The translations under genes and the position numbers were made by a program. From Candidatus Desulfofervidaceae bacterium (GTDB lineage: Bacteria; Desulfobacterota; Desulfofervidia; Desulfofervidales; Desulfofervidaceae), in the NCBI GenBank assembly GCA_027038965.1, contig JALWFG010000005.1, forward strand, positions 124,001 to 188,000: a DNA stretch of 64,000 bases, written 5' to 3'. Positions within the stretch are counted from its first letter, which is position 1. Every line of letters begins with the position of its first letter. The notes under the pieces were generated by a model. That model was given only the letters and a program-made list of their open reading frames with translations, had not been told where the DNA came from and ran no database searches. Below, piece after piece: positions 1-64,000 of the stretch.

Positions 1-1252
1 AAAAGGAAATTTCTTCTAACACCCTTTCCATAATCGTGTAGAGGCGACGGGCACCAATATTCTCTGTCCGTTCATTGACCATTACCGCCAGTTCAGCCAT
101 TTTGGAAATGGCTTCTGGGGTAAACTCAAGTTCAATGCCTTCAGTAGCCATTAAGGCCTGATATTGTTTGACAAGGGCATTTTCAGGTTCAACCAAAATG
201 CGTTCAAATTCCCTTTGGCCTAAGGCATCAAGCTCTACCCTGATAGGAAAACGCCCTTGAAGTTCAGGAATCAAATCCGATGGTTTGGAAATGTGAAAGG
301 CCCCAGCGGCAATGAATAAGATGTGATCCGTTCGCACCATGCCATATTTGGTATTTACCGTAGTTCCTTCTACAATGGGAAGCAAATCCCTTTGAACACC
401 CTCTCTAGACACATCTGGGCCGCTTTTGCCGCCCCCATTTCCAGCCACTTTATCAATTTCATCAATGAAGATAATTCCAGATTCTTCCACCCTCTTTTTG
501 GCCGTGGCAATGACCTTGTCCATGTCTATAAGCTTCTGAGCCTCTTCGTCTGTGAGAATTTTTAGGGCCTCAGGCACCTTAACCTTACGCCGCTTGGTCT
601 TTTTAGGCACCATAGACTCAAGCATTTCTCTAAAACTAGAGTCCAATTCATCCAATCCGGCGACTGAAAAAATCTCTACTACAGGTAAAGACCTTTCGGT
701 GGTTTCCAGTTCCACATATCGATCGTCCAATTTTTTTCCATGTAACATGGCTCGCATTCTTTCTCTCACAGCGTCATAGCTTGTTTCATGACGGACAATT
801 TCGAGGTGACCCTCCACTACGCTGGCACTCCTAGGAGGACGGGGCAATAAAATATCCAAAAGGCGCTCCTCGGCCATCTCTTTGGCCTTAGTCATCACCT
901 TTTTAGTTTCTTCTTCCTTAACCATATTGACAGCAATTTCGGTCAAATCCCTGATCATAGATTCCACATCCCGTCCTACATACCCTACTTCAGTAAATTT
1001 GGTAGCCTCTACCTTCAGGAAAGGAGAGTGGGCTAACAAGGCCAACCTTCTAGCAATTTCAGTCTTGCCTACACCAGTAGGGCCAATCATAATGATGTTT
1101 TTCGGGGCAATTTCATCTCTCAAAGGAGGCGGAATCTGCTTCCTACGCCAACGGTTGCGTAAGGCAACGGCCACGGCCTTTTTGGCCTTATTTTGACCAA
1201 TAATATATTTGTCTAATGCGGTGACGACTTCCTTAGGGGTTAAGCATGACAT
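1..1252 (-). CDS. hslU: HslU, ATPase subunit of HslUV protease (partial)
   Basis: AAA+ unfoldase that recognises substrates and threads them into the HslV peptidase in the cytoplasm. The N-terminus begins [10 protein letters not shown] and continues with the IIGQ motif typical of HslU. Walker A (GPTGVGKTE) lies near residue 55 and Walker B (IIFIDEIDK) near residue 250, with the long inserted I-domain between them. The ATG at 1252 follows a GGAGG sequence about 8 nt upstream. About 417 codons are visible; the C-terminal sensor-2 end lies beyond the left edge, so the gene is cut by the window and not damaged. It is the last visible gene of a xerC-hslV-hslU operon, the same order as codV-codW-codX of Bacillus subtilis. 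Confidence 0.96.
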
Positions 1253-1271
1253 TTATGTGTGCCTCCTTGAG

Positions 1272-1808
1272 CTATTTCAACGCCTCTATAACAACCTCTT
1301 CGTTTGTATAAGGACAAATATTGGCAGCAATCCTCATGGCCTCTTTGGCAATTTCAAGTGCCGATAATGAGGAAAATTCAAGCATGGCCTTGGCTGCAGC
1401 CAAGGCATAAGGTCCACCAGAGCCAATAGCCGCCACAGGCTCATCAGGTTCAATAACATCACCATTGCCAGAAATAATTAAAGTAGCAGTTTGGTCAGCT
1501 ACAAGCAACAAGGCCTCCAGACGCCGTAAAACCTTATCGGTACGCCAATCCTTAGCAAGTTCTACCGCGGCCCTTTTCAAGTGACCATTATATTGCTCCA
1601 GTTTTTGCTCAAATTTTTCAAAAAGTGTCATGGCGTCGGCGCTAGTCCCGGCAAATCCTGCCAAAACCCTGTTTTGATAAAGACGCCTTACTTTGCGAGC
1701 CTTATGCTTCATAATGTAGCTTTGGCCAAAGGTTACTTGACCATCTCCGGCCATAACAACAACATTATCTTTTTTCACGCTTAAAATGGTTGTGCTTGTA
1801 ATTTTCAT
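1272..1808 (-). CDS. hslV: HslV, peptidase subunit of HslUV protease
   Basis: Threonine peptidase forming the double hexamer degraded into by HslU. The protein has 178 residues, the usual HslV length. I start it at MKIT (1808), because AAGGAGC lies just upstream; a longer frame exists but adds nine residues unlike the family. The catalytic Thr is the first of the TTILSV motif, so a short propeptide (about MKITS) must be removed, as in many bacterial Hsl[17 protein letters not shown] and the [13 protein letters not shown] segment are family hallmarks. The start is one base past the xerC stop codon, indicating translational coupling. Confidence 0.96.
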
Positions 1809-1809
1809 T

Positions 1810-2715
1810 TTAGCTCCTTGGGTGGGTCTTATCATAAACTGCCATCAACCTTTCCACAGTGAGATGGGTGTATTTTTGAGTGGTTGCCAAACTTGCGTGT
1901 CCCAAAAGCTCTTGCACCGTTATTAAATCGGCTCCTTGATTTAAAAGGTGGGTAGCAAAGCTATGTCTCAAAATATGGGGATAAACATTTTTATAAAGGG
2001 CAACTCCACTTAAAACACTATATTTTTTCACAATGCGGTGGATACTCCGAGAAGAGAGACGAGTTCCTTTGGCATTCAAAAAAAGGGCCCTTCCAGAATT
2101 GTGTTTTAAAAGTTGATTCCTAGCCTTGATATACGAGATCAGGGCCTGCCTAGCGGGTCCTCCAAAAAACACAAGTCTTTCTTTCCTGCCTTTGCCATAA
2201 ACCAAAATACTATTGCGGCCTAAATCTACGTCTTCCATGTTTAAACCTGAGATTTCGCTTACCCTCATTCCTGTAGCATAGAGAAGTTCTAATATGGCCT
2301 TATCTCTCAACTCAAATACGCCTTTTCGACTTTCTTTTAGGCTTGTTTGGGGTGCCTTTAACAAGGCAAAGGTTTCATCCACCGTCAAAAATTTGGGCAA
2401 ATCCCTTTCCTGTTTGGGATTAAAAATGGCCTCTGTTGGTTGCTTTTCAATTACCCCTTTCTTTAAGAGAAAGTTAAAAAACGACCTTAAAGAAGAAAGT
2501 CTTCTACTCACAGTGCGTCTCTTATAACGCCGCATCAAGCCTACTAGATGAAGACGAATATGCTCTACCTTCACCTCATTGAGCGAATTTATTCCATTTT
2601 TATCTAAAAAGGATAAAAAATCTGTTAAATCTCTTCTATAGGCCCTTATCGTTTGCGAAGAATAGTTTTTTTCATAGCGAAGATAAGTCAAAAATTGCTC
2701 TAATGCCCCTTTCAT
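1810..2715 (-). CDS. xerC: Tyrosine recombinase XerC
   Basis: Site-specific recombinase for chromosome dimer resolution at dif (family knowledge). The 301-residue protein has an N-terminal SAM-like DNA-binding domain (residues 1-90) and a catalytic domain with all active residues visible: Arg in [11 protein letters not shown], Lys in [20 protein letters not shown] (His and Arg), GHAS, and the nucleophile Tyr in TTQKYTHL. I choose the ATG at 2715, not an upstream start six codons earlier, because a promoter -10 box sits 6 nt before it. No dif-like site was recognised in the window. Position at the head of xerC-hslVU supports chromosomal XerC and not a phage integrase. Confidence 0.92.
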
Positions 2716-2721
2716 GCAATT

Positions 2722-2749
2722 TAAATAACACAAATAGGCCGAAAATCAA
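2722..2749 (-). promoter_or_regulatory. Promoter of xerC-hslV-hslU, apparently leaderless
   Basis: On the minus strand TTGATT (2749-2744), 16 nt spacer, TATTTA (2727-2722), then only 6 nt to the xerC ATG. Transcription would begin at or next to the start codon, and there is no Shine-Dalgarno sequence. Inferred from sequence only. Confidence 0.5.
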
Positions 2750-2882
2750 GGGGATAAATTAGGCAAATAAAACAACCAAACGCTAGGCCCATCGCAACAT
2801 ACCATCTGAAGAAATAGCCATTTATAGCCGGGGTTTTAGGTTTTCTCATTGTCCTACTCACATATTTTCCTTTTAGGTTTTA

Positions 2883-2904
2883 AATTTAAAAGGAGAAAAA
2901 GATG
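2883..2904 (+). repeat. 22-bp copy of the wtpA ribosome-binding region
   Basis: The 22 bases ending in AAAAGGAGAAAAAGATG are identical to 7146-7167, which contain the Shine-Dalgarno and start codon of wtpA. Here the ATG opens only a short frame that runs into the palindrome at 2947. It may be the preserved start of a deleted gene. The rest of 2734-2946 shows nothing recognisable. Confidence 0.5.
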
Positions 2905-2946
2905 GGTAGTGTAAAATCACTTGTGTCACCCTTTGAAGGGAAAGGG

Positions 2947-2974
2947 TGTCCTGCACCCCTAGGGGTGCAGGACA
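2947..2974. repeat. 28-bp palindrome, CTGCACC/GGTGCAG family, copy 1
   Basis: Perfect palindrome with arms TGTCCTGCACCCCT and its complement, centred on CCTAGG. Two further copies lie at 6438-6465 and 6600-6627. This copy forms the left junction of the IS3 remnant: homology with the second remnant starts immediately after it. Confidence 0.8.
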
Positions 2975-3014
2975 GACTTAAAGCTTATTAGTGAGAATAG
3001 CTCTCAACCAACCT

Positions 3015-3048
3015 CAAGCCCTGTTAAATTATTATTTAATAGGGCAAG
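3015..3048. repeat. Micro-palindrome insertion 1 (26 bp) with CAAG direct repeats
   Basis: A near-perfect palindrome at 3019-3044 (arms CCCTGTTAAAT / ATTTAATAGGG) is bracketed by CAAG on both sides. The uninterrupted sequence is preserved in remnant B near 6943-6950 (CCTCAAGGGCG). The net gain is 30 bp, which keeps the transposase reading frame and contains no stop. Confidence 0.85.
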
Positions 3049-3173
3049 GGCCTTTATGAAAGAAATGGCCAATTTAGGGATTGAGCAGATATTTACTTCT
3101 TATGACAATCCTAAAGGGAATGCAGAGACAGAGCGGACGATAAAGGAAGAGGTTATTTGGCTGCATGAATTTA

Positions 3174-3207
3174 CAAGCCCCGTTAAATAATAATTTAACG
3201 GGGCAAG
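3174..3207. repeat. Micro-palindrome insertion 2 (26 bp) with CAAG direct repeats
   Basis: Perfect arms CCCCGTTAAAT / ATTTAACGGGG at 3178-3203, with CAAG at 3174-3177 and 3204-3207. Removing the palindrome and one CAAG restores HEFTSLTEA in the transposase. The 30-bp insert is in frame but carries two TAA stop codons. Sequence relationship to insertion 1 is clear. Confidence 0.88.
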
Positions 3208-3291
3208 TCTAACAGAGGCGAGGGAGGTGATAGGAGAATGGATCGGAAGATATAACCGTGAATATGTCCATTCGGCTTTGGGCTATTTAAG

Positions 3292-3329
3292 CCCGACCCG
3301 TGAAATAGTTAGTTATTTCACGGGTCCCG
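3292..3329. repeat. Micro-palindrome insertion 3 (30 bp) with CCCG direct repeats
   Basis: Arms ACCCGTGAAATA / TATTTCACGGGT at 3296-3325, flanked by CCCG at 3292-3295 and 3326-3329. Removing 34 bp restores GYLSPLEFEQ. The insertion shifts the frame. The arm core CCCGTnAAAT is shared with insertions 1 and 2, but the flanking 4-bp repeat is different. Confidence 0.85.
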
Positions 3330-3387
3330 CTTGAATTTGAACAAAAGTTTTATCAAAATTATTATCAGGAGGCTGCTTGATGACATC

Positions 3388-3415
3388 TACCTTAAAATGG
3401 GCTAAAATATGTCCA
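3388..3415 (+). repeat. IS terminal-end sequence, copy 1
   Basis: TACCTTAAAATGGGCTAAAA followed by TATGTCCA; read inward on the minus strand it starts TGGACATA, as IS3-type ends start with TG. Related copies: 7019-7046, 41473-41493, 61316-61342. It lies about 9 nt after the transposase stop. Confidence 0.7.
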
Positions 3416-3434
3416 CCCCGGAGGGAATCACTAC

Positions 3435-5138
3435 ATGGAATTGAGTAATCAAAAATGGGGTGATAACACAAAAGAGTTGGCATTGCCTAAAATCGCCATA
3501 TACGACATCATAGTTATAGGTTTGCTTATCTTTGTTGTTTTAGCCATTGAAATGATGTCTAAAAGGTGGGAGGCTCCCTTTATTCCAAACGCTCATATAT
3601 CACTGAATCCTATAAATCTTGTGAAATATACACTTTACTCTGCAACGAGGGGATTTATAGCTTATTTTATATCCTTAATTTTTACCCTTGTCGTAGGCTA
3701 TGCTGCAGCTAAGAACAGATATTTAGAAAAGCTCATAGTACCAACGCTTGATATTCTCCAATCTGTGCCTGTTCTTGGATTTTTACCGGGCTTGATGTTG
3801 GCTTTGATATCCCTTTTTCCCCATTCCGAAATCGGGCTTGAGCTGGTCTCTATAATTATGATTTTCACGGGACAGGTATGGAATATGACCTTTAGTTTTT
3901 ACCAATCGTTGAAATCTGTTCCAATGGAACTGATCGAGGCATCGCGTGTCTATAAGCTTTCCAAGTGGGCGGTTTTTTGGAATGTTGAGGTACCTTATGC
4001 CATACCAGGTCTTGTTTGGAATAGCATGATGTCTATGGCTGGGGGCTGGTTTTTCTTGACAGTCTGTGAAGCTTTTACTTTAGGTAACAAATCGTACTCC
4101 GTTCCTGGAATTGGCTCTTATATGGCTTTGGCAATAAATAAGGGTTATCTTCCGGGTGAGATTCTGGGAATTATTGCTATGGTGGTGATGATAGTCACTA
4201 TAGATGTATTTTTTTGGAAGCCTATAAATGTTTGGGCGAGAAAGTTTTCAGAAAAGGAAGACGATACCACAAAGGGTTCTTTTATTTTGGATATTCTCAT
4301 AAACTCCCATATAGCTAAATTTTTTAGGGAGTATCTACTTTATCGGTTAAAGCATATGACCCTTACGCGTTCAAAGAAAACCGGAAGCTTATACAAAGAA
4401 GAGAAGAAAAGAGTTAAAGATGTAATTTTTACCGTTTTGATTTACATTCTCGCAATGCTTGTGCTTTATGAGGTCTACACATTTGTTAGATATGTGAAGG
4501 TGGGAGATTTTTACAGGATTCTTTTAGGTGATGGCGTCACTGGCTTGAGGGTTTATTTGAGTGTTGCACTATCCATCGCATGGGCTGTTCCTGTGGGCAT
4601 TTTAATAGGTAAAAGTCCAAAACTTTCTTCTAAACTACAGCCCGTTGTCCAGGTGCTTGCTTCTTTCCCTGCACCTTTAATTTATCCGTGGTTTGTTATG
4701 TTGTTTCCCAATTTAAATTATTCATCCGTTCTTTTAATGATGCTTGGAACACAATGGTATATTCTGTTTAATGTAATAGCCGGTGCATCGACTGTTCCCA
4801 AACAGTTGGAAGAAGCAACAAGGGTTTTTGGTGTTAAAGGCTTAAAGAAGGTGTTTACACTTTATGTTCCTGTAATTTTTCCCTATTTGATTACGGGCAT
4901 CATAACGGCGGCTGGCGGAGCTTGGAATACAAGTATTGTAGCTGAGTATATGAGCGTAAAGGGTAAGATAATAGAGGCTTTTGGCTTAGGTGCCATGATT
5001 AATAATTTTGCGAATGTGGGCAAACTGCATCTCTTGTCGGTAAGTGTTATCATTATGTCTTTAAGCGTTGTGTTGATAAATAGGCTTGTCTGGAGACCTC
5101 TACAGAGGTTTGCAGCAGAAAGGTTTTCGTTGGAGTAG
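3435..5138 (+). CDS. Two-domain ABC transporter permease, NitT/TauT-like
   Basis: Inner-membrane permease of 567 residues with two complete BPD-type permease domains fused in tandem (residues about 60-275 and 360-560), each with about five to six membrane segments and an EAA-type coupling loop: EASRVYKLSKWAVFW and EATRVFGVKGLKKVF. Such fused permeases accompany ATPases that carry an AAA-associated C-terminal domain, as the next gene does. The family imports nitrate, sulfonates, taurine or similar anions, but no solute-binding protein is encoded here, so the substrate is unknown. GGAGGG precedes the ATG at 3435. The pair is framed by IS3 remnants on both sides, suggesting acquisition or relocation with those elements. 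Confidence 0.85.
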   Translation: MELSNQKWGDNTKELALPKIAIYDIIVIGLLIFVVLAIEMMSKRWEAPFIPNAHISLNPINLVKYTLYSATRGFIAYFISLIFTLVVGYAAAKNRYLEKLIVPTLDILQSVPVLGFLPGLMLALISLFPHSEIGLELVSIIMIFTGQVWNMTFSFYQSLKSVPMELIEASRVYKLSKWAVFWNVEVPYAIPGLVWNSMMSMAGGWFFLTVCEAFTLGNKSYSVPGIGSYMALAINKGYLPGEILGIIAMVVMIVTIDVFFWKPINVWARKFSEKEDDTTKGSFILDILINSHIAKFFREYLLYRLKHMTLTRSKKTGSLYKEEKKRVKDVIFTVLIYILAMLVLYEVYTFVRYVKVGDFYRILLGDGVTGLRVYLSVALSIAWAVPVGILIGKSPKLSSKLQPVVQVLASFPAPLIYPWFVMLFPNLNYSSVLLMMLGTQWYILFNVIAGASTVPKQLEEATRVFGVKGLKKVFTLYVPVIFPYLITGIITAAGGAWNTSIVAEYMSVKGKIIEAFGLGAMINNFANVGKLHLLSVSVIIMSLSVVLINRLVWRPLQRFAAERFSLE

Positions 5139-5141
5139 ATT

Positions 5142-6413
5142 ATGGCTGTAATTGAAGCGAAGAATATTAACATGGTTTTTTCTATGTCAAAAACAGAGGA
5201 GTTAAAAGTCCTTGAAGATATAACTTTGTCGATTAATGAAGGTGAGATTGTATCAATTTTGGGTCCGTCTGGATGTGGAAAGTCGACTTTTTTGAGAATA
5301 ATTGCTGGATTGCTCAAGCCAACAGGGGGTGAGGTTTACTACAGGGGTAAGAAGCAGTTGGGAGTTAATGAATACATGGCAATGGTGTTTCAAAATTTTG
5401 CTCTATTTCCCTGGAAAACAGTGTGGGAAAATATAGAAATAGGTATTAAAAACCCGACTCCAGATATCGATAATAAGATAAAACATGCAATTGATATGGT
5501 CGGTTTGGAAGGATTTGAGGAGATTTACCCTAAGAACTTGTCCGGTGGGATGAAGCAAAGGGTTGGTATTGCGAGAGCTCTGGTGTCTGACCCAGAGGTG
5601 CTTTGTATGGACGAGCCATTTAGTGCCTTGGATGTTTTAACTGCTGAAAACCTTAGGGAAGAGGTTATGGATCTTTGGTTTTCTGGTGATACCACACTTA
5701 AGAATATTATTATCATTACCCACAATGTTACTGAGGCTGTTTACATGGCGGATAAAATTGTGATAATGTCAACCAGGCCGGGCAAAATAGAGCTTGTTTA
5801 CGACAACAACCTTCCCCATCCGAGGATTCAAAACAGCCCACAATTTTTGAAGGTTGTTGAAACTATCAGGAGCTATTTAACAAAACACATAGTTCCTGAT
5901 GAACCACAAAAGAAAATTTTTAAACAGATTCTACCCCTTCCTCCAACTACCGTCAGTGAGGTCATAGGCTTGCTTGAAATATTGGAAGACAATGATGGTA
6001 AGATAGACATGTTTGAGCTTTCGGAGAAGATCCACAGAAGGTTTACATCGGTTATGCTTATTTCAACGGCAGCAGAATTTTTAGGATTTGTTGAAACGCC
6101 TCTTAAATGGGTTGTTCTTACTAAGATGGGCAGAAAGTTTTTGGATTCAGATGTCAACTTGAGGAAAGAGATATTCAGGATACAATTACTAAAGCTACCT
6201 ATCATTAAAGAATTTGTAAAATTCATAAAAAATAATGAAAACGTAATTAGTTTTAATGAAGCAAAGGCATTTTTAAAAGGGCTTTTGCCAAAAGAAAAAG
6301 CCCTGACTGTAATTAAAACCATTTTAAACTTTTGTATGTATGCCGAGATTTTGGATTACGATTCAAGAGAAAATGAGATTTCTTTAAACCCAGATATAGA
6401 AATCAAGGTTTGA
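5142..6413 (+). CDS. ABC transporter ATPase with AAA-associated C-terminal domain
   Basis: ATP-binding subunit (423 residues) for the permease four bases upstream. Residues 1-260 form a NitT/TauT-type nucleotide-binding domain: Walker [11 protein letters not shown]-loop [10 protein letters not shown], signature LSGGMKQR, Walker [13 protein letters not shown] and switch His in IITHN. Residues about 270-423 form the extra winged-helix-like AAA-associated domain found on ATPases paired with fused permeases; its job is not known to me. There is no binding-protein gene adjacent; the region downstream is mobile-element debris. Intact frame, so probably functional with a distant binding protein. Confidence 0.85.
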
Positions 6414-6437
6414 TTTTCTATAGCAAATGTAAACTTT

Positions 6438-6465
6438 TGTCCTGCACCCCTAGGGGTGCAAGACA
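6438..6465. repeat. 28-bp palindrome, CTGCACC/GGTGCAG family, copy 2
   Basis: Same family as 2947-2974 with one arm mismatch (GCAAGACA at the right end). It sits exactly where the minus-strand transposase fragment 6466-6576 breaks off. Confidence 0.75.
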
Positions 6466-6599
6466 GAAGAGAGCAAACCAATCAGAAGGTAGAGGTCGAG
6501 AGAGAAAGGCGTGAAGTTTTTCTCGGATAAGCTCAGTGAGATTATCTAAGGATTCTTTAGAAAAGGGCAAATTCATGGTTTTGAGGGTGCGTTTGATTT
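6466..6599 (-). pseudogene. Fragment of a second transposase, minus strand (IS256-like?)
   Basis: On the minus strand, starting at 6576, the peptide MNLPFSKESLDNL..LIREKL..FLSRPLPSDWFALF is followed at once by the palindrome at 6465. The wording resembles the N-terminal part of IS256/mutator-type transposases (helical start, then ..RPL...FALF). Only 37 residues remain and both sides are palindromes of the same family. Family assignment is tentative. Confidence 0.4.
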
Positions 6600-6627
6600 T
6601 GTTCTGCACCCCTAGGAATGCAGAACA
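6600..6627. repeat. 28-bp palindrome, CTGCACC/GGTGCAG family, copy 3
   Basis: Arms TGTTCTGCACCCC and GGAATGCAGAACA around TAG; slightly diverged from the other two copies. It separates the minus-strand transposase fragment on its left from the plus-strand IS3 remnant on its right. Confidence 0.75.
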
Positions 6628-7046
6628 CGAGTCTCTTAGTAAAGCGCAAGACTTACAAGCCAGGAGGCAACCCACAAAGAGCAAGCCCAGGACAGAAAGA
6701 CCACTCCAGTTTTGGGGAATAGACATGACAAAATTTATGATTACGAGTTCAGGATGGGCCTATTTGGTCATAGTGACTGGCTTACCAAGGAAATATTAGG
6801 TTTTGATATTTCTTTCTTTAAGGAGTAGGTCAGAGGATTGACTTAGGGTCTTAGGGATGGGCTTAAACAAGAAATTATTCAGATGGTGTTAGAGAGAAGG
6901 CCTTAAAGCTTATTAGTGGTAATAGCTCTCAACCCACCTCAAGGGCGTTTATGAAAGAAAAGGGCCAATCTAGGAATTGAGCAAATATTTACTTCAGTAG
7001 GATAGGATTAATAACCTCTACCTTAAAATGGGCTAAAATATCTCCA
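6628..7046 (+). pseudogene. IS3-family transposase remnant, copy B
   Basis: Plus-strand frame gives the beginning of the integrase core (PLQFWGIDMTKFMI..SGWAYLVIV, with the first catalytic Asp), then frameshifts; later pieces LKLISGN and SSQPTSRAFMKE match remnant A at nucleotide level. The C-terminal third, including the catalytic Glu region, is deleted, and the sequence jumps to the terminal-end repeat at 7019-7046. Multiple frameshifts make it non-functional. It lacks the micro-palindrome found at the same place in copy A and thus preserves the empty site. Confidence 0.8.
7019..7046 (+). repeat. IS terminal-end sequence, copy 2
   Basis: TACCTTAAAATGGGCTAAAA then TATCTCCA; 27 of 28 positions equal those at 3388-3415. 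Marks the right end of remnant B. Confidence 0.7.
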
Positions 7047-7095
7047 TCTTAAAGAGGGGTATTACAACATTTTTCTATCGGCAAACTAGGGGGTA

Positions 7096-7124
7096 TTGAC
7101 TATTTTCTATATTTTTTATATTTG
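7096..7124 (+). promoter_or_regulatory. Probable promoter of wtpABC
   Basis: TTGACT at 7096-7101, 17 nt spacer, TATTTG at 7119-7124. About 35-40 nt of leader then precedes the GGAG ribosome-binding site of wtpA. No molybdate or tungstate operator was recognised. Confidence 0.45.
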
Positions 7125-7164
7125 TTGTTTAATAGTATTAAAAGTAATTTAAAAGGAGAAAAAG

Positions 7165-8139
7165 ATGTTTAGAAGGTGTTTTTGTTTTATTTTAGTTTAT
7201 TTTGTTTTTATGAACTCGCTTTGTTATGCCGGTTCTCAAGTTATCATTAAGGTCTTTCACGCTGGGAGTTTATCGGTTCCCTTTTCTAAGATGGTGGCCA
7301 TTTTTGAAAAACATTATCCTGACATAAAGGTAAGGCTGGAACCAAGTGGCAGTGTAAGGGCCATAAGAAAGGTCATTGAAATTCATAAGCCTTGTGATGT
7401 CGTAGCAGTGGCGGATTATTCGCTCATTCCCAAAATGATGTTTCCTAAATATGCAAATCATGTGAGACTCTTCGCTAGAAATGAACTGGTGTTATGTTAC
7501 ACAAGGCATTCCAAATACGGCTCCAAAATCAATAGCCAAAACTGGTATCAAATTCTGAATCTTAAAGGGGTAAAATGGGGCTTTTCCAATCCCAATGATG
7601 ATCCCTGTGGTTACCGCACCGTTATCGCCGTGGGTCTAGCCTCTTTTTATTATAAGAGGCCCGAAATAGTCAGCCAACTTTTAGGCCAATATACTAACAT
7701 AAACTGGAACAAGGCCTCAGGGAAAATCTTTTTTATGGCCCCTCAAGACCTCAAAACAAAGGGACAAAAGGTCTTTATTCGGCCTAAGTCCGTGGAACTT
7801 TTAGGGCTTTTAGAGAGTGGGGCTATTGACTATGCCTTTGAATACAGAAGTGTTGCTTTGCAACATGGGCTTTTGTTTGTGGAACTGCCTGCTCAAATTA
7901 ACCTTGGGAACCTAAAATACACATCCTTTTATAAAAAAGGCCAGATAAAACTGGCCAATGGCAAGATTATCAAGGGGAAACCAATTGTATATGGTATTGC
8001 GGTCCTAAAAACTGCTCCTCACCCTAAGGAAGCCAAATTGTGGGAAAATTTTGTTACGTCACAAGATGGACAAAAAATTCTTTTAGATTGCAAACAAACC
8101 CCTATCTTCCCGGCTAAGGAAATAAGGGTTAAGAGGTAA
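7165..8139 (+). CDS. wtpA: Tungstate/molybdate-binding protein WtpA-like
   Basis: Periplasmic binding protein (324 residues) with an N-terminal signal peptide (basic MFRR, then a hydrophobic stretch ending near SLCYAG). The mature start VFHAGSLSVPF is characteristic of WtpA/ModA-type oxyanion receptors, where the AGSL Ser contacts the anion; further support comes from EPSGSVRAIRK, DVVAVADYSLIP and GFSNPNDDPCGYR. WtpA-class proteins bind tungstate and molybdate. GGAG lies 9 nt before the ATG. First gene of a compact importer operon. The nearby ORP-like locus, whose family uses a Mo-Cu cluster, offers a plausible local consumer of molybdenum. Confidence 0.88.
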   Translation: MFRRCFCFILVYFVFMNSLCYAGSQVIIKVFHAGSLSVPFSKMVAIFEKHYPDIKVRLEPSGSVRAIRKVIEIHKPCDVVAVADYSLIPKMMFPKYANHVRLFARNELVLCYTRHSKYGSKINSQNWYQILNLKGVKWGFSNPNDDPCGYRTVIAVGLASFYYKRPEIVSQLLGQYTNINWNKASGKIFFMAPQDLKTKGQKVFIRPKSVELLGLLESGAIDYAFEYRSVALQHGLLFVELPAQINLGNLKYTSFYKKGQIKLANGKIIKGKPIVYGIAVLKTAPHPKEAKLWENFVTSQDGQKILLDCKQTPIFPAKEIRVKR

Positions 8140-8156
8140 AGGAGAAGTGTTGAGCC

Positions 8157-8936
8157 ATGAACGAGGGGCCATTTTTAAAGATAGCTGGGTTGATTGCCTT
8201 CATAGGTGTTTCCCTTATTACTGTCCCGATTATTTACATATTTATTAAACTATCATCTCACAATATTGTGGTAACTATCAAAGACCAAACCGTATGGCAT
8301 TCCATTTTCACTTCAATTTGGTCTGCCTTGTGGGCAACTTTTATAGGGTGTATTATAGGGGTTCCTTTTGCCTATTTGTTAAGTCGGGCTCAGTTTAAAG
8401 GCAAGGCCATTGTAGAAAGTGTTGTTAACCTCCCGGTGGCTATCCCTCATGTGGCAGTAGGAATTGCCTTACTTTCCCTTTTTAATCAGAGGACTATTGT
8501 AGGTCGCTTTTTTTCCTTTTTCCATATTACCTTCACCGACACTATCTATGGAATTGTATTGGCCATGTTATTTGTAAGTGTTTCTTTTATTATTAGCTCC
8601 TCCTTGGTAGGATTTAACAATATAGAGCCAGAGCTAGAAATGGTTTCAAGAAGTCTTGGGGCCTCAGCCAACTATACCTTTTGGCATATTACTTTCCCTT
8701 TGGCCCTACCCGCTATCATCCGAGGGGCAGTATTGGCTTTTGCTCGGAGCATAAGTGAAGTAGGTGCCCTGCTCATTTTGGCCTATTATCCTAAGACCGC
8801 GCCCATTCTTATGTACGAACGCTTTGAAGAATATGGACTGAATGCCGCTCGTCCCGTCACGGCCTTGGTTATATTATTTTCAGTAATCATTTTTTTCACC
8901 TTACTTCATTTCACAAAAAGATATGTTAAAGGCTAG
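8157..8936 (+). CDS. wtpB: Tungstate/molybdate ABC transporter permease
   Basis: Inner-membrane permease of 259 residues with about six hydrophobic segments. The EAA loop near residues 165-185 (MVSRSLGASANYTFWHITFPLALP) fits the CysTW/ModB permease family, as does the VNLPVAIPHVAVGIAL segment. It follows wtpA by 17 nt and overlaps wtpC by 14 nt, so the three are almost certainly cotranscribed and translationally coupled. Confidence 0.87.
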   Translation: MNEGPFLKIAGLIAFIGVSLITVPIIYIFIKLSSHNIVVTIKDQTVWHSIFTSIWSALWATFIGCIIGVPFAYLLSRAQFKGKAIVESVVNLPVAIPHVAVGIALLSLFNQRTIVGRFFSFFHITFTDTIYGIVLAMLFVSVSFIISSSLVGFNNIEPELEMVSRSLGASANYTFWHITFPLALPAIIRGAVLAFARSISEVGALLILAYYPKTAPILMYERFEEYGLNAARPVTALVILFSVIIFFTLLHFTKRYVKG

Positions 8937-9648
8937 ACTAAAAAAGTCCTATAAGACATTTCAAATAAATATTTTCCTTCATATTGCTCCCTTAAGCTAC
9001 AATCTGCTCTTGGGTCCAAGTGGGGCAGGAAAAAGTCTTACCTTAAAAATGCTGAGTGGTTTTGAAAGGCCTGATGAAGGATATGTCCATTTTCAAGGAC
9101 AAGACATTTCCCATTTAGCACCAGAAAAACGCCCTTTGGTCTATCTACCTCAAAATCTAGCTATTTTTCCCCACTTAAGTGTTGAAGAAAACCTGGTGTA
9201 TAGCTTTAAGGCCCAAAGGTGTCCTGTGGATAAAAGATACTTTAGCCAAATCGTGGATGAATTTCAGTTAAGGCCTTTTTTAAAGCGAAGGCCTTCAGAA
9301 CTGAGTGGAGGGGAAAAACAAAGACTTGCCTTGGCGCGGGCCTTGATGGCTCAGCCAAAGTTGCTCCTTTTAGACGAACCTCTTTCAGCCCTTGACTTCC
9401 ATCTTAAGATGAAACTAATTCGTTTCCTTAAACAAACCAAAGAACGGTTTTCACTTACGATAATCCATGTCACCCATGACCCTATTGAGGCCATCAGTCT
9501 GGCTGAATGCCTTTTTATCCTGGAAGGGGGACAAATTAAGTTCAAGGGCAGCTTGGCAGAACTTTCCAAAGCTTCTCTTTTGGGGTTTGCTTCAGAGGTA
9601 TCCAAACAATTAATAGGCATTAAAGAGTGGTTAAGTAAATATCTTTAA
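8923..9648 (+). CDS. wtpC: Tungstate/molybdate ABC transporter ATPase
   Basis: Cytoplasmic nucleotide-binding subunit (241 residues) for WtpB. Walker A GPSGAGKSL, Q-loop LPQNLAIFPHLS, signature LSGGEKQR, Walker B LLLLDEPLSALD and switch His VTHD are all present. It is short and lacks the C-terminal TOBE/MOP oxyanion-sensing domain of ModC, so uptake is probably not trans-inhibited through this subunit. The ATG lies inside the end of wtpB. Confidence 0.88.
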   Translation: MLKARLKKSYKTFQINIFLHIAPLSYNLLLGPSGAGKSLTLKMLSGFERPDEGYVHFQGQDISHLAPEKRPLVYLPQNLAIFPHLSVEENLVYSFKAQRCPVDKRYFSQIVDEFQLRPFLKRRPSELSGGEKQRLALARALMAQPKLLLLDEPLSALDFHLKMKLIRFLKQTKERFSLTIIHVTHDPIEAISLAECLFILEGGQIKFKGSLAELSKASLLGFASEVSKQLIGIKEWLSKYL

Positions 9649-9795
9649 GTGGCCTTTATTCTGGTCTCAACCATTAGTTTCGGGAATATATCAGGTCATT
9701 TTAAGGGGAATTTAAATCCGTTTTCGGTATAAAAATCGTTTTATTTATTATTTTACATGTCTCACTAGCCATAAAAATCTCTATTAAAAGACTTC
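9649..9795. other. Convergent intergenic region
   Basis: 147 AT-rich bases between the stop codons of wtpC and the NifX-like gene. No gene, clear terminator hairpin or repeat was seen. Confidence 0.5.
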
Positions 9796-10143
9796 TTATT
9801 GCCTTAGGGAAACTTTGAATTCCTCTTTTCTTTTATATTTTGCTACCGCTTCCTTTACGCTTATACCCTCTTCACCAGTGATTACCTGAATCCCAGATGC
9901 CTTTAAAACCTGCATCGCCTTAGGTCCACAATTTCCAACAATAACTACTTCTACCCCAGCCTCAACAATCTTTTGGGCGGCCTGAATACCTGCCCCAACA
10001 GGAGAAAGGAGGTCTATTTGATTTGGAATGATCTCAAAACTATCTTTTTGAGTATCATAGATCAAAAAATATTGGGATCTTCCAAAACGTGACTCTATAA
10101 AGGCATCTGGAGAAGGCTTGGCTGTTGGTATAGCAATTTTCAT
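9796..10143 (-). CDS. NifX/NafY-like protein (dinitrogenase Fe-Mo cofactor domain)
   Basis: Small single-domain protein of 115 residues beginning MKIAIPTAKPSPDAFIESRFGRSQYFLIYD, typical of the dinitrogenase iron-molybdenum cofactor family, which also contains the ORP protein of sulfate reducers. Conserved features are the ARFG-like SRFGR segment, SPVGAGIQAA and VEVVIVGNCGPKA. I start at the internal Met because the family starts there and GGAGG lies 11 nt upstream; an ATG six codons earlier is possible. It overlaps the end of the preceding gene by 4 nt. Family members bind metal clusters in transit or, in ORP, a Mo-Cu-S cluster. Confidence 0.8.
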   Translation of the reverse strand: MKIAIPTAKPSPDAFIESRFGRSQYFLIYDTQKDSFEIIPNQIDLLSPVGAGIQAAQKIVEAGVEVVIVGNCGPKAMQVLKASGIQVITGEEGISVKEAVAKYKRKEEFKVSLRQ

Positions 10144-10535
10144 CTTTTGTTTTTCCTCCATCCCCTTTTTCTAGTCTTACACAAGGGGCCAGAAAAAAAG
10201 TAAAATTTTTCTTCTAAGCGTCCTTCTAAAAAGGCTTCTAAAGCTTCCTGCCATTCTCCGCTTACCCAAGGTATCAGTTTAATCCCATTTCCGATAAGAA
10301 ATCTGGCTATAAAACAAGGCACGGCCCCGCAAATAATCACCTCTATTCCCATCTCTTTAATTTGATTCAAGGTCAAAAGGGCATTATGCCAATTAAGAGT
10401 TATATAACGAGTGTCCTTCACCTCTTTCCGATTTACCTTTAAAACCAACATCTCGCAGGCACAATCAAGTCTAGGGGCGACGCGGTTTTGAAATAAAGGA
10501 ATTCCTACCAACACTTCCGCCTCACAAAAGTCCAT
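10140..10535 (-). CDS. NifX-like domain protein, divergent
   Basis: A 131-residue protein with the same fold signature as its neighbour but weaker: [30 protein letters not shown], then LNQIKEMGIEVIICGAVPCF, comparable to VDVVIVGG in NifX-like proteins. It carries several Cys residues (4, 25, 27, 69, 74, 118), possible metal ligands. It overlaps the regulator gene upstream by 14 nt and the NifX-like gene downstream by 4 nt, so all three are one transcriptional unit. DVU2107/2108-like proteins of the Desulfovibrio ORP locus are the closest functional parallel I know; the assignment is by family and context. Confidence 0.65.
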   Translation of the reverse strand: MDFCEAEVLVGIPLFQNRVAPRLDCACEMLVLKVNRKEVKDTRYITLNWHNALLTLNQIKEMGIEVIICGAVPCFIARFLIGNGIKLIPWVSGEWQEALEAFLEGRLEEKFYFFSGPLCKTRKRGWRKNKR

Positions 10536-11871
10536 ATCTTTTCATTTTTCGCCAGAGGGTGCTTTTATCAATACCCAATTCTGCAGCAGCTTTGCCTCGA
10601 TGTCCCTTATATTTTTCAAGGGCCGTTTTTATAGCCTTTATTTCAAGGCTTTCTAAATTTAAATCCTTGCCTACGGGAGTTTTATCTAACCGGGGGGTTT
10701 TCTCAATCACCTCTTTAGGAAGATGTTCAGGTTGAATTACTGAACCCCGACAAAGAATAAAAGCATGTTCAATAATATTTTCAAGTTCCCTTACGTTTCC
10801 CGGAAAATCATACTTCATCAATATTTGCAACACTTCATCAGAAACGCCAATAATATTCTTCTTGCTTCTGGTATTAAGACGTTCAATAAAATGGTCAATA
10901 AGCAAGGGAATATCTTCTCTCCGTTTAGAAAGAGGGGGTAATTCAATTTTAATTACATTGATCCGATAATATAGGTCTTGGCGGAATTTTCCTTCTTCAA
11001 CCAATCGGGAAAGGTCCTTATTGGTAGCACAAATTACTCGCACATTGGCCTTGATAGGCCTTACCGAACCTAAAGGCTCAAATTCCTTTTCTTGAAGCAC
11101 CCTTAGCAATTTAACCTGCATGGCTGGGGATATGTCTCCAATTTCATCTAAAAAGATAGTCCCGTCCTGTGCCAAAGCAAACCGACCGGGCTTATCTTGT
11201 TTAGCATCTGTAAATGCCCCCTTCACATACCCAAAAAGTTCTGACTCTAACAAGGTATCAGGCAAAGCCCCACAATTTACCACTATATAGGGCCCATTTT
11301 TGCGAGGGCTCAAATTGTGAATAGCCTTGGCAAAGAGTTCTTTTCCTGAACCGCTCGGGCCTTGAATAAGCACCGTGGCCTCACTTTCAGCAATATCTGG
11401 TAAAATTTGGAATATTTTTTGAATTTCATAATTTTTACTAATAATGTCTTCAAAGGTATATCGCTTGGTAATCTCCCTCTTAAGCTCTTCAATGGCCGAT
11501 AAATCTCTAAATGTCTCTACTCCACCAACGATTTCTCCGGCTTCATCCCGCAAAACAGCCGTACTAATGCTTAAAGGAATCTTACGCCCCTGACGATCCA
11601 CAATATTGACAGGCTGTTCAACAACGGGCTTCCCACTTTCAATAGTGCGCCTTAAGGCACAATCGGTCTGACAGATGTTGGCATTAAATACCTCATAACA
11701 AGGCCGTCCAATCGCTTCCTCTTTAGGCACACCCGTAATTTTCTCAGCAGCCCGATTAAAATAAGTAATCCGCCAGTGGCGATTGACAGTAAATACCCCT
11801 TCACCAATACTGTTCAGAATAACTTCATAAAAAGAATTGGTCTTTATATAGATAGGGTCAGTGCTTTTCAC
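10522..11871 (-). CDS. Sigma-54-dependent activator with PAS domain
   Basis: Enhancer-binding protein of about 449 residues: PAS domain (about 15-130, [20 protein letters not shown].. with a CQTDCALRR Cys pair), AAA+ domain (Walker A GPSGSGKE, loop GAFTDA in place of GAFTGA, Walker B FLDEIGD) and a C-terminal Fis-type helix-turn-helix ([25 protein letters not shown]). It has no receiver domain, so signal input is probably through PAS; the Cys-rich PAS could hold a redox or metal sensor. I place the start at GTG 11871, overlapping the fmdB-like gene by 14 nt; longer frames would overlap it by over 100 nt. Sigma-54 activators are a constant part of ORP loci, and a sigma-54 promoter precedes the upstream operon. 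Confidence 0.87.
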
Positions 11872-12130
11872 AACATCTCTTAGGATTCTCACAGGATGTG
11901 CCCTTTTTACAGCATTGTTTACCCTTATCTGTTGAGGTAGATGAAGACTTGTTTTTGTAGTCTGTAACATACCATCCTGTCCCCTTTAAGATAAAACCCA
12001 TCCCACCGGTAATAAGTCTCTTAACCTGTCCTCCACAATAAGGGCATTTCTTAAGAGGCTCTTCGCTAATTTTCTGTTCTTTCTCAAAAATCTTGCCACA
12101 ACTATGACATTGATAAGTGTATGTAGGCAT
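11858..12130 (-). CDS. FmdB-family zinc-ribbon protein
   Basis: A 90-residue protein starting [12 protein letters not shown], the diagnostic FmdB/putative-regulator start, with the zinc ribbon C-x2-C...C-x2-C (CHSCG and CPYCG). The GTGWYVTDY segment is also typical. The C-terminus is Cys-rich ([13 protein letters not shown]), an unusual extension that could bind metal. It lies 7 nt after the IscU-like gene and overlaps the start of the sigma-54 activator. Exact role in this family is unknown. Confidence 0.85.
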
Positions 12131-12137
12131 ATCTTCT

Positions 12138-12563
12138 TTACCTCCAGTATTTTTTTATCGCTTCACGCATTGTTTCTACGGCTAGATAGGCACAATGTCT
12201 ATCCGACTGAGGTAGCTTCCCAATAATTTTTAATAAGTCTTCTGGCTCAATTTGCAAGGCCTCTTCCAAAGTTTTGCCTTTTATCATGACGGTTAGGATA
12301 GAATTACAAGCAACACTACTACCGCATCCATCTGTTAAAAAAGAAACCTCTCTAATAAAATCACCTTCTATTTTTAAAAACCATTCAATGGTATCACCAC
12401 ATTGCCCGGTTACCTTAGCGTGGGCATTATGACCTTCAAGTTTACCCATGTTTTGGGGATTTTGCCAATGTTCTATAACCAAAGGAGAATAATTCTCCCG
12501 AATATCCTCTATAATTTTCCCCTGTAATTGGTCTACCAATTCATCAAGCGGGTCTTTATTCAT
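12138..12563 (-). CDS. IscU/NifU-like iron-sulfur cluster scaffold protein
   Basis: A 141-residue scaffold-type protein with the three conserved Cys positions: [17 protein letters not shown] and the late [24 protein letters not shown] matches the family's HYxNPRN(V/M)G segment. Such proteins assemble [2Fe-2S] or [4Fe-4S] clusters. No cysteine desulfurase is adjacent; its genes here are a J-domain protein upstream and FmdB-like downstream, echoing the IscU-HscB partnership. It probably supplies Fe-S clusters to the ferredoxin-containing ATPases of this locus (inference). Confidence 0.87.
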
Positions 12564-12572
12564 GTTTTCTCC

Positions 12573-12908
12573 CTACTCATCATCCCTTACTTTATTACTC
12601 CAAATAGGATCTTGACCAAATTTATTAAACCACCACCAGCTAGTACCAACCATATTTTTGCGAAAGGTCTCTAAATCAAAATTATATCGATATAAGCGGC
12701 AATAACCAATGATAATTTCATAGGCTCGATTAAGCTCGGCCATCTTTTCATGGGCCAATTCTTTGTCTTCACACCGGTCAGGGTGCCATTTTTGCACTTT
12801 ACGTCGATAGGCGTCCTTTATTTCCGCCTGAGTAGCCAAAATAGGCAAACCAAGCACCCTGCGGGCCCAACTAAGGTCTTCATAGGTAAATTCCTTGGAG
12901 GACTTCAT
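12573..12908 (-). CDS. J-domain (DnaJ-like) protein
   Basis: A 111-residue protein whose residues about 15-75 form a J domain with the HPD tripeptide in KWHPDRC, which stimulates Hsp70. No zinc fingers or C-terminal substrate domain are present, so it is not DnaJ proper. Placement directly before an IscU-like scaffold suggests an HscB-like role in Fe-S cluster transfer, although the HscB C-terminal domain is not visible. First gene of its operon: the previous operon ends in a terminator at 12991-13023. Confidence 0.85.
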   Translation of the reverse strand: MKSSKEFTYEDLSWARRVLGLPILATQAEIKDAYRRKVQKWHPDRCEDKELAHEKMAELNRAYEIIIGYCRLYRYNFDLETFRKNMVGTSWWWFNKFGQDPIWSNKVRDDE

Positions 12909-12990
12909 TTAAACATTACTCACAACTTCCTCTATTTTTTTTCAACATTACATTCTACTTGAACCACTCCCTGCAACGCCTTTTTAATCT

Positions 12991-13023
12991 AAAAACACCC
13001 CCCAAAAGGATACCCTTTTGGGG
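12991..13023 (-). terminator. Rho-independent terminator after the ATPase operon
   Basis: Ten-base-pair stem CCCCAAAAGG / CCTTTTGGGG with a four-base loop at 13000-13023, followed on the minus strand by GGTGTTTTT. It begins six bases after the stop of the MinD-type ATPase and separates the two ORP-like operons. Confidence 0.7.
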
Positions 13024-13028
13024 TCTAT

Positions 13029-13895
13029 TTACAAACTTTTCAAATAATTGTACACCTCTTTCCACATAGAGACAACCACTGAGGCCACCTCGGCATCATA
13101 TTCAACAATAGACTTGCCGTTAACTACGGCCTCAGTAATCTTGGGACTAAAGGGAATTTTCCCCACTAACTTAATGTCATTTTTCTGACAAAATTCTTCT
13201 ATCTTATCAGTCATCATTTCATTTAAATCATATTTATTCACGCAAGCCAAACAAGGAATGCCAAAATGGCCCTTAGCAAGCTGCCACACCCTTTCCAAAT
13301 CGTGAAGCCCCGAAGGCGTAGGCTCACTCACAATCAAAATACAATTGGCTCCGGTAATACTGGCAATCACTGGGCAGCCGATGCCTGGAGGCCCATCAAC
13401 AATGATTAAATCCAATCCCTTGTCTTCTGCCAGATTTTTGGCCTGTTGTCTAACCAAAGTCGCAAGAAGTCCTGAATTTTCTTGGGCAATGTCTAGTTGG
13501 GCATGCACCATAGGACCAAAGCGGGTCTCGGAGATAAACCACTTTCCGCAGACTCTCTGAGGAAAATCAATTGCTTCTACTGGACAAAAATGAACACACA
13601 CTCCACAACCTTCACAATCAACAGGATTTATCGTGAATTCTTCACTTATGGCTTCAAAACGGCATAATTCTCTACACTTTCCACATTGAATACAGTCTTC
13701 TTTGCGGATAACGGCATAATGCCCCCCTTTAAAATCTTCTTCATGTTTTATCTGGGGAGATAAAATCAGATGTAAGTCAGGGGCATCCACATCGGTATCT
13801 GCCAAAACCTTGTTTTGGGCTAAGGCTGCAAAACTAGCGGTAATTGTTGTCTTACCAGTACCACCTTTACCACTAATTATAACAAGCTCTTTCAT
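13029..13895 (-). CDS. MinD-superfamily ATPase with inserted ferredoxin domain (1)
   Basis: Cytoplasmic P-loop ATPase (288 residues) of the Mrp/MinD group: deviant Walker A GKGGTGKTT at residue 9, two [4Fe-4S] motifs CIQCGKCRELC and CEGCGVCVHFC (residues about 65-105), and DGPPGIGCPV as Walker B. In sulfate reducers pairs of these ATPases belong to the ORP protein complex; elsewhere they are suspected of cluster handling. Its partner at 14289-15134 has the same layout. Last gene of its operon. Confidence 0.88.
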   Translation of the reverse strand: MKELVIISGKGGTGKTTITASFAALAQNKVLADTDVDAPDLHLILSPQIKHEEDFKGGHYAVIRKEDCIQCGKCRELCRFEAISEEFTINPVDCEGCGVCVHFCPVEAIDFPQRVCGKWFISETRFGPMVHAQLDIAQENSGLLATLVRQQAKNLAEDKGLDLIIVDGPPGIGCPVIASITGANCILIVSEPTPSGLHDLERVWQLAKGHFGIPCLACVNKYDLNEMMTDKIEEFCQKNDIKLVGKIPFSPKITEAVVNGKSIVEYDAEVASVVVSMWKEVYNYLKSL

Positions 13896-13953
13896 TTATC
13901 AAATCTCCTCTTAACAAAAAACACATCACTTTTTCGGATATTTACACACCATC

Positions 13954-14292
13954 TTAATGTGTTCCATAAACTATAGTAACTTTATCCCCAATTTCTCTTT
14001 CCAACATTTCTTTAATCTGGGGCAAAAATGGGCAGGGATAATATTTCCCTCCTGGTTTATTACCCACAATACACGAAGACAAAGCAATTACTTCAGCCCC
14101 TTTGTCTATCATCTTAAGGGCACGCGGGAGAATTTCTTTGCCCGAACACCCTCCACAGGTAACAAATCCTATTATCTCTACGGGTCCTGTCTCACTAAAA
14201 AAAACTTTACCCTCTCTACCTACTTTAAAACATGTCGTCCCTGGACACATTGCCTCTGCTTTGGCACACCGAATGATCCCTGCCTTTTTCAT
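13954..14292 (-). CDS. CGGC domain protein
   Basis: A 112-residue protein matching the CGGC-domain family: IIRCAKAEAMCPGTTCF, the eponymous TCGGCSGKE, IALSSCIVG and YYPCPF. The many Cys and the position between two ferredoxin-type ATPases suggest metal or redox binding, but no biochemical function is established to my knowledge. Its stop overlaps the preceding ATPase's end by 4 nt in the coupled arrangement ATPase-CGGC. Confidence 0.85.
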   Translation of the reverse strand: MKKAGIIRCAKAEAMCPGTTCFKVGREGKVFFSETGPVEIIGFVTCGGCSGKEILPRALKMIDKGAEVIALSSCIVGNKPGGKYYPCPFLPQIKEMLEREIGDKVTIVYGTH

Positions 14293-15134
14293 CTTTCTCC
14301 CTCCAAGTGTTTTTTGATAGTGTCAAACAACTGCTCAAAGGCCAGACGCCACTTTTCATGGCCTATTAAAAGCTTGCCCTGGGCATAGCACTCTGCAATC
14401 TCACGATCAAAGGGAATATTTAAAAGAATAGGGATATTTTCTTTTTCACAATATTCATAAACCTTTTTATCTCCTAAATTGGCCCGATTTACCACTACCC
14501 CTATGGGTAAATTAAGAATCCTGGCCACTCCTACTGCCAGTTTCAAATCATGAAGACCAAAGGGGGTAGGCTCGGTTACTAACACCACAAAATCTGCCCC
14601 TTTTAAGGTAGCAATCACTGGACAAGAAGTCCCCGGCGGGGCATCTACAATAGAAATCCTTTCCTTGCTGATCTCTTTTTTTACCCTTTCAATTAAAGGC
14701 ACTGCCTGAGCCTCACCAATCCGTAAATGTCCATGCACAAACTCCACATCTAAAAGTCCTTTCCCTTTTTCGCAGATCCCCACCTCACGGCCTGTTTCTG
14801 AAATGGCTTCATTGGGACAAACCAACATACACCCTCCACAACTATGGCACAGCTCAGGAAAGACAAGTACATTTTTACCTAAGACTGCCAAGGCATTAAA
14901 CTGGCAAAATTCCGCACATTTCTTGCAAAAATCGCATTTCTCTAAATTGACTTGAGGCACAGGCACATATACCTTCTCACTATACTCAAACTTCGGTCTT
15001 AGAAAAATGTGGCCATTAGGCTCTTCTACATCGCAGTCAAGATATTGTGCTTTCTCACCAATAACTGCCGCCAGATTAGTAGCCACGGTTGTTTTCCCTG
15101 TACCCCCTTTACCACTGGCTATACAAATAACCAT
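14289..15134 (-). CDS. MinD-superfamily ATPase with inserted ferredoxin domain (2)
   Basis: Second ATPase of this type, 281 residues. Walker A GKGGTGKTT at residue 8, paired [4Fe-4S] motifs CDFCKKCAEFC and CHSCGGCMLVC (residues about 65-105), DAPPGTSCPV as Walker B, and the TEPTPFGLHDL segment shared with its partner. The two probably work as a heterodimer, as proposed for the ORP locus ATPases. Begins one base after the small zinc-ribbon gene's stop. Confidence 0.88.
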   Translation of the reverse strand: MVICIASGKGGTGKTTVATNLAAVIGEKAQYLDCDVEEPNGHIFLRPKFEYSEKVYVPVPQVNLEKCDFCKKCAEFCQFNALAVLGKNVLVFPELCHSCGGCMLVCPNEAISETGREVGICEKGKGLLDVEFVHGHLRIGEAQAVPLIERVKKEISKERISIVDAPPGTSCPVIATLKGADFVVLVTEPTPFGLHDLKLAVGVARILNLPIGVVVNRANLGDKKVYEYCEKENIPILLNIPFDREIAECYAQGKLLIGHEKWRLAFEQLFDTIKKHLEGER

Positions 15135-15362
15135 TTATCCCTCCCTAATCATCTGTGAACCACATTTGGGACATTTCAAATTATAACAAGGCACACCGGG
15201 CTGATGGGGCAGACGCTCACCGCAGTTGGGACACACACAAAAACCACCCTGTCCTCTGCTACCTCGCCCTTGGCCTCTGCCACCACCCTGTCCTCGCCCT
15301 TGTCCCATTCCTCTACCACTGCCTTGACCTTTCCCTTGACCTCCACCTCTTCCATTTGGCAT
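15135..15362 (-). CDS. Small Gly/Arg/Gln-rich zinc-ribbon protein
   Basis: A 75-residue protein in two parts. Residues 1-40 are a low-complexity run of GQG, GRG and GKG units; residues 41-75 form a zinc ribbon with CPNCG and CPKCG. The basic glycine-rich arm resembles disordered RGG-type segments. It lies between the ferredoxin gene and the second MinD-type ATPase with almost no spacing. Small proteins of this layout are known in clusters with NifX-like and Mrp proteins; function is unknown. Confidence 0.75.
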   Translation of the reverse strand: MPNGRGGGQGKGQGSGRGMGQGRGQGGGRGQGRGSRGQGGFCVCPNCGERLPHQPGVPCYNLKCPKCGSQMIREG

Positions 15363-15372
15363 TTTTGACTCC

Positions 15373-15561
15373 TTATTCTTCAGTTACCGTAATACAATCA
15401 TTGGGACAAACTTCTACACAACTCATACAACCTACACAGTCATTGGCCCGCACAGGTTCTGCCTTCCCATCTATAATTTCCCACACATCTTGAGGGCAAA
15501 TCTCTACGCACTCGCCACATCCCACACAACATTCTTTGCCGTTGCTTGGAATAAAGGCCAT
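15373..15561 (-). CDS. 2[4Fe-4S] ferredoxin
   Basis: A 62-residue soluble electron carrier with two complete cluster motifs, CCVGCGECVEIC and CVGCMSCVEVC, each followed by a P residue (CPQD, CPND). Probably an electron donor or cluster partner for the ATPases of this operon. Located 10 nt upstream of the zinc-ribbon gene on the same strand. Confidence 0.92.
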   Translation of the reverse strand: MAFIPSNGKECCVGCGECVEICPQDVWEIIDGKAEPVRANDCVGCMSCVEVCPNDCITVTEE

Positions 15562-15594
15562 GTTTATCCTCCTTTAATTTAGTTCTTAAACTTT

Positions 15595-15927
15595 TTAATG
15601 ATCACAAAGGTTTTCGCCTGTTTCTAATGTCCCAGCTAGATATTGTTTTACTACCTCTTCTACCGGCATTACTGGTGCCCCTACAACCACCTGAATACCA
15701 TATTGGTTAAAGAACTGCTGCGCTCTCATTCCCATGCCACCAGCTATAACCACATCCACCTGCAGTTCGTTCATCCAGGCCGGCAAGGCCCCTGGTTCAT
15801 GCGGGGGCGGGGTAAGATAATTGACACTTGTTATCTCTCCATTAATAACATCTATAATAGCAAACTCAGGAGCATGACCATAATGAGGACAAAGCTTACC
15901 TTCATATACAGGAACTGCAATCCGCAT
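15595..15927 (-). CDS. NifX-like / ORP-type protein
   Basis: A 110-residue dinitrogenase Fe-Mo cofactor-domain protein: MRIAVPVYEGKLCPHYGHAPEFAIID, PPHEPGALPAWM and VDVVIAGGMGMRAQQ. The CPHYGHAPEF segment with Cys and two His is the usual metal-contact region, and PPHEPG is found in Mrp-associated members. It follows the Mrp-NifX fusion by only one base. This is the best candidate in the window for the ORP subunit itself (inference). Confidence 0.85.
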   Translation of the reverse strand: MRIAVPVYEGKLCPHYGHAPEFAIIDVINGEITSVNYLTPPPHEPGALPAWMNELQVDVVIAGGMGMRAQQFFNQYGIQVVVGAPVMPVEEVVKQYLAGTLETGENLCDH

Positions 15928-15928
15928 T

Positions 15929-17149
15929 CTACTCTCCTCCCAACTCAGATTTTATAAACTTCTCAACTAATTCTTCAGGTGAAAGCTCTGGAATATCAAG
16001 TAAAATTCCCACTTTGTTTCTATGAAAAATATATTTAGCCTTCTCTTTCATACACTGGGTCATTACCAAATTAGCACCTAAGTGAACAATTGCTATAGGA
16101 GTTACTTTATCCCCTTCTGAAGGCCTTAATTTCTCTACCTTTTTGATTTCCCCATTCTTTACATGAACCATAGCCAACTCGTCCGCCTCAGTCAGAAAAT
16201 GGGCTGGTTTCCCCGCCTTTAAGGGAATAGCTACCTTGTATTCCTTCAAGGCCCTTATTTCTGACAAAGACACTGGCTTGATTTCTCTCTTTTTAACCTC
16301 TTCTATCACCTCATCCGCCACTTTATGAAAGCCTTTCACATAGACGCTATCAGGATTGTTTTGGAAAAACTCAACCAAATTGCCGTTATCTCCTGCTTCA
16401 ACTACCCTGGGATCAAGAGGCAACCTGCCTAAAAACGGTATATCTTTCTCCTGGGCTGTTTTTTCACCACCACCGGTTTTAAAAATATCCACCTCCTTAC
16501 CGCAATGAGGACATACAAAACCACTCATGTTCTCTACCAACCCCACAATGTCCATTTGCACCTGACGGCAGAAGGTAATAGACTTACGTACATCTGCCAA
16601 TGAAACCTCTTGGGGGGTAGTTACAATTATTGCTTGGGCATCAGGAATTAATTGGGCAACAGACAACGGTTCATCCCCAGTCCCTGGAGGCGAATCAATG
16701 ACCAAGTAATCCAGTTCATCCCATTCCACATCACCTATAAATTGCCTGATAGCCGAGTGTTTTAAAGGCCCTCTCCAGATAACCGCTTGATCTTTATCGG
16801 CCATTAAACACTCAATAGACACTACTTCTAAATTGGGCATGACCTTTTTGGGCAAAATTTTCTGTTGGTCAGGTGCAATGTCCAAAAGCCCCTTAAGATT
16901 TAATAAGTGAGGAATACTTGGCCCGTGCAAATCCACATCAAGCAAACCTACTCTGTAGCCCTTTTGGGCCAAAGTAACAGCCAGAGAGGCAGCAACCGTA
17001 CTTTTACCCACTCCTCCTTTTCCACTCATCACCATTAGTTTGTGTTTGATACGGGAAAGCACTGGTTGTAAAAGTTTCTCTTCATCAATGCCACATGTGC
17101 CTTTACTAGCACAGGTCTCACAACTGCCTTTTTTGTCTTTTTCTGCCAT
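15929..17149 (-). CDS. Mrp/NBP35-type ATPase fused to a NifX-like domain
   Basis: A 406-residue fusion. Residues about 1-20 hold a CETCASKGTC Cys motif; residues 35-285 are an Mrp/ApbC Fe-S carrier ATPase (Walker A SGKGGVGKST, IDSPPGTGDEPL, and the bridging Cys pair in FVCPHCGKEVDIF); residues 305-406 are a NifX-like domain (YKVAIPLKAGKPAHFLTEADELA.., VTPIAIVHLGANLVMTQCM). The fusion ties Fe-S carrier function to the NifX-like proteins encoded next to it. First gene of the operon; GGAGGG lies before the ATG and a sigma-54 promoter about 37-53 nt upstream. Confidence 0.9.
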   Translation of the reverse strand: MAEKDKKGSCETCASKGTCGIDEEKLLQPVLSRIKHKLMVMSGKGGVGKSTVAASLAVTLAQKGYRVGLLDVDLHGPSIPHLLNLKGLLDIAPDQQKILPKKVMPNLEVVSIECLMADKDQAVIWRGPLKHSAIRQFIGDVEWDELDYLVIDSPPGTGDEPLSVAQLIPDAQAIIVTTPQEVSLADVRKSITFCRQVQMDIVGLVENMSGFVCPHCGKEVDIFKTGGGEKTAQEKDIPFLGRLPLDPRVVEAGDNGNLVEFFQNNPDSVYVKGFHKVADEVIEEVKKREIKPVSLSEIRALKEYKVAIPLKAGKPAHFLTEADELAMVHVKNGEIKKVEKLRPSEGDKVTPIAIVHLGANLVMTQCMKEKAKYIFHRNKVGILLDIPELSPEELVEKFIKSELGGE

Positions 17150-17185
17150 AACAACTCCCTCCTTCCAATTGTTCTATTTTTCAGA

Positions 17186-17202
17186 GCAATTTTTATACCA
17201 AT
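17186..17202 (-). promoter_or_regulatory. Sigma-54 promoter of the ORP-like operon
   Basis: On the minus strand TTGGTATAAAAATTGCT: the -24 GG (17199-17198) and -12 GC (17187-17186) are separated by exactly 10 nt, as sigma-54 RNA polymerase requires. It fits the sigma-54 activator encoded within the neighbouring operon at 10522. Confidence 0.65.
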
Positions 17203-17309
17203 TTTATTTAAACCTAAAAAATCTGCTTTTTTAGGGCTTTTTTACCACATTTATATTTAGAGTAATGCATTATGCAATTTCTCATTTTATTTTTAATTTG
17301 CAATTTGCA

Positions 17310-18947
17310 TTAAGGCACAAAGCTATATCTTTGCATGGCTTTTGGTACATACCATTTAATAAAATTATAACTAATACCTGCTGGAGCAGGTTTTATACCA
17401 TGAAATCTAACATGCACAATGGGTAAAGCATCAGGGATATACAAAAAGGTATAAGGCTGTTCCTCGGCTAAAATCTCCTGAATGCGGTAATAACAACGTT
17501 TTCTTTCGTTCATATCAAAGCTATTTCTTGCCTCTTCAATCAGCTTGTCCACTTCAGTATTATGATACCCAATAAAATTAAGCCCTCCAGGAACATCCTT
17601 TGATGAATGCCAAACATCATACAAGTCAGGCTCTGGGGGAATAGTCCAGCCCAAAATGGTGGCCTCAAAACGGCGTTTGTCAATAAATTGCCTAATAAAG
17701 GCCGCCCACTCTATCACCCTGATTTTCACCTTGATGCCAATCTGCGCTAAACGATATTGAATAATTTGGGCGGCATTAAGACGCATTAAGTTACCCTGAT
17801 TGGTAATAATTGTAAACACAAATGGTCTTCCATTCTTATCTAAAATTCCATCGCCGTCTGTGTCCCTCCACCCAGCCTCAGCCAAAAGTTTCTTGGCCAA
17901 TTGAGGGTTATAGGGATAGCGTTTAACATTGGGATTGTATGCCCACATGCCGGGTTTATAAGGGCCAGTAGCAATTTCTCCCAGTCCAAGTAAGACTCCA
18001 TCAATAATCTCTTTCTTGTTAATGGCGTAAGAAATGGCCTGTCTTACCCTTTTATCCTTAAAGAGAGGACACCGAAGATTATACCCAAGGTAGGTATAGG
18101 AAGATGCTAGATAACTATATTTTCTAAAGTTTTGCCTAAACCAAGACGTATTTGTTTGACGCTTATATTGAATGGGAGTGAGACTCATATAATCAATGCC
18201 ACCAGCCTTGAGTTCTAAAAACAGGGTAGCGGAATCCGGAATAACCCGGCTGACATACCAATTGATGTAAGGTCTACCTTCAAAATAATCTGGGTTATAT
18301 TCAAGGACAATTTTTTGCCCTGGAATCCACTCTTTAAACCGATAAGGTCCCGTGCCAATGGGATGTCGGATAAGAGGGCTTTTGGTAATATCTTTACCTG
18401 CTAAGAGATGTTTAGGTAGAATAGAAAGGGTCCAACTAGCCAAACCGGGGGCAAATGGACGCTTATAATAGACTTTAAAAGTATAGTCATCAGGGGCTTC
18501 GGCCCTCTTAACCTCCGTAAAATCAGCCGCATAAGGGGTAGGAGTCTTGGGGTCAACCATTAGTTTATAAGTAAAAAGGACATCTTTGGCGGTAAAGGGT
18601 TTTCCATCATGCCACCTTACTCCCTTGCGTAAATGGAAGGTAATTTCAAGGCCATCTTTGGAAATCTCCCAAGATTTTGCCAAATCTCCAGTCAAATTGA
18701 GATTGGCATCATACTTGAGCAAACCGTTATATACAAGCCCCGCAATTTCATGAGAGGCACTATCAGAAGCCAAAATAGGGATAAGGTTGCTGGCCTCGCC
18801 AATGGAACCCACAATGATGGCATCACCATAACTGGGGGATTGTTGATGATTCACGACCGACGTCTTCAAAGGGCCATTCCTAGCAAACAAACAAGAATTA
18901 AATAGAACTATACCCAATATAAGTGTTGACAGAAATATCTTTCTCAT
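17310..18947 (-). CDS. Peptide/nickel-type ABC solute-binding protein (family 5)
   Basis: Periplasmic binding protein of 545 residues, full length for the OppA/DppA family. Signal sequence at 1-22 (MRKIFLSTLILGIVLFNSC; the Cys could be a lipidation site but the preceding residues are not a classic lipobox). Family features: NLIPILASDSASHEIAGLVYNGL near the N-terminus, WHDGKPFTAKDVLFTYKLM, and the DKRVRQAISYAINKKEI helix. No permease or ATPase genes adjoin, so partners lie elsewhere. Substrate cannot be read from sequence. It is divergent from rlpA by only 14 nt. Confidence 0.87.
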   Translation of the reverse strand: MRKIFLSTLILGIVLFNSCLFARNGPLKTSVVNHQQSPSYGDAIIVGSIGEASNLIPILASDSASHEIAGLVYNGLLKYDANLNLTGDLAKSWEISKDGLEITFHLRKGVRWHDGKPFTAKDVLFTYKLMVDPKTPTPYAADFTEVKRAEAPDDYTFKVYYKRPFAPGLASWTLSILPKHLLAGKDITKSPLIRHPIGTGPYRFKEWIPGQKIVLEYNPDYFEGRPYINWYVSRVIPDSATLFLELKAGGIDYMSLTPIQYKRQTNTSWFRQNFRKYSYLASSYTYLGYNLRCPLFKDKRVRQAISYAINKKEIIDGVLLGLGEIATGPYKPGMWAYNPNVKRYPYNPQLAKKLLAEAGWRDTDGDGILDKNGRPFVFTIITNQGNLMRLNAAQIIQYRLAQIGIKVKIRVIEWAAFIRQFIDKRRFEATILGWTIPPEPDLYDVWHSSKDVPGGLNFIGYHNTEVDKLIEEARNSFDMNERKRCYYRIQEILAEEQPYTFLYIPDALPIVHVRFHGIKPAPAGISYNFIKWYVPKAMQRYSFVP

Positions 18948-18961
18948 TTTATTAAATCTGT

Positions 18962-19429
18962 ATGCGCTTTTTTTATCCTATATTTTTATGGGGACTAGTC
19001 TTTTTATTGTCAAGCTGCTCAATTGTCAAGGTGGCCACCTTTCCAGTTAAGGTTGCAGGAAAGGTGGCCTATAAAACAGTAGAAATTACAGGGAAAACTG
19101 TTTGGGATATTGCCACTGCCCCTTTTCCAGAAAATGAGTTAGAGGGAATCGCCTCTTGGTATGGACCAGGATTTCACGGAAGACGCACCGCAAGTGGAGA
19201 AATTTATAACATGTATGACTATACCGCCGCCCATAAGACCCTTCCTTTAGGCACCTATGTTCGGGTCATCAATTTGGAAAATGGGAAGAGTGTGGTAGTA
19301 CGGATTAATGACCGCGGTCCTTTTAAAAAAGGCCGCATTATTGATTTATCATATGCCGCCGCCAAAAAAATCGGTATGGTTAAAAAAGGCACAGCCAGGG
19401 TAAGACTTGAAATTCTAAGCAAACCATAG
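18962..19429 (+). CDS. rlpA: RlpA-like septal-ring lipoprotein
   Basis: A 155-residue lipoprotein with lipobox LLSSC at residues 15-19 and a double-psi beta-barrel domain: [31 protein letters not shown] and [18 protein letters not shown]. RlpA acts on denuded peptidoglycan strands as a lytic transglycosylase in some bacteria. The C-terminal SPOR domain of the longer forms is absent, so septal targeting by denuded glycan binding is not expected. The promoter must lie in the 14-nt gap or inside the divergent gene. Confidence 0.87.
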
Positions 19430-19465
19430 GGAGTTATTGGCTATTTGCATTGAAAAGTTTGGGAG

Positions 19466-19494
19466 TTGACTATTTTTTCATTTTCTATTAATAA
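19466..19494 (+). promoter_or_regulatory. Promoter of queD, apparently leaderless
   Basis: TTGACT (19466-19471), 17 nt spacer, TAATAA (19489-19494), then 8 nt to the queD ATG with no Shine-Dalgarno. Transcription would begin at about the start codon. Confidence 0.55.
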
Positions 19495-19502
19495 ATCTTA
19501 TT

Positions 19503-19880
19503 ATGTATATTCTAAAAGTAGTTTCTCATTTCGCAGCCGCCCATCGGTTACTGAACTATAAAGGTAAATGTGAGTCACTCCATGGCCATAATTGGAAGGT
19601 AGAAGTAGAGGTATCTGCAAAAAACACAGACCATGAAGGAATGGTTATAGATTTTAAGGAACTTAAGGATCTAATAAAGCAATGTTTGGTTCGATTGGAT
19701 CATACATATCTAAATGAAATCCCTCCTTTTGACAAAATAAATCCTACTTCGGAACATATTGCCAATTATTTATTTCACCAGTTAGAGAAGATGCTTCCAT
19801 CCCATGTGTCAATGGAAAGTGTTACGGTATGGGAATCAGATACAGCTTCAGCCACATATAAAGAAAGACATGAGAAATAA
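19503..19880 (+). CDS. queD: 6-carboxytetrahydropterin synthase QueD
   Basis: Converts dihydroneopterin triphosphate to 6-carboxy-tetrahydropterin in queuosine biosynthesis. The 125-residue protein has the zinc His residues in HFAAAHRL and CESLHGHNW, with the catalytic Cys in CESLHGH, and the late HTYLNEIPPF and ES segment (VWESDTASATY) that binds pterin. No other queuosine gene is adjacent. The start codon is 8 nt downstream of a -10 box. Confidence 0.92.
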   Translation: MYILKVVSHFAAAHRLLNYKGKCESLHGHNWKVEVEVSAKNTDHEGMVIDFKELKDLIKQCLVRLDHTYLNEIPPFDKINPTSEHIANYLFHQLEKMLPSHVSMESVTVWESDTASATYKERHEK

Positions 19881-20319
19881 GGTAAAATTTGAAGTCTCGG
19901 CCGGTGGAGTAGTCTTTAAATGCAAAAACCATAAGCCTGAAGTTATATTGTGTCGTCATAAAACCTTTAATAGCAAAGATGTTTGGAGTCTACCTAAGGG
20001 CTGGGTAGAACCCGGAGAGAAAATTGTAGCGGCTGCTTTGAGGGAAGTAAAAGAAGAATCAGGACTTGAAGGGGAAGTTGTAGAAAAAATTGATACCATT
20101 CAGTACTGGTTTTTTCACCCTTTGGAAAAGGTAAGGGTCAAAAAGAGAGTCCATTTTTTTCTTATAAAGGCCGCAGGTGGAAATATCTCTCAACATGATT
20201 ATGAAGTAGATGAAGTAAAGTGGTTCCCAGTTGAGGAAGCTCTAAAAAGATGTGCCTACAAAGGAGAAAAAGAAGTCCTAACAAAGGTAGCCGTTAAATT
20301 AAGAGAACTTTGTGCCTAA
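19870..20319 (+). CDS. Nudix hydrolase
   Basis: A 149-residue Nudix protein. The Nudix box reads GWVEPGEKIVAAALREVKEESGLEG, matching GX5EX7REUXEEXGU. SAGGVVF at the start and SLPKGWVEPGE are typical of the diadenosine polyphosphate / NUDT2-like group. I start it at the ATG at 19870, overlapping queD by 11 nt; longer frames would read into queD without family similarity. The substrate cannot be fixed from sequence. Confidence 0.88.
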   Translation: MRNKVKFEVSAGGVVFKCKNHKPEVILCRHKTFNSKDVWSLPKGWVEPGEKIVAAALREVKEESGLEGEVVEKIDTIQYWFFHPLEKVRVKKRVHFFLIKAAGGNISQHDYEVDEVKWFPVEEALKRCAYKGEKEVLTKVAVKLRELCA

Positions 20320-20585
20320 CGTTTCAATAAAATTAGAATTCCCATTAAAATAAATAGAACTCCACCCCCTATTCTTATGAAATGGTGCGGAATCCATTTA
20401 CCTATATAAACGCCCAAAAATGCCCCGGCCAAGGTGGCCATAATTAAAGCAAAGGCCGCTCCTACAAATACAATCCAAAAATTTTCACTTTTGGCCGCAA
20501 ATACAAACGTGGCTAGTTGAGTCTTGTCTCCCAATTCTGCCAAAAAAATAGTAACAAATACAGTAACAAAAAGCCTCCAATCCAC
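20316..20585 (-). CDS. GDT1/TMEM165-family small membrane transporter
   Basis: Single-repeat bacterial UPF0016 protein with the signature LAELGDKTQLATF (E-x-G-D-K-T), then two hydrophobic segments. Family members with two such repeats transport Mn2+ or Ca2+; single-repeat forms are thought to pair as dimers. I choose the GTG at 20585 (89 residues, MDWRLFVTVF..), because AAAGGAGGG stands four bases before it and homologues start at this point; an upstream ATG would add a poorly hydrophobic 29-residue leader. Converges with the Nudix gene, overlapping by 4 nt. Confidence 0.85.
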   Translation of the reverse strand: MDWRLFVTVFVTIFLAELGDKTQLATFVFAAKSENFWIVFVGAAFALIMATLAGAFLGVYIGKWIPHHFIRIGGGVLFILMGILILLKR

Positions 20586-20693
20586 TTTTCCCTCCTTTAG
20601 TTCCTGTTTTAGTCTGGGGATTATCCAACCAATTAATCCCTTCTTAAACATTTTCGGAATTAGGAAAAGCACCTAAAAATAAAATATAATCAT

Positions 20694-22232
20694 TTAAAGG
20701 CGAAATATTATTTTAAAGGTACTTCCTTTATTCTTAACACTTTGAACAATAATTTGTCCCCTATGCTCAGTAATAATCTTGTGAACAATGGCCAATCCTA
20801 ATCCACTTCCATTGGACTTGGTAGTAAAAAAAGGTTCAAAAAGACGTTTTTGAATTTCTTCAGATATTCCTATTCCTGTATCTTTTATTTCTACCCAAGC
20901 AATCTTTTCTTCAGCTTTCGCATTGATTTCAATCGTACCTTCACCTGTAATAGCTTCTTGAGCATTTACCAAAAGGTTCAAAAAGGCCCTCTTAAGTTCT
21001 TCTTTATTGCCATTCATCCATATTGGGGAGTTTATATTGGTTAAAACATTAATCTTTTTACCCCTAATACTAGGCCTTATAAGGTCTACACTTTCCTTAA
21101 CAATTTTACTTAAATCCAACTTCTCCCTCTTTTGAATTGGTCTAGCATAACTTAGAAAGTCATAAATGAGAGAGTCCAATCTTTTTGCTTCCTTAAGGGC
21201 AATGTCCACCAAGGGCCTTATTTCTTCCGAAATATGTTCTTGCTGAAGCATTTGAAGGCAACCGCTAATAGAAGTAAGCGGGGTCTTAATTTCATGCGCC
21301 ATATGGGCAGCTAGTTCCCCAAGAATACTCATTTTTTCAATCTTTTTCAAAAGGGTTAGATCCTGAAAAACAAATATTTTCCCAAGCATTTGCTTCTTAT
21401 TTTCACCAAGTAAAGGATATTCAGTAAGGCCTAAAAAAACTACTTTCCCATCAGGTTTCACAAAAGAAAACTCCTTTCTCCTAAAAGGGGCATTATTCAA
21501 GGGGAAAAAATCATCAATAAGTCTCCCCTTTATATGTTTTTGTTTATACCCTGTAATTTCCTCGGCCGCTGGGTTCATATACAAAATTTTGTTTTTGTTA
21601 TCTACTGTAATTACCCCTGTCTGAATACTCTCTAAAATGCTCTTATGAAGTGTTTCTAAAAAGGCAACCCTTTTCTCCGTCCTTTCTAACCTTCCCAAAA
21701 GCAAGTTAATCAAAAAGGAGGTGGCCCAAAAGGCACCTAAATGAATTGTAAGGGTAAAAAATATTTCCCCACTTGGTTTTTCTCGTATAGGAGAAATAAC
21801 ATCAAAATACTCTAAGTCCAAAAGCCCTCCATAAAGAATGAAACATACAGCAGCCATAATAAATGAACTACGCCGTGACAAAAAAAGGGCCGAAGCAATG
21901 ATTATGAATACATAAAGAATAGAAAAAAGGCTATTGCTTCCCCCAGTAATATAGATTAAAAGCGTAATTGAAACAGGTACAAAACTAGAAAATGAATAAA
22001 TAAGAATACGGTATTTTCTTTTTAGCCATAAAAACCAAGACGCAATGCTAAAGGCCAAATTGACTACTGACCACAAAGTAAAATAGTGAAAAGAATTCCT
22101 GGGGTAAGGCCATTTATGAAGACTAAATATCAATATCCCTAAGAGAGCTATAAAGATAACAGTAAAGAACTGGCAAATTATATATATTTTAAAGGTTTTG
22201 AAATGCCAAATATTGGATGATTTATTTTTCAT
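20694..22232 (-). CDS. pilS: PAS-containing sensor histidine kinase, PilS-like
   Basis: Membrane histidine kinase of 512 residues: about six hydrophobic segments (residues 10-180), a PAS domain (about 190-290, ILESIQTGVITVDNKNKILYMN), HisKA with the phosphorylated His in LAAHMAHEIKTPLTSISG, and HATPase motifs (NLLVNAQEAI, GTGIS, SNGSGLGLAIV). The six-TM-PAS layout and adjacent sigma-54 response regulator match PilS/PilR, which control type IV pili; minor pilin genes lie at 35.5-37.9 kb. An NtrB-like role for another target remains possible. Confidence 0.8.
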   Translation of the reverse strand: MKNKSSNIWHFKTFKIYIICQFFTVIFIALLGILIFSLHKWPYPRNSFHYFTLWSVVNLAFSIASWFLWLKRKYRILIYSFSSFVPVSITLLIYITGGSNSLFSILYVFIIIASALFLSRRSSFIMAAVCFILYGGLLDLEYFDVISPIREKPSGEIFFTLTIHLGAFWATSFLINLLLGRLERTEKRVAFLETLHKSILESIQTGVITVDNKNKILYMNPAAEEITGYKQKHIKGRLIDDFFPLNNAPFRRKEFSFVKPDGKVVFLGLTEYPLLGENKKQMLGKIFVFQDLTLLKKIEKMSILGELAAHMAHEIKTPLTSISGCLQMLQQEHISEEIRPLVDIALKEAKRLDSLIYDFLSYARPIQKREKLDLSKIVKESVDLIRPSIRGKKINVLTNINSPIWMNGNKEELKRAFLNLLVNAQEAITGEGTIEINAKAEEKIAWVEIKDTGIGISEEIQKRLFEPFFTTKSNGSGLGLAIVHKIITEHRGQIIVQSVKNKGSTFKIIFRL

Positions 22233-22253
22233 TGAAAAAGGAACAGTCTTGAT

Positions 22254-23633
22254 TTAAACTTCTTCCTTCTCTAAATTATATTTTTGGAGTTTATATCGAA
22301 ATGCCCTAAAACTCAAATTAAGAAGTCTAGCCGCTTTCTTTTTGACTCCATGAGAGCGTTTAAGGGCTTGGAGTAACAAATCTTTTTCAATCTCTGCTAA
22401 GGTTTTTTCCAAATCCATGCCTTCTGGGGGTAGAATAGGCTTGATTTGCCCATTTTTTTCTTGTTCTTTTTCCTTTTTAAATTTTGCAATTACCAAGCTT
22501 TCTGGAAGGATAATGTTGCTTGACTCTAAAGCAATGCTCCTTTCAATAATATTTTCCAATTCTCTAACATTACCTGGAAAGTCGTACTCCATAAGCAAAG
22601 AAAGAGCAGAACTGGAGATATGACGAATGTCTTTGTCCAATTCTTGAGAATACTTTTTTAAAAAATACTCTACCAAAACAGGAATATCCTCCCTCCTTTC
22701 TCTTAAAGGAGGAACCCGAATAGGAATAACATTGAGCCTAAAATATAAATCCTCACGAAACCGTCCCTCAATTACTTCCCTTTCCAAATTACGGTTGGTA
22801 GCTGAGATAATACGCACGTCTATTTTCAATTCTTGGGTACTCCCTAACGGCTTAAGGGTTTTTTCTTCTACCACTCTAAGTAACTTCACCTGAAGTAATG
22901 AAGAAAGTTCTCCAATTTCGTCTAAAAATATCGTTCCCTTATTTGCACTTTGGAAAAGGCCGATACGATCTGCATTAGCCCCAGTAAAGGCCCCCTTTTT
23001 ATACCCAAAGAGTTCACTTTCCAATAATGTTTCAGGAAGTCCTCCACAATTTACGGCTACAAAGGGCTGATCCTTTCTAGGACTCAATCTATGAATAGCC
23101 CTAGCAATCAATTCTTTGCCAGTACCACTTTCGCCCATAATAAGTACATTGGCCTTTGTGGAGGCAATTTTAGGAAGCTGTTCTAGAATCTTTATCATAG
23201 AGGGGCTACTGGCAATAATATTTCCATAATATATGTTTTCTGGTTTGGACTTAGCAACAGACTTTCTTTGGCTTAAGGCCTTTTGGACAAGTTGTTTTAA
23301 TTCCTCCAAGTTAAATGGCTTTACAACATAATCGTATGCCTCTCCATGCATGGCCTTAACAGCCGTGTCAATAGAAGGATAAGCCGTAATGATTATTACA
23401 GGCATTTCAGGTCGCTTTTCCTTAACTTTGTCAAGCAAAGTAAGGCCATCCATGCCTGGCATCTTGATATCTATAAAGGCAAGGGCAAAACTTTCTTTAT
23501 CTAGCAAATTCAAGGCCTCTTTTGGACAAGAGGAATAGTAAGGCTGGTATCCATGTTTTTTCAAAAAGGTACTTAACAGAACTCCAATGCTTTCTTGATC
23601 GTCTACAATTAAAATCTTAGGGTTAGAGTCCAT
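22254..23633 (-). CDS. pilR: Sigma-54-dependent response regulator, PilR/NtrC-like
   Basis: A 459-residue response regulator: receiver (residues 5-120; phospho-Asp in LAFIDIKMPGMDG, Lys in VVKPF), sigma-54 AAA+ domain (GESGTGKE, canonical GAFTGA, FLDEIGE) and Fis-type helix-turn-helix (GVKKKAARLLNLSFRAFRYKLQKY). Lies 21 nt upstream of the kinase, forming one operon. A TTGACA -35 hexamer occurs at 23684-23679, about 46 nt upstream of the start. Assigned PilR by domain layout and partner. Confidence 0.85.
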   Translation of the reverse strand: MDSNPKILIVDDQESIGVLLSTFLKKHGYQPYYSSCPKEALNLLDKESFALAFIDIKMPGMDGLTLLDKVKEKRPEMPVIIITAYPSIDTAVKAMHGEAYDYVVKPFNLEELKQLVQKALSQRKSVAKSKPENIYYGNIIASSPSMIKILEQLPKIASTKANVLIMGESGTGKELIARAIHRLSPRKDQPFVAVNCGGLPETLLESELFGYKKGAFTGANADRIGLFQSANKGTIFLDEIGELSSLLQVKLLRVVEEKTLKPLGSTQELKIDVRIISATNRNLEREVIEGRFREDLYFRLNVIPIRVPPLRERREDIPVLVEYFLKKYSQELDKDIRHISSSALSLLMEYDFPGNVRELENIIERSIALESSNIILPESLVIAKFKKEKEQEKNGQIKPILPPEGMDLEKTLAEIEKDLLLQALKRSHGVKKKAARLLNLSFRAFRYKLQKYNLEKEEV

Positions 23634-23798
23634 AATCTTTCGTTACTGTAAAATCAAGTTATTAAAAACCAAATTTTCTGTCAATATCCTTTTGTCCTTT
23701 GTTAAAGTAGTCTTACTTCTTCCAAAAGTTTCTTTGACACTTACAAAACTATGTTTTTAGTTTTTGCCATTGGTAAATTAAGGGAATACTTACTCAGC

Positions 23799-24854
<1,056 letters not shown>

Positions 24855-25286
24855 CTATTCCTTTATCCAAATTCCTAAAAAATGCCCATCGATTTGGTAC
24901 TGAGCCAAACCTTTAAGCCCTTCTACTTCAGAGGGATCTACCTTTCTTACTTGGGGGATACCCAACTCCATCATACCTTCAGGGTCAATATCACTAATAT
25001 AATTCCCAACTACCATATTTACAAATTCCTTTATTGTTTCTACAATATCTCTTTCAGTTATCTCGTCTTCTCCAATAAAGTTCTCGGCCATTACCTTAGC
25101 CAAGTCTGCCCCGATAAAAAAGTGCAAATGAATAGGGGACCCATTGCTAATAGATATGGAACCTTCATACAACTCTTTTGGCAAGGAAGGAGTTTCATCC
25201 TCAGGGAAAAGGAAAAACATTTCCGACAAAATATTAAAAATCTGTTTCTCCAAATCCTTCCATTTCTTCATCATCTGTTCTAACAT
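24855..25286 (-). CDS. cheX: CheX-like chemotaxis phosphatase
   Basis: A 143-residue protein resembling the CheC/CheX/FliY CheY-phosphatase fold: hydrophobic pattern LHFFIGADLAKVMAENFIGEDE and the helix DIVETIKEFVNMVVGNYIS, in which the E..N residues of the phosphatase motif ExxN are recognisable (EFVNMVVGN). It overlaps the CheY gene by 53 nt; GGGGGAAG before the ATG at 25286 supports this start. It likely dephosphorylates the CheY encoded upstream. Similar single-domain proteins occur as chemotaxis 'CheX-like' members of sulfate reducers. Confidence 0.75.
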   Translation of the reverse strand: MLEQMMKKWKDLEKQIFNILSEMFFLFPEDETPSLPKELYEGSISISNGSPIHLHFFIGADLAKVMAENFIGEDEITERDIVETIKEFVNMVVGNYISDIDPEGMMELGIPQVRKVDPSEVEGLKGLAQYQIDGHFLGIWIKE

Positions 25287-25665
25287 ATTCTTCCCCCATT
25301 AGTTTAATCAAGGTATCTTTTATTTCCTCTGGTTTGAACGGTTTTCTGATATAATCATTTGCCCCTATTGCGAGACTTTCTTGAACCTTCTTATCTCTAG
25401 ACTCAGTAGAAATCACCACTATAGGTATTCCTTTATATATATCACTTTGGCGAAGCTTTTTAATCAGCGTAATTCCATCCATCTCCGGCATGTTAATATC
25501 CGTAAGGACAATATCTACCCAATTATTTTCGAGGACTTTCAAGGCTTCAATGCCGTTTCCCGCTTCATAAAAGTTATCTACATCAAATCCCGAAATTTGA
25601 ATTGTTTTTTTAATAATTTTCCTCATAGCAGAGGAATCATCAACAATTAAAACATTAAACCCCAT
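25234..25665 (-). CDS. cheY: CheY-like response regulator
   Basis: Stand-alone receiver of 143 residues: acidic pair in IVDDSSAMRK, phospho-Asp in IVLTDINMPEMDG, Thr in STESRD and Lys in IRKPF, all CheY hallmarks. The C-terminus is about 20 residues longer than usual and acidic (DDEEMEGFGE). I take the start MGFNVLIVDD at 25665; a Met five codons earlier is possible. Motor-switch signalling protein, cotranscribed with its likely phosphatase. Confidence 0.9.
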   Translation of the reverse strand: MGFNVLIVDDSSAMRKIIKKTIQISGFDVDNFYEAGNGIEALKVLENNWVDIVLTDINMPEMDGITLIKKLRQSDIYKGIPIVVISTESRDKKVQESLAIGANDYIRKPFKPEEIKDTLIKLMGEEYVRTDDEEMEGFGETDF

Positions 25666-25686
25666 CACACTCTCTCCCAAACTATA

Positions 25687-26529
25687 TTAAAAGTTAACCA
25701 AGGCTTCTATCCTCTGCAGTTGAGCCCCAAGCTCTGCCATACAACTCATTAAATCTCGTTCCTTGAGTCCTAACATCTTATAAGCCCCATTTTTGGCCTT
25801 GTAAGCGAGTCCATATAAACCTGCTCCTATTCCCAACATTAATACCCCAACATCGGCTAAATGAATTAGGGCAGTAGCGGGATCTTTAATGAGCTCAGGC
25901 TGATGATGAAACCGAATAATCTGAATAAGCTCTTCAGGGAAATTCCATCTTTCGGCCATCTTAGCCCCTATCTCTGCATGATCCATACCCAAGACTTTCC
26001 TTTCTGCCTCTAAAAAATCTTTACCCTCTTCAATCAAACCCTTGATTTGCACCACTGCATCTTCAACAAATTCGCTTAGAACCAATTTCCCAATGTCATG
26101 CAAAAGCCCTCCGGTAAACAAAATAGTCTTCTTATCCCCACAACTTGCCTTTTCTGCCAATATTTGAGCCAGAAGGGCACAACCAACGCTGTGTCGCCAA
26201 AGTTCTCCTTTCTCCAGCTCATAACCTACTACCTTCTTGTCTAAATAAGGCTTACAACTGCTCATCATCACAATTTCCACAAGGTTTTTACCACCTAAAT
26301 ATACAAGGGCCTGTTTAATAGAAGTCACCTTTTGTCTTAGACCAAAATAGGGTGAATTGCACCATTTCAACACATTGGCGGTAATAGAGGGATCATATTG
26401 AACTATCTCTGCTATTTGCTTTATAGAAACATTTTCATCCCTTGCCATGGCCACTACCTTCAAGGCCACCAAAGGAAAAGGGGGTAATCTCTCTACCGTA
26501 CTGATAATTTTTTCAATTTTTTCTTTCAT
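25687..26529 (-). CDS. HDOD-domain protein
   Basis: A 280-residue HDOD protein (HD-related output domain): LPPFPLVALKVVAMARDENVSIKQIAEIVQYDPSITANVLKWCNSPYFG is typical, followed by an HD-like LLHDIGKLVLSEF and HHQPE. HDOD proteins lack a known catalytic activity and often act as regulatory partners in signalling operons. Starts overlapping cheD's stop by 4 nt. Confidence 0.88.
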   Translation of the reverse strand: MKEKIEKIISTVERLPPFPLVALKVVAMARDENVSIKQIAEIVQYDPSITANVLKWCNSPYFGLRQKVTSIKQALVYLGGKNLVEIVMMSSCKPYLDKKVVGYELEKGELWRHSVGCALLAQILAEKASCGDKKTILFTGGLLHDIGKLVLSEFVEDAVVQIKGLIEEGKDFLEAERKVLGMDHAEIGAKMAERWNFPEELIQIIRFHHQPELIKDPATALIHLADVGVLMLGIGAGLYGLAYKAKNGAYKMLGLKERDLMSCMAELGAQLQRIEALVNF

Positions 26530-27008
26530 AACTTCTTCATCCCCTGACTGGGAATTTTTAAAGTCACTTCACCATTGGCAATATTTAGCTCCATTGTTCT
26601 GTTAACCACACCTCCCACATCCTCTGCATGAATCAAGACTCCATTTTTCCACAGGAGCTTCCTCAAAGTAGCATAGTTTCTTTTGCCAATGTTAAAATGA
26701 CCCGCTTCATCCATAATCTGGCTTCCTCCAGCCACCTTCACAATCATTCTCTTTTTTATTGCCCCATATTTGTAGCAAGTTTTAAACAAAAGAGGCACTC
26801 CAGTATCACAAAACATAAACGGATTTTGTTTGGCCCTTTGAGGATTAATTTTAGATTCAGGCAACATAAGATGTAGCAAACCACCTACCTTCACTACAGG
26901 GTCATAAACCGCCACCCCTATGCAGGAACCCAGGGCATGAGTAATCAAAATATCTTCTGGATTGTTACTTACCTTCATATCCGCTATGCCAACAACAATT
27001 TTCCCCAC
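26526..27008 (-). CDS. cheD: Chemoreceptor glutamine deamidase CheD
   Basis: A 160-residue CheD. Catalytic Cys lies in ITHALGSCIGVAVYD, catalytic His in GGLLHLMLPES, and the Thr/Ser region follows near GQNPFMFCDTG. CheD deamidates receptor glutamines and is stimulated through CheC-type proteins, so the CheX-like gene in this operon is a plausible partner. Four nucleotides separate it from cheR. Confidence 0.95.
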   Translation of the reverse strand: MGKIVVGIADMKVSNNPEDILITHALGSCIGVAVYDPVVKVGGLLHLMLPESKINPQRAKQNPFMFCDTGVPLLFKTCYKYGAIKKRMIVKVAGGSQIMDEAGHFNIGKRNYATLRKLLWKNGVLIHAEDVGGVVNRTMELNIANGEVTLKIPSQGMKKL

Positions 27009-27012
27009 TTGT

Positions 27013-27858
27013 TTACACCTTTTGATATATTGCTGGTTTAATATACTTTAAACTATGCTTCATTCCCATTAAGCTTTCAGAATGACCAATAAAAAGATAC
27101 CCCCCATCAACCAAACAACTTATAAACCGATTTATCAAACTCTCTTTTGTAGGTTTATCAAAATAGATCATCACATTCCGACAAAAGATCACATCAAATT
27201 TCACTTTAAAAGAAAATTTTTCAAGCAGATTTAAACGTTTGAACTCAATCATCTTCTTCAACTCTGGTTTTACCTTATAATATCCAGCCCAATTCCCCTT
27301 CCCTCTTAAAAAATACCTTCTAATTAGAAGCTTAGGGATAGTAGAAAGTTGTTCCGCTTGATAGATTCCCAACATTGCTTTTTTTAAAACTCGAGTAGAA
27401 ATGTCTGTAGCTAATATTTTTACATCCCATTTTTTTATATCTTTAATTGTTTCAAATAGGGTAATCGCAATAGAATATGGCTCTTCTCCCGAAGAACAAC
27501 CCGCCGACCATATTTTTAACCGACGTTTAGGCTCACATTGAGGAATAACCACCGTCTGCAAAAAATCAAAATGGTCTTTTTCCCTAAAAAAATGAGTAAA
27601 ATTGGTAGAAATGGCATCCAACATCTCCACCAACATTTTACCTGAGCTATCATTTATAACCTGACGATAGTATTCCCAAAAGCTATTAATACCCCTACGA
27701 CGCAGAATTTTACCCAAACGACTCCGAACTAAATCTCTTTTTTCTTCAGTCAAATGGATCCCGCTCTTTTTGTAGACAAGTTCTTTAATGGCCTCAAACT
27801 CGTCATCATACAAAGGTGGAACGGTAAAGATAAAAGAAATCTGCTTTTTCTCTACCAC
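27013..27858 (-). CDS. cheR: Chemoreceptor methyltransferase CheR
   Basis: S-adenosylmethionine-dependent receptor methyltransferase, 281 residues. N-terminal helical domain (KELVYKKSGIHLTEEKRDLVRSRLGKILR), then the SAM fold with IWSAGCSSGEEPYSIA, ILATDISTRVLKKA and VIFCRNVMIYFDK. The family's usual length is matched. It directly follows the PilZ gene (stop and start adjoining). Confidence 0.95.
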   Translation of the reverse strand: MVEKKQISFIFTVPPLYDDEFEAIKELVYKKSGIHLTEEKRDLVRSRLGKILRRRGINSFWEYYRQVINDSSGKMLVEMLDAISTNFTHFFREKDHFDFLQTVVIPQCEPKRRLKIWSAGCSSGEEPYSIAITLFETIKDIKKWDVKILATDISTRVLKKAMLGIYQAEQLSTIPKLLIRRYFLRGKGNWAGYYKVKPELKKMIEFKRLNLLEKFSFKVKFDVIFCRNVMIYFDKPTKESLINRFISCLVDGGYLFIGHSESLMGMKHSLKYIKPAIYQKV

Positions 27859-28212
27859 TTAAAAGGCATCCTCCTTGAGCTCTTGGTCAACTCTATCAGT
27901 ATCTCCTAAGTAATGATAAAGAACATTTTGTAAGTAAGAAAAGGCCTCAGGGCTTAATTTAGAAAATTTAATTCCTGTTTCCCCTTTATTACTCCGAACA
28001 ACTACACCCTTTATAGATAAATCTCCGGTCTCAAAGGGAACATTAAAATGAACACTACAAGGTATTCCTACAGGCAAATCAGAATCTAACTTAATAAGAA
28101 CACCATTCAAGCTAACATTTTGGGTATAACCAACCTTCTCCCCAAGTGGAGTTTTTAATGTTACCTCAATATTATATTGGACTCTACTTCTTTTTCTTTT
28201 ATCAAAATACAT
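27859..28212 (-). CDS. PilZ domain protein
   Basis: A 117-residue PilZ protein: the c-di-GMP-binding elements appear as RKRSRVQY (R-x3-R) at residues 6-12 and NVSLNGVLIKLDS (for [D/N]xSxxG) near residue 34. Both halves of the binding motif are present, so it can be expected to bind c-di-GMP and connect second-messenger level to motility. Overlaps cheW by 11 nt. Confidence 0.85.
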   Translation of the reverse strand: MYFDKRKRSRVQYNIEVTLKTPLGEKVGYTQNVSLNGVLIKLDSDLPVGIPCSVHFNVPFETGDLSIKGVVVRSNKGETGIKFSKLSPEAFSYLQNVLYHYLGDTDRVDQELKEDAF

Positions 28213-28717
28213 TTTGTTCGGCAGCTTGATTTACAACCCCTATTTCTTCTTGGGTTAAAACCTTATCGATATCTAAAAGAATTTTGACCCTATCCTTTGC
28301 CTTTGCCATTCCTAGAATGAATCTTGTGTCCACCTGAGTACCAAACTGAGGAGTCGATTCAATATCTGAGGTAGGGATATTCAGAACTTCTGAAACGCTA
28401 TCTACCACAATGCCCATTAACATTGGACCAGAGCTTGTATTAATTTCTACTACAATAATGCAAGTTTTTTCATCATATTCTTTGGGAGCAAGACCAAATT
28501 TAAGCCTTAAATCTACTACCGGAATCACCTTCCCCCTGAGATTAATCACTCCCTTGATAAATTCTGGGGTATGAGGCACAGGTGTAATATCCATTAAACC
28601 AATGATTTCTCTTACCTTTAAAATTTCTACTCCGTATTCCTCATCACCTAAGGTAAAAGTAAGAAATTTCTCAATTTTTGCCTCGCTTTGTCCCTTTGCG
28701 TCTTGCGATACTTTCAT
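28202..28717 (-). CDS. cheW: Chemotaxis coupling protein CheW
   Basis: A 171-residue CheW adaptor that links receptors to the kinase CheA. Motifs: FTLGDEEYGVEILKVREI, PHTPEFIKGVINLRGKVIPVVDLR and GIVVDSVSEVLNI. I choose ATG 28717, since GGAGG lies seven bases upstream, over a start 13 codons earlier. It heads the operon cheW-pilZ-cheR-cheD-HDOD-cheY-cheX-cheB; no cheA or receptor gene lies in the window. A motif shared with the flagellar operon lies upstream (28811-28839). Confidence 0.93.
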   Translation of the reverse strand: MKVSQDAKGQSEAKIEKFLTFTLGDEEYGVEILKVREIIGLMDITPVPHTPEFIKGVINLRGKVIPVVDLRLKFGLAPKEYDEKTCIIVVEINTSSGPMLMGIVVDSVSEVLNIPTSDIESTPQFGTQVDTRFILGMAKAKDRVKILLDIDKVLTQEEIGVVNQAAEQNVF

Positions 28718-28810
28718 TCTCTGCCTCCTAACAAATCTGGGAATGTGCTTCCGCAACTATTAATCTTATAGCTTAAGCCCTAAAAAAAGGCAAGAAGTAC
28801 TTTCTCTATC

Positions 28811-28839
28811 TTTTCGGACTATAGTTCGTTTGTGTTCGG
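28811..28839 (-). promoter_or_regulatory. CCGAACAC-N13-TCCGAAAA element upstream of cheW
   Basis: Minus strand: CCGAACAC at 28839-28832 and TCCGAAAA at 28818-28811. The same pair with 12 nt spacing lies at 59588-59615, upstream of the flagellar filament operon. The second half resembles the sigma-28 -10 box GCCGATAA in six of eight places, but no TAAAG -35 box is placed properly. Could be a motility sigma promoter or a regulator site. Confidence 0.4.
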
Positions 28840-28942
28840 TAATTTTGTTTCAAATAAGTAAGGAAATTTTAAGACAAGGGCTAAAAAGAATTAACAACTA
28901 GTAATGAACATAAAAAACTGAACTGATGGTTGAAAATATCTT

Positions 28943-29004
28943 TTATAACGCCCAAACTCAGCGGCTGGTGGTTACGTCAGTCCGCTGGAGTGATTTGTTA
29001 GAAC
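28943..29004 (-). other. Integron attC recombination site
   Basis: On the minus strand the site starts with R'' GTTCTAAC (29004-28997) and ends at GGGCG^TTAT (G at 28949). Inner arms CACTCCAGCGG and CCGCTG-AGTTTG pair with one extrahelical G, as attC L boxes do, around a variable loop. The DUF2283 gene ends inside it. About 60 nt is normal for attC. Crucially, R'' is the exact complement of G plus the first bases of the cassette at 29462-29455. Confidence 0.8.
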
Positions 29005-29224
29005 ATATCTGTAATAAATCCTTTTCACTTAGAACCAACGAATAATTTAGAATCGTTTTTAAATCTATTTTTTGAGAAGCATTTAAAATTTCTATCCCTA
29101 CAATTTCACCATCTTCTGTAGTATCGAGGTTTACTCCTTCTACTATTTCTATTACACCATCAGGTTTTTTATTACCTAATTTAATGTAAAGAGCATCTAC
29201 ATCCTTATCGTAGTAAATTTTCAT
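28958..29224 (-). CDS. DUF2283 family protein
   Basis: An 88-residue protein; residues 1-50 match DUF2283: MKIYYDKDVDALYIKLG, then GVNLDTTEDGEIVGIEILNAS. The family is often encoded next to DUF4258 proteins and the pair behaves like a toxin-antitoxin candidate; DUF2283 would be the antitoxin-like partner. Residues about 75-88 (SNKSLQRTDVTTSR) are translated from the attC sequence and are not part of the family domain. The start overlaps the stop region of the DUF4258 gene. Confidence 0.88.
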   Translation of the reverse strand: MKIYYDKDVDALYIKLGNKKPDGVIEIVEGVNLDTTEDGEIVGIEILNASQKIDLKTILNYSLVLSEKDLLQICSNKSLQRTDVTTSR

Positions 29225-29448
29225 TATTTTCTCCTTCTCTTTAAAGGATAATTGGTAATCACTACTATTGTATCATTTTCTACGCTAACTACAATCTTTA
29301 TGGGATATTTATAGCCTGGCACTTCCTGAATGATTTCGTGTTTTCCTGGATGTAACTCTTCCTTTTTTAGGATATTTTCAATTGTTGATAGGGAAAGATT
29401 GTATAACTTAGCTCTTCTTTTTGCATGACGAGAAAATTTTATTTTCAT
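29224..29448 (-). CDS. DUF4258 family protein (putative toxin)
   Basis: A 74-residue basic protein with the DUF4258 pattern: FSRHAKRRAKLYNLSLSTIENIL, then a beta segment (YPIKIVVSVENDTIVVITNYPLKRRRK). The family is related in look to RelE/BrnT-like small toxins but no catalytic proof is known to me. It is the first gene of the cassette and overlaps the DUF2283 start by one base; cassette-borne toxin-antitoxin pairs are typical of chromosomal integrons. Confidence 0.85.
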   Translation of the reverse strand: MKIKFSRHAKRRAKLYNLSLSTIENILKKEELHPGKHEIIQEVPGYKYPIKIVVSVENDTIVVITNYPLKRRRK

Positions 29449-29484
29449 TATTGCGTTCTAACAAAATTTAAACTTAAACAAGAA

Positions 29485-30693
29485 TTAAGTTAGGCATATC
29501 TTTTTAAATCTTCTTTTACCTACTTGGATTATATATTCTCCTTTATCTAATTCGGCATTGGGATTGCTTATTTTTTCCATATTTATTTTAACTCCGCCCT
29601 GTTGTAAAATCCTTTTGGCCTCAGACGTTGTTTTTGTTAACCCTGCAAGCTGAAGGAGTTTAGGTAACCATATCCTCTCTTGCTCCCATTTTACCACAAC
29701 CTCTTCTATATCTTCTGGCAGTTCTTTTTTTTTGAATACGCGCTCAAATTCTTCTGCGGCCTCCTTGGCCACCTGTTCAGAGTGGAATCGGGTCACAATT
29801 TCGATGGCCAACTTCTTCTTGGCCTCCTTGGGATGCAATTCCCCCTTTGACACCTTATCCTTCAATTGCTCAATTTGTGAGGGAGAAAGGTCACTCAATA
29901 GTTCATAATAGCGCCACATTAACTCATCAGAAATAGACATCAATTTGCCAAACATCTCTTGGGGAGGTTCAGTAATGCCAATATAATTTCCTAAGCTTTT
30001 ACTCATTTTCTGAACCCCATCCAACCCCTCTAGTAAGGGCATCATCATAACCACTTGAGGGGCTTGTCCAAAATCCCGCTGCAATTCTCTGCCCACCAAG
30101 AGGTTAAATTTCTGGTCTGTCCCCCCAAGTTCTACATCTGCCCTAAGGGCTACCGAATCATACCCCTGAATAAGGGGATAAATAAATTCATGGATGCTAA
30201 TAGGCTGATTGTTACTAAATCTTTTATGAAAATCATCTCTTTCAAGCATTCTGGCTACCGTATAATGAGTACACAGCTTAATTAGTTCCAGAGCGGACAT
30301 TTTATTCATCCATTCGCTGTTAAAAACCACCTTTGTCTTTTGAGGGTCAAGGATCTTAAAAATTTGCTCTTTGTATGTCTCGGCATTGGCCAAAACCTGT
30401 TCTTGGGTAAGGGCAGGCCTAGTTTCTGATTTCCCAGAAGGATCCCCTATCATTCCTGTAAAATCTCCAATTAAAAAAAATACTTCATGTCCTAAAAGTT
30501 GAAAATGTTTTAACTTTTGAATTAGCACGGTATGCCCCAAGTGCAAATCTGGGGCCGTAGGGTCAAAACCTGCTTTTACCCTTAACGGTCTGCCTTCCTT
30601 TTTTGCCTTAATAAGCCTTTCCTCTAATTCCCTTTCAGAAATAATTTCGGCTACCCCTTTTAATAAAAACTCCATCTCCTCTTTAATATCCAT
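29485..30693 (-). CDS. tyrS: Tyrosyl-tRNA synthetase
   Basis: Class I synthetase of 402 residues charging tRNA-Tyr. HIGH-type motif in [17 protein letters not shown] in [10 protein letters not shown], tyrosine-pocket [10 protein letters not shown], and a C-terminal S4 RNA-binding domain ([28 protein letters not shown]). The last residues KKICLT run into GCCTAAC, an R''-like integron half-site, so the natural C-terminus may have been altered when the cassette inserted at 29461/29462. Belongs to the rny-ymdB-tyrS run; start overlaps the preceding gene by 11 nt. Confidence 0.96.
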
Positions 30694-31486
30694 TTTCTAC
30701 CTCTCTAACACGTTTTATTCCTAGTGCCCTTCCAGAATGCTTATCTATAGAAACAATCACCCCTTGAAGAGAAATCTTCCCTTTGGCAGGCTTAAATCTC
30801 TGAGGTATTTGGGTTAAAAAACCATTTAAGGCAATGTCTTTTTCCATACCAATGACTGAATCTAAACTCCCTGTCATTCCCACATCTGTAATATAGGCTG
30901 TCCCTTGGGGCAAAATTGTCTCATCAGCGGTTTGGACATGGGTATGAGTTCCCAAGACAGCACTTACCCTTCCATCCAAAAACCAGCCCATAGCCACTTT
31001 TTCAGAGGTGGCCTCGGCGTGGAAATCAACCACAATGTTGGTAGTTATTTTAGAAAGGTCCCGGATAATTTTTTCTGCGGTTCGAAAGGGACATTCCAAG
31101 GGTCTCATAAAGACCCTTCCTTCAAGATTCAGTATACCTATTTTTTGACCGTCTTTTAATTCCAAAATGGTGTGTCCCTTCCCCGGCACCCCTGATGGAT
31201 AATTGGCCGGCCGCAAAATGGTCTCACTTTGATTCAGATAATCAAAAATCTCCTTTTTCTTCCAGATATGATTGCCAGAGGTAATGACATTGACTCCCAT
31301 TGACAGCAACTCTTCAGCAATTTTGGGGGTAATTCCAAGTCCCCCAGCCGCATTTTCACCATTAGCGATAACGCAATCAGGATGATACCTTTCTAAAATT
31401 AAAGGCAGAAAGTAACCAAGCGCCTTCCTACCTGACCTTCCAACAACATCTCCAATAAAAAACACGTCTAAAGCATCACTTGGCAT
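30683..31486 (-). CDS. ymdB: YmdB-type 2',3'-cyclic phosphodiesterase / metallophosphoesterase
   Basis: A 267-residue metallophosphoesterase of the B. subtilis YmdB family: [55 protein letters not shown] and [11 protein letters not shown] contain the metal ligands. YmdB hydrolyses 2',3'-cyclic nucleotides and influences motility versus biofilm in Bacillus; it sits next to rny there too. I start at ATG 31486; it overlaps the end of rny by 11 nt and has no clear ribosome-binding site, consistent with coupling. Confidence 0.9.
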
Positions 31487-33032
31487 ACGCAACGGCCCGT
31501 TTTTCCCTGATTACCGATACCTTAATCTGTCCTGGATAAGTCATTTCTTTCTCAATTCTTTTGGCCACTTCATGGGCTAAAAAGGCAATGTCCTCATCCC
31601 CTACAAGATCACTTTCTACAATGATTCGCAACTCACGACCTGCTTGAATGGCATAAGCCTTGCTGACACCCTTAAAACTTTGAGCGATTTCCTCCAAGTT
31701 TTGGAGTCGCTTAATATAAGATTCAAAGGTTTCCTTTCTGGCCCCAGGACGGGCTCCAGAAAGGGTATCTGCAGCAGAAACCAAAATGGCAAGGATAGTC
31801 TCTGGTTCTACATCTTCATGGTGGGCTGCTATAGCATGCACTACTTCTTCTGGCTCACCATATTTTTTGGCCAAATCGGCTCCAATAAGGGCATGGGGAC
31901 CTTCAACCTCATGGTCTACGGCCTTGCCGATGTCATGAAGCAAACCTGCCCTTTTAGCCAGTTTGGGATCCACTCCCAATTCTGAGGCCATAATGCCACA
32001 TAAAAAGGCCACCTCTACCGAATGCTGTAATACATTTTGGGCATAGCTAGTCCGATATTTAAGTTTTCCTAATAACTTTATCAATTCTGGATGAATACCA
32101 TGAACCCCTACATCAAAACAGGCCTGTTCTCCTGCCTCTTGAATAGCCTCCTCCAACTCTTCAGTTACTTTATCAACTACCTCTTCAATTCTGGCTGGAT
32201 GAATCCGCCCATCAGCAACCAGTCTTTCTAAGGCCATACGGGCGATCTCTCGCCGTATAGGATTGAAACCAGAAACAATTACCACCTCAGGCGTATCATC
32301 AATAATCACATCCACCCCTGTAGCAGCCTCTATGGCCCGAATATTCCTTCCTTCTCTACCAATAATTCGACCCTTCATCTCTTCATTAGGTAAGGAAACA
32401 ACTGAAACTGTCCTTTCTGCTACGAACTCACCAGCGTATCTATTAACTGCTAAAGCAAGTATCCGCTGAGCCTTCTTATTTGCCTCTTCCTTGGCTTGCT
32501 CTTCTATTTGTTTGATCATTTTGGCGGCTTCATGTCTTGCCTCTTCTTCAACCTGCTTAAGCAAAACCTCTTTTGCTTGTTCGGTGCTCATTTGAGCAAC
32601 CTTTTCTAAGGTTTCCCTTTCCTGCTTGATAAGAAGTTCGTAATCCTTTTTCCTCTCTTCTATAGCCTTTTCTCGACTGATCAATTCCCGTTCTCTGGCA
32701 CTCAAAATCTCTTCTTTCTTTTCCAGATTGGCAAGTTTTCGGTCTATCTGTTCTTCCTTTTGCAAGAGCCTGTTTTCAAGCCTTTTTAAGTCTCTCCTTT
32801 TCTCCTTTGTTTCACGCTCAAAGTCCGAGCGCATTTGATATAAAAGTTCCTTTGCCTGATTAGACGCATCCTTCTTAATTTGTTTTGCCTCTTCTTTGGC
32901 TTCGGTAAGAATCCGATTGGCTTCTTCTTTGGCTGAAGTAATGTCTTTTTTATAAAAGAAGTGTTGCAAGAACCAAACAATCCCCCCACCAACAATCAAA
33001 CCAATAAGGCCTGTCAAAGCATATTCGAGCAT
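31476..33032 (-). CDS. rny: Ribonuclease Y
   Basis: Membrane-anchored endoribonuclease that initiates mRNA decay, 518 residues. N-terminal transmembrane segment (residues 4-22), long coiled coil (25-200; [20 protein letters not shown]..), KH domain ([19 protein letters not shown]) and HD domain ([10 protein letters not shown].., [20 protein letters not shown]). All domains complete. GAAGGGAG precedes the ATG by 6 nt, and the large hairpin RNA at 33056-33223 ends about 24 nt upstream of the start, so it may form part of the rny leader. Confidence 0.96.
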
Positions 33033-33055
33033 TTCACATCTCCCTTCGATTTTCT

Positions 33056-33223
33056 GTAGGGCAAAGAGGTAAACAACAAAGGTAGGCTAAAAAGACACAT
33101 CTATTGGGGGCCACTACACCCTTTCAAAAAACTACCACTAGAGCTGTATTCAACTGCCCTGAGTAAACCCTCTGAAAGCAGTGACCCATTTATATTTAAA
33201 AAGTTTATTCACCTTTGCCCTAC
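33056..33223 (-). ncRNA. Structured RNA / 5'-leader element of rny (novel candidate)
   Basis: A 168-nt segment whose ends form a long closing helix: GTAGGGCAAAGGTGAATAAAC (33223-33203) pairs with GTTTACCTCTTTGCCCTAC (33074-33056). Inside, GGGTCACTG (33187-33179) pairs with TAGTGGCCC (33116-33108) and the adjoining CTTTCA with TGAAAG (33178-33173 with 33126-33121). The region has no open frame and lies between 6S RNA and rny. I recognise no known riboswitch or RNA family. It may be a separate small RNA or a regulatory leader of rny. Confidence 0.6.
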
Positions 33224-33249
33224 TTTTAAAATTATTTTATATTTTTAAA

Positions 33250-33424
33250 CCCCGCAGTGCCGTGTCGGCAGACTTTTTTGAACCTGTCTCCCGACAGGTG
33301 GGCACTCCTTAGTCCTTTCTGGCTTTTTACCCCGAGGGGTAAACATGCCATCCAGAACCAGAGGGAGTTCCCAAGGGTTTCAATGTCGGCCCAAAATTGC
33401 CTACCGATCACGCACACCGCAGGA
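33250..33424 (-). ncRNA. ssrS: 6S RNA
   Basis: About 175 nt that inhibit sigma-70 RNA polymerase by mimicking an open promoter. Closing stem CCTGCGGTGT / GCACTGCGGG joins the two ends; inside are the conserved 6S segments CTTGGGAACTCCC and GGACTAAGGAGTGCCCACC either side of the central bubble, and an apical TTTACCCCTCGGGGTAAA hairpin. Position just downstream of zapA is the classical ssrS location. The 5' stem is encoded within the last codons of zapA. Confidence 0.82.
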
Positions 33425-33712
33425 AGCCTCTTTCAAACAATTATCAACCAAACTTATTAATTGTCTGGCTTTCTCTTTAACCTCTCTTTCAAAAGCCAGC
33501 TTATTCTCTTTTACTTCTACATATTCGCTTGTAATATTAAGTGCCGTTAAAAGGCTCACCGTTGTCCTATCTTTAAATGGCCTCTGGGCTTGAATTTTAC
33601 TTAAATATTCATTAACCAATTCTACCACTTTTTGCATTCGCTCGCTAGGCTCGTTTGTTTTAATGGTAAACTCTCTATCCATTAACTGAACAGTAAAAAC
33701 CCTTTCTCCCAT
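33401..33712 (-). CDS. zapA: Cell division protein ZapA
   Basis: A 103-residue ZapA that bundles FtsZ filaments at the Z ring. N-terminal beta domain (VFTVQLMDREFTIKTNEP), then a long C-terminal helix (residues 30-95) used for dimerisation. The frame continues into the 5' strand of 6S RNA (last residues SCGVRDR); an overlap of 23-24 nt. Three bases separate it from the upstream zapB-like gene. Confidence 0.88.
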   Translation of the reverse strand: MGERVFTVQLMDREFTIKTNEPSERMQKVVELVNEYLSKIQAQRPFKDRTTVSLLTALNITSEYVEVKENKLAFEREVKEKARQLISLVDNCLKEASCGVRDR

Positions 33713-33715
33713 CGT

Positions 33716-33943
33716 TTATAGATTCTCAAGTTGATTTATTTTCTCAATCAAACCTTCTACCTTTTGAACAATGTTGGCCTTTTCTTCTTCCTTCTGTCTC
33801 AACTGGATTTCTAGCCGTTCAATTCTTTCCTGAGCGGCCTTAAGTTCTTGCTTCACCTGCTCATGGCTTTGTCTTAGAGCACCAAATTTATCAATCAACA
33901 TCCGAATCTTTTCTTCTAGGATATCCAATGGATTGCCTTCCAT
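33716..33943 (-). CDS. zapB: ZapB-like coiled-coil protein
   Basis: A 75-residue protein that is one continuous coiled coil (LEEKIRMLIDKFGALRQSHEQVKQELKAAQ..). Its length, structure and position directly ahead of zapA match ZapB-like FtsZ-ring scaffolding proteins, although coiled coils carry little sequence specificity. Zap proteins stack near FtsZ at mid-cell. Confidence 0.7.
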   Translation of the reverse strand: MEGNPLDILEEKIRMLIDKFGALRQSHEQVKQELKAAQERIERLEIQLRQKEEEKANIVQKVEGLIEKINQLENL

Positions 33944-34034
33944 AAACCTTCTCCCTCGCAGAATCTAAACCTGCATTTAATATAACCCCTTAAAGGTCAA
34001 AGCGTCAAGTCAAGAGATTCCCCCAAAATATCCC

Positions 34035-34063
34035 TTGTCAAACACCTATACCTATTTTATTAT
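34035..34063 (+). promoter_or_regulatory. Promoter of the aromatic-repeat protein gene, apparently leaderless
   Basis: TTGTCA (34035-34040), exactly 17 nt, TATTAT (34058-34063), then 8 nt to ATG 34072. No Shine-Dalgarno. Strong sigma-70-type hexamers. Confidence 0.6.
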
Positions 34064-34071
34064 TTTAAACT

Positions 34072-35427
34072 ATGTTAAAAAAGCTGCTGCTCCTTGGATG
34101 CCTTTTCTCTTTCGTCTCGTTGAATCCAATCAAAAAACTCTTTGGAGATATAAACAACGCCCCCCTTTTTTCATTTCAGTATTGGACAGAACATGAATTA
34201 GAGGCAATGGGACCTTTCTTTGCCTATTCTTATGCACCTAAGCACCGTTTCTTTGCCTTGAGACCTATATTTTCTTATGAAAAGCGGCCCAAAATGCTTA
34301 CCTGGGACGTTTTTTATCCCCTCATCAAGTATAAAAAGACACCCCAAGAAACAAGCTTTACCTTTTTCCCTTTCATCAATAGCACAAGAAGCTACAAAGA
34401 GTATTTTCCTATCTTCTGGGGGAAGACAAGGCAAGGCGAAAGTTATGGGGGTTTTTTCCCTTTTTATGGCGTTATGAAGCAACGTTATGATAGAAAGAAA
34501 ATTACCTTTGTGCTTTGGCCCCTCTATATAAAATCTTGTAAGGAAGATGTAAATTTTATCCATATCCTCTGGCCTTTTTTCACTTCAATAAAAGGAAGAA
34601 AAAGACACGGTTTTAAAGTTTGGCCAATATACGGATATGACATAAAAAATGGAGTTTTTGAGAAACGCTACTTTTTGTGGCCTTTTTTCATTTGGCAAAA
34701 AACTGCTTTAAATACAGATAGACCTCAAACCTATTTTACCTTTTTTCCATTTTATATATCACAATCTTCACCTGTAATGTCTTCCCACACCTTCATATGG
34801 CCTCTGTTCCGGGTTTACCGGTATAAAGATTATTGCCACTACGATTTCCCATGGCCCATTTTGGGGTATTCCAAGGGCAAAAACATAAAGGGAATTAAAT
34901 TTCTCCCCCTTTTTTCTTATCAAGAAGACCCTGACCAAAAAAGTGTGTTTCTTTTTTATCCAATCTACAAATACCAAATAGAAAGAACAAAAAATTACAC
35001 TATTTATACAAATTACATTTTGTTCATAGATCGATTTGAAAAAAGATATGATAAATCCGGGAAGCTTTGCTTTAAACTAGCTCAAATGTGGCCCTTTTAT
35101 TTTTATAAGTTTAAAAATGGACGGGTTAAAAGCCACTTCCCTGCTATTTTGCCCATTGAGGACCCTGGGTTTGAAAGGACCCTCGCTCCCCTATTGAGGA
35201 TTTATTCCCACGAGCATGACAATCAAGGGAATTATTATACCAAATTTGGCTGGGGTTTATATTCTCATCGCAAAAATGGGCAAAAAGAAAGTTGGCATCT
35301 TTTTCCCTTTTTTTCCGTTGAAAGAGAAAGGGGATATAAAAGCCTCTCCTTTTTAGCTGGTCTTTTTCAAATCAAAACTACCCAAAAGGGCAGGCAATAC
35401 AAACTGTTTTATTTTATAAGATTCTAA
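34072..35427 (+). CDS. Exported aromatic-repeat protein of unknown function
   Basis: A 451-residue protein with an N-terminal signal-like segment (MLKKLLLLGCLFSFVSL). The rest is built from at least fifteen repeats of 20-35 residues, each with a short motif such as FFPF, LWPFF, VWPIYGY, FYPIY or HLFPFF, and alternating hydrophobic/polar stretches rich in Tyr, Phe and Trp. The pattern suggests repeated beta-hairpins, possibly an outer-membrane beta-barrel or a beta-solenoid, but I recognise no family with certainty. A strong promoter sits immediately before the ATG. Monocistronic; not evidently linked to the pilin operon that follows. Confidence 0.7.
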   Translation: MLKKLLLLGCLFSFVSLNPIKKLFGDINNAPLFSFQYWTEHELEAMGPFFAYSYAPKHRFFALRPIFSYEKRPKMLTWDVFYPLIKYKKTPQETSFTFFPFINSTRSYKEYFPIFWGKTRQGESYGGFFPFYGVMKQRYDRKKITFVLWPLYIKSCKEDVNFIHILWPFFTSIKGRKRHGFKVWPIYGYDIKNGVFEKRYFLWPFFIWQKTALNTDRPQTYFTFFPFYISQSSPVMSSHTFIWPLFRVYRYKDYCHYDFPWPILGYSKGKNIKGIKFLPLFSYQEDPDQKSVFLFYPIYKYQIERTKNYTIYTNYILFIDRFEKRYDKSGKLCFKLAQMWPFYFYKFKNGRVKSHFPAILPIEDPGFERTLAPLLRIYSHEHDNQGNYYTKFGWGLYSHRKNGQKESWHLFPFFSVERERGYKSLSFLAGLFQIKTTQKGRQYKLFYFIRF

Positions 35428-35529
35428 TAGCTATTTATTGTGATACTTATTCTGCAACTACTTTCACGATTTTTTCACAATTAAAAAGTAAAAATAAATT
35501 TGGGATTTATATAACAGTAGGAGTAAAGA

Positions 35530-36009
35530 TTGGAAAAGAGACCCTTTGTTAGAAACGAGATAAATAATTCCTTTGGATTTACCTTATTGGAAGTGTTGGT
35601 AACTGTGGCTATCGTTGCCGTTTTACTAGGGCTTGGATATGTAAATTTTCGACATTTTAAAGCAAATTACGATTTAACGGACGCTATTAACCAGTTATAT
35701 GCAGATTTAGAATGGATGAGGCAAAAGTCAATGGGAAGTATCCATCCCTATGGGATTACTTTTAGTTCTACTGGTTATACCATTTTTAAAGACCTGAACG
35801 ATAACCAGACTTACGAATCTGGAACCGACACACTCATAAAAGCAGAGGTTTTTAATTCAATTTCCTTAAGCATCGCCTCTGGGTGCCCCAATCCCCTTAT
35901 TTTTTCTCGCAGAGGAACTCCAAATGGGAGTTGTACGGTTAGTCTAACTAACATTTATGGAAGGACAAAACAAATTTCTATCAGTCAATTTAAGGTCAGA
36001 ATACAATGA
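35530..36009 (+). CDS. fimT: Type IV minor pilin, FimT/GspH-like
   Basis: Prepilin-like protein of 159 residues. Class III signal: GFTLLEVLVTVAIVAVLLGLG with Gly cleavage site at residue 16 and Glu at +5, then a single hydrophobic helix. The rest matches the FimT/GspH pattern with a small disulfide loop (SGCPNP..GSC). The start is TTG 35530, supported by AGGAG six bases upstream. First of four overlapping prepilin genes forming the minor pilin complex that primes type IV pilus assembly. Confidence 0.8.
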   Translation: MEKRPFVRNEINNSFGFTLLEVLVTVAIVAVLLGLGYVNFRHFKANYDLTDAINQLYADLEWMRQKSMGSIHPYGITFSSTGYTIFKDLNDNQTYESGTDTLIKAEVFNSISLSIASGCPNPLIFSRRGTPNGSCTVSLTNIYGRTKQISISQFKVRIQ

Positions 36010-36365
36010 GAAAGGGATTTACGCTTATAGAGGTCTTAATATCTATTGTGATTTTGGGTATCATTTTAGTTGCCCTTACCCAAGGAGTTATTATAGGCAT
36101 TCGTCATCAAGCCTATTTGGAACACAAAAAAACTGCCTCTGAGCTAGCTCAAAGCAAGCTTAATGAGCTTCAGGTCCTACCCACATCTCAACTTGGGGAT
36201 GGAAGCCATTCAGAAACTCAGCTTATCTCACCGATTACCTATACGGTTTCTTGGGAAATATCTTCTACGTCCTCACCTTCTGGGAAAGACATTCAAGTAA
36301 CCGTGCAATGGCAAGAAAATGGACGAGTTCATTCGGTAACATTAAGCACTTGGAAGAGGGACTGA
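36006..36365 (+). CDS. pilV: Type IV minor pilin, PilV/GspI-like
   Basis: A 119-residue prepilin with signal KGFTLIEVLISIVILGIILVA beginning at residue 3 (Gly before cleavage, Glu5 present). AYLEHKKTASELAQSKLNEL is the usual PilV/GspI helix continuation. Overlaps fimT by 4 nt (ATGA). Part of the minor pilin set with its neighbours. Confidence 0.82.
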   Translation: MRKGFTLIEVLISIVILGIILVALTQGVIIGIRHQAYLEHKKTASELAQSKLNELQVLPTSQLGDGSHSETQLISPITYTVSWEISSTSSPSGKDIQVTVQWQENGRVHSVTLSTWKRD

Positions 36366-36367
36366 AC

Positions 36368-37429
36368 ATGAAAGACATTCACTTCGTTTCTAACAAGCGA
36401 GGGTTAACCTTACTGGAATTGCTGGTGGTAATAGCTATATTTGTCATAGCAATAACTGCGACTCTCACTTTTTTATCCACCTATACCAAGAGAACTTCCC
36501 AGGAAATGTCTAAAACAAAAACGACCCAGACAGGAATAATTTCAGAATTGGTATTGGCAAGGGATATTGCAATGGCAGGTATGGGGGTACCTATAGAAGA
36601 AGGGAACCAATTTGTGCCCATTAGCTCTCTTAACAACCAAGGGCCAAACAATTCAGACGAATTAATTATCAAAGGTTCAGTAATATCTTCAGGGGCAAAT
36701 GACTATTTCAAGTGGGGTTATAATACAAGTTACATTAATTCGGGAGATGTGAATATCAATGTAAGTGCCCTGCCTGAAACAGGCAATTCATCAAACTATC
36801 CTTCTGATTTTTTTACCCTTAGAAGAAGCAACTATCAGCATCCTTTTGAAACAGGGGATAGAATTGTTTTTTTAAATGCCGAAACTAAGGAATTAGTAAG
36901 CGGTAAAATATATAAAATAAATGGCGTAACTCCAAGCAGCATTTCTCTTGATACAGCCACGGATTTTTCGGCTATGGACAAAAGTGTTCTCATTTTCAGT
37001 CTGGGTGGTATTTCGGTCTCAAATTTCTCTCAGTATCTTGCCCAGTTTACTGGGTATAAATTAAGCAGCTCTACTCAATCCTATTGTGCAGGTGGTGCGC
37101 ATTCATTGGTGAGGATGTATGGATCATCATCTATGCCGGTATTGGATTGTGTTCTTGACTTTCAGGTCCAGTTTGGGCTGGTGGATTCAAATAGTGGTGC
37201 TATAACTTGGGTAAACGACCTTTCGGCCTATACCCCTTCCGAGCTCAAGGAAAAGCTAAGGTTGGTAAAGGTTTTTATTGTCAAACAGTATGGGAAGAAA
37301 GACGATCATTATACTTATCCAAACACCTCTATCAGCACTGCAGATAATACTATTACCTTAACCTCCGAACAGAGGCATTATCGCTGGCGCACGATTAGTT
37401 TAGAAATTCCATTGAGGGAAATAAAGTGA
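36368..37429 (+). CDS. pilW: Type IV minor pilin, PilW-like
   Basis: A 353-residue prepilin: RGLTLLELLVVIAIFVIAITATL gives the cleavage Gly at residue 11 and Glu5. The long C-terminal domain and the AGMGVPIEEGNQF segment after the helix (rDiamaGmG) fit the PilW family. ATG 36368 is chosen, 39 codons inside a longer open frame that overlaps pilV; AGAGGGACTGAAC gives a ribosome-binding site. Overlaps pilX by 4 nt. Confidence 0.85.
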   Translation: MKDIHFVSNKRGLTLLELLVVIAIFVIAITATLTFLSTYTKRTSQEMSKTKTTQTGIISELVLARDIAMAGMGVPIEEGNQFVPISSLNNQGPNNSDELIIKGSVISSGANDYFKWGYNTSYINSGDVNINVSALPETGNSSNYPSDFFTLRRSNYQHPFETGDRIVFLNAETKELVSGKIYKINGVTPSSISLDTATDFSAMDKSVLIFSLGGISVSNFSQYLAQFTGYKLSSSTQSYCAGGAHSLVRMYGSSSMPVLDCVLDFQVQFGLVDSNSGAITWVNDLSAYTPSELKEKLRLVKVFIVKQYGKKDDHYTYPNTSISTADNTITLTSEQRHYRWRTISLEIPLREIK

Positions 37430-37854
37430 GAAACCATAAAGGAATAGCCCTTTTGACAGTATTGATTGTTATGATTATTGGACTTGCCTTAGTAGGAGTA
37501 GTCACCTTTTTATGCACTAGAGGATATCAGACCTATAGCGCCTCTAAAAATTACCAAATTGCCCTCCAGCAAGCCCAAGGAGGAATAGAAGAGGCCATTT
37601 TGGATATAGAGACTCAAACCTATTCTGAGCTTAGGCAATTTTCCAACCCTAACACCCAGTCCGGTGCCATCTATGAGATTTCTCAAGTCTTTTGGAAACC
37701 CTTGACAGGATTTGGAGGAGCCCCTGTCTTTCCTCCTTCATCTTCGGCCTATAGTGGAGTGTATGGGGTGGGAGTATTTTACCTCATCCATTCATTTGCT
37801 ACTCAAGGCGAAAGTCAAGCAGACTTATATGCCTTATACGTCAAAGGATATTAA
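37426..37854 (+). CDS. pilX: Type IV minor pilin, PilX-like
   Basis: A 142-residue prepilin-like protein: KGIALLTVLIVMIIGLALVG, cleavage after Gly expected, with Thr in place of Glu at position 5, as in many PilX/GspK tip pilins, which do not need Glu5. Followed by QIALQQAQGGIEEAILDIE, typical of PilX. GTG start overlapping the pilW stop (GTGA). A PilY1-type adhesin does not follow; the next gene is nadA on the other strand. Confidence 0.75.
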   Translation: MRNHKGIALLTVLIVMIIGLALVGVVTFLCTRGYQTYSASKNYQIALQQAQGGIEEAILDIETQTYSELRQFSNPNTQSGAIYEISQVFWKPLTGFGGAPVFPPSSSAYSGVYGVGVFYLIHSFATQGESQADLYALYVKGY

Positions 37855-37863
37855 ACAGATTCA

Positions 37864-37889
37864 CCCACCACCACCACCAACAACAACAA
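37864..37889 (+). repeat. CAC/CAA triplet run
   Basis: Simple repeat of CCACCA and CAACAA triplets after the pilX stop. It has no open frame of its own; probably replication slippage in an intergenic spacer. Confidence 0.7.
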
Positions 37890-38798
37890 CTAACTTAACT
37901 CCATCATCTTCTTTAAAGCACGCTGAGCTTGATTTATGGCCTCCTTGGACAGCACCACCTCATATTTTTCTTCTTTTAGTGATAAATACACCTTTTCTAA
38001 GGTTACAGCCTTCATAGCCGTGCAGATAGCCTCAGGATTTGCTGGAATAAATTCTTTGTCAGGCACTTCTTTTTTGAGCCGATGAATAAGCCCAATCTCC
38101 GTTCCTACAATAAGCTGTCTAACCTTGGCTTCCTTAGCAAACCGGCACATTTGGGAGGTACTACCTACAAAGTCGGCCACCTCAATAACCTCATGGGGGC
38201 ACTCAGGATGAACCATAAGCAAGGCTTCTGGGTATTTTTGTTTCAGTTTTAACAAATCGTCTCTCTCAAACAAAACATGAACGGGACAATATCCCCCTGC
38301 AGGTACAGGAATAATGTCTTTGCCTGTTTTAAAGGCCACAAAGTCGGCTAAGTGTTTGTCAGGGCCAAAAAGGAGCCTCTGAGCAGGAATGGCCTCTGCT
38401 ATCTTTACGGCATTGGCTGAAGTGCAACATACATCACACAGGGCCTTGGCCTCTCCCAAGGTATTTACATAAAGGATTGAAGGAACGCCTGGGTATTTTT
38501 CCTTAAATAGCTCAAAGTAATCCGGAGGCAACATTTGAGCCATAGGACAAAGGGCGCCCTGACTGGGCATAAGAACTTTCTTATCGGGGTTTAAGATAAC
38601 TGCTGACTGGGCCATAAAATCCACACCACAAAAGACAATAATCCTGGCTTGGGTATGCCTGGCCTTACGACATAATTCAATGCTGTCTCCTATAAAATCG
38701 GCAATATCTTGGATTTCAGGACGTTGGTAATTATGAGCTAAAACTATGGCCTCTTTTTCCTGTTTAAGTTTGAGAATCTCTCTCTGAAGTCCATTCAT
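37890..38798 (-). CDS. nadA: Quinolinate synthase NadA
   Basis: [4Fe-4S] enzyme (302 residues) condensing iminoaspartate with dihydroxyacetone phosphate to quinolinate in NAD biosynthesis. Conserved Cys are seen in SQGALCPMAQML, CDVCCTSANAV and HPECPHEV; further family motifs are VLAHNYQRPEIQD and GDSIEL. I use ATG 38798; a TTG three codons earlier also has a ribosome-binding site. It lies 18 nt after nadX, giving a complete aspartate to quinolinate module (nadX-nadA). Confidence 0.94.
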   Translation of the reverse strand: MNGLQREILKLKQEKEAIVLAHNYQRPEIQDIADFIGDSIELCRKARHTQARIIVFCGVDFMAQSAVILNPDKKVLMPSQGALCPMAQMLPPDYFELFKEKYPGVPSILYVNTLGEAKALCDVCCTSANAVKIAEAIPAQRLLFGPDKHLADFVAFKTGKDIIPVPAGGYCPVHVLFERDDLLKLKQKYPEALLMVHPECPHEVIEVADFVGSTSQMCRFAKEAKVRQLIVGTEIGLIHRLKKEVPDKEFIPANPEAICTAMKAVTLEKVYLSLKEEKYEVVLSKEAINQAQRALKKMMELS

Positions 38799-38816
38799 TT
38801 TCCTCAAATTGCCTCC

Positions 38817-39638
38817 TTATGTGCCAATTCTTAAAACACTCGCAATTCTTTCCAATGTCCTTATGGCCGCTAAAGCTGCCAGATAACTTGTTTTGGGATT
38901 ATCTGGACAAGGGAAATTTTTGGTAACACAACATAACTCTCCAAAGTTTCCTTTAGCCTTAATTTCATGTTGATTTGTATCAATACCGGGATCGGCAATT
39001 ACTCTTACCTTTGTTTTTCTCTTACCAACACCAGCAATACTCAAAACAGCCGCCACATTGACATTGGCAGGAAACAGCCGCACGGCCTCTTCGGCTGGGC
39101 CTTCATAAACAAGGACTGGTTCTGTAATGTTTTCTATATCTATGTTTTTCTCCTTTAGGAAAGGTGCACCCTTCAGCCCGTTTGGAGGTTTTCTAGTAGT
39201 AATGGTTACCTCTTCCAACCCCCCTAAGGCCGCTGCTTTAATGGCATCTATTCCCGCTACGGCACCCGAAGGAATGTAAATCCGTCTTCGACATTTTACA
39301 GCCGTTTCTTCAAGTCTTTCTAAAAGGCCATTTTGCAAAAGGGCACCTACACTCATAATCATTAAATCCTTTTGGGCCTTTAAAATGGCTTCTCCGTAGA
39401 GGGTTACGGCCTCTTGCGAGGCGGCTTCAATAATAATGTCAAGGGATTGATGCAAAAGGGTATTAAAATCAGGAGCAATAAAGGGCCTGGGATGAAGCAT
39501 CTGACTTAATTCTTCAGACTTCTCGTGGTCAATATCATAAACGGCATCCAGTCTTACCCTTTTGACAACATCTTCCCCTATAGCTCTAGCCAAGACGGTC
39601 CCAATAGACCCACAACCAATTAGTCCCACTCTAAGCAT
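38817..39638 (-). CDS. nadX: L-aspartate dehydrogenase NadX
   Basis: NAD(P)-dependent aspartate dehydrogenase, 273 residues, oxidising aspartate to iminoaspartate. N-terminal Rossmann motif LIGCGSIGTVLA, then IIEAASQEAV, YIPSGAVAGIDAIKAA, and IADPGIDTNQHEIKAKG with the catalytic His. It replaces the oxygen-dependent aspartate oxidase NadB, suiting an anaerobe. Coupled with nadA downstream. Confidence 0.93.
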   Translation of the reverse strand: MLRVGLIGCGSIGTVLARAIGEDVVKRVRLDAVYDIDHEKSEELSQMLHPRPFIAPDFNTLLHQSLDIIIEAASQEAVTLYGEAILKAQKDLMIMSVGALLQNGLLERLEETAVKCRRRIYIPSGAVAGIDAIKAAALGGLEEVTITTRKPPNGLKGAPFLKEKNIDIENITEPVLVYEGPAEEAVRLFPANVNVAAVLSIAGVGKRKTKVRVIADPGIDTNQHEIKAKGNFGELCCVTKNFPCPDNPKTSYLAALAAIRTLERIASVLRIGT

Positions 39639-39713
39639 TAATAAATTACCTTTACCCTTTAGAATTAAATCTTACGTAAAAATATGTAAGTGGCATTTTA
39701 GACCTTCTTATTA

Positions 39714-39719
39714 TATAAT
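39714..39719 (+). promoter_or_regulatory. -10 box close to the start of the unknown gene 39727
   Basis: Consensus TATAAT at 39714-39719, 7 nt before ATG 39727. The -35 region is weak (TGGCAT). Same close spacing as seen for xerC, queD, purF and 34072, so probably leaderless. Confidence 0.4.
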
Positions 39720-39726
39720 GCAAGTC

Positions 39727-40896
39727 ATGCGTCTGGTAATTTGGCCCTCTTATCCCAATTTAGATCTAGATTATCTGGATTGGCTATTTCAGGAAAACGC
39801 AAAAGAATTAATATTTGCCCGTCAGCTAGCTACCTCCGTAAGCCAAATTACTAGACGACCTGTATTGTGTCTTCATAATGCCAGCATGGGCGCCCCTTCA
39901 GGTTGGGGAATACCTGATTTTAAAACCCAATTAGGGGATCTTTATCCTGCTTTTAAGGAAGGAATAAAAACGGCTTATTCGACTAATTTAAACATTTTTA
40001 ACAATACCCAACCGCTCATTTTTTTGTGGCAAAAACGTCTTTTATTCCCCAAGTTTAAAATGGTCTTATGGCAATTAAAAAAAATGAAAAGTCCTTCTTT
40101 TACAGAAATCAAACGAGAAGTTATCAATCTCTTTCCTTCGGTTTTGCCAACTGAGATTTTAAATGAAGATGAAGTATACCCACAATGGTCTGAAACCAAA
40201 ACGTTAAAATACGCCATTTTTCTCAAAGAAAGGTATTTCCAGGAGGCATATCGTTTAAAAGAACTGCTGCCTTTAATAATTTCTTTACTTAAAAACGGGC
40301 AAACATTCTTAAGAAAAGGCGTTCCTTCATTTGTATTGCCATACATAGACAAATTTATCCAATCCACCTATGCCGATAAAGATATCGATTATATCAAAGG
40401 CCTTTTTTCTTTTGTTTGTTCTCTTGTCCCTGAAACCATTATCCTCTTTTTTGACGAAACTGTCCACCCTAATGGTCCTACCTTGAAGCTAGCCATAAAG
40501 GCCTTAACACGCGAGTTTCCTGTAAAGGGTTTGGGTGTTTACGGAAGGGGTGAGAGGGTAAATAAAACTATGATTAATTCCCTTTTGTCTCAATATCAGA
40601 TATTTTTTTTATCGGCATATAGAGGAAATTCTCGTCCACATAGTTGGCATAAGATATATAATAAACCATTTGAGGGGTCATATCATCCTAGCTGGAGAGA
40701 TGGCTTAGAGGGAATCTTTACAGGCACACAAGTAGAATTTTTAAGCGGAAGCCTCAAAAGGGAATTTGTGATTACGGACAAAGGCAGGATCCCTTTTGGG
40801 ACACTTTGGCGGCTTAAATTAAAGGAGTATGCAAATGCCCAGTTCAAAAATGACTATTTCTGGTTTTTTTACGAGTCGTTGGCCAATTTAAATTAG
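39727..40896 (+). CDS. Protein of unknown function upstream of aroK
   Basis: A 389-residue soluble protein (MRLVIWPSYPNLDLDYLDW..). I do not recognise a family. Notable segments are RPVLCLHNASMGAPSG, FFDETVHPNGPTLKLAIKALTREFPVKGLGVYGRGERVN, FLSAYRGNSRPHSW and the C-terminal FLSGSLKREFVITDKGRIPFGTLWRLKLKEYAN. No signal peptide or membrane helix. I start at ATG 39727, since TATAAT is 7 nt upstream; an ATG three codons earlier overlaps the -10 box. Followed 10 nt later by aroK, so it may be cotranscribed with it. Confidence 0.75.
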   Translation: MRLVIWPSYPNLDLDYLDWLFQENAKELIFARQLATSVSQITRRPVLCLHNASMGAPSGWGIPDFKTQLGDLYPAFKEGIKTAYSTNLNIFNNTQPLIFLWQKRLLFPKFKMVLWQLKKMKSPSFTEIKREVINLFPSVLPTEILNEDEVYPQWSETKTLKYAIFLKERYFQEAYRLKELLPLIISLLKNGQTFLRKGVPSFVLPYIDKFIQSTYADKDIDYIKGLFSFVCSLVPETIILFFDETVHPNGPTLKLAIKALTREFPVKGLGVYGRGERVNKTMINSLLSQYQIFFLSAYRGNSRPHSWHKIYNKPFEGSYHPSWRDGLEGIFTGTQVEFLSGSLKREFVITDKGRIPFGTLWRLKLKEYANAQFKNDYFWFFYESLANLN

Positions 40897-40906
40897 GAGA
40901 AAGAAA

Positions 40907-41446
40907 ATGAAAAAAAATATTGTTCTCATTGGATATAGGGCTACAGGAAAAACCACCATTGGAAAACTCTTGGCCCAAAGGCTGAATTGGAATTTTATAG
41001 ACACAGATATTCTGATTGAACAAAGGGCAAGACAGTCCATTTCTCAAATTGTAGCTGAAAGGGGATGGGAATACTTCCGAGAGCTAGAAAGCAAAATTAT
41101 TCAGGGGACAAGTCATCTTTCAAACCATATTATTGCCGTTGGGGGAGGGGCTATTTTAAAAAAGGAAAATGTGGAAACCCTTAAAAAAACTGGATTCCTT
41201 ATCTGGCTTAAGGCAAGCCCTAATGTAATTGCTAAAAGACTTTTAAAAGACGGAAAAACCCTTTCCATGCGCCCTTCTCTTACAGGAAAAATGCCCCAAG
41301 ACGAAATAGAAGAGGTTTTAATGGCACGTTTGCCCGCTTATAAAGAGGCGGCTGACTTAGAAATCAACACCGAATATTCTGCTCCCGAACAAATTGTAAT
41401 TAAAATTATCAATCTTTTAACAAAACAACTAAAAATTATAGATTAA
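40907..41446 (+). CDS. aroK: Shikimate kinase
   Basis: Phosphorylates shikimate in aromatic amino acid synthesis; 179 residues. Walker A GYRATGKTTIGK at residue 8, FIDTD and RARQSISQIV with the shikimate Asp/Arg, GWEYFRELE, and GGGAILKKEN. AGGAGAAAG precedes the ATG. Also could be read as AroL; the sequence does not separate them. Confidence 0.94.
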   Translation: MKKNIVLIGYRATGKTTIGKLLAQRLNWNFIDTDILIEQRARQSISQIVAERGWEYFRELESKIIQGTSHLSNHIIAVGGGAILKKENVETLKKTGFLIWLKASPNVIAKRLLKDGKTLSMRPSLTGKMPQDEIEEVLMARLPAYKEAADLEINTEYSAPEQIVIKIINLLTKQLKIID

Positions 41447-41472
41447 AAGTAAGAAAATTGATGACTTTCTTT

Positions 41473-41493
41473 GCAAAATGGGCTAAAATGTCC
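41473..41493 (+). repeat. IS terminal-end sequence, copy 3
   Basis: GCAAAATGGGCTAAAATGTCC; resembles 3388-3415 in 17 or more places. It ends 7 nt before the potassium channel start. No transposase remains nearby, so this is either a scar or a chance match. Confidence 0.4.
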
Positions 41494-41500
41494 TTTTGAA

Positions 41501-42535
41501 ATGTATGCCTTATCAAGTATTAGCTCCAAGCGTATCTTCTCTTTAATCTTTATCTCTTTTTTAGTCGTTTTTATTGGTACCTTAGGGTATATGATAATTG
41601 AAGGATGGCCATTCTTAGATAGCCTTTATATGACCATTATTACGCTTAGTACCGTAGGCTTTGGGGAAGTCTATCCCCTTTCTTCTAAAGGACAAGCCTT
41701 TACGATTATTCTTATTTTTATGGGTATTGGAGTAGTGGCCTATACCATTGGTAGCGTAGCCCAGTTTATGGTAGAAGGTCATTTAAAAAGATTGTGGGAG
41801 AAAAGGGCGATGCAAAAAAAGATTGATAAGCTTAAGGGGCATTATATCGTCTGTGGTTATGGTCGGGTGGGAAAGGGCGTATGTGAAGAATTAAAGAGAG
41901 AAAAACGCTCTGTAGTTGTAATTGAAAGAAATGCCGAACTTGTTTCTGATTTAGAGGCTCAAGGAATTCTTCACATTCAAGGAGAAGCCACGGAAGATGA
42001 AATTCTCCTTAAGGCTGGAGTCCAAAGGGCAGCAGGATTGATTGCTACTACAGGCTCAGATGCCGACAACGTCTATATTGTCCTTACTGCAAGGGAGCTT
42101 AATCCAAAACTGCTTATTGTAGCCCGGGCAGACAGGGAAGAGGCCATCAGTAAGTTAAGGCGAGCCGGGGCGAATAAAATTATTCCCCTTTACACCATTG
42201 CGTCTCGAAAAATTGCCTTCACTGTTACTCACCCCTTGGTAACAGATTTTATCGAATTGGCCGTTTACCGTGGATTTGATCTCCAACTTGAAGAAGTACC
42301 TATTGGGCCAAAAGCCCAAATAAAAGACGTCACTTTGAAAGATTCAGGACTCAGAGAACGTTTTGATGTCATCGTCGTCGCCATAAAAAAGGCGTCAGGA
42401 GAGATGCTTTTTAATCCTCCTTCTCAGGCGGTAATCTCCCCAGGAGATATCTTGATTGTCTTAGGTAGGCCCCAAAAGATGACCGAGTTGGAAAGGGTCA
42501 TGGATTCTCACTCGGTCTGCTTGCTGTGCGAATGA
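41501..42535 (+). CDS. Potassium channel with RCK (TrkA-N/TrkA-C) domains
   Basis: A 344-residue two-TM channel: TM1 (residues 8-30), pore helix and selectivity filter STVGFGEVYP, TM2, then an RCK domain with Rossmann motif YIVCGYGRVGKGVCEEL and a C-terminal TrkA-C domain (DVTLKDSGLRERFDVIVVAI). MthK/Kch-like; gated by ions or nucleotides through RCK. I use ATG 41501; the upstream open frame reads through the IS-end-like sequence. It converges with and overlaps rluB by 38 nt. Confidence 0.88.
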   Translation: MYALSSISSKRIFSLIFISFLVVFIGTLGYMIIEGWPFLDSLYMTIITLSTVGFGEVYPLSSKGQAFTIILIFMGIGVVAYTIGSVAQFMVEGHLKRLWEKRAMQKKIDKLKGHYIVCGYGRVGKGVCEELKREKRSVVVIERNAELVSDLEAQGILHIQGEATEDEILLKAGVQRAAGLIATTGSDADNVYIVLTARELNPKLLIVARADREEAISKLRRAGANKIIPLYTIASRKIAFTVTHPLVTDFIELAVYRGFDLQLEEVPIGPKAQIKDVTLKDSGLRERFDVIVVAIKKASGEMLFNPPSQAVISPGDILIVLGRPQKMTELERVMDSHSVCLLCE

Positions 42536-43232
42536 GGGCACTCACTTCCCTTGGCGTTAGATAGCGATATTGTCCCGGTTTTAAACGACCCAGGGTCAGT
42601 AAGCCAATTTTTGTCCGCTTTAGATGCAAGACTGGATATCCTACGCTAGCACACATGCGTTTGATCTGGCGATATCGGCCTTCATAAATAATCATTTCCA
42701 AAAGGGATTTATCTCGCATTTTTTTCTTTATCTTAACCCTGGCTGGTAGAGTAAGGCCTTCTTCAAGCTTCACCCCTGTTCGTAAAAGGTTCAAGGCCTT
42801 TTTGTCAGGTATACCTCGGACCCAAACCTCATACGTTTTAGGCACCTTATATCGGGGATGGATAAGTTGGTTGGCAAACTCCCCATCATTGGTAAAGAGT
42901 AAAAGTCCTTCCGCATCAAAGTCAAGCCGTCCTATGGGGTAAACCCTCACCCGCACATTCTTCAACAAATCTGTCACCTTAGGTCTTCCTTGAGGATCAT
43001 AAAGGGTAGTTACATAAAACCGAGGCTTATAGAGCATTAGATAGACTGGAGGAGAAATTTTGATAGGTTTACCATCTACCTCTATCCTTTGATTTTTAGG
43101 ATCAACTTTGGTTCCTAAGGTAGTAACAATCTGGCCATCTACCTTCACCCGCCCAGAAAGAATAAGCCCTTCGGCCTTTCTTCTGGAAGTTATTCCTGCC
43201 CTTGAAAGTATCTTTTGCAATCGCTCTTCCAT
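42498..43232 (-). CDS. rluB: Pseudouridine synthase, RluB/RsuA family
   Basis: rRNA pseudouridine synthase of 244 residues. S4 domain at residues 1-50 (RLQKILSRAGITSRRKAEGLI..GRVKVDG) and catalytic core with Asp in GRLDFDAEGLLLFTNDGE, then YEVWVRG and RQIKRMCASVGYPVLHLKRTKIG. RluB modifies 23S rRNA helix 80; the scpA-scpB-rluB order is widely conserved. ATG at 43232; a TTG five codons upstream is possible. Confidence 0.92.
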   Translation of the reverse strand: MEERLQKILSRAGITSRRKAEGLILSGRVKVDGQIVTTLGTKVDPKNQRIEVDGKPIKISPPVYLMLYKPRFYVTTLYDPQGRPKVTDLLKNVRVRVYPIGRLDFDAEGLLLFTNDGEFANQLIHPRYKVPKTYEVWVRGIPDKKALNLLRTGVKLEEGLTLPARVKIKKKMRDKSLLEMIIYEGRYRQIKRMCASVGYPVLHLKRTKIGLLTLGRLKPGQYRYLTPREVSALIRTASRPSENP

Positions 43233-43252
43233 ACCTTTTTTACTCAAAGGTT

Positions 43253-43759
43253 CTATCCTTCAACATCATTTATATTTGGCAAATCCTCTAAACTTTTAAG
43301 CCCAAATACTTCTAAAAAATAATAAGTAGTCTTGTAAAGCATGGCCCGACTGCCTTCTTTCCGTCCTGATGGTTTAATAAGCCTCAGTTTAAGCAACGTT
43401 TTTAAAGAAGATGACACATCAACGCCCTTTATTTGCTCAATCTCCCTTTTAGTAATAGGCTGTTTATAAGCAATTATGGCCAAGGTTTCTAGGGTGGCCC
43501 GAGCTAACCGCAACGGAGGCCTTTGCTTAAGGCTTATGACATAGGAACGCATTTGGGCCTTTGTTTGAAACCGAAATCCGCCGGCCACCTCTACCAGCTC
43601 AATGCCGTGGCATTCTTTGGCATATCTCTGCTTTAAGTTATTTAAAGCCAACCTAATTTCTTTTAAAGACGACTCAGGAAAAAGCCTTTTAAGTCGGTTT
43701 ATTTTAAGTGGTTCTGAACTAACAAACAATAATGCCTCTAAAATGGCCTCTAAATTCAT
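43253..43759 (-). CDS. scpB: Condensin subunit ScpB
   Basis: A 168-residue kleisin-interacting winged-helix protein of the SMC-ScpAB condensin complex. [26 protein letters not shown] at the start and [40 protein letters not shown] are family signatures. Start overlaps the scpA stop by 4 nt. Confidence 0.94.
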   Translation of the reverse strand: [168 protein letters not shown]

Positions 43760-44484
43760 ACCAGTTGCAAATCTGGCTTGGTTTGTGGTGGTGGAACAAC
43801 AACAAGCTTAATCCAAATAGGAGATTTAGAAGAAGTCTGATAGAAAATAATTACTCCCTCTTTGGCCAAATGAAGTATGGCCACAAAGGTTACGACGGCT
43901 TCTGCCCTAGAAGAAACTGTAAGAAAAAGCTTATCAAACAAGACTTCTCTTTCCGCCTGAAGAAAGCTATGAATCTCGGCCATTTTCTCTTCAAGTTTGA
44001 TAGGCTCCGCAGTACTAGAAACAGCTTCAGAAAGCCTTTGAGATTCCATAACATTTCTCAAGGCATCAAGAAGGTCAAATAGTGTAGGGAAAACAAAGCT
44101 CTCTTCTCCCACAATTTCTTCAATGTCATGCCGCACAAATACATCTCGATGGAGAATCTCTCTCTCTTCAAGAACCTGGGACATATCTTTAACTTTAATA
44201 TAATCCAGCAACGCTTGGGCAATCTCTTCCCTAGGGTCTTCTTCATCTTGAGGAGAGGCCAAGAGCATTCGAGATTTAATATGCACTAGAGTAGCTGCCA
44301 TAACCAAATATTCACTGGCCAAATCAATATTCAAAGACTTCATAAATCGGAGATACTCCAAATACTGTTCGGTAATTAAAGCGATAGGAATATCGTAAAT
44401 ATCTACTTCATTTTTTCGAACCAAATGTAATAATAAGTCAAGTGGCCCTTCAAAAACCTCTATTTTGACGTTAAGTGGTGTCAT
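43756..44484 (-). CDS. scpA: Condensin kleisin subunit ScpA
   Basis: A 242-residue kleisin that bridges SMC heads in chromosome organisation. VFEGPLDLLLHLVRKNEVDIYDIPIALITEQYLEYL at the N-terminus is diagnostic; SEYLVMAATLVHIKSRMLL follows; the C-terminal winged helix contacts SMC. Operon scpA-scpB-rluB. Confidence 0.95.
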   Translation of the reverse strand: MTPLNVKIEVFEGPLDLLLHLVRKNEVDIYDIPIALITEQYLEYLRFMKSLNIDLASEYLVMAATLVHIKSRMLLASPQDEEDPREEIAQALLDYIKVKDMSQVLEEREILHRDVFVRHDIEEIVGEESFVFPTLFDLLDALRNVMESQRLSEAVSSTAEPIKLEEKMAEIHSFLQAEREVLFDKLFLTVSSRAEAVVTFVAILHLAKEGVIIFYQTSSKSPIWIKLVVVPPPQTKPDLQLV

Positions 44485-44551
44485 TTTAGCCTTTCGAAAT
44501 GTCCTTCTCTACCCTTTGAGTAAGGCCAAGGGCAGAAACAGCCCTTGTCAA

Positions 44552-45880
44552 TTAGCCATTTTTCAGACTGGGTTGACCCGTGGTCTCTAAAACACTAAAC
44601 CATAGTCCACTATTGGGATTAATAGTCTTTCTCTTTTGAACCGCCGCTTTAATAGGAATGTGGACATAAGTATTATGCCACCGGGAAACAAGCATGGCTG
44701 TCTTCCCTGCCATCCCAGCATGAACGGCATTTTGGGCTAGGAATCCGCAATAAATGTGATCATCAGCATTGGCAGGTAAACTGCGAATGATATAGCTTGG
44801 ATCAATATATTTAAGGGTAATAGGCATCTTGATAGAGGCAAAATACTTTTTTATCTCCTCTGCCAAAAACCTTCCAATGTCACCTAGTCTGGGATTACCT
44901 GAAGGATCCACTCCCAAGTCTTGATTGGCAAAGTACTTTTGACCTGCCCCTTCAGCCACCACAATCACCGCATGTCTTCTCCTCTCAAGCCTTTGCCGCA
45001 AGGCCTCAAACAAACCCTGGGGCCCTTCCAGATCAAAGTCCACTTCTGGAATAAGACAAAAATTCACTTCCCTTAATCCCAGGGTAGCAAAGGCGGCAAT
45101 AAACCCCGAACATCTTCCCATGAGCTTTACCAGACCAATTCCATTAAAGGCAGCCACTGCTTCGGTATGGGCAGCCCTTATAGACTCAGTGGCCTTTTCT
45201 ACAGCAGTAGCGAAACCAAAAGTCTTCTCTACTAAAAAAATGTCGTTATCAATGGTTTTAGGAATGGCAATTACACTACATTTTAGCCTTCTTTTCATAA
45301 TTTCGTCGGCAATCTTGGCCGCAGCCCTCAGGGTACCATCCCCTCCAATCATAAAAAGCAATCCAATATTTAACCGGTCCAACGTATCTACAATTTCTCC
45401 CACATCCTGATGTCCCCTAGAAGTTCCTAAAATCGTTCCTCCCAGTTCGTGAATGCTAGCTACCTTCTCTGGGACAAGTTCTACTAATTCATGTCCATAT
45501 TTAGGAATAAAACCCTGGAGACCATATTTAAATCCATAGATATTACGTACCCCGTAAACATGATAAAGTTCCATAACCAAGGCGCGAATAACATCATTTA
45601 TGCCTGGACACAAGCCTCCGCAAGTTACAATACCACATTTAAGTTTTACAGGATCAAAATATATCTTTTGTCTAGGACCGGCCAATTCAAAAGAAAGAAG
45701 GGGGGTACCTTCCTTCACCATCCGACCAATATAAGGCTCATTTATATTGACCAAAACCCTCTCATCCTCTTCTACAAAGTGTCTATCTACATTTGGTCTC
45801 TTTTTTAAAATCGGCGAATCTATCTTGGCTGGGCCTAAAGAAGGAATTTGAGTCTCTATCTTTTCAATTGTTTCTATCAT
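44552..45880 (-). CDS. pfk: 6-phosphofructokinase, TP0108/trypanosomal-type
   Basis: A 442-residue phosphofructokinase of the long group. Nucleotide-loop GGDGT (Gly where PPi-enzymes have Asp) with PKTIDND (Lys where E. coli PfkA has Gly), the combination found in trypanosomal ATP-dependent PFK. Other motifs: GLCPGINDVIR, GTSRGHQDVGEI, MGRCSGFIAAFATLG, and PEVDFDLEGPQG. ATP use is therefore likely but the Lys is a PPi-type residue, so the phosphoryl donor is not certain. Glycolysis gene standing before the hps/phi and kdsD region. Confidence 0.88.
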   Translation of the reverse strand: MIETIEKIETQIPSLGPAKIDSPILKKRPNVDRHFVEEDERVLVNINEPYIGRMVKEGTPLLSFELAGPRQKIYFDPVKLKCGIVTCGGLCPGINDVIRALVMELYHVYGVRNIYGFKYGLQGFIPKYGHELVELVPEKVASIHELGGTILGTSRGHQDVGEIVDTLDRLNIGLLFMIGGDGTLRAAAKIADEIMKRRLKCSVIAIPKTIDNDIFLVEKTFGFATAVEKATESIRAAHTEAVAAFNGIGLVKLMGRCSGFIAAFATLGLREVNFCLIPEVDFDLEGPQGLFEALRQRLERRRHAVIVVAEGAGQKYFANQDLGVDPSGNPRLGDIGRFLAEEIKKYFASIKMPITLKYIDPSYIIRSLPANADDHIYCGFLAQNAVHAGMAGKTAMLVSRWHNTYVHIPIKAAVQKRKTINPNSGLWFSVLETTGQPSLKNG

Positions 45881-45895
45881 TTTGCTCTCTCCTAA

Positions 45896-46816
45896 TTAGT
45901 TCATTAAATCCTTAAGCCACTGTTTTACCTTTAAAAGGGTATTTTCGTTAAGGGATTCTGGATAAGGAGAGTATATCTCTGGAAGAACCCCTATTTCTGC
46001 TAAGGCCCATTTTAATACCCTTGGAGAAAGCGAACCGATATCGTAGAGCCTTCTTAATTTCAAACCTAGAGAAAATATCTCCTGCAAGTTGGTATTGCCA
46101 CTATCCCCTTTTGGGTTTAATATCTCAGCCACAAGTTTTGCCCACATCTCAGGCACCAAATTAGCAGTTAAGGCCACAACTCCATCACTTGCCGGTTGAT
46201 TTAAAAAGGCCGCTTCATCACCTTCATAAAACAAGAATTCAGTTCGATTATGTAAGGCACGTTGATAATTAAAAAACTGAGATAAACCTCCCTGGAAAAT
46301 CATCCCTTTAATAAATTGCCTCTGAGCAATCTTTTTAAATACTGAAGTCCGAATATAGGTGTGTTTTAAGATATTTTTTTTCTTCTTAATGATTGAGGGA
46401 TGATTGGCTAAAACTATCTCTGTCTGAGTCTGAGTATAAAGCTTATCCAAATGTTGTGGCAACCCTCGATTACCTCGATACCAAAGAGGCAATACCTCAA
46501 TTCTTACTTTATCCAAAGCCGATTCAAAAAGGGAGGTAGCCAACTGGGCCAAATGAAGAGTACAAGCCTCGTTTTCTCCAGTAATATTTAAGAAGAGAAC
46601 AGGATTCCCATCCCAAATGCCAGAGATGAGTTTAAATAAAGCCTGTTTTTGTTCATAATTAAGATACACCCCCTCTAAAGAAAAACTACTTCCCAAGGAA
46701 ATGGCTACTGCATAAGGGGCTACATATTCCCACAACTGCTTCAAACCCACCGCATCTACTTCTCCAGTACTTTTTAAAGGAGTTAAAAGTGGGCAAATAA
46801 GACCGCGTGGTAACAT
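45896..46816 (-). CDS. Divergent DapA-family aldolase-like protein
   Basis: A 306-residue member of the dihydrodipicolinate synthase/N-acetylneuraminate lyase family by its start (RGLICPLLTPLKSTGEVDAVGLKQLWEYV) and LGSSFSLEGVYLNYEQKQAL. The Schiff-base Lys may be kept in RQFIKGMIFQGG, but the usual PPYY.. segment with the catalytic Tyr reads LPLWYRGNRG and the GxKD motif is altered. Probably not DapA; activity unknown. It sits 3 nt after kdsD in the run purF-kdsD-this gene. Confidence 0.72.
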   Translation of the reverse strand: MLPRGLICPLLTPLKSTGEVDAVGLKQLWEYVAPYAVAISLGSSFSLEGVYLNYEQKQALFKLISGIWDGNPVLFLNITGENEACTLHLAQLATSLFESALDKVRIEVLPLWYRGNRGLPQHLDKLYTQTQTEIVLANHPSIIKKKKNILKHTYIRTSVFKKIAQRQFIKGMIFQGGLSQFFNYQRALHNRTEFLFYEGDEAAFLNQPASDGVVALTANLVPEMWAKLVAEILNPKGDSGNTNLQEIFSLGLKLRRLYDIGSLSPRVLKWALAEIGVLPEIYSPYPESLNENTLLKVKQWLKDLMN

Positions 46817-46819
46817 TTT

Positions 46820-47785
46820 CTATCCTTGGTTAAAAGAGAAATTTGCCTGGCTCAAAATGTCATGTAAAAATATAGCCCCTACAAAAACACCTTTTTTATC
46901 AGTTACTCCTACAAGGTTAATTTCTTTTTGTCTCATTAAATCCAAAACCTCAGAAACAGAGGTTTGGTCAGAAACACGTTCTATGGGACTCATAACATCT
47001 TCGGCATAAACGGCATCCTGTTTGGTCAAAATTTTTAACCTAGCAGGCATATCTAAAACACCCTTTAATCTCTTCTTTTTTACTACCCAAATTACATCAT
47101 TTTTGTCAATTAAATCATCAATATGCTTAAGCCTTGTTCTGGGGGTCACACATAGCAGTTCTGATAGGGGCTTCATAACATTGGCTGCCTTGGGTCCTAA
47201 TCGCTTACCAAGATTTCCACCAGGATGAAACCTTCTAAAATCTTCTGGACTAAACTTTCTTTCTTCAAGCAAAACAACTGCCAAGGCATCTCCCATAGCT
47301 AGAGTAGCAGTAGTGCTGGCTGTAGGTGCTAACCCTAAAGGACATGCCTCTCTCTTCACCCCTGTATTGATTACCATATCGCTATGTTTGGCAAGGGTAG
47401 ACTCCGGATTGCCTGTAAATGCGATCAAAGGGGCCCTCAAACGCTTAAAACTGGGAATTAAAATAGTAATCTCTCCTGTCTCTCCACTATTGGAAATGGC
47501 CAAAATTACGTCTTTAGGGGTCACCATTCCCAGATCACCGTGCATGGCCTCTACAGGATGCAAAAAAAGGGCTGGGATTCCAGTACTGTTTAAAGTGGCT
47601 ACAATTTTTCTGCCCACAATACCCGATTTACCAACACCAGTTACGATTACCCTTCCTTCGGCCTTAATAATGGTCTCCACTGCCTTGACAAAGTCATCAT
47701 TGAGCCTATCAATCAGTCCCAAAATGCCTTCGGCTTCTATCTGCAAAACCTCTTTTGCCCTTTTTATAATTTGTCTTACTTTCAT
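46820..47785 (-). CDS. kdsD: Arabinose-5-phosphate isomerase (KpsF/GutQ family)
   Basis: Converts ribulose 5-phosphate to arabinose 5-phosphate, first step of KDO synthesis for lipopolysaccharide, indicating an outer membrane. SIS domain (residues 30-185: GRVIVTGVGKSGIVGRKIVATLNSTGIPALFLHPVEAMHGDLGMV) and two CBS domains (200-321). Length 321 and layout are standard. Confidence 0.93.
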   Translation of the reverse strand: MKVRQIIKRAKEVLQIEAEGILGLIDRLNDDFVKAVETIIKAEGRVIVTGVGKSGIVGRKIVATLNSTGIPALFLHPVEAMHGDLGMVTPKDVILAISNSGETGEITILIPSFKRLRAPLIAFTGNPESTLAKHSDMVINTGVKREACPLGLAPTASTTATLAMGDALAVVLLEERKFSPEDFRRFHPGGNLGKRLGPKAANVMKPLSELLCVTPRTRLKHIDDLIDKNDVIWVVKKKRLKGVLDMPARLKILTKQDAVYAEDVMSPIERVSDQTSVSEVLDLMRQKEINLVGVTDKKGVFVGAIFLHDILSQANFSFNQG

Positions 47786-47799
47786 TTTTTACTGCGAGG

Positions 47800-49194
47800 T
47801 TATTTTTCCAACCAATCTTTTGAAAAATCCTTTTCCAAACTTACTGGATAATCGCCATTAAAACAAGCAAGACAAAAGTTCTCTTGAGCAATGTTAGTCG
47901 ACCTAAGTAAACCTTCCATGCTTAAATAATGCAAGCTGTCAAGACCTAAATATTCCCTAATTTCTTCTATGCTCTTTGACGCGGCAATCAATTCTCCCCT
48001 TGAGGAAAAATCGATCCCATAATAACAGGGATAACGATGGGGGGGACAACTAACCAAAAGATGTATTTCCTTCACTCCAATTGCCCGCAAGGTCTTTACC
48101 CTCGTGCGACAGGTAGTTCCTCTAATAATAGAATCTTCTAAGATCACAATTCGCTTGCCCTTCAAAAGCTCTTTTACAGGATTAAGCTTTACCTTGACCC
48201 CAAAAGTACGCATAGTCTGGGAAGGCTGGATAAAAGTGCGTCCCACATAATGATTGCGAATCATACCCATTTCAAATGGTAAACCTGTGCCCTCTGCATA
48301 TCCTAAGGCAACGTAGTTCCCTGAATCAGGAAAGGGCATAACAAAATCGGCATCTACCGGGGCCTCTTTGGCAAGCTCTCTTCCTTGCTGTTTGCGGAAG
48401 AGATAGACATTCTGACCAAAAATCTGGCTATCAGGACGGGCAAAATAAATCAATTCAAAAATACAGTGAGCGCATCGGGAAGGCTTAGGGACATAAAGAG
48501 AATGAAGACCTTGGTCGTTAATAAATACAATCTCTCCAGGCTCTATATCCCTTATATATTCTGCCTCTACTAAATCCAAAGCACAGGTCTCTGAAGCTAC
48601 GGCATAGGCCCCATTTTTCAATTTCCCTAAACATAGGGGCCTAAAACCAAGGGGATCTCTGGCCGCAATCAGGGTGTTCTCAGTCATCAACACCAACGAA
48701 TAGGCGCCCTTCAACTTAGTCAGGGCCTTAGCCAGACCCTCTTCAATTCCCAGATGAAAATAACGCACCCACAAGTGCATAATAATCTCGCTGTCCATGG
48801 TAGATTGAAAAATGGCCCCATCTTCCTCCAATTGCCTTCTTAACCGGTAGGCATTGATAATATTTCCGTTATGAGCGATGGCCAAGGTTTTCCCAAGATA
48901 ATAAACTACAAAGGGTTGAGCATTGCGGAGGATAGAAGAGCCTGTGGTAGAGTATCGCACATGCCCTATAGCAATGTGTCCTGTCAGGTCATTGAGATTC
49001 TGCTCATTGAAGACCTCAGGCACAAGCCCCATACCTTTATGTTCTTTCACCTGCTTTCCATCTGAGGCTACAATCCCAGCACTTTCCTGTCCCCGATGTT
49101 GCAAGGCATAAAGCCCAAAATATGTGAGCTTTGCCGCTTCGGGATGACCATATACACCAAATATGCCACAATATTCGCGTGGAAATTTTTTCAT
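47800..49194 (-). CDS. purF: Amidophosphoribosyltransferase PurF
   Basis: First enzyme of de novo purine synthesis; 464 residues. Starts MKKFPREYCGIFGVYG: a short propeptide that is removed to expose the catalytic Cys9, as in Fe-S type PurF. Cys of the [4Fe-4S] cluster appear in CAHCIFEL, SCPPHRYPCYYG and FCLACFNGDYP. PRPP loop IVILEDSIIRGTT. ATG 49194 is 6 nt after a -10 box with no Shine-Dalgarno, so the mRNA may be leaderless. Confidence 0.95.
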   Translation of the reverse strand: MKKFPREYCGIFGVYGHPEAAKLTYFGLYALQHRGQESAGIVASDGKQVKEHKGMGLVPEVFNEQNLNDLTGHIAIGHVRYSTTGSSILRNAQPFVVYYLGKTLAIAHNGNIINAYRLRRQLEEDGAIFQSTMDSEIIMHLWVRYFHLGIEEGLAKALTKLKGAYSLVLMTENTLIAARDPLGFRPLCLGKLKNGAYAVASETCALDLVEAEYIRDIEPGEIVFINDQGLHSLYVPKPSRCAHCIFELIYFARPDSQIFGQNVYLFRKQQGRELAKEAPVDADFVMPFPDSGNYVALGYAEGTGLPFEMGMIRNHYVGRTFIQPSQTMRTFGVKVKLNPVKELLKGKRIVILEDSIIRGTTCRTRVKTLRAIGVKEIHLLVSCPPHRYPCYYGIDFSSRGELIAASKSIEEIREYLGLDSLHYLSMEGLLRSTNIAQENFCLACFNGDYPVSLEKDFSKDWLEK

Positions 49195-49200
49195 AGCTGC

Positions 49201-49229
49201 AATATAAAACAAATTTATTTTAAAAGCAA
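49201..49229 (-). promoter_or_regulatory. Promoter of purF, apparently leaderless
   Basis: Minus strand TTGCTT (49229-49224), 17 nt spacer, TATATT (49206-49201), 6 nt, ATG. No ribosome-binding site and no purine riboswitch visible in the 36-bp gap from hpt. Confidence 0.55.
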
Positions 49230-49754
49230 TTACTCAAATACCAATCTGTAAACTTCAGGTAAGTGCCGATATTCTTCTGCATAATCAAGTCCATACCCAA
49301 CCAAAAAGCCGTTTGCTTTAAATCCTGCGTAATCAAGTTTTACATCTACTTTTCTTCTTTCTTGTTTATCAATCAAGGCACATACCCTTAATGAAGACGG
49401 GTTTTTCTGTCTAAGGTGTTTCACCACAAAGGCAAGGGTATAACCAATATCTACAATGTCTTCTACAATTATTACATCTTGTCCTTTTATGTCCAGTTCT
49501 ATATCCTTAACCAATTTTACATTACCATCGCTAAAGTCTTTGTCACCATAACTTGCTACTCTGATAAAATCAATTTTTAAGGGCAAATTTATATTCCTTA
49601 CTAAATCGGCCATAAATATGAAACTTCCCTTTAAAATACCAATAAAAATCGGACTTTTACCCTGATAATCTTGCCCGATTTCTCTGGCCAGCTTTTGAAC
49701 CTGATCTTGGATTTGTTCCCTACTCAAAACGAGTTCCTTTTTCGCCTTTTGCAT
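49230..49754 (-). CDS. hpt: Hypoxanthine phosphoribosyltransferase
   Basis: Purine salvage enzyme (174 residues). PRPP-binding loop VIIVEDIVDIGYTL, substrate loop IDFIRVASYGD and the late GYGLDYAEEYRHLPEVY are family motifs. It overlaps the 3' end of panE by 31 nt, and lies just ahead of purF. Confidence 0.92.
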   Translation of the reverse strand: MQKAKKELVLSREQIQDQVQKLAREIGQDYQGKSPIFIGILKGSFIFMADLVRNINLPLKIDFIRVASYGDKDFSDGNVKLVKDIELDIKGQDVIIVEDIVDIGYTLAFVVKHLRQKNPSSLRVCALIDKQERRKVDVKLDYAGFKANGFLVGYGLDYAEEYRHLPEVYRLVFE

Positions 49755-50686
49755 ATTTGCTCCTTTGCCTTAATCAATTTCGTGATAACCGCATTGACAG
49801 GGGTAGTAATATTTGCCTCTTTTGCCAAATTAACAATAGCTCCATTTAAGGCATCTATTTCTGTCCTTTTCCCCTTTTGAATATCTTGAAGCATGGAGGG
49901 ATAGTGTTCCCTCGTAGGGGGTAAAAGGTTATCGTAAAAGTGCCTTAAATATTCAGAAGCAGACTTCCAAAAAAGAGGAATATTCTGATTTTGAGCCACG
50001 CTAAAAACTTCTTCAACAATGGCCTTCATTAATTCTCTTGTTTCTGGAATATCTCCCAAGGTCCCGTAATTTACTTCTAAAAGGGCCGCTAAAGGATTTA
50101 AGGCACAATTATATAAAATCTTGTCCCAAAGATAAGAAAAAATCTTATTGGATTGTTTGGCAGGAAGACCAACTTGATTAAGGCAATCAACTATTTGACT
50201 CAATCGGTTTTCTGGAATAGTGCCACGAGGGGCTCCAATGATAATATCACCAGCACAAACGGTAACCTTAACCTCCCCCGGTCTTAACAACTCTGCTCCA
50301 AATATTACCCTCGCCAAAGCAACGTGTTTATTACCCAAGACCTTTACTGCCGTCTCATAATTCCCATATCCATTCTGGGCACAAATTACGACCGTAGTCT
50401 GCTGAATCACGGATTTAATATCCTCTACGGCCGCTTTGGTATCATAAGACTTTACTGTAAGAAAAACATAATCAAAATCAGGTCTAGGAATTTCCGATAT
50501 CCTTTCATAAGCACCTTTCAATTTGACCTTAAAGTTGCCCCAAATTCCTGAAACCTCAATTCCCTCTTCATTTATTTTTTCAATGACAGGCCTTCGACCA
50601 ATTCCAACCACGTCATGTCCACCTTTTTGCAAAAAAGTAGCAAAAACGTGCCCCAAAGCCCCAAGGCCAAAAACTAGAACCCTCAT
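49724..50686 (-). CDS. panE: 2-dehydropantoate 2-reductase-like (PanE/ApbA family)
   Basis: NADPH-dependent reductase of 320 residues in pantothenate synthesis. N-terminal Rossmann motif VFGLGALGHVFATFL, TVKSYDTKAAVEDIK (Lys), QNGYGNYE, KILYNCALNPLAALLEVNYG, and CTD EHYPSMLQDIQKGKRTEIDALNGAI. I start at MRVLVFG (50686), because AAGAGGAAATGAGGAAAA gives a ribosome-binding site; an upstream start adds 21 non-homologous residues. Paralogues of this family exist, so pantothenate is probable but not certain. Confidence 0.85.
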   Translation of the reverse strand: MRVLVFGLGALGHVFATFLQKGGHDVVGIGRRPVIEKINEEGIEVSGIWGNFKVKLKGAYERISEIPRPDFDYVFLTVKSYDTKAAVEDIKSVIQQTTVVICAQNGYGNYETAVKVLGNKHVALARVIFGAELLRPGEVKVTVCAGDIIIGAPRGTIPENRLSQIVDCLNQVGLPAKQSNKIFSYLWDKILYNCALNPLAALLEVNYGTLGDIPETRELMKAIVEEVFSVAQNQNIPLFWKSASEYLRHFYDNLLPPTREHYPSMLQDIQKGKRTEIDALNGAIVNLAKEANITTPVNAVITKLIKAKEQICKRRKRNSF

Positions 50687-50741
50687 TTTTTCCTCATTTC
50701 CTTTTTTTGTGGGACCGATTTTACAACAGGTTGGCTTTGTG

Positions 50742-51572
50742 TCAAGCAATTTTCTTAAATTCTAAATTTGCAAAACAACAGCCTTCCCCATGCCAGTTGA
50801 TGGGAATCCAAAGAAAACAGGACTTATTCTTTGTCTGCTCTCTGGTAGCTACTGTTAGCCTCAATTCATATTCGCCATTATAGACTCTATTCGTTGTCCG
50901 AAAGAGGTCAAAACTGAATTGATATTTAGGATATTCGTTAAAAAGAGTGCGTTTAGGGCTTTGCCAAAAGACATTCTTTTGAAGTCCCCATACAACAAAT
51001 GGAAAAACATCTCCTATACCTATTGGCTCTCCTATTTTCTGCCCTTTTTCTTTTATTGCCCGTAAGTAGGCCTGAAAGACAACCTTTAGTAAATCTGCAC
51101 TCTTTCTCCCTTGAGTTTCAAGAGACTCATAGACTTTTTTTATCTCTAAGGCCAAATCTGTTTTAGATAACTTGATTTTCTCTATCAGGTCGTATTGAGG
51201 CCCATACCAAATACAAGCCATATCTCTTTGAGCTTGAATCTCTAAAGTTAAAATCCCTACTTTTAACAAAGGCAATCTGCCTGAAATCTTCATCTGAGGT
51301 AAGGCATTTACCAACACGTTCCCTAACTTTACGATATAATCCTGCTTAGTCCTAGCTATTCCATCCAATTCCTGAGATATAAATTGAGATATTTCTTTAA
51401 GTCCAACCGCCAAAGATTCGGTCTTTTGGTATTCTTTTTCTAGTTTTTTGAGGATGAATTCGGCCGTAAATGGAGAGCCCTTTTGTTTACATGTAGAATA
51501 ATCTTGTAATAACTCTCTTAAATGTTCACAATTCGAAGCCAACCTTTTCAATGTTTTAACAAACACATCCAT
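50742..51572 (-). CDS. Protein of unknown function
   Basis: A 276-residue, mostly helical soluble protein (MDVFVKTLKRLASNCEHLRELLQDYSTCKQKG..). The first half looks like amphipathic helices, the second has beta-rich segments (KYQFSFDLFRTTNRVYNGEYELRLTVATREQ). No motif that I recognise. Starts at ATG 51572 with GGAAG six bases upstream, beginning in the stop region of phi. It could be a conserved partner of the hps-phi operon, since spacing is tight. Confidence 0.7.
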   Translation of the reverse strand: MDVFVKTLKRLASNCEHLRELLQDYSTCKQKGSPFTAEFILKKLEKEYQKTESLAVGLKEISQFISQELDGIARTKQDYIVKLGNVLVNALPQMKISGRLPLLKVGILTLEIQAQRDMACIWYGPQYDLIEKIKLSKTDLALEIKKVYESLETQGRKSADLLKVVFQAYLRAIKEKGQKIGEPIGIGDVFPFVVWGLQKNVFWQSPKRTLFNEYPKYQFSFDLFRTTNRVYNGEYELRLTVATREQTKNKSCFLWIPINWHGEGCCFANLEFKKIA

Positions 51573-51583
51573 ATAAACTTCCA

Positions 51584-52147
51584 CTATAAATTGGCATGAA
51601 TCCTTCGCATCTCTTCTTCTTTAATATTCATTTGACGCATAAGTTCAGCCACGCAAGCTTCAAAGAAAATCATGGCCGAAAGTTCAAAAAGCGTTCCTAA
51701 GGGCGTTAAGGACGACCCCATTAATTCCCCTACTTCATAATGAGGATAATCCTTTTTCCTGGCCTCGGAAGGGATAATTACCACCAAGTCTGCCAACTTG
51801 GCAAGGGGGGATTCTGAATTGCTGGTTACAGCCAATACCTTTCCCCTAAGGGTCTTGGCTGCCTTGGCCGTTTCTACCACTAAAGCCGTCTTACCAGAAC
51901 CCGAAACCGCCAATAGGACATCTTCTTCACGTAAGGCTGGGGTTACTGTCTCTCCTACCACAAATACCTTTATCCCTAAATGCACCAAACGCATGGCAAA
52001 TGCCTTGGCTACAAGCCCTGACCTTCCAGCACCTACTACATAAATTCGAGGTGCATTTTTTACTACTTCTATAAAATTAAAAAAATCTTCGGGCCTTATT
52101 CTATCTGTAATATCGGTAATTTTTTGCAAAATTTTACGATAATGCAT
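51584..52147 (-). CDS. hxlB: 6-phospho-3-hexuloisomerase
   Basis: SIS-domain isomerase of 187 residues: RIYVVGAGRSGLVAKAFAMRLVHLGIKVFVVGE, LLAVSGSGKTALVVETAK, and the ending IHANLE-like AELMRQMNIKEEEMRRIHANL, which is specific to Phi. Interconverts hexulose 6-phosphate and fructose 6-phosphate. With hps (overlap 14 nt) it forms the ribulose monophosphate pathway, which fixes formaldehyde or, run in reverse, makes ribulose 5-phosphate. Confidence 0.92.
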   Translation of the reverse strand: MHYRKILQKITDITDRIRPEDFFNFIEVVKNAPRIYVVGAGRSGLVAKAFAMRLVHLGIKVFVVGETVTPALREEDVLLAVSGSGKTALVVETAKAAKTLRGKVLAVTSNSESPLAKLADLVVIIPSEARKKDYPHYEVGELMGSSLTPLGTLFELSAMIFFEACVAELMRQMNIKEEEMRRIHANL

Positions 52148-52775
52148 CTTCTATCGCCCTCCTTAAGGCCATTACAGCCATAAATGGGTCCTTGGCCCTA
52201 GTTACAAAACTACCTACCACTATAATTGCAGGTTGATACTTCATCAATTCTGGAATATCCTCTGGGGCAATCCCTCCAGCAACGACAAGGGGAATTTGGA
52301 AATCCCTAAATTCAGCTAATTCACGAAAGGATTTTCCAAAAGTCTTTTGCACATCAATGGCAGTATGGAGATTAAAATAGGCAGGGGAAAGGGGAACAAT
52401 CTCAAGGGCTCGGGTTCTTTTATCCTTCACCCCAATAAAATCTACCACTACATCTTTATGCCACCTTTGGGCCTCAGAGGTGGCTGATTGTATCGTCTCT
52501 AAGGGAGCAGCAGCACAAACGGTCATCATATCGGCCCCTGCATTAAAGGCCAAACGGGCTTCTAAGGCACCTACATCCATCGTTTTGGTATCTGCCAAGA
52601 TGAGTTTATCTGGAAATTTCGCTTTAAAATCCGTGATAATTCGAACCCCTACTGCCTTTAAGAGTGGAGTGCCAATTTCCAAAATATCCACTTTTGAAGC
52701 TATCCTTTGGGCAATTTCCAAGGCCACATCTGCTTGAATTAAGTCAAGGGCAATTTGCAATAAAGGCTGCCTCAT
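52134..52775 (-). CDS. hxlA: 3-hexulose-6-phosphate synthase
   Basis: A 213-residue aldolase of the OMP-decarboxylase superfamily: LQIALDLIQADVALEIAQ, EIGTPLLKAVGVR, LADTKTMDVGALEARLAFNAGADMMTVCAAA with catalytic Asp/Lys, VVAGGIAPEDIP. Joins formaldehyde and ribulose 5-phosphate. A 22-bp palindrome lies 8 nt upstream of the ATG and no Shine-Dalgarno is present, so expression may be controlled at that palindrome. Confidence 0.92.
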   Translation of the reverse strand: MRQPLLQIALDLIQADVALEIAQRIASKVDILEIGTPLLKAVGVRIITDFKAKFPDKLILADTKTMDVGALEARLAFNAGADMMTVCAAAPLETIQSATSEAQRWHKDVVVDFIGVKDKRTRALEIVPLSPAYFNLHTAIDVQKTFGKSFRELAEFRDFQIPLVVAGGIAPEDIPELMKYQPAIIVVGSFVTRAKDPFMAVMALRRAIEDALS

Positions 52776-52783
52776 ATGTATTT

Positions 52784-52805
52784 TTTAGCATTAATAAATG
52801 CTAAA
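52784..52805. promoter_or_regulatory. 22-bp palindrome upstream of hxlA
   Basis: Perfect nine-base arms TTTAGCATT / AATGCTAAA with a four-base centre, ending 8 nt before the hxlA start. No T-run follows on either strand in the transcription direction, so an operator or translation-control hairpin is more likely than a terminator. Confidence 0.55.
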
Positions 52806-52882
52806 GGCAAGCAAAAATTTCCTACCGTTTGCTTACGTTGTATTACAAAAGAAGAAATTGTTATGGAAGGGCTATCAGTAAG

Positions 52883-53275
52883 TTAGCCTTTAATATTCAT
52901 AAATTTTGAATTCACAGGTCTTTTAATCCGATATTTACGTAAGGCATCCAGCCCTTTACCAATCATGCCAAGTCTATTTTTTAAAGAAGCATAGTTTCTG
53001 ATCACAATTTGCCCTAACTCTCGCTCACACTTAGCAATTTTTTCTAATATTTGCCTCAAATGTTCTTTAGAATCATCTTTCAAATTTTGGCAACAATTTA
53101 TCCTGTCTTGAGCATCAATCACTGCAACAAGTTTCATCTTTTCTTGTTGAATGTCTAATAGACGTTCCAAATCCCCTCTTTCTAAACATTGCCTTTGGGC
53201 CTTACAATACTCCAAAAGCTGTTCCAACTTTTTCTGCTTCCAAGCTTCATAAGATGACTTTTTATACCCCTGCAT
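52883..53275 (-). CDS. FlgN/FliT-like flagellar chaperone (putative)
   Basis: A 130-residue helical protein (YEAWKQKKLEQLLEYCKAQRQCLERGDLERLLDIQQEKMKLVAVIDAQD), the pattern of FlgN- or FliT-type export chaperones, which bind hook-associated proteins or FliD. It follows fliS with an overlap of 14 nt, where fliT is commonly located. Sequence identity in these families is low, so naming is by context. Confidence 0.6.
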   Translation of the reverse strand: MQGYKKSSYEAWKQKKLEQLLEYCKAQRQCLERGDLERLLDIQQEKMKLVAVIDAQDRINCCQNLKDDSKEHLRQILEKIAKCERELGQIVIRNYASLKNRLGMIGKGLDALRKYRIKRPVNSKFMNIKG

Positions 53276-53678
53276 TGAGTAAAAGCTCCTTGTTAGTAGT
53301 CGCTTTTTGATAATAATCTTGAGCTACTTTCCTCCAAGCGGTATTTAGGTCCCTATATATTTCTGCCAGCTTTCGAAGTATCTGAGGATCATTTTTAGTA
53401 TTTGATTCCATAAGCTGATTTAAAGAAAAGATGTATATATTCTGTAGACCTACAGAAATTTGCTTCCCCTTTTCAAAGTCCAGAGCCGCCATCAGTTCAC
53501 TAATAATTTCTATGGCCCTTGAAATGGCTTGACCTTTGGACTCAATATCGTTTTTTTCAATACTTGCTGCAGCATCTTCCAAAAGTTCTACAATCTTATC
53601 ATAGGCCCTTACCACAAGATTGATTTTAGGTTCCGTTTTCTCTTCGTACTGTTCATAAACACTTGCAAATCCCTTCAT
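53262..53678 (-). CDS. fliS: Flagellin export chaperone FliS
   Basis: A 138-residue chaperone: YEQYEEKTEPKINLVVRAYDKIVELLEDAAASIE, ISELMAALDFEKGKQISVGLQNIYIFSLNQLMES. Binds flagellin C-terminus in the cytoplasm and prevents early polymerisation. Lies between fliD and the FlgN/FliT-like gene, the usual order. Confidence 0.93.
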   Translation of the reverse strand: MKGFASVYEQYEEKTEPKINLVVRAYDKIVELLEDAAASIEKNDIESKGQAISRAIEIISELMAALDFEKGKQISVGLQNIYIFSLNQLMESNTKNDPQILRKLAEIYRDLNTAWRKVAQDYYQKATTNKELLLNAGV

Positions 53679-53702
53679 AGTTGTCCCCCTTATTTCGTAT
53701 TA

Positions 53703-55091
53703 TTACTTTGACAATGAGCTTAACTGCTGACTTAGCCATTGCTGCATTTGTTGCATTTGGGCCATATATTTTTCAAGGGTAGTAAATTGTTCATAAAGTT
53801 GATCTTTTTCAATATCCAACCTCTTTTCGGTATCTGTTATCTGTTGGTCTAGGTTATCAATATTGGTTTGAATTTCATCCATCCGGGTCTGAACATACCC
53901 ATTTTGAGTCTCATCGGTGATAAAGCTAAGGAAACTGTCTAATCTAACTGCCACCCCTGTATCGCTCTGAGTAAAAAGATTTTTCACTGTGTCAAAATTG
54001 TTTTTCAGGGCATCTTTGAGTTTTGTCTCATCTACCGTATAAGTTCCATCATCGTTTACATTAATCCCTATTTCAAATAGATAATGAGTTGTTCCATCAC
54101 TAAATGTGACCCCGCTAGTAATTTTGTCCCTTAAGTCTGCCTTCAAAAAGGTTAGGGCGCTATCTCCAATAAGAGGAGGAGCTTTTTGTTCTTCGGTGTA
54201 ATCAGATTGTTGATTAATGTAGGTAAAGACATCGTTCAATTTGTCAAATAGGTCCTTGATGTTGCTAGTAATTGTGTCTACATCTTTATTTACTGTTAGG
54301 TTAATAGTCACCGTAGAGTCTGCATTGAGGAGATTCAATGTAACCCCAGGAATTAAGTCAGTAATAGTATTGCTACTTCTAGTAGCATCGGTTCCATATA
54401 CGTTTACAATGGCATCCTGAGCTGCCTGAATGGTATTTTCGGTTCCTGTTGTAGCATCATAAAATCCCAGGTCTTGGGCAATGGTGTTATTATAAACATC
54501 AAAGGTATTAGCAGTTCCTGTATCCTGAGCAGTAAGGATAAGCCGATAATCACCTGTAGCATATTGCACAATAGAAGCAACAACGCCTGTTTGGCTCGTG
54601 TATTGGTTAATCTTATCTTTGATAGTCGTTAGAGAATCCGTAGTATCAATGGTAATATCAATGTAGGTAGTATCACTACTTTTCTTAAGTTCTAAGGTTC
54701 CACTCAGATTAAGGGCATCTGTGCTTGAGGTAAAACTACCTGAGCTATCCACCTTGGCCAAGGCCAGTTGTTTAATGGTAAGTTGATAAGTGCCTGGTGT
54801 AGCGCTGGAATCGGCTGTAGCGGTGAGATAATCTGCTGCATTTCCAGAGCTTGCAGAAAGGCCTACCGTAAATATATTAAAGGCATCGGCTGTGTTTAAC
54901 CCCTCTGCCTGTGTTTTCACATTTAGAAGTTTGGTATTTAAATCTTGCCATGCCGACAGTTTATCCTGGTAAGTCTGCTTTTGGGAGTTAAGTAGATCTA
55001 CCTGCTTGTGCTCTATTTGCATAATTTTATCAATTACGCCCTGCCAGTCCATTCCTGTATATAAACCCGGAATATATAATGTGCCTGGCAT
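53703..55091 (-). CDS. fliD: Flagellar filament cap protein FliD
   Basis: HAP2 cap protein, 462 residues. FliD N-terminal region (MPGTLYIPGLYTGMDWQGVIDKIMQIEHKQVDLLNSQKQTYQDKLSAWQDLNTKLL), central Thr/Asp-rich domains and the C-terminal D0/D1 (NIDNLDQQITDTEKRLDIEKDQLYEQFTTLEKYMAQMQQMQQWLSQQLSSL). One base separates it from flaG. Confidence 0.94.
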   Translation of the reverse strand: MPGTLYIPGLYTGMDWQGVIDKIMQIEHKQVDLLNSQKQTYQDKLSAWQDLNTKLLNVKTQAEGLNTADAFNIFTVGLSASSGNAADYLTATADSSATPGTYQLTIKQLALAKVDSSGSFTSSTDALNLSGTLELKKSSDTTYIDITIDTTDSLTTIKDKINQYTSQTGVVASIVQYATGDYRLILTAQDTGTANTFDVYNNTIAQDLGFYDATTGTENTIQAAQDAIVNVYGTDATRSSNTITDLIPGVTLNLLNADSTVTINLTVNKDVDTITSNIKDLFDKLNDVFTYINQQSDYTEEQKAPPLIGDSALTFLKADLRDKITSGVTFSDGTTHYLFEIGINVNDDGTYTVDETKLKDALKNNFDTVKNLFTQSDTGVAVRLDSFLSFITDETQNGYVQTRMDEIQTNIDNLDQQITDTEKRLDIEKDQLYEQFTTLEKYMAQMQQMQQWLSQQLSSLSK

Positions 55092-55092
55092 T

Positions 55093-55497
55093 TTACTTCA
55101 CCTTCCTTATATTTTGATAGATTCTTTTTTCTTCCATTTGATGCCGGATTTGTTCCTTTTGAATAGATTCAATCATATAGGCTACAAAATCCAAAAACTT
55201 TTCCCACGGCATCTCTCTAATAACCTTTTTGGTTTGAGGATCAATCACCTTTATTACATACTGCTTGGTCTTTTTGTGAATAGATATGTTTATAATATAA
55301 TTCTTTTGCGCAATTTGCTTAATTTTTTTCCCTAATTCTTGAGCAACACGTTTTTTGGTTTCTTGAATGTTTAATTCTTTTGGCTGAAATTGTTTTGAGA
55401 CTTGTGATTTCCCTTGATCTTTTTTAACGGCAAAGTCATAACTTTTGTTCTTGACAAGCCAATCCATGTTGTGGTAATCTATGTTTGTGATTTTCAT
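55093..55497 (-). CDS. flaG: FlaG-family protein
   Basis: A 134-residue protein; residues about 60-115 match FlaG: IISIHKKTKQYVIKVIDPQTKKVIREMPWEKFLDFVAYMIE. FlaG influences filament length in several species. The N-terminal 55 residues are polar and probably disordered. Located between the flagellin and fliD genes. Confidence 0.88.
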   Translation of the reverse strand: MKITNIDYHNMDWLVKNKSYDFAVKKDQGKSQVSKQFQPKELNIQETKKRVAQELGKKIKQIAQKNYIINISIHKKTKQYVIKVIDPQTKKVIREMPWEKFLDFVAYMIESIQKEQIRHQMEEKRIYQNIRKVK

Positions 55498-55518
55498 AGT
55501 TATAACCCTTTAAATGCC

Positions 55519-55538
55519 CGGCGGGATTCCTCCCGCCG
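55519..55538 (-). terminator. Hairpin after flagellin gene
   Basis: Eight-base-pair GC stem CGGCGGGA / TCCCGCCG with loop of four, 11 nt after the fliC stop. No U-run follows, so it may stabilise the 3' end of the flagellin mRNA or reduce readthrough into flaG, not terminate fully. Confidence 0.5.
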
Positions 55539-55548
55539 AGCTCCCTAG

Positions 55549-56391
55549 CTACCTCAAAAGTTGAACTACATTCTGAGGTAATGCGTTTGCTTGAGCCAAC
55601 ATGGCCATACTTGTTTGAACCAAAATTTGGTTTTTGGTAAAATTAGCCATCTCTGCCGCCATATCCACATCCCGAATAGTAGACTCAGAGCCTGTGAAGT
55701 TCTCAATTTGGACCTGAATTTTCCCCTGTCTGTAAGTGAGTTTGTTTTGAACCGCACCCAAATTAGCAACCACAGCGTTAAGAGAACTAAGGGCGTTGTC
55801 AATACAGGTCAAAGCCGTTTGAGCCGAAGAGATATTTGTCAAGTCAATGGTGGTAATTCCACCTGCACCCAAATTAGAAGTATGCACATCTCCGATGGTA
55901 AGTTCAATCCGGTCGTAGTTTTGATTTTCATAACCCACTTGGAAAGTAAAGGTCGTTCCAGCAGCACTTGCAGCACAGAACAGAGCCTGACCTGCATACT
56001 TGGTAGAATCTGCTAAATTGTTAATCTCCTCAATAATTTGGTGAGCCTCATTGTGCAAGAAGGTTCTTCTGCTATCATCCACCGTATCAGATGCTGCTTC
56101 AGTAGCCAGTTCCTTCAACCTAGTTATCATGTCTGTAATCTTGCTTGTTGTTCCTTCAGCCACCTGAATTAGATTAGTCGCCTGAGATGCATTGTTATAA
56201 GCCACTTTGAGGCTGGCAATTTCCTGTCTAAACTGGTTCGCAATAGCCAATCCTGCGGCATCATCCGCTGCCCGATTAATCCTGTAACCTGAAGATAACC
56301 TTTCCAAAGATCGATTCAAGCTGAACTGGGCGTTGTTTAACCACCTGTGGGCCGTCATGGCCTCAACGTTGTGAGGAATTCTAAATGCCAT
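55549..56391 (-). CDS. fliC: Flagellin
   Basis: A 280-residue flagellin with full D0/D1 ends (RLSSGYRINRAADDAAGLAIANQF; RDVDMAAEMANFTKNQILVQTSMAMLAQANALPQNVVQLL) and a short middle domain of about 80 residues. Compact flagellins are common in bacteria with glycosylated filaments; two tandem glycosyltransferase genes lie directly upstream. AAAGGAGGGG gives a strong ribosome-binding site. No sigma-28 promoter is visible in the 35-bp gap, so it is likely transcribed with the upstream genes or from within them. Confidence 0.95.
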   Translation of the reverse strand: MAFRIPHNVEAMTAHRWLNNAQFSLNRSLERLSSGYRINRAADDAAGLAIANQFRQEIASLKVAYNNASQATNLIQVAEGTTSKITDMITRLKELATEAASDTVDDSRRTFLHNEAHQIIEEINNLADSTKYAGQALFCAASAAGTTFTFQVGYENQNYDRIELTIGDVHTSNLGAGGITTIDLTNISSAQTALTCIDNALSSLNAVVANLGAVQNKLTYRQGKIQVQIENFTGSESTIRDVDMAAEMANFTKNQILVQTSMAMLAQANALPQNVVQLLR

Positions 56392-56426
56392 CTTTCTCCC
56401 CTCCTTTCTTTTTATTTTTTAATCCT

Positions 56427-58079
56427 TTACTTAGATATATCGGCCAAATCCGAAAAACGTTCGGTGGCCATAACAATATTATAAAGGGCATGAGCTGTTT
56501 TAAAGGCTAGGTCGGCTTCGACCTCTTTGGTCAAGACCTTGAAATTTTCTGCAATGTTTAGATAAATATCAGCAAGGTCTGAAAGTTTTTCTAAGACTAA
56601 ACTTCTAGGCAACTGAAGTTTTTTTAAGATTTGGTCTGCTACCTGAACACACTCTTCAATCCTTGCTTGTTTGGCATATACCAAGGCAAGCATGCTCATA
56701 ATGTGAAGACAGAAACCATTTTTCGATTCAGATAAGGTCCTCTTTAAAATGGATTCTGCTTGGATTAATTGGTTTTGGTTTACTTTTAATTCTGCCAGAT
56801 GAATAGCTGCCCTAGTATTTAAGGGGTGAATTTCCAACGCTTTAGAAAAGTACCTTTCTGCCTGAGAAATTTCCTTTTCCTGAAGGGCAATGACCCCTAA
56901 AAGGGTATACATTTGACTTTTTTTATGCATGTTGGCACTTAAATGTAACGCCCTTTTAAAGTATTTTACGGCCTTTTGTTTTTGGCCTAATTTGAGATTA
57001 AAATTCCCGATCTCTACCAGTAAATCAAAGTTTTCAGGCATAAACTCTAAGGCCCTTTCATAATTTCCTTCTGCGAGTTTGGGGTACTTCAATTGGGCAC
57101 AGGCTTCAGCCAGATTTAGATAATAAGCGGCCTTGTATTCTCTTTCAGAAATAGGGACAAATAAAAGACTCAACTTTTCAGGATTTACCATTAATAAGGT
57201 ATTTAACGCATCTTGGGGCCGACCTGCTCGCAAATAATCCTGTCCCAAAAAAAGGCGAATGACATCATTATTCGGCAATTCATCCTGCATCTTTTCTAAA
57301 AGATTTATGCTACTTCCTAAATTCCCCTCTTTTAAGTAAATATTGCTTAATTGAATCCCAGAGGTAATATATATCCAAGGGCATTCTTCTTTGGCCTTAG
57401 GTACTACAACTTTAGAAAATTCCTCTTTGGCCCTTTGGAGATTTCCCAGATATAAATAGGATTGACCCAGATAATAATAGATATAAAAATTAGGTTCTTC
57501 TTCTAAATCCTTCAATAAAAGTTTTAGATTTCTTTCCACCTTTAAACGGTTTACTGAAGGGTCCTTATACCCAATATGATATAGACAAATATCCGTAAAT
57601 TTATTTTCCAATCCTAGATTCTTCACCGCAGGCCCTATTTGTTCATGAACTCGACCTTTAAAACGCAGTTCCTTTAAATTGGGGAATATCCGCAGTTGAT
57701 AACAACTTTCCTTGCGTCCATTTGCATAAACGTTTACTAATTTAAAATAATACACTTCATTTTTGTCAGGAGAAAAGATTTTCTTATAACTTATCAACTT
57801 TTCTACATCTTCCCTTTCTAAACGATCATCTGCATCCAAGTAAACAATATAATCCGAAGTAGCATGTCGCAAAGATTCATTTCTGGCGGCAGAAAAATCA
57901 TCGCACCACTCAAAATGATAAATTTTGGCCCCGAATTGTTTGGCTATATTTACAGTATTATCTGTAGAGCCGGTATCTACAATAATAATCTCATCTACAG
58001 CTTCTCTAACGGCCCTTAGACACTCCGGTAAATTCTTTTCTTCATTCTTGACAATCATACAAAGTGAAAGAGTAGCCAT
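56427..58079 (-). CDS. GT2 glycosyltransferase with TPR-like repeats (1)
   Basis: A 550-residue protein: N-terminal GT-A glycosyltransferase family 2 domain (residues 1-250; LSLCMIVKNEEKNLPECL, IIIVDTGSTDNTVNIAKQFGAKIYHFEWCDDFSAARN, DXD-type YLDADDR) and TPR-like helical repeats (280-520; ALEFMPENFDLLVEIGNFNLKLGQKQKAVKYFKRAL). TPR-bearing GT2 enzymes next to flagellin are candidates for flagellin glycosylation, the repeats holding the protein acceptor. Tandem paralogue of the next gene. Confidence 0.85.
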   Translation of the reverse strand: MATLSLCMIVKNEEKNLPECLRAVREAVDEIIIVDTGSTDNTVNIAKQFGAKIYHFEWCDDFSAARNESLRHATSDYIVYLDADDRLEREDVEKLISYKKIFSPDKNEVYYFKLVNVYANGRKESCYQLRIFPNLKELRFKGRVHEQIGPAVKNLGLENKFTDICLYHIGYKDPSVNRLKVERNLKLLLKDLEEEPNFYIYYYLGQSYLYLGNLQRAKEEFSKVVVPKAKEECPWIYITSGIQLSNIYLKEGNLGSSINLLEKMQDELPNNDVIRLFLGQDYLRAGRPQDALNTLLMVNPEKLSLLFVPISEREYKAAYYLNLAEACAQLKYPKLAEGNYERALEFMPENFDLLVEIGNFNLKLGQKQKAVKYFKRALHLSANMHKKSQMYTLLGVIALQEKEISQAERYFSKALEIHPLNTRAAIHLAELKVNQNQLIQAESILKRTLSESKNGFCLHIMSMLALVYAKQARIEECVQVADQILKKLQLPRSLVLEKLSDLADIYLNIAENFKVLTKEVEADLAFKTAHALYNIVMATERFSDLADISK

Positions 58080-58097
58080 TGTTATTTAAGCTCTATT

Positions 58098-59552
58098 TCA
58101 TTTTTTTTCAGCATAATCGGGCAACTCTTTAAGCCCTTTAGCGGTTTCAAAGGCCAGATTAGCCCAAATAAAGCCCTTTTCTTTTAAATTCTCACCAATA
58201 TCTTGGTAAATACCTATCAATTCGTCTAACTTATGAATAACCTTTGTGGCTGGAAGGTTGATACTTTTTAGGAGCCTTTCAGCCACAAAAACACATTCTT
58301 CTATTCGACATTGTTTGGCCAAAACCACTGCTAACATTAGACACAAGGCAATGTAAATCTCTTGGCCTTTGGTGGGAATACCTTCCTTTTCAGCAAGTTT
58401 TATCCCCTTTATCAGGTAAGAGGTGGCCTCTTCTGTCTTATTTGTTTTGAACAAAAGAATGCTGCTAAGATGGGCCATAAGCCCAAGGGCGCGAGATTTG
58501 ACTCCTAATGCCCTTTTGAACATATAAATGGCCTCTTCTATTTCATTTAAGGCCTCATAGCAAAATCCCAAGGTTTCGTAGTAATTAAAAACATAGTCCC
58601 TTTTAGAGACAGGAACTATTCCCAACTGGATATTTTCAGGCCGACACTGACTTAAGGTTTCAATGGCCTTTTGAAAATCTTCTTGTTGGAAAAAAAGATT
58701 CCCCAAATGATAGAGCACAAAATCATTATGAGGAAATTCATTTTTTAACTTGAGCAAAATTTGTAAGGCCTGATGGCTTTCTCCTTCTTTTTGAAGCAAG
58801 TCTGATAAATGGACTGCAGCACTTATGTAAAAAAATGGGTTTTTGAACCTACAGTCTTCATTCAAGACCTGCATGAGATGCTCCTGAGCCAGCCATAATT
58901 CATTCAAATTTAGATAACTCATGCCAAGATAGTAGTGGATATCCCAACTGAACTCTCCGGTTGCCACTCTTTCTTTCAAGGCCTTTTTCAAAAAGGGCAA
59001 ATTGCGTTGAATTTTGGCCTGCCATATTTGGGAAGTAAGATATCCTAGGTGCCTAATTTTTACCCTACTTACCTCAAATTTTACACCTCTTTCGGCCAAA
59101 GAAAAACTTATTTGTTCACAAATATCACCCCTAAATTCTATGCCAGGCAAATTAGGGAAAATGCGGGTTTGAAAGGCCGATTCAGGCCACCTACCTTGAC
59201 GATAATTTAAAATCTCTACGGCATAAGCAATGTCTTTCTCCGAAGGAAGCCTTTGTTTCAAAAATGACAACTGCCTAACATCCCCTTTATTCAATCTTTC
59301 ATCGGCATCCATCCAGAGGATATAATCAGAGGTGGCATATCTTATGGCCTCATTTCTGGCCTCAGCAAAGCTGTTATTCCAATCAAAATGATGAACTTTT
59401 GCCCCAAATTGTTTGGCAATTTTTACGGTCTCATCCGTAGACCCAGTATCCACAATAACAATTTCATCTACTACATTCCTAATGCTCTTTAGACAGCCAG
59501 GCAGAAACCTGGCTTCGTTTTTAACAATCATGCAAAGGGATAAAGTAGCCAT
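58098..59552 (-). CDS. GT2 glycosyltransferase with TPR-like repeats (2)
   Basis: Paralogue of the preceding gene in genomic order, 484 residues. Starts with the same MATLSLCMIVKNEARFLPGCL, has VDEIVIVDTGSTDETVKIAKQFGAKVHHFDWNNSFAEARNEAIR and DADE, then TPR-like repeats (EEAIYMFKRALGVKSRALGLMAHLSSILLFKTNKTEEATSYL). The two proteins share both ends (RIEECV..LLKSINLPATKVIHKL) and arose by duplication. First gene of the flagellar filament operon; the element at 59588-59615 lies upstream. Confidence 0.85.
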   Translation of the reverse strand: MATLSLCMIVKNEARFLPGCLKSIRNVVDEIVIVDTGSTDETVKIAKQFGAKVHHFDWNNSFAEARNEAIRYATSDYILWMDADERLNKGDVRQLSFLKQRLPSEKDIAYAVEILNYRQGRWPESAFQTRIFPNLPGIEFRGDICEQISFSLAERGVKFEVSRVKIRHLGYLTSQIWQAKIQRNLPFLKKALKERVATGEFSWDIHYYLGMSYLNLNELWLAQEHLMQVLNEDCRFKNPFFYISAAVHLSDLLQKEGESHQALQILLKLKNEFPHNDFVLYHLGNLFFQQEDFQKAIETLSQCRPENIQLGIVPVSKRDYVFNYYETLGFCYEALNEIEEAIYMFKRALGVKSRALGLMAHLSSILLFKTNKTEEATSYLIKGIKLAEKEGIPTKGQEIYIALCLMLAVVLAKQCRIEECVFVAERLLKSINLPATKVIHKLDELIGIYQDIGENLKEKGFIWANLAFETAKGLKELPDYAEKK

Positions 59553-59587
59553 TTTTTTCTCCTAACTAAAATTTAAGCTATTAAGAG

Positions 59588-59615
59588 TTTTCGGATTTTA
59601 GAGAAAAGTGTTCGG
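59588..59615 (-). promoter_or_regulatory. CCGAACAC-N12-TCCGAAAA element upstream of flagellar operon
   Basis: Minus strand: CCGAACAC at 59615-59608, TCCGAAAA at 59595-59588, 35 nt before the glycosyltransferase start. Same bipartite sequence as upstream of cheW (28811-28839). Confidence 0.4.
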
Positions 59616-59660
59616 AGGAAGATTACTTTAGCTTTTACAAACAGGCTTGGGAGGATATAC

Positions 59661-60317
59661 TTGCCAAAACTAAACAAACTCAATAAACTCTATAAATTCA
59701 ATGATAGGAGTATTCCAAACATGGCCAAAAGCAAGACAATTAGATTACTAAAACTCATTAAGCAACATTACGCAAAACTTCCATCAACAGTTCCTCAAGA
59801 ATATGACCTTCTAGAAAAGGGACAGTTTGTAGGCTCTAAGATAAATGAAGTTACTCAAATTGCTTACATCTTGAAAAAGCGCTTACAACCTCAGGCCCGC
59901 ATTTTAGACTTGGGAAGCGGTGATGGGAGAGTGGTTTTTACTTTAGCTACCATCTGGGAAAAGGCTGAGATTGTAGGGATTGAATACCATAAATCCCTTT
60001 ATCAATATAGCCTCAAGCTTCGGGAAAAATTGGGCTTCAGTCCTCAAAGGATAAAATTCTTTCAAAAGGACTATTTTCAAGAGGACTTCAGGTGTTATGA
60101 CCTTATCTTTTACTATTATTGGGGAACGTGGGAAGAGGAAAAATTGGTTCAGAAATTAACTTCTGAACCTCTTTCCCAAACAATCTTGGTGCTTTATGGT
60201 CATGGAATGAACAAAGAGATATTAAAACGCAATTTCTCAAGGGCTTATAGGTTCATTGACATCCCTCAAATAAAATCCTTTGCGTATGTGTTAGAAAAAT
60301 CTCCATTTATAGATTGA
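59661..60317 (+). CDS. Class I SAM-dependent methyltransferase
   Basis: A 218-residue protein with SAM motif I ILDLGSGDGRVVFTLA, motif II GIEYHKSLYQYS and FYYYWGTWEEEKL later. TTG start at 59661 is supported by GGAGG seven bases upstream; an ATG 20 codons further in lacks one. The family resembles DOT1-like/rRNA methyltransferase-type enzymes of unknown substrate. It converges with the next gene, overlapping by 11 nt. Confidence 0.72.
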   Translation: MPKLNKLNKLYKFNDRSIPNMAKSKTIRLLKLIKQHYAKLPSTVPQEYDLLEKGQFVGSKINEVTQIAYILKKRLQPQARILDLGSGDGRVVFTLATIWEKAEIVGIEYHKSLYQYSLKLREKLGFSPQRIKFFQKDYFQEDFRCYDLIFYYYWGTWEEEKLVQKLTSEPLSQTILVLYGHGMNKEILKRNFSRAYRFIDIPQIKSFAYVLEKSPFID

Positions 60318-61209
60318 AACGATGCCAGCCACAGACATAAATAATGCCCCCTATCAAACCAATACCTACTAACACTGAGAAGGATAAAAGGCTTAAAGTA
60401 AGGGCCTTTTCTGAGGCTACGCCTAGAGAAGACATAAGATAAACAAATCCCCCTTCTCTCAATCCCAATCCTTGAATGGTAATAGGTAAAAGGGTAATAA
60501 TGGAAATAATGGGAATGGCCACCAGAAAGAAACAAAAGTTAATGTTGATCCCTAATCCTTTGGCCAAAATATAATTCATATAGGAAAGGATGGTTTGAAA
60601 AATTAAGCTGGCAACCATGGCCTTAACAAAGACAGGAGGTCGCCAAAAATTGACAAAATCTAAAGGAATTTTTTTAGGCAACAGTCGTTTCAACCCCTTA
60701 ACCCAAAGAGGAAAAGAGATAAATGTAATCACAAAGATTGAGCCAGATAAAAGCACTACCCCCCTTATGGTTTGAGAGAACAGACCAGGGGCCGCTAACA
60801 CACCAATGATGGCAAGACATATCAGGGCAGCCAGTCCAAAAATGCGTTCTCCCACAATGCTATATCCCACCTTTAACTTGCTAAAATTATTTTGGGATAT
60901 AAAATAGCCTTTTACGACATCTCCTGTAATAGAACCCGGCAAAAAGAGATTGAAATAGCAACCCACAAAGTAGTATAACCAAAAAAGCCTGAAGGGGATG
61001 TTAATTCCTACAGATGAAGCAACAATCATCCATCGCCAAGCACTGATAGTCTGACCAATAATCATTAAAAAAAGCGCAAAACACCAGTACTTAAAAGAAA
61101 AATTCTTTAATACAAAAAGGACTTCTTTTACATCTGTTTTATGGAAAAGCCACAAAAGAAGGCCAATACTGATTGTAAGTCTTATAATAAACATAACTTT
61201 ATCTTTCAT
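60307..61209 (-). CDS. Flippase-like membrane protein (LPG synthase TM-like, UPF0104)
   Basis: A 300-residue inner-membrane protein with about seven to eight hydrophobic helices, beginning MKDKVMFIIRLTISIGLLLWLF. WLYYFVGCYFNLFLPGSITGDVVKGYFISQ is the family's best conserved segment. Members include AglD-like and MprF flippase domains and probably move lipids or lipid-linked saccharides. ATG 61209 is chosen because AAAGGAG lies seven bases upstream. Confidence 0.85.
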   Translation of the reverse strand: MKDKVMFIIRLTISIGLLLWLFHKTDVKEVLFVLKNFSFKYWCFALFLMIIGQTISAWRWMIVASSVGINIPFRLFWLYYFVGCYFNLFLPGSITGDVVKGYFISQNNFSKLKVGYSIVGERIFGLAALICLAIIGVLAAPGLFSQTIRGVVLLSGSIFVITFISFPLWVKGLKRLLPKKIPLDFVNFWRPPVFVKAMVASLIFQTILSYMNYILAKGLGININFCFFLVAIPIISIITLLPITIQGLGLREGGFVYLMSSLGVASEKALTLSLLSFSVLVGIGLIGGIIYVCGWHRFNL

Positions 61210-61315
61210 AATAGCTCCTTTAACCAGATTAGAAGGCAAAGGTATCATATTATGATGAAAAGGCAATCGTTTGATTTTGGTCATAGTCCTGGGCATATTT
61301 TAAATTCATAACATT

Positions 61316-61342
61316 TATCTTAAAATGGGCTAGAATATGTCC
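61316..61342 (+). repeat. IS terminal-end sequence, copy 4
   Basis: TATCTTAAAATGGGCTAGAA followed by TATGTCC, close to 3388-3415. No transposase fragment is adjacent, so it is a lone end. It lies in the gap 3' of the coiled-coil gene at 61426. Confidence 0.5.
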
Positions 61343-61425
61343 TCTCCAAAAGAAAACCATTTATTGAATTCAGGCTGGCTTTTTGTCTCTTAGACGTGCT
61401 ACCAGGATTTTTATGCAGTTTTTAA

Positions 61426-61929
61426 CTACAATACTCCCCCAGGAGGCAGCAGTTTTTCTATGAGGCCTTTAAGAAAGGCAAATTCCTTTTCATGGGCTTT
61501 AAGGGTGGATTCAAGACTGGTTTGTCTTTTCTGCATCTGCCACTGCATGCGTAAGATAAATCCCATAATCACCAGCGAAATGGTAATAAAAATTCCAAAC
61601 ATCCACTGCAGGGTGTCAAAGCGGCCATTCATTTCGGCCCGCAGGTCATCAATCCGCTTGTTAAGCTTTTTATCTAAGTCATCAATGCGTTTGTTAAGAT
61701 TCTTATCCAGGTCGTCAATCCGTTTGTTGAGGTCATCAATTCGCCCAGTCAGTCTTTTATCTAAGTCATCAATCCGCTTGTTCAGGGCCTTCTGTCCCTC
61801 TTCTAGCCGAGTTAGCCTTTCTACAATCTCCCTGTCGGTTATCCTCGGAGCTACCTGCACGGCCCTGCTCATCACCGGGGCTAACAACAATATTGTCATA
61901 ATTAGAACAAAAACAACTCTTCTCACCAT
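61426..61929 (-). CDS. Exported coiled-coil protein with tandem 11-residue repeats
   Basis: A 167-residue protein: signal peptide (1-22, MVRRVVFVLIMTILLLAPVMSRA), then tandem LNKRIDDLDK units (residues 45-95) forming a right-handed-type coiled coil, and a transmembrane segment near 110-132 (WMFGIFITISLVIMGFILRM). The repeats are also near-identical in DNA, so the repeat number is prone to change. Similar small coiled-coil membrane proteins are widespread in anaerobes; function unknown. More GC-rich than neighbours. Confidence 0.7.
   Translation of the reverse strand: MVRRVVFVLIMTILLLAPVMSRAVQVAPRITDREIVERLTRLEEGQKALNKRIDDLDKRLTGRIDDLNKRIDDLDKNLNKRIDDLDKKLNKRIDDLRAEMNGRFDTLQWMFGIFITISLVIMGFILRMQWQMQKRQTSLESTLKAHEKEFAFLKGLIEKLLPPGGVL
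61624..61800. repeat. Tandem DNA repeats in the coiled-coil gene
   Basis: About five units of roughly 33 bp carrying ATCAATCCGCTTGTT or close variants at intervals, coding for LNKRIDDLDKx. In-frame expansions or contractions are expected. Confidence 0.75.
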
Positions 61930-62128
61930 ACCTCTAACTTATCAAACGAAACTGGCCATGTCAACTAATGAATCAGCATGGGAGAAAAAGGCGGCAGATG
62001 AATGGGAATTAGACTTTGACGGAGGTCTGCTGATCGTTTGATTTTGGTAGAGGAATTTGATATATTTGATATTAGGTTAGTCTTTCCTTAATTTACAAGA
62101 ACAAGTTCAACCAAGCGAGAGGTAAATA
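61930..62128. other. Intergenic region upstream of the ABC exporter
   Basis: Divergent gap of 199 bp. A 27-codon plus-strand frame at 61958-62041 (MSTNESAWEKKAADEWELDF..) has no ribosome-binding site and may be a gene remnant. No clear terminator or repeat is present. Confidence 0.4.
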
Positions 62129-62842
62129 TTGGCAGTTATTACCTTAAAAAATATCTCTAAAACCTACAAGAAGGGATTAAGACAAAGGCTCAAAGCAGTA
62201 AAAAATTTGAGCTTTGCAGTAGAACAGGGAGAAATCTTTGGTTTTGTGGGACCCAATGGGGCAGGCAAAAGCACTACCATCAAAATTCTGATGGGTCTGA
62301 TTTTCCCCGATGAAGGAGAGGCCCGTCTTTTTGGAATCCCTTGTGTTAAGCCCAAAGCTAGGGGCAAGGTAGGTTTTGTTCCTGAACAACCTGTGCTTTA
62401 CGACCATTTAAGCGGGGCAGAATTTCTTTACTTCGCAGGCGAATTATATGGATTATCCAAAAGGGAAAACAAAAGGCGAGTCTGGCAATTATTAGAACAA
62501 GTCGGCCTTAAAGAGGCAGGCAATCAGAGGTTAAGGTCTTACTCTAAGGGCATGCAACAGCGGCTGGTAATTGCTCAGGCCTTGATTGCTGACCCAGAGC
62601 TCATTATCATGGATGAACCCCTGTCAGGACTTGATCCCATTGGTCGGATGGAAATTATGAATTTGATCAAAAAGCTGAGGCAACAACACAAAACGATTTT
62701 CTTTAGCTCACATATCCTTCATGATGTGGAAACAGTTTGTGACCGAGCCGCCTTAATTGTTAAAGGAGAACTAAAATTTTTGGGGGAACCTCATAACATT
62801 GAAGAAACCTTTAAAAAAGAGTTGCAAAAATGCGTCAGATAA
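62129..62842 (+). CDS. ABC-2 type exporter ATPase
   Basis: A 237-residue nucleotide-binding subunit: Walker A GPNGAGKST, Q-loop FVPEQPVLYDHLSG, signature YSKGMQQR, Walker B LIIMDEPLSGLDP, switch His FFSSHIL. The DrrA/NatA/NosF type of ABC exporter. Start is TTG with GAGAGG upstream. The downstream permease overlaps by 13 nt. Substrate unknown. Confidence 0.87.
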   Translation: MAVITLKNISKTYKKGLRQRLKAVKNLSFAVEQGEIFGFVGPNGAGKSTTIKILMGLIFPDEGEARLFGIPCVKPKARGKVGFVPEQPVLYDHLSGAEFLYFAGELYGLSKRENKRRVWQLLEQVGLKEAGNQRLRSYSKGMQQRLVIAQALIADPELIIMDEPLSGLDPIGRMEIMNLIKKLRQQHKTIFFSSHILHDVETVCDRAALIVKGELKFLGEPHNIEETFKKELQKCVR

Positions 62843-63639
62843 CAGCAATTGCCAAAATAACTTTTAAAGAAGGAATTCGGGAAAGGGTCTTTTTAGGAGT
62901 GCTTATCTTTTCTGCCCTGGCGTTTTTGAGCTCTGGATTTATCGCAGATTTGTCTATCGGCAATACTCTAAAGGTCACTCAAGATATAGGCCTTTCAGGC
63001 CTTTCTCTTTTAGGATTGTTCATCGCTATTTTTTTGAGTACCAATTTAATTGCCAAAGATTTAGATAAAAAGACCATTTACCTTGTAGTTTCCAAACCGA
63101 TTGCACGGTGGCAATATATCTGGGGAAAATTTTGGGGGTTGTGTATTTTGACATCCTTTGCCCTAGCAATAGGATTTATTGTGTTTCTTGTAAGCCTCTT
63201 CTATTTTTGGAAAACGGCCAAGCTTGTCCAAATCCCCCATATTGCATGGGATAAATATTTGATTGCATTTGTTTTTCTAAATTTAAAAATGTTTTTTTTA
63301 ATAGCCATAGCGGTCTTTTTTAGCAGTTTCTGTAGCAGTTCTTTAATCGCCTTTTTCTTCTCGTTCATGCTCTATTTTATTGGCTCCAATCTCCAGAATG
63401 TAAAAATGATCCTCTCAAGCAAGGTTGGTGAGGAAATAAGTCCTGTTTTAAAGACAATATTTAATTTCGCCTACTATTTTTTACCCAACCTCTCCATCCT
63501 AGACCTTAAACAGGCGGCTGTCCACAATCTCCCTCTTAAGGGAATCACCCTAATTTTGACCAGTATCTACTCCCTAAGCTATATAGGAGCTTTGCTTTTT
63601 CTAGCCAGTTTTATTTTTAGCAAAAGAGAACTTAACTAA
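62830..63639 (+). CDS. ABC-2 type exporter permease
   Basis: A 269-residue inner-membrane protein with about six helices, NosY/ABC-2 like: AIAKITFKEGIRERVFLGVLIFSALAF, LSTNLIAKDLDKKTIYLVVSKPIARWQYIWGKFWG. Partner of the preceding ATPase. A small lipid, ion or peptide exporter; the genes do not reveal the substrate. Confidence 0.85.
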   Translation: MRQITAIAKITFKEGIRERVFLGVLIFSALAFLSSGFIADLSIGNTLKVTQDIGLSGLSLLGLFIAIFLSTNLIAKDLDKKTIYLVVSKPIARWQYIWGKFWGLCILTSFALAIGFIVFLVSLFYFWKTAKLVQIPHIAWDKYLIAFVFLNLKMFFLIAIAVFFSSFCSSSLIAFFFSFMLYFIGSNLQNVKMILSSKVGEEISPVLKTIFNFAYYFLPNLSILDLKQAAVHNLPLKGITLILTSIYSLSYIGALLFLASFIFSKRELN

Positions 63640-63640
63640 G

Positions 63641-64000
63641 ATGCGACGGCTGTTTTTAGGCATCCTTTGTCTTTTAATCAGTATCTTCATTCATAGCTCC
63701 CTAAAATGGGAGCTAAAAACATGGATTACCTCACCCTTGCCTCGACCAGAATCAGCCTTAATTTTAAGCGGAGAATTCGCTCCTTTAATGAGCGATTTTT
63801 TCTTAGTAAAGGCAGCTGTCTTTTATGGTAATGCAATCAATAAGGCTCCTAAAAAGACACTCTGGTTTGCCAAGGTGCTTTATTTGGCCAGTTATCTTGA
63901 CCCTTATTATTTTGAGCCTTATTGGATAGCTGGGGTCATCTTGCCCTGGGAAGGAAGAGTAAAAGGGGCTAAGGTTATCCTCAATAGGGGCCTTAAATAT
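63641..64000 (+). CDS. Membrane-anchored or exported ORF (partial)
   Basis: Begins MRRLFLGILCLLISIFIHSSLKWELKTW, an N-terminal signal/anchor, one base after the permease stop; it runs off the right edge (120 codons visible). Later residues (FFLVKAAVFYGNAINKAPKKTLWFAKVLYLASYLDPYYFEPYWIAGVIL) resemble a TPR-like helical repeat. Probably in one operon with the exporter; function unknown. Confidence 0.75.
   Translation, partial: MRRLFLGILCLLISIFIHSSLKWELKTWITSPLPRPESALILSGEFAPLMSDFFLVKAAVFYGNAINKAPKKTLWFAKVLYLASYLDPYYFEPYWIAGVILPWEGRVKGAKVILNRGLKY

Follow-up and report, generated by a model that had tools for sequence, protein, structure and literature searches.

Self-controlling leaders of RNase genes have arisen repeatedly, in rne, rnc, pnp and Bacillus subtilis rny. 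In the leaders of Escherichia coli pnp and rnc, a double-stranded structure is processed by RNase III, leading to autocontrol. In B. subtilis, rny is autoregulated partly via a 164-nt leader that is cut by RNase Y, as one published study describes (PMC10303841). The enzyme favours AU-rich, weakly structured sites in this organism, and in cggR-gapA and glnRA a hairpin downstream of its cut stabilizes the product and sets its abundance; the substrates of B. subtilis RNase III include long-range duplexes of 10-36 bp (PMC11780869). The E. coli pnp and rnc (rncO) leaders are cited for autocontrol in PMC3997798. E. coli 6S RNA, for its part, is co-transcribed with a downstream gene, ygfA (PMC2848244). 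The element described below would add one more leader of this sort, in a thermophilic lineage of sulfate reducers and directly after 6S RNA.

A stem between 6S RNA and rny

The window, the whole 64,000-nucleotide stretch of Candidatus Desulfofervidaceae DNA that was analysed, belongs to a genome with the minus-strand order zapB - zapA - 6S RNA - element - rny - ymdB - tyrosyl/tryptophanyl-tRNA synthetase gene (Table 1). The encoded RNase Y is 88% identical to that of the nearest named record, a Ca. Desulfofervidaceae MAG, which types the genome as Ca. Desulfofervidaceae, Thermodesulfobacteriota. The element itself occupies 33223-33056 on the minus strand, starting 21 nt past the end of the RF00013 match, which excludes it; 23 nt separate its end from the rny ATG at 33032. 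An earlier note on this DNA had recognized the neighbours as 6S RNA and RNase Y and had placed a hairpin 24 nt before rny; family and domain searches identify the same two neighbours, and the coordinates given for the hairpin are exact.

Table 1. Features of the 6S RNA-rny interval and its flanks, in window coordinates
Feature	Coordinates	Strand	Basis and remarks
zapA, upstream gene	33401..33712	-	PF05164 1.4e-15
6S (SsrS) RNA	33245..33428	-	RF00013, 89.2 bits vs gathering score 46.4; 5' end overlaps zapA end
Linker, AU-rich, from 6S 3' end to P1	33224..33253	-	Sequence, terminator scans, folding; candidate endonuclease cleavage region
P1 closing stem, 5' arm GUAGGGCAAAGGUGAAUAA	33205..33223	-	Duplex energies, hand alignment
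P2 inner helix, 5' side GGGUCACU	33180..33187	-	Pairs with 33108-33115; genus level only
P2 inner helix, 3' side AGUGGCCC	33108..33115	-	Pairs with 33180..33187
P1 closing stem, 3' arm UUGUUUACCUCUUUGCCCUAC	33056..33076	-	Duplex energies, hand alignment
rny Shine-Dalgarno AGGGAG, outside P1	33040..33045	-	Sequence
rny, RNase Y, 518 aa	31476..33032	-	PF12072 RNase_Y_N 2.3e-58 + KH + HD domains

The hairpin is real. Folded on the minus strand, the element reaches -56.0 kcal/mol (z -3.24), which 1 of 200 shuffles equalled, and the plus strand folds more weakly (-38.7 kcal/mol, z -1.74); the corresponding elements of three relatives give z-scores of -2.45 (G001), -4.73 (G002) and -4.08 (G003). The two ends of the element are joined by a closing stem, P1, made of 7-9 outer pairs and 7-10 inner pairs separated by a small asymmetric internal loop. 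The window's own genome has about 19 such pairs, interrupted on the 3' side by a 2-nt bulge.

What lies inside P1 is far more variable. The earlier note had described nested helices, of which the closing stem stands and P2 recurs in the congener G001, with one-sided changes that keep the pairs; the smaller inner helices do not extend beyond the genus and may be fortuitous. Only the window's own element and that of G001 can be aligned through the interior, where conservation stops at the genus, while G002 and G003 contain other small hairpins and length across the four ranges from about 139 to 177 nt. As the interior is not conserved, selection appears to act on the stem and not on the sequence it encloses. 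The same variability bears on the idea of a stable small RNA, some 170 nt long, excised from a 6S-rny transcript and acting in trans: in its favour, P1 encloses most of the interval in a compact, closed structure, but the interior and its length behave like a spacer and no terminator follows P1, and we regard this reading as quite improbable. A leader peptide was rejected by eye, the short interior frames differing between relatives.

Conservation and covariation of P1

The class sample comprised six genomes, and four of them, all Desulfofervidaceae (the window's own genome, G001, G002 and G003), carry the element, in one copy per genome by BLAST and covariance model. In G004 the rny match is incomplete, and an RF00013 search of that genome returned no 6S RNA, which was found in G001, G002, G003 and the sister-family genome G005. 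P1 keeps its position in each of the four Desulfofervidaceae whose sequence is usable, ending 16-23 nt before the ATG, and its pairing persists through compensatory changes, an outcome on which the earlier note had made its hairpin depend.

When the four sequences are aligned by hand with the structure as guide, every genome has standard pairs at the 7 outer positions and at the first 7 inner ones. Four inner pairs (3, 4, 5 and 7) have changed on both sides; for instance, G-C has become U-A and U-A has become G-C in G002, and G-C has become A-U in G003. The window's own genome, G002 and G003 also have G-U pairs, and these are retained only on the transcribed strand. Since the two sides of P1 have changed together in evolution, the stem is real, and the two-sided changes in four inner pairs together with G-U pairs in three genomes argue for selection on an RNA of the rny-coding strand. 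Conservation is highest in the asymmetric internal loop and in the outer stem, where GURGGGC faces GYCCUAC.

Such an alignment, of four sequences and guided by structure, leans toward structure. Native arm duplexes, at -26.6 to -33.1 kcal/mol, beat 2000 of 2000 shuffled 3' arms in each of the four genomes, in a test that takes the arm positions as given. When G002 exchanges inner arms with the other genomes, most of the inner-stem energy is lost, native values between -8 and -12.5 kcal/mol weakening to roughly -4 to -6; between the window's own genome and G001, where the arms are nearly identical, the swap costs nothing. An automatic alignment misplaces G003 by one base and so recovers only three two-sided changes, which is not significant against column shuffles (93/500), although pairing in it falls from 92% to 53% or less when the partner is slid. 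Our conclusions rest on the alignment made by hand and on the duplex energies. A simple helix score separated the real helix poorly from shuffles except in G003.

A long terminal inverted repeat around a variable middle is also what a relic of a mobile element of MITE or REP-like type would leave behind. The single copy in the window's own genome, where such elements would be dispersed, led us to reject a mobile repeat, and the orthologous position in three genera, the compensatory changes and the G-U pairs confined to one strand point the same way, leaving this reading extremely unlikely.

Beyond the class sample, a covariance-model search of 198 genomes of the phylum scored only the four known members and none outside the family, with the stricter filters of large searches, which lose weak matches. 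At a permissive threshold Rfam gave, besides 6S RNA, only chance-level matches in the element (E 2.3 and 2.9) and none to the rne5 leader, in keeping with the earlier note's statement that it recognized no known family. The element is thus covariation-supported, family-restricted and absent from Rfam, a structured RNA lying directly upstream of an RNase gene.

The surroundings of rny vary elsewhere. G005 lacks the stem, and about 60 nt separate its 6S RNA from rny; between the two sits a very small hairpin, GAAGU..ACUUC, with CCUACUU after it (L033, about 500-555), perhaps a reduced or ancestral version of the element. Several other Desulfobacterota have 6S RNA farther away from rny, and at L040 the gene is directly preceded by a frame with the motif LGYGKGYYDR, which we take to be 5-formyltetrahydrofolate cyclo-ligase. 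Adjacency of 6S RNA and rny recurs outside Desulfofervidia, in a Candidatus Eisenbacteria MAG (L077, 2275-2501) where 6S RNA ends at 2456 and the rny match starts at 2501. Three further MAGs (L061, L067 and L069) share a similar motif upstream of rny, at a distance of about 150 nt and around AAGCCGTGTTGCGA..GGGCGGATAATTTTC; it has no Rfam match and could be a further structured leader of the gene.

Possible roles in the rny transcript

How might such a stem serve the gene that follows it? The likeliest reading, to which we give an even chance, is that the element acts in cis, as a structured leader of the rny transcript and an intercistronic processing element within it, and is no separate gene, with P1 probably controlling either the cutting of a shared transcript or the lifetime of the RNase Y message. 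Terminator scans of the transcribed strand between 6S RNA and rny found no terminator-like site in any of the four genomes, which makes read-through from 6S RNA into rny plausible. Taken with the AU-rich linker followed by P1, the B. subtilis precedents and the RNase genes encoded, this leads us to prefer a stem that acts in cis on processing and stability. Besides RNase Y, the window's own genome encodes two RNase E/G genes (G000:C13:74352-75161 and G000:C11:233069-233875) and an RNase III gene.

We infer co-transcription, cleavage and feedback, in the following form. Transcription from the 6S (or zapA) promoter would continue into rny. An AU-preferring endonuclease, either RNase Y or an RNase E/G homologue, could then cut the linker, which would free 6S RNA for 3' trimming and leave an rny mRNA with P1 near its 5' end as a protective stem. 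Alternatively, RNase III could cut P1 itself, whose length of about 19-28 pairs falls within the 10-36 bp of its B. subtilis substrates, a necessary but insufficient property. By either route the amount of rny mRNA would come under the control of an RNase, and the sequence does not discriminate among RNase Y, RNase E/G and RNase III for that part. Autoregulation by RNase Y, one of the two readings in the earlier note, is suggested by analogy; the specific proposal that RNase Y cuts the linker, matures 6S RNA and sets its own mRNA level, tying 6S output to RNA-decay capacity, seems to us unlikely. Were cleavage to occur, 6S maturation would be linked with RNA-decay capacity; were it not, a covariation-supported RNA element missing from Rfam would still stand.

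Folding of the whole 6S-element-rny transcript bears on the processing stem. In the window's own genome P1 faces competing pairings at 37 C, with a mean pairing probability of 0.28, which counts against that role; at 60 C it is favoured (0.77), and 81% of the linker's last 20 nt is unpaired. In the three relatives P1 is favoured at both temperatures (0.86-0.93). Also against a processing stem, G005 does without the element, and a promoter-like site at the 3' end of G001 6S RNA would permit a separate rny transcript.

That site, CTGACA-16-TAGAAT (L030, 1264-1291; 10/12 matches), would start transcription just before P1, and it invites a different account in which rny has a promoter with its -35 in the 6S end and its start in the linker, so that P1 caps the mRNA and slows decay without 6S co-transcription. 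The precedent of B. subtilis rny, with its own leader of similar length, is in line with this. Promoter scans, however, found no such site in the window's own genome or in G003, whose linker of about 14 nt has no -10-like hexamer, and none at that position in G002; we hold an independent transcript to be rather unlikely.

A Shine-Dalgarno switch, in which removal of the 5' arm would let the 3' arm hide the Shine-Dalgarno, looked promising in three of the four species and was rejected: shuffled 3' arms were at least as occluding in 127, 149, 102 and 51 of 200 cases in the four species, and since they hide it about equally well we claim no switch. This result, with the lack of a match to any known riboswitch or leader family, weighs against P1 as a site where a protein or ligand would regulate translation or transcription of rny independently of RNase cleavage. 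That conservation peaks in the outer stem and internal loop speaks for such a site; even so, we consider it improbable.

Comparison with known leaders

For the earlier note's idea of RNase Y autoregulation, B. subtilis rny is a closer precedent than rne, being the same gene with a leader of similar length. RNase Y cuts that leader and feeds back on rny mRNA; the strongest cuts there fall in the first 50 nt, structure is noted at the ribosome-binding site, and neither a long P1-type stem nor an upstream 6S RNA is described in the portion of the study drawn on here (PMC10303841). The element resembles cggR-gapA and glnRA in having an AU-rich, weakly structured stretch ahead of a hairpin, which in those operons stabilizes the downstream product; their hairpins, however, are short, local and placed between protein genes, whereas P1 is a long-range stem behind a structural RNA. 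The likeness to pnp and rnc is one of general description, an RNase-gene leader with a double-stranded structure, which in those two is processed by RNase III. The rne leader (Rfam rne5) likewise is a structured leader of the gene for the main decay-initiating endonuclease, although of a different enzyme and with no match at the permissive Rfam threshold. As in E. coli ssrS-ygfA, 6S RNA lies upstream of a protein gene, here rny; we know of no equivalent stem in ssrS-ygfA. In kind, then, the element is ordinary, a structured RNase leader or processing stem, and what is new is its anatomy and its place after 6S RNA.
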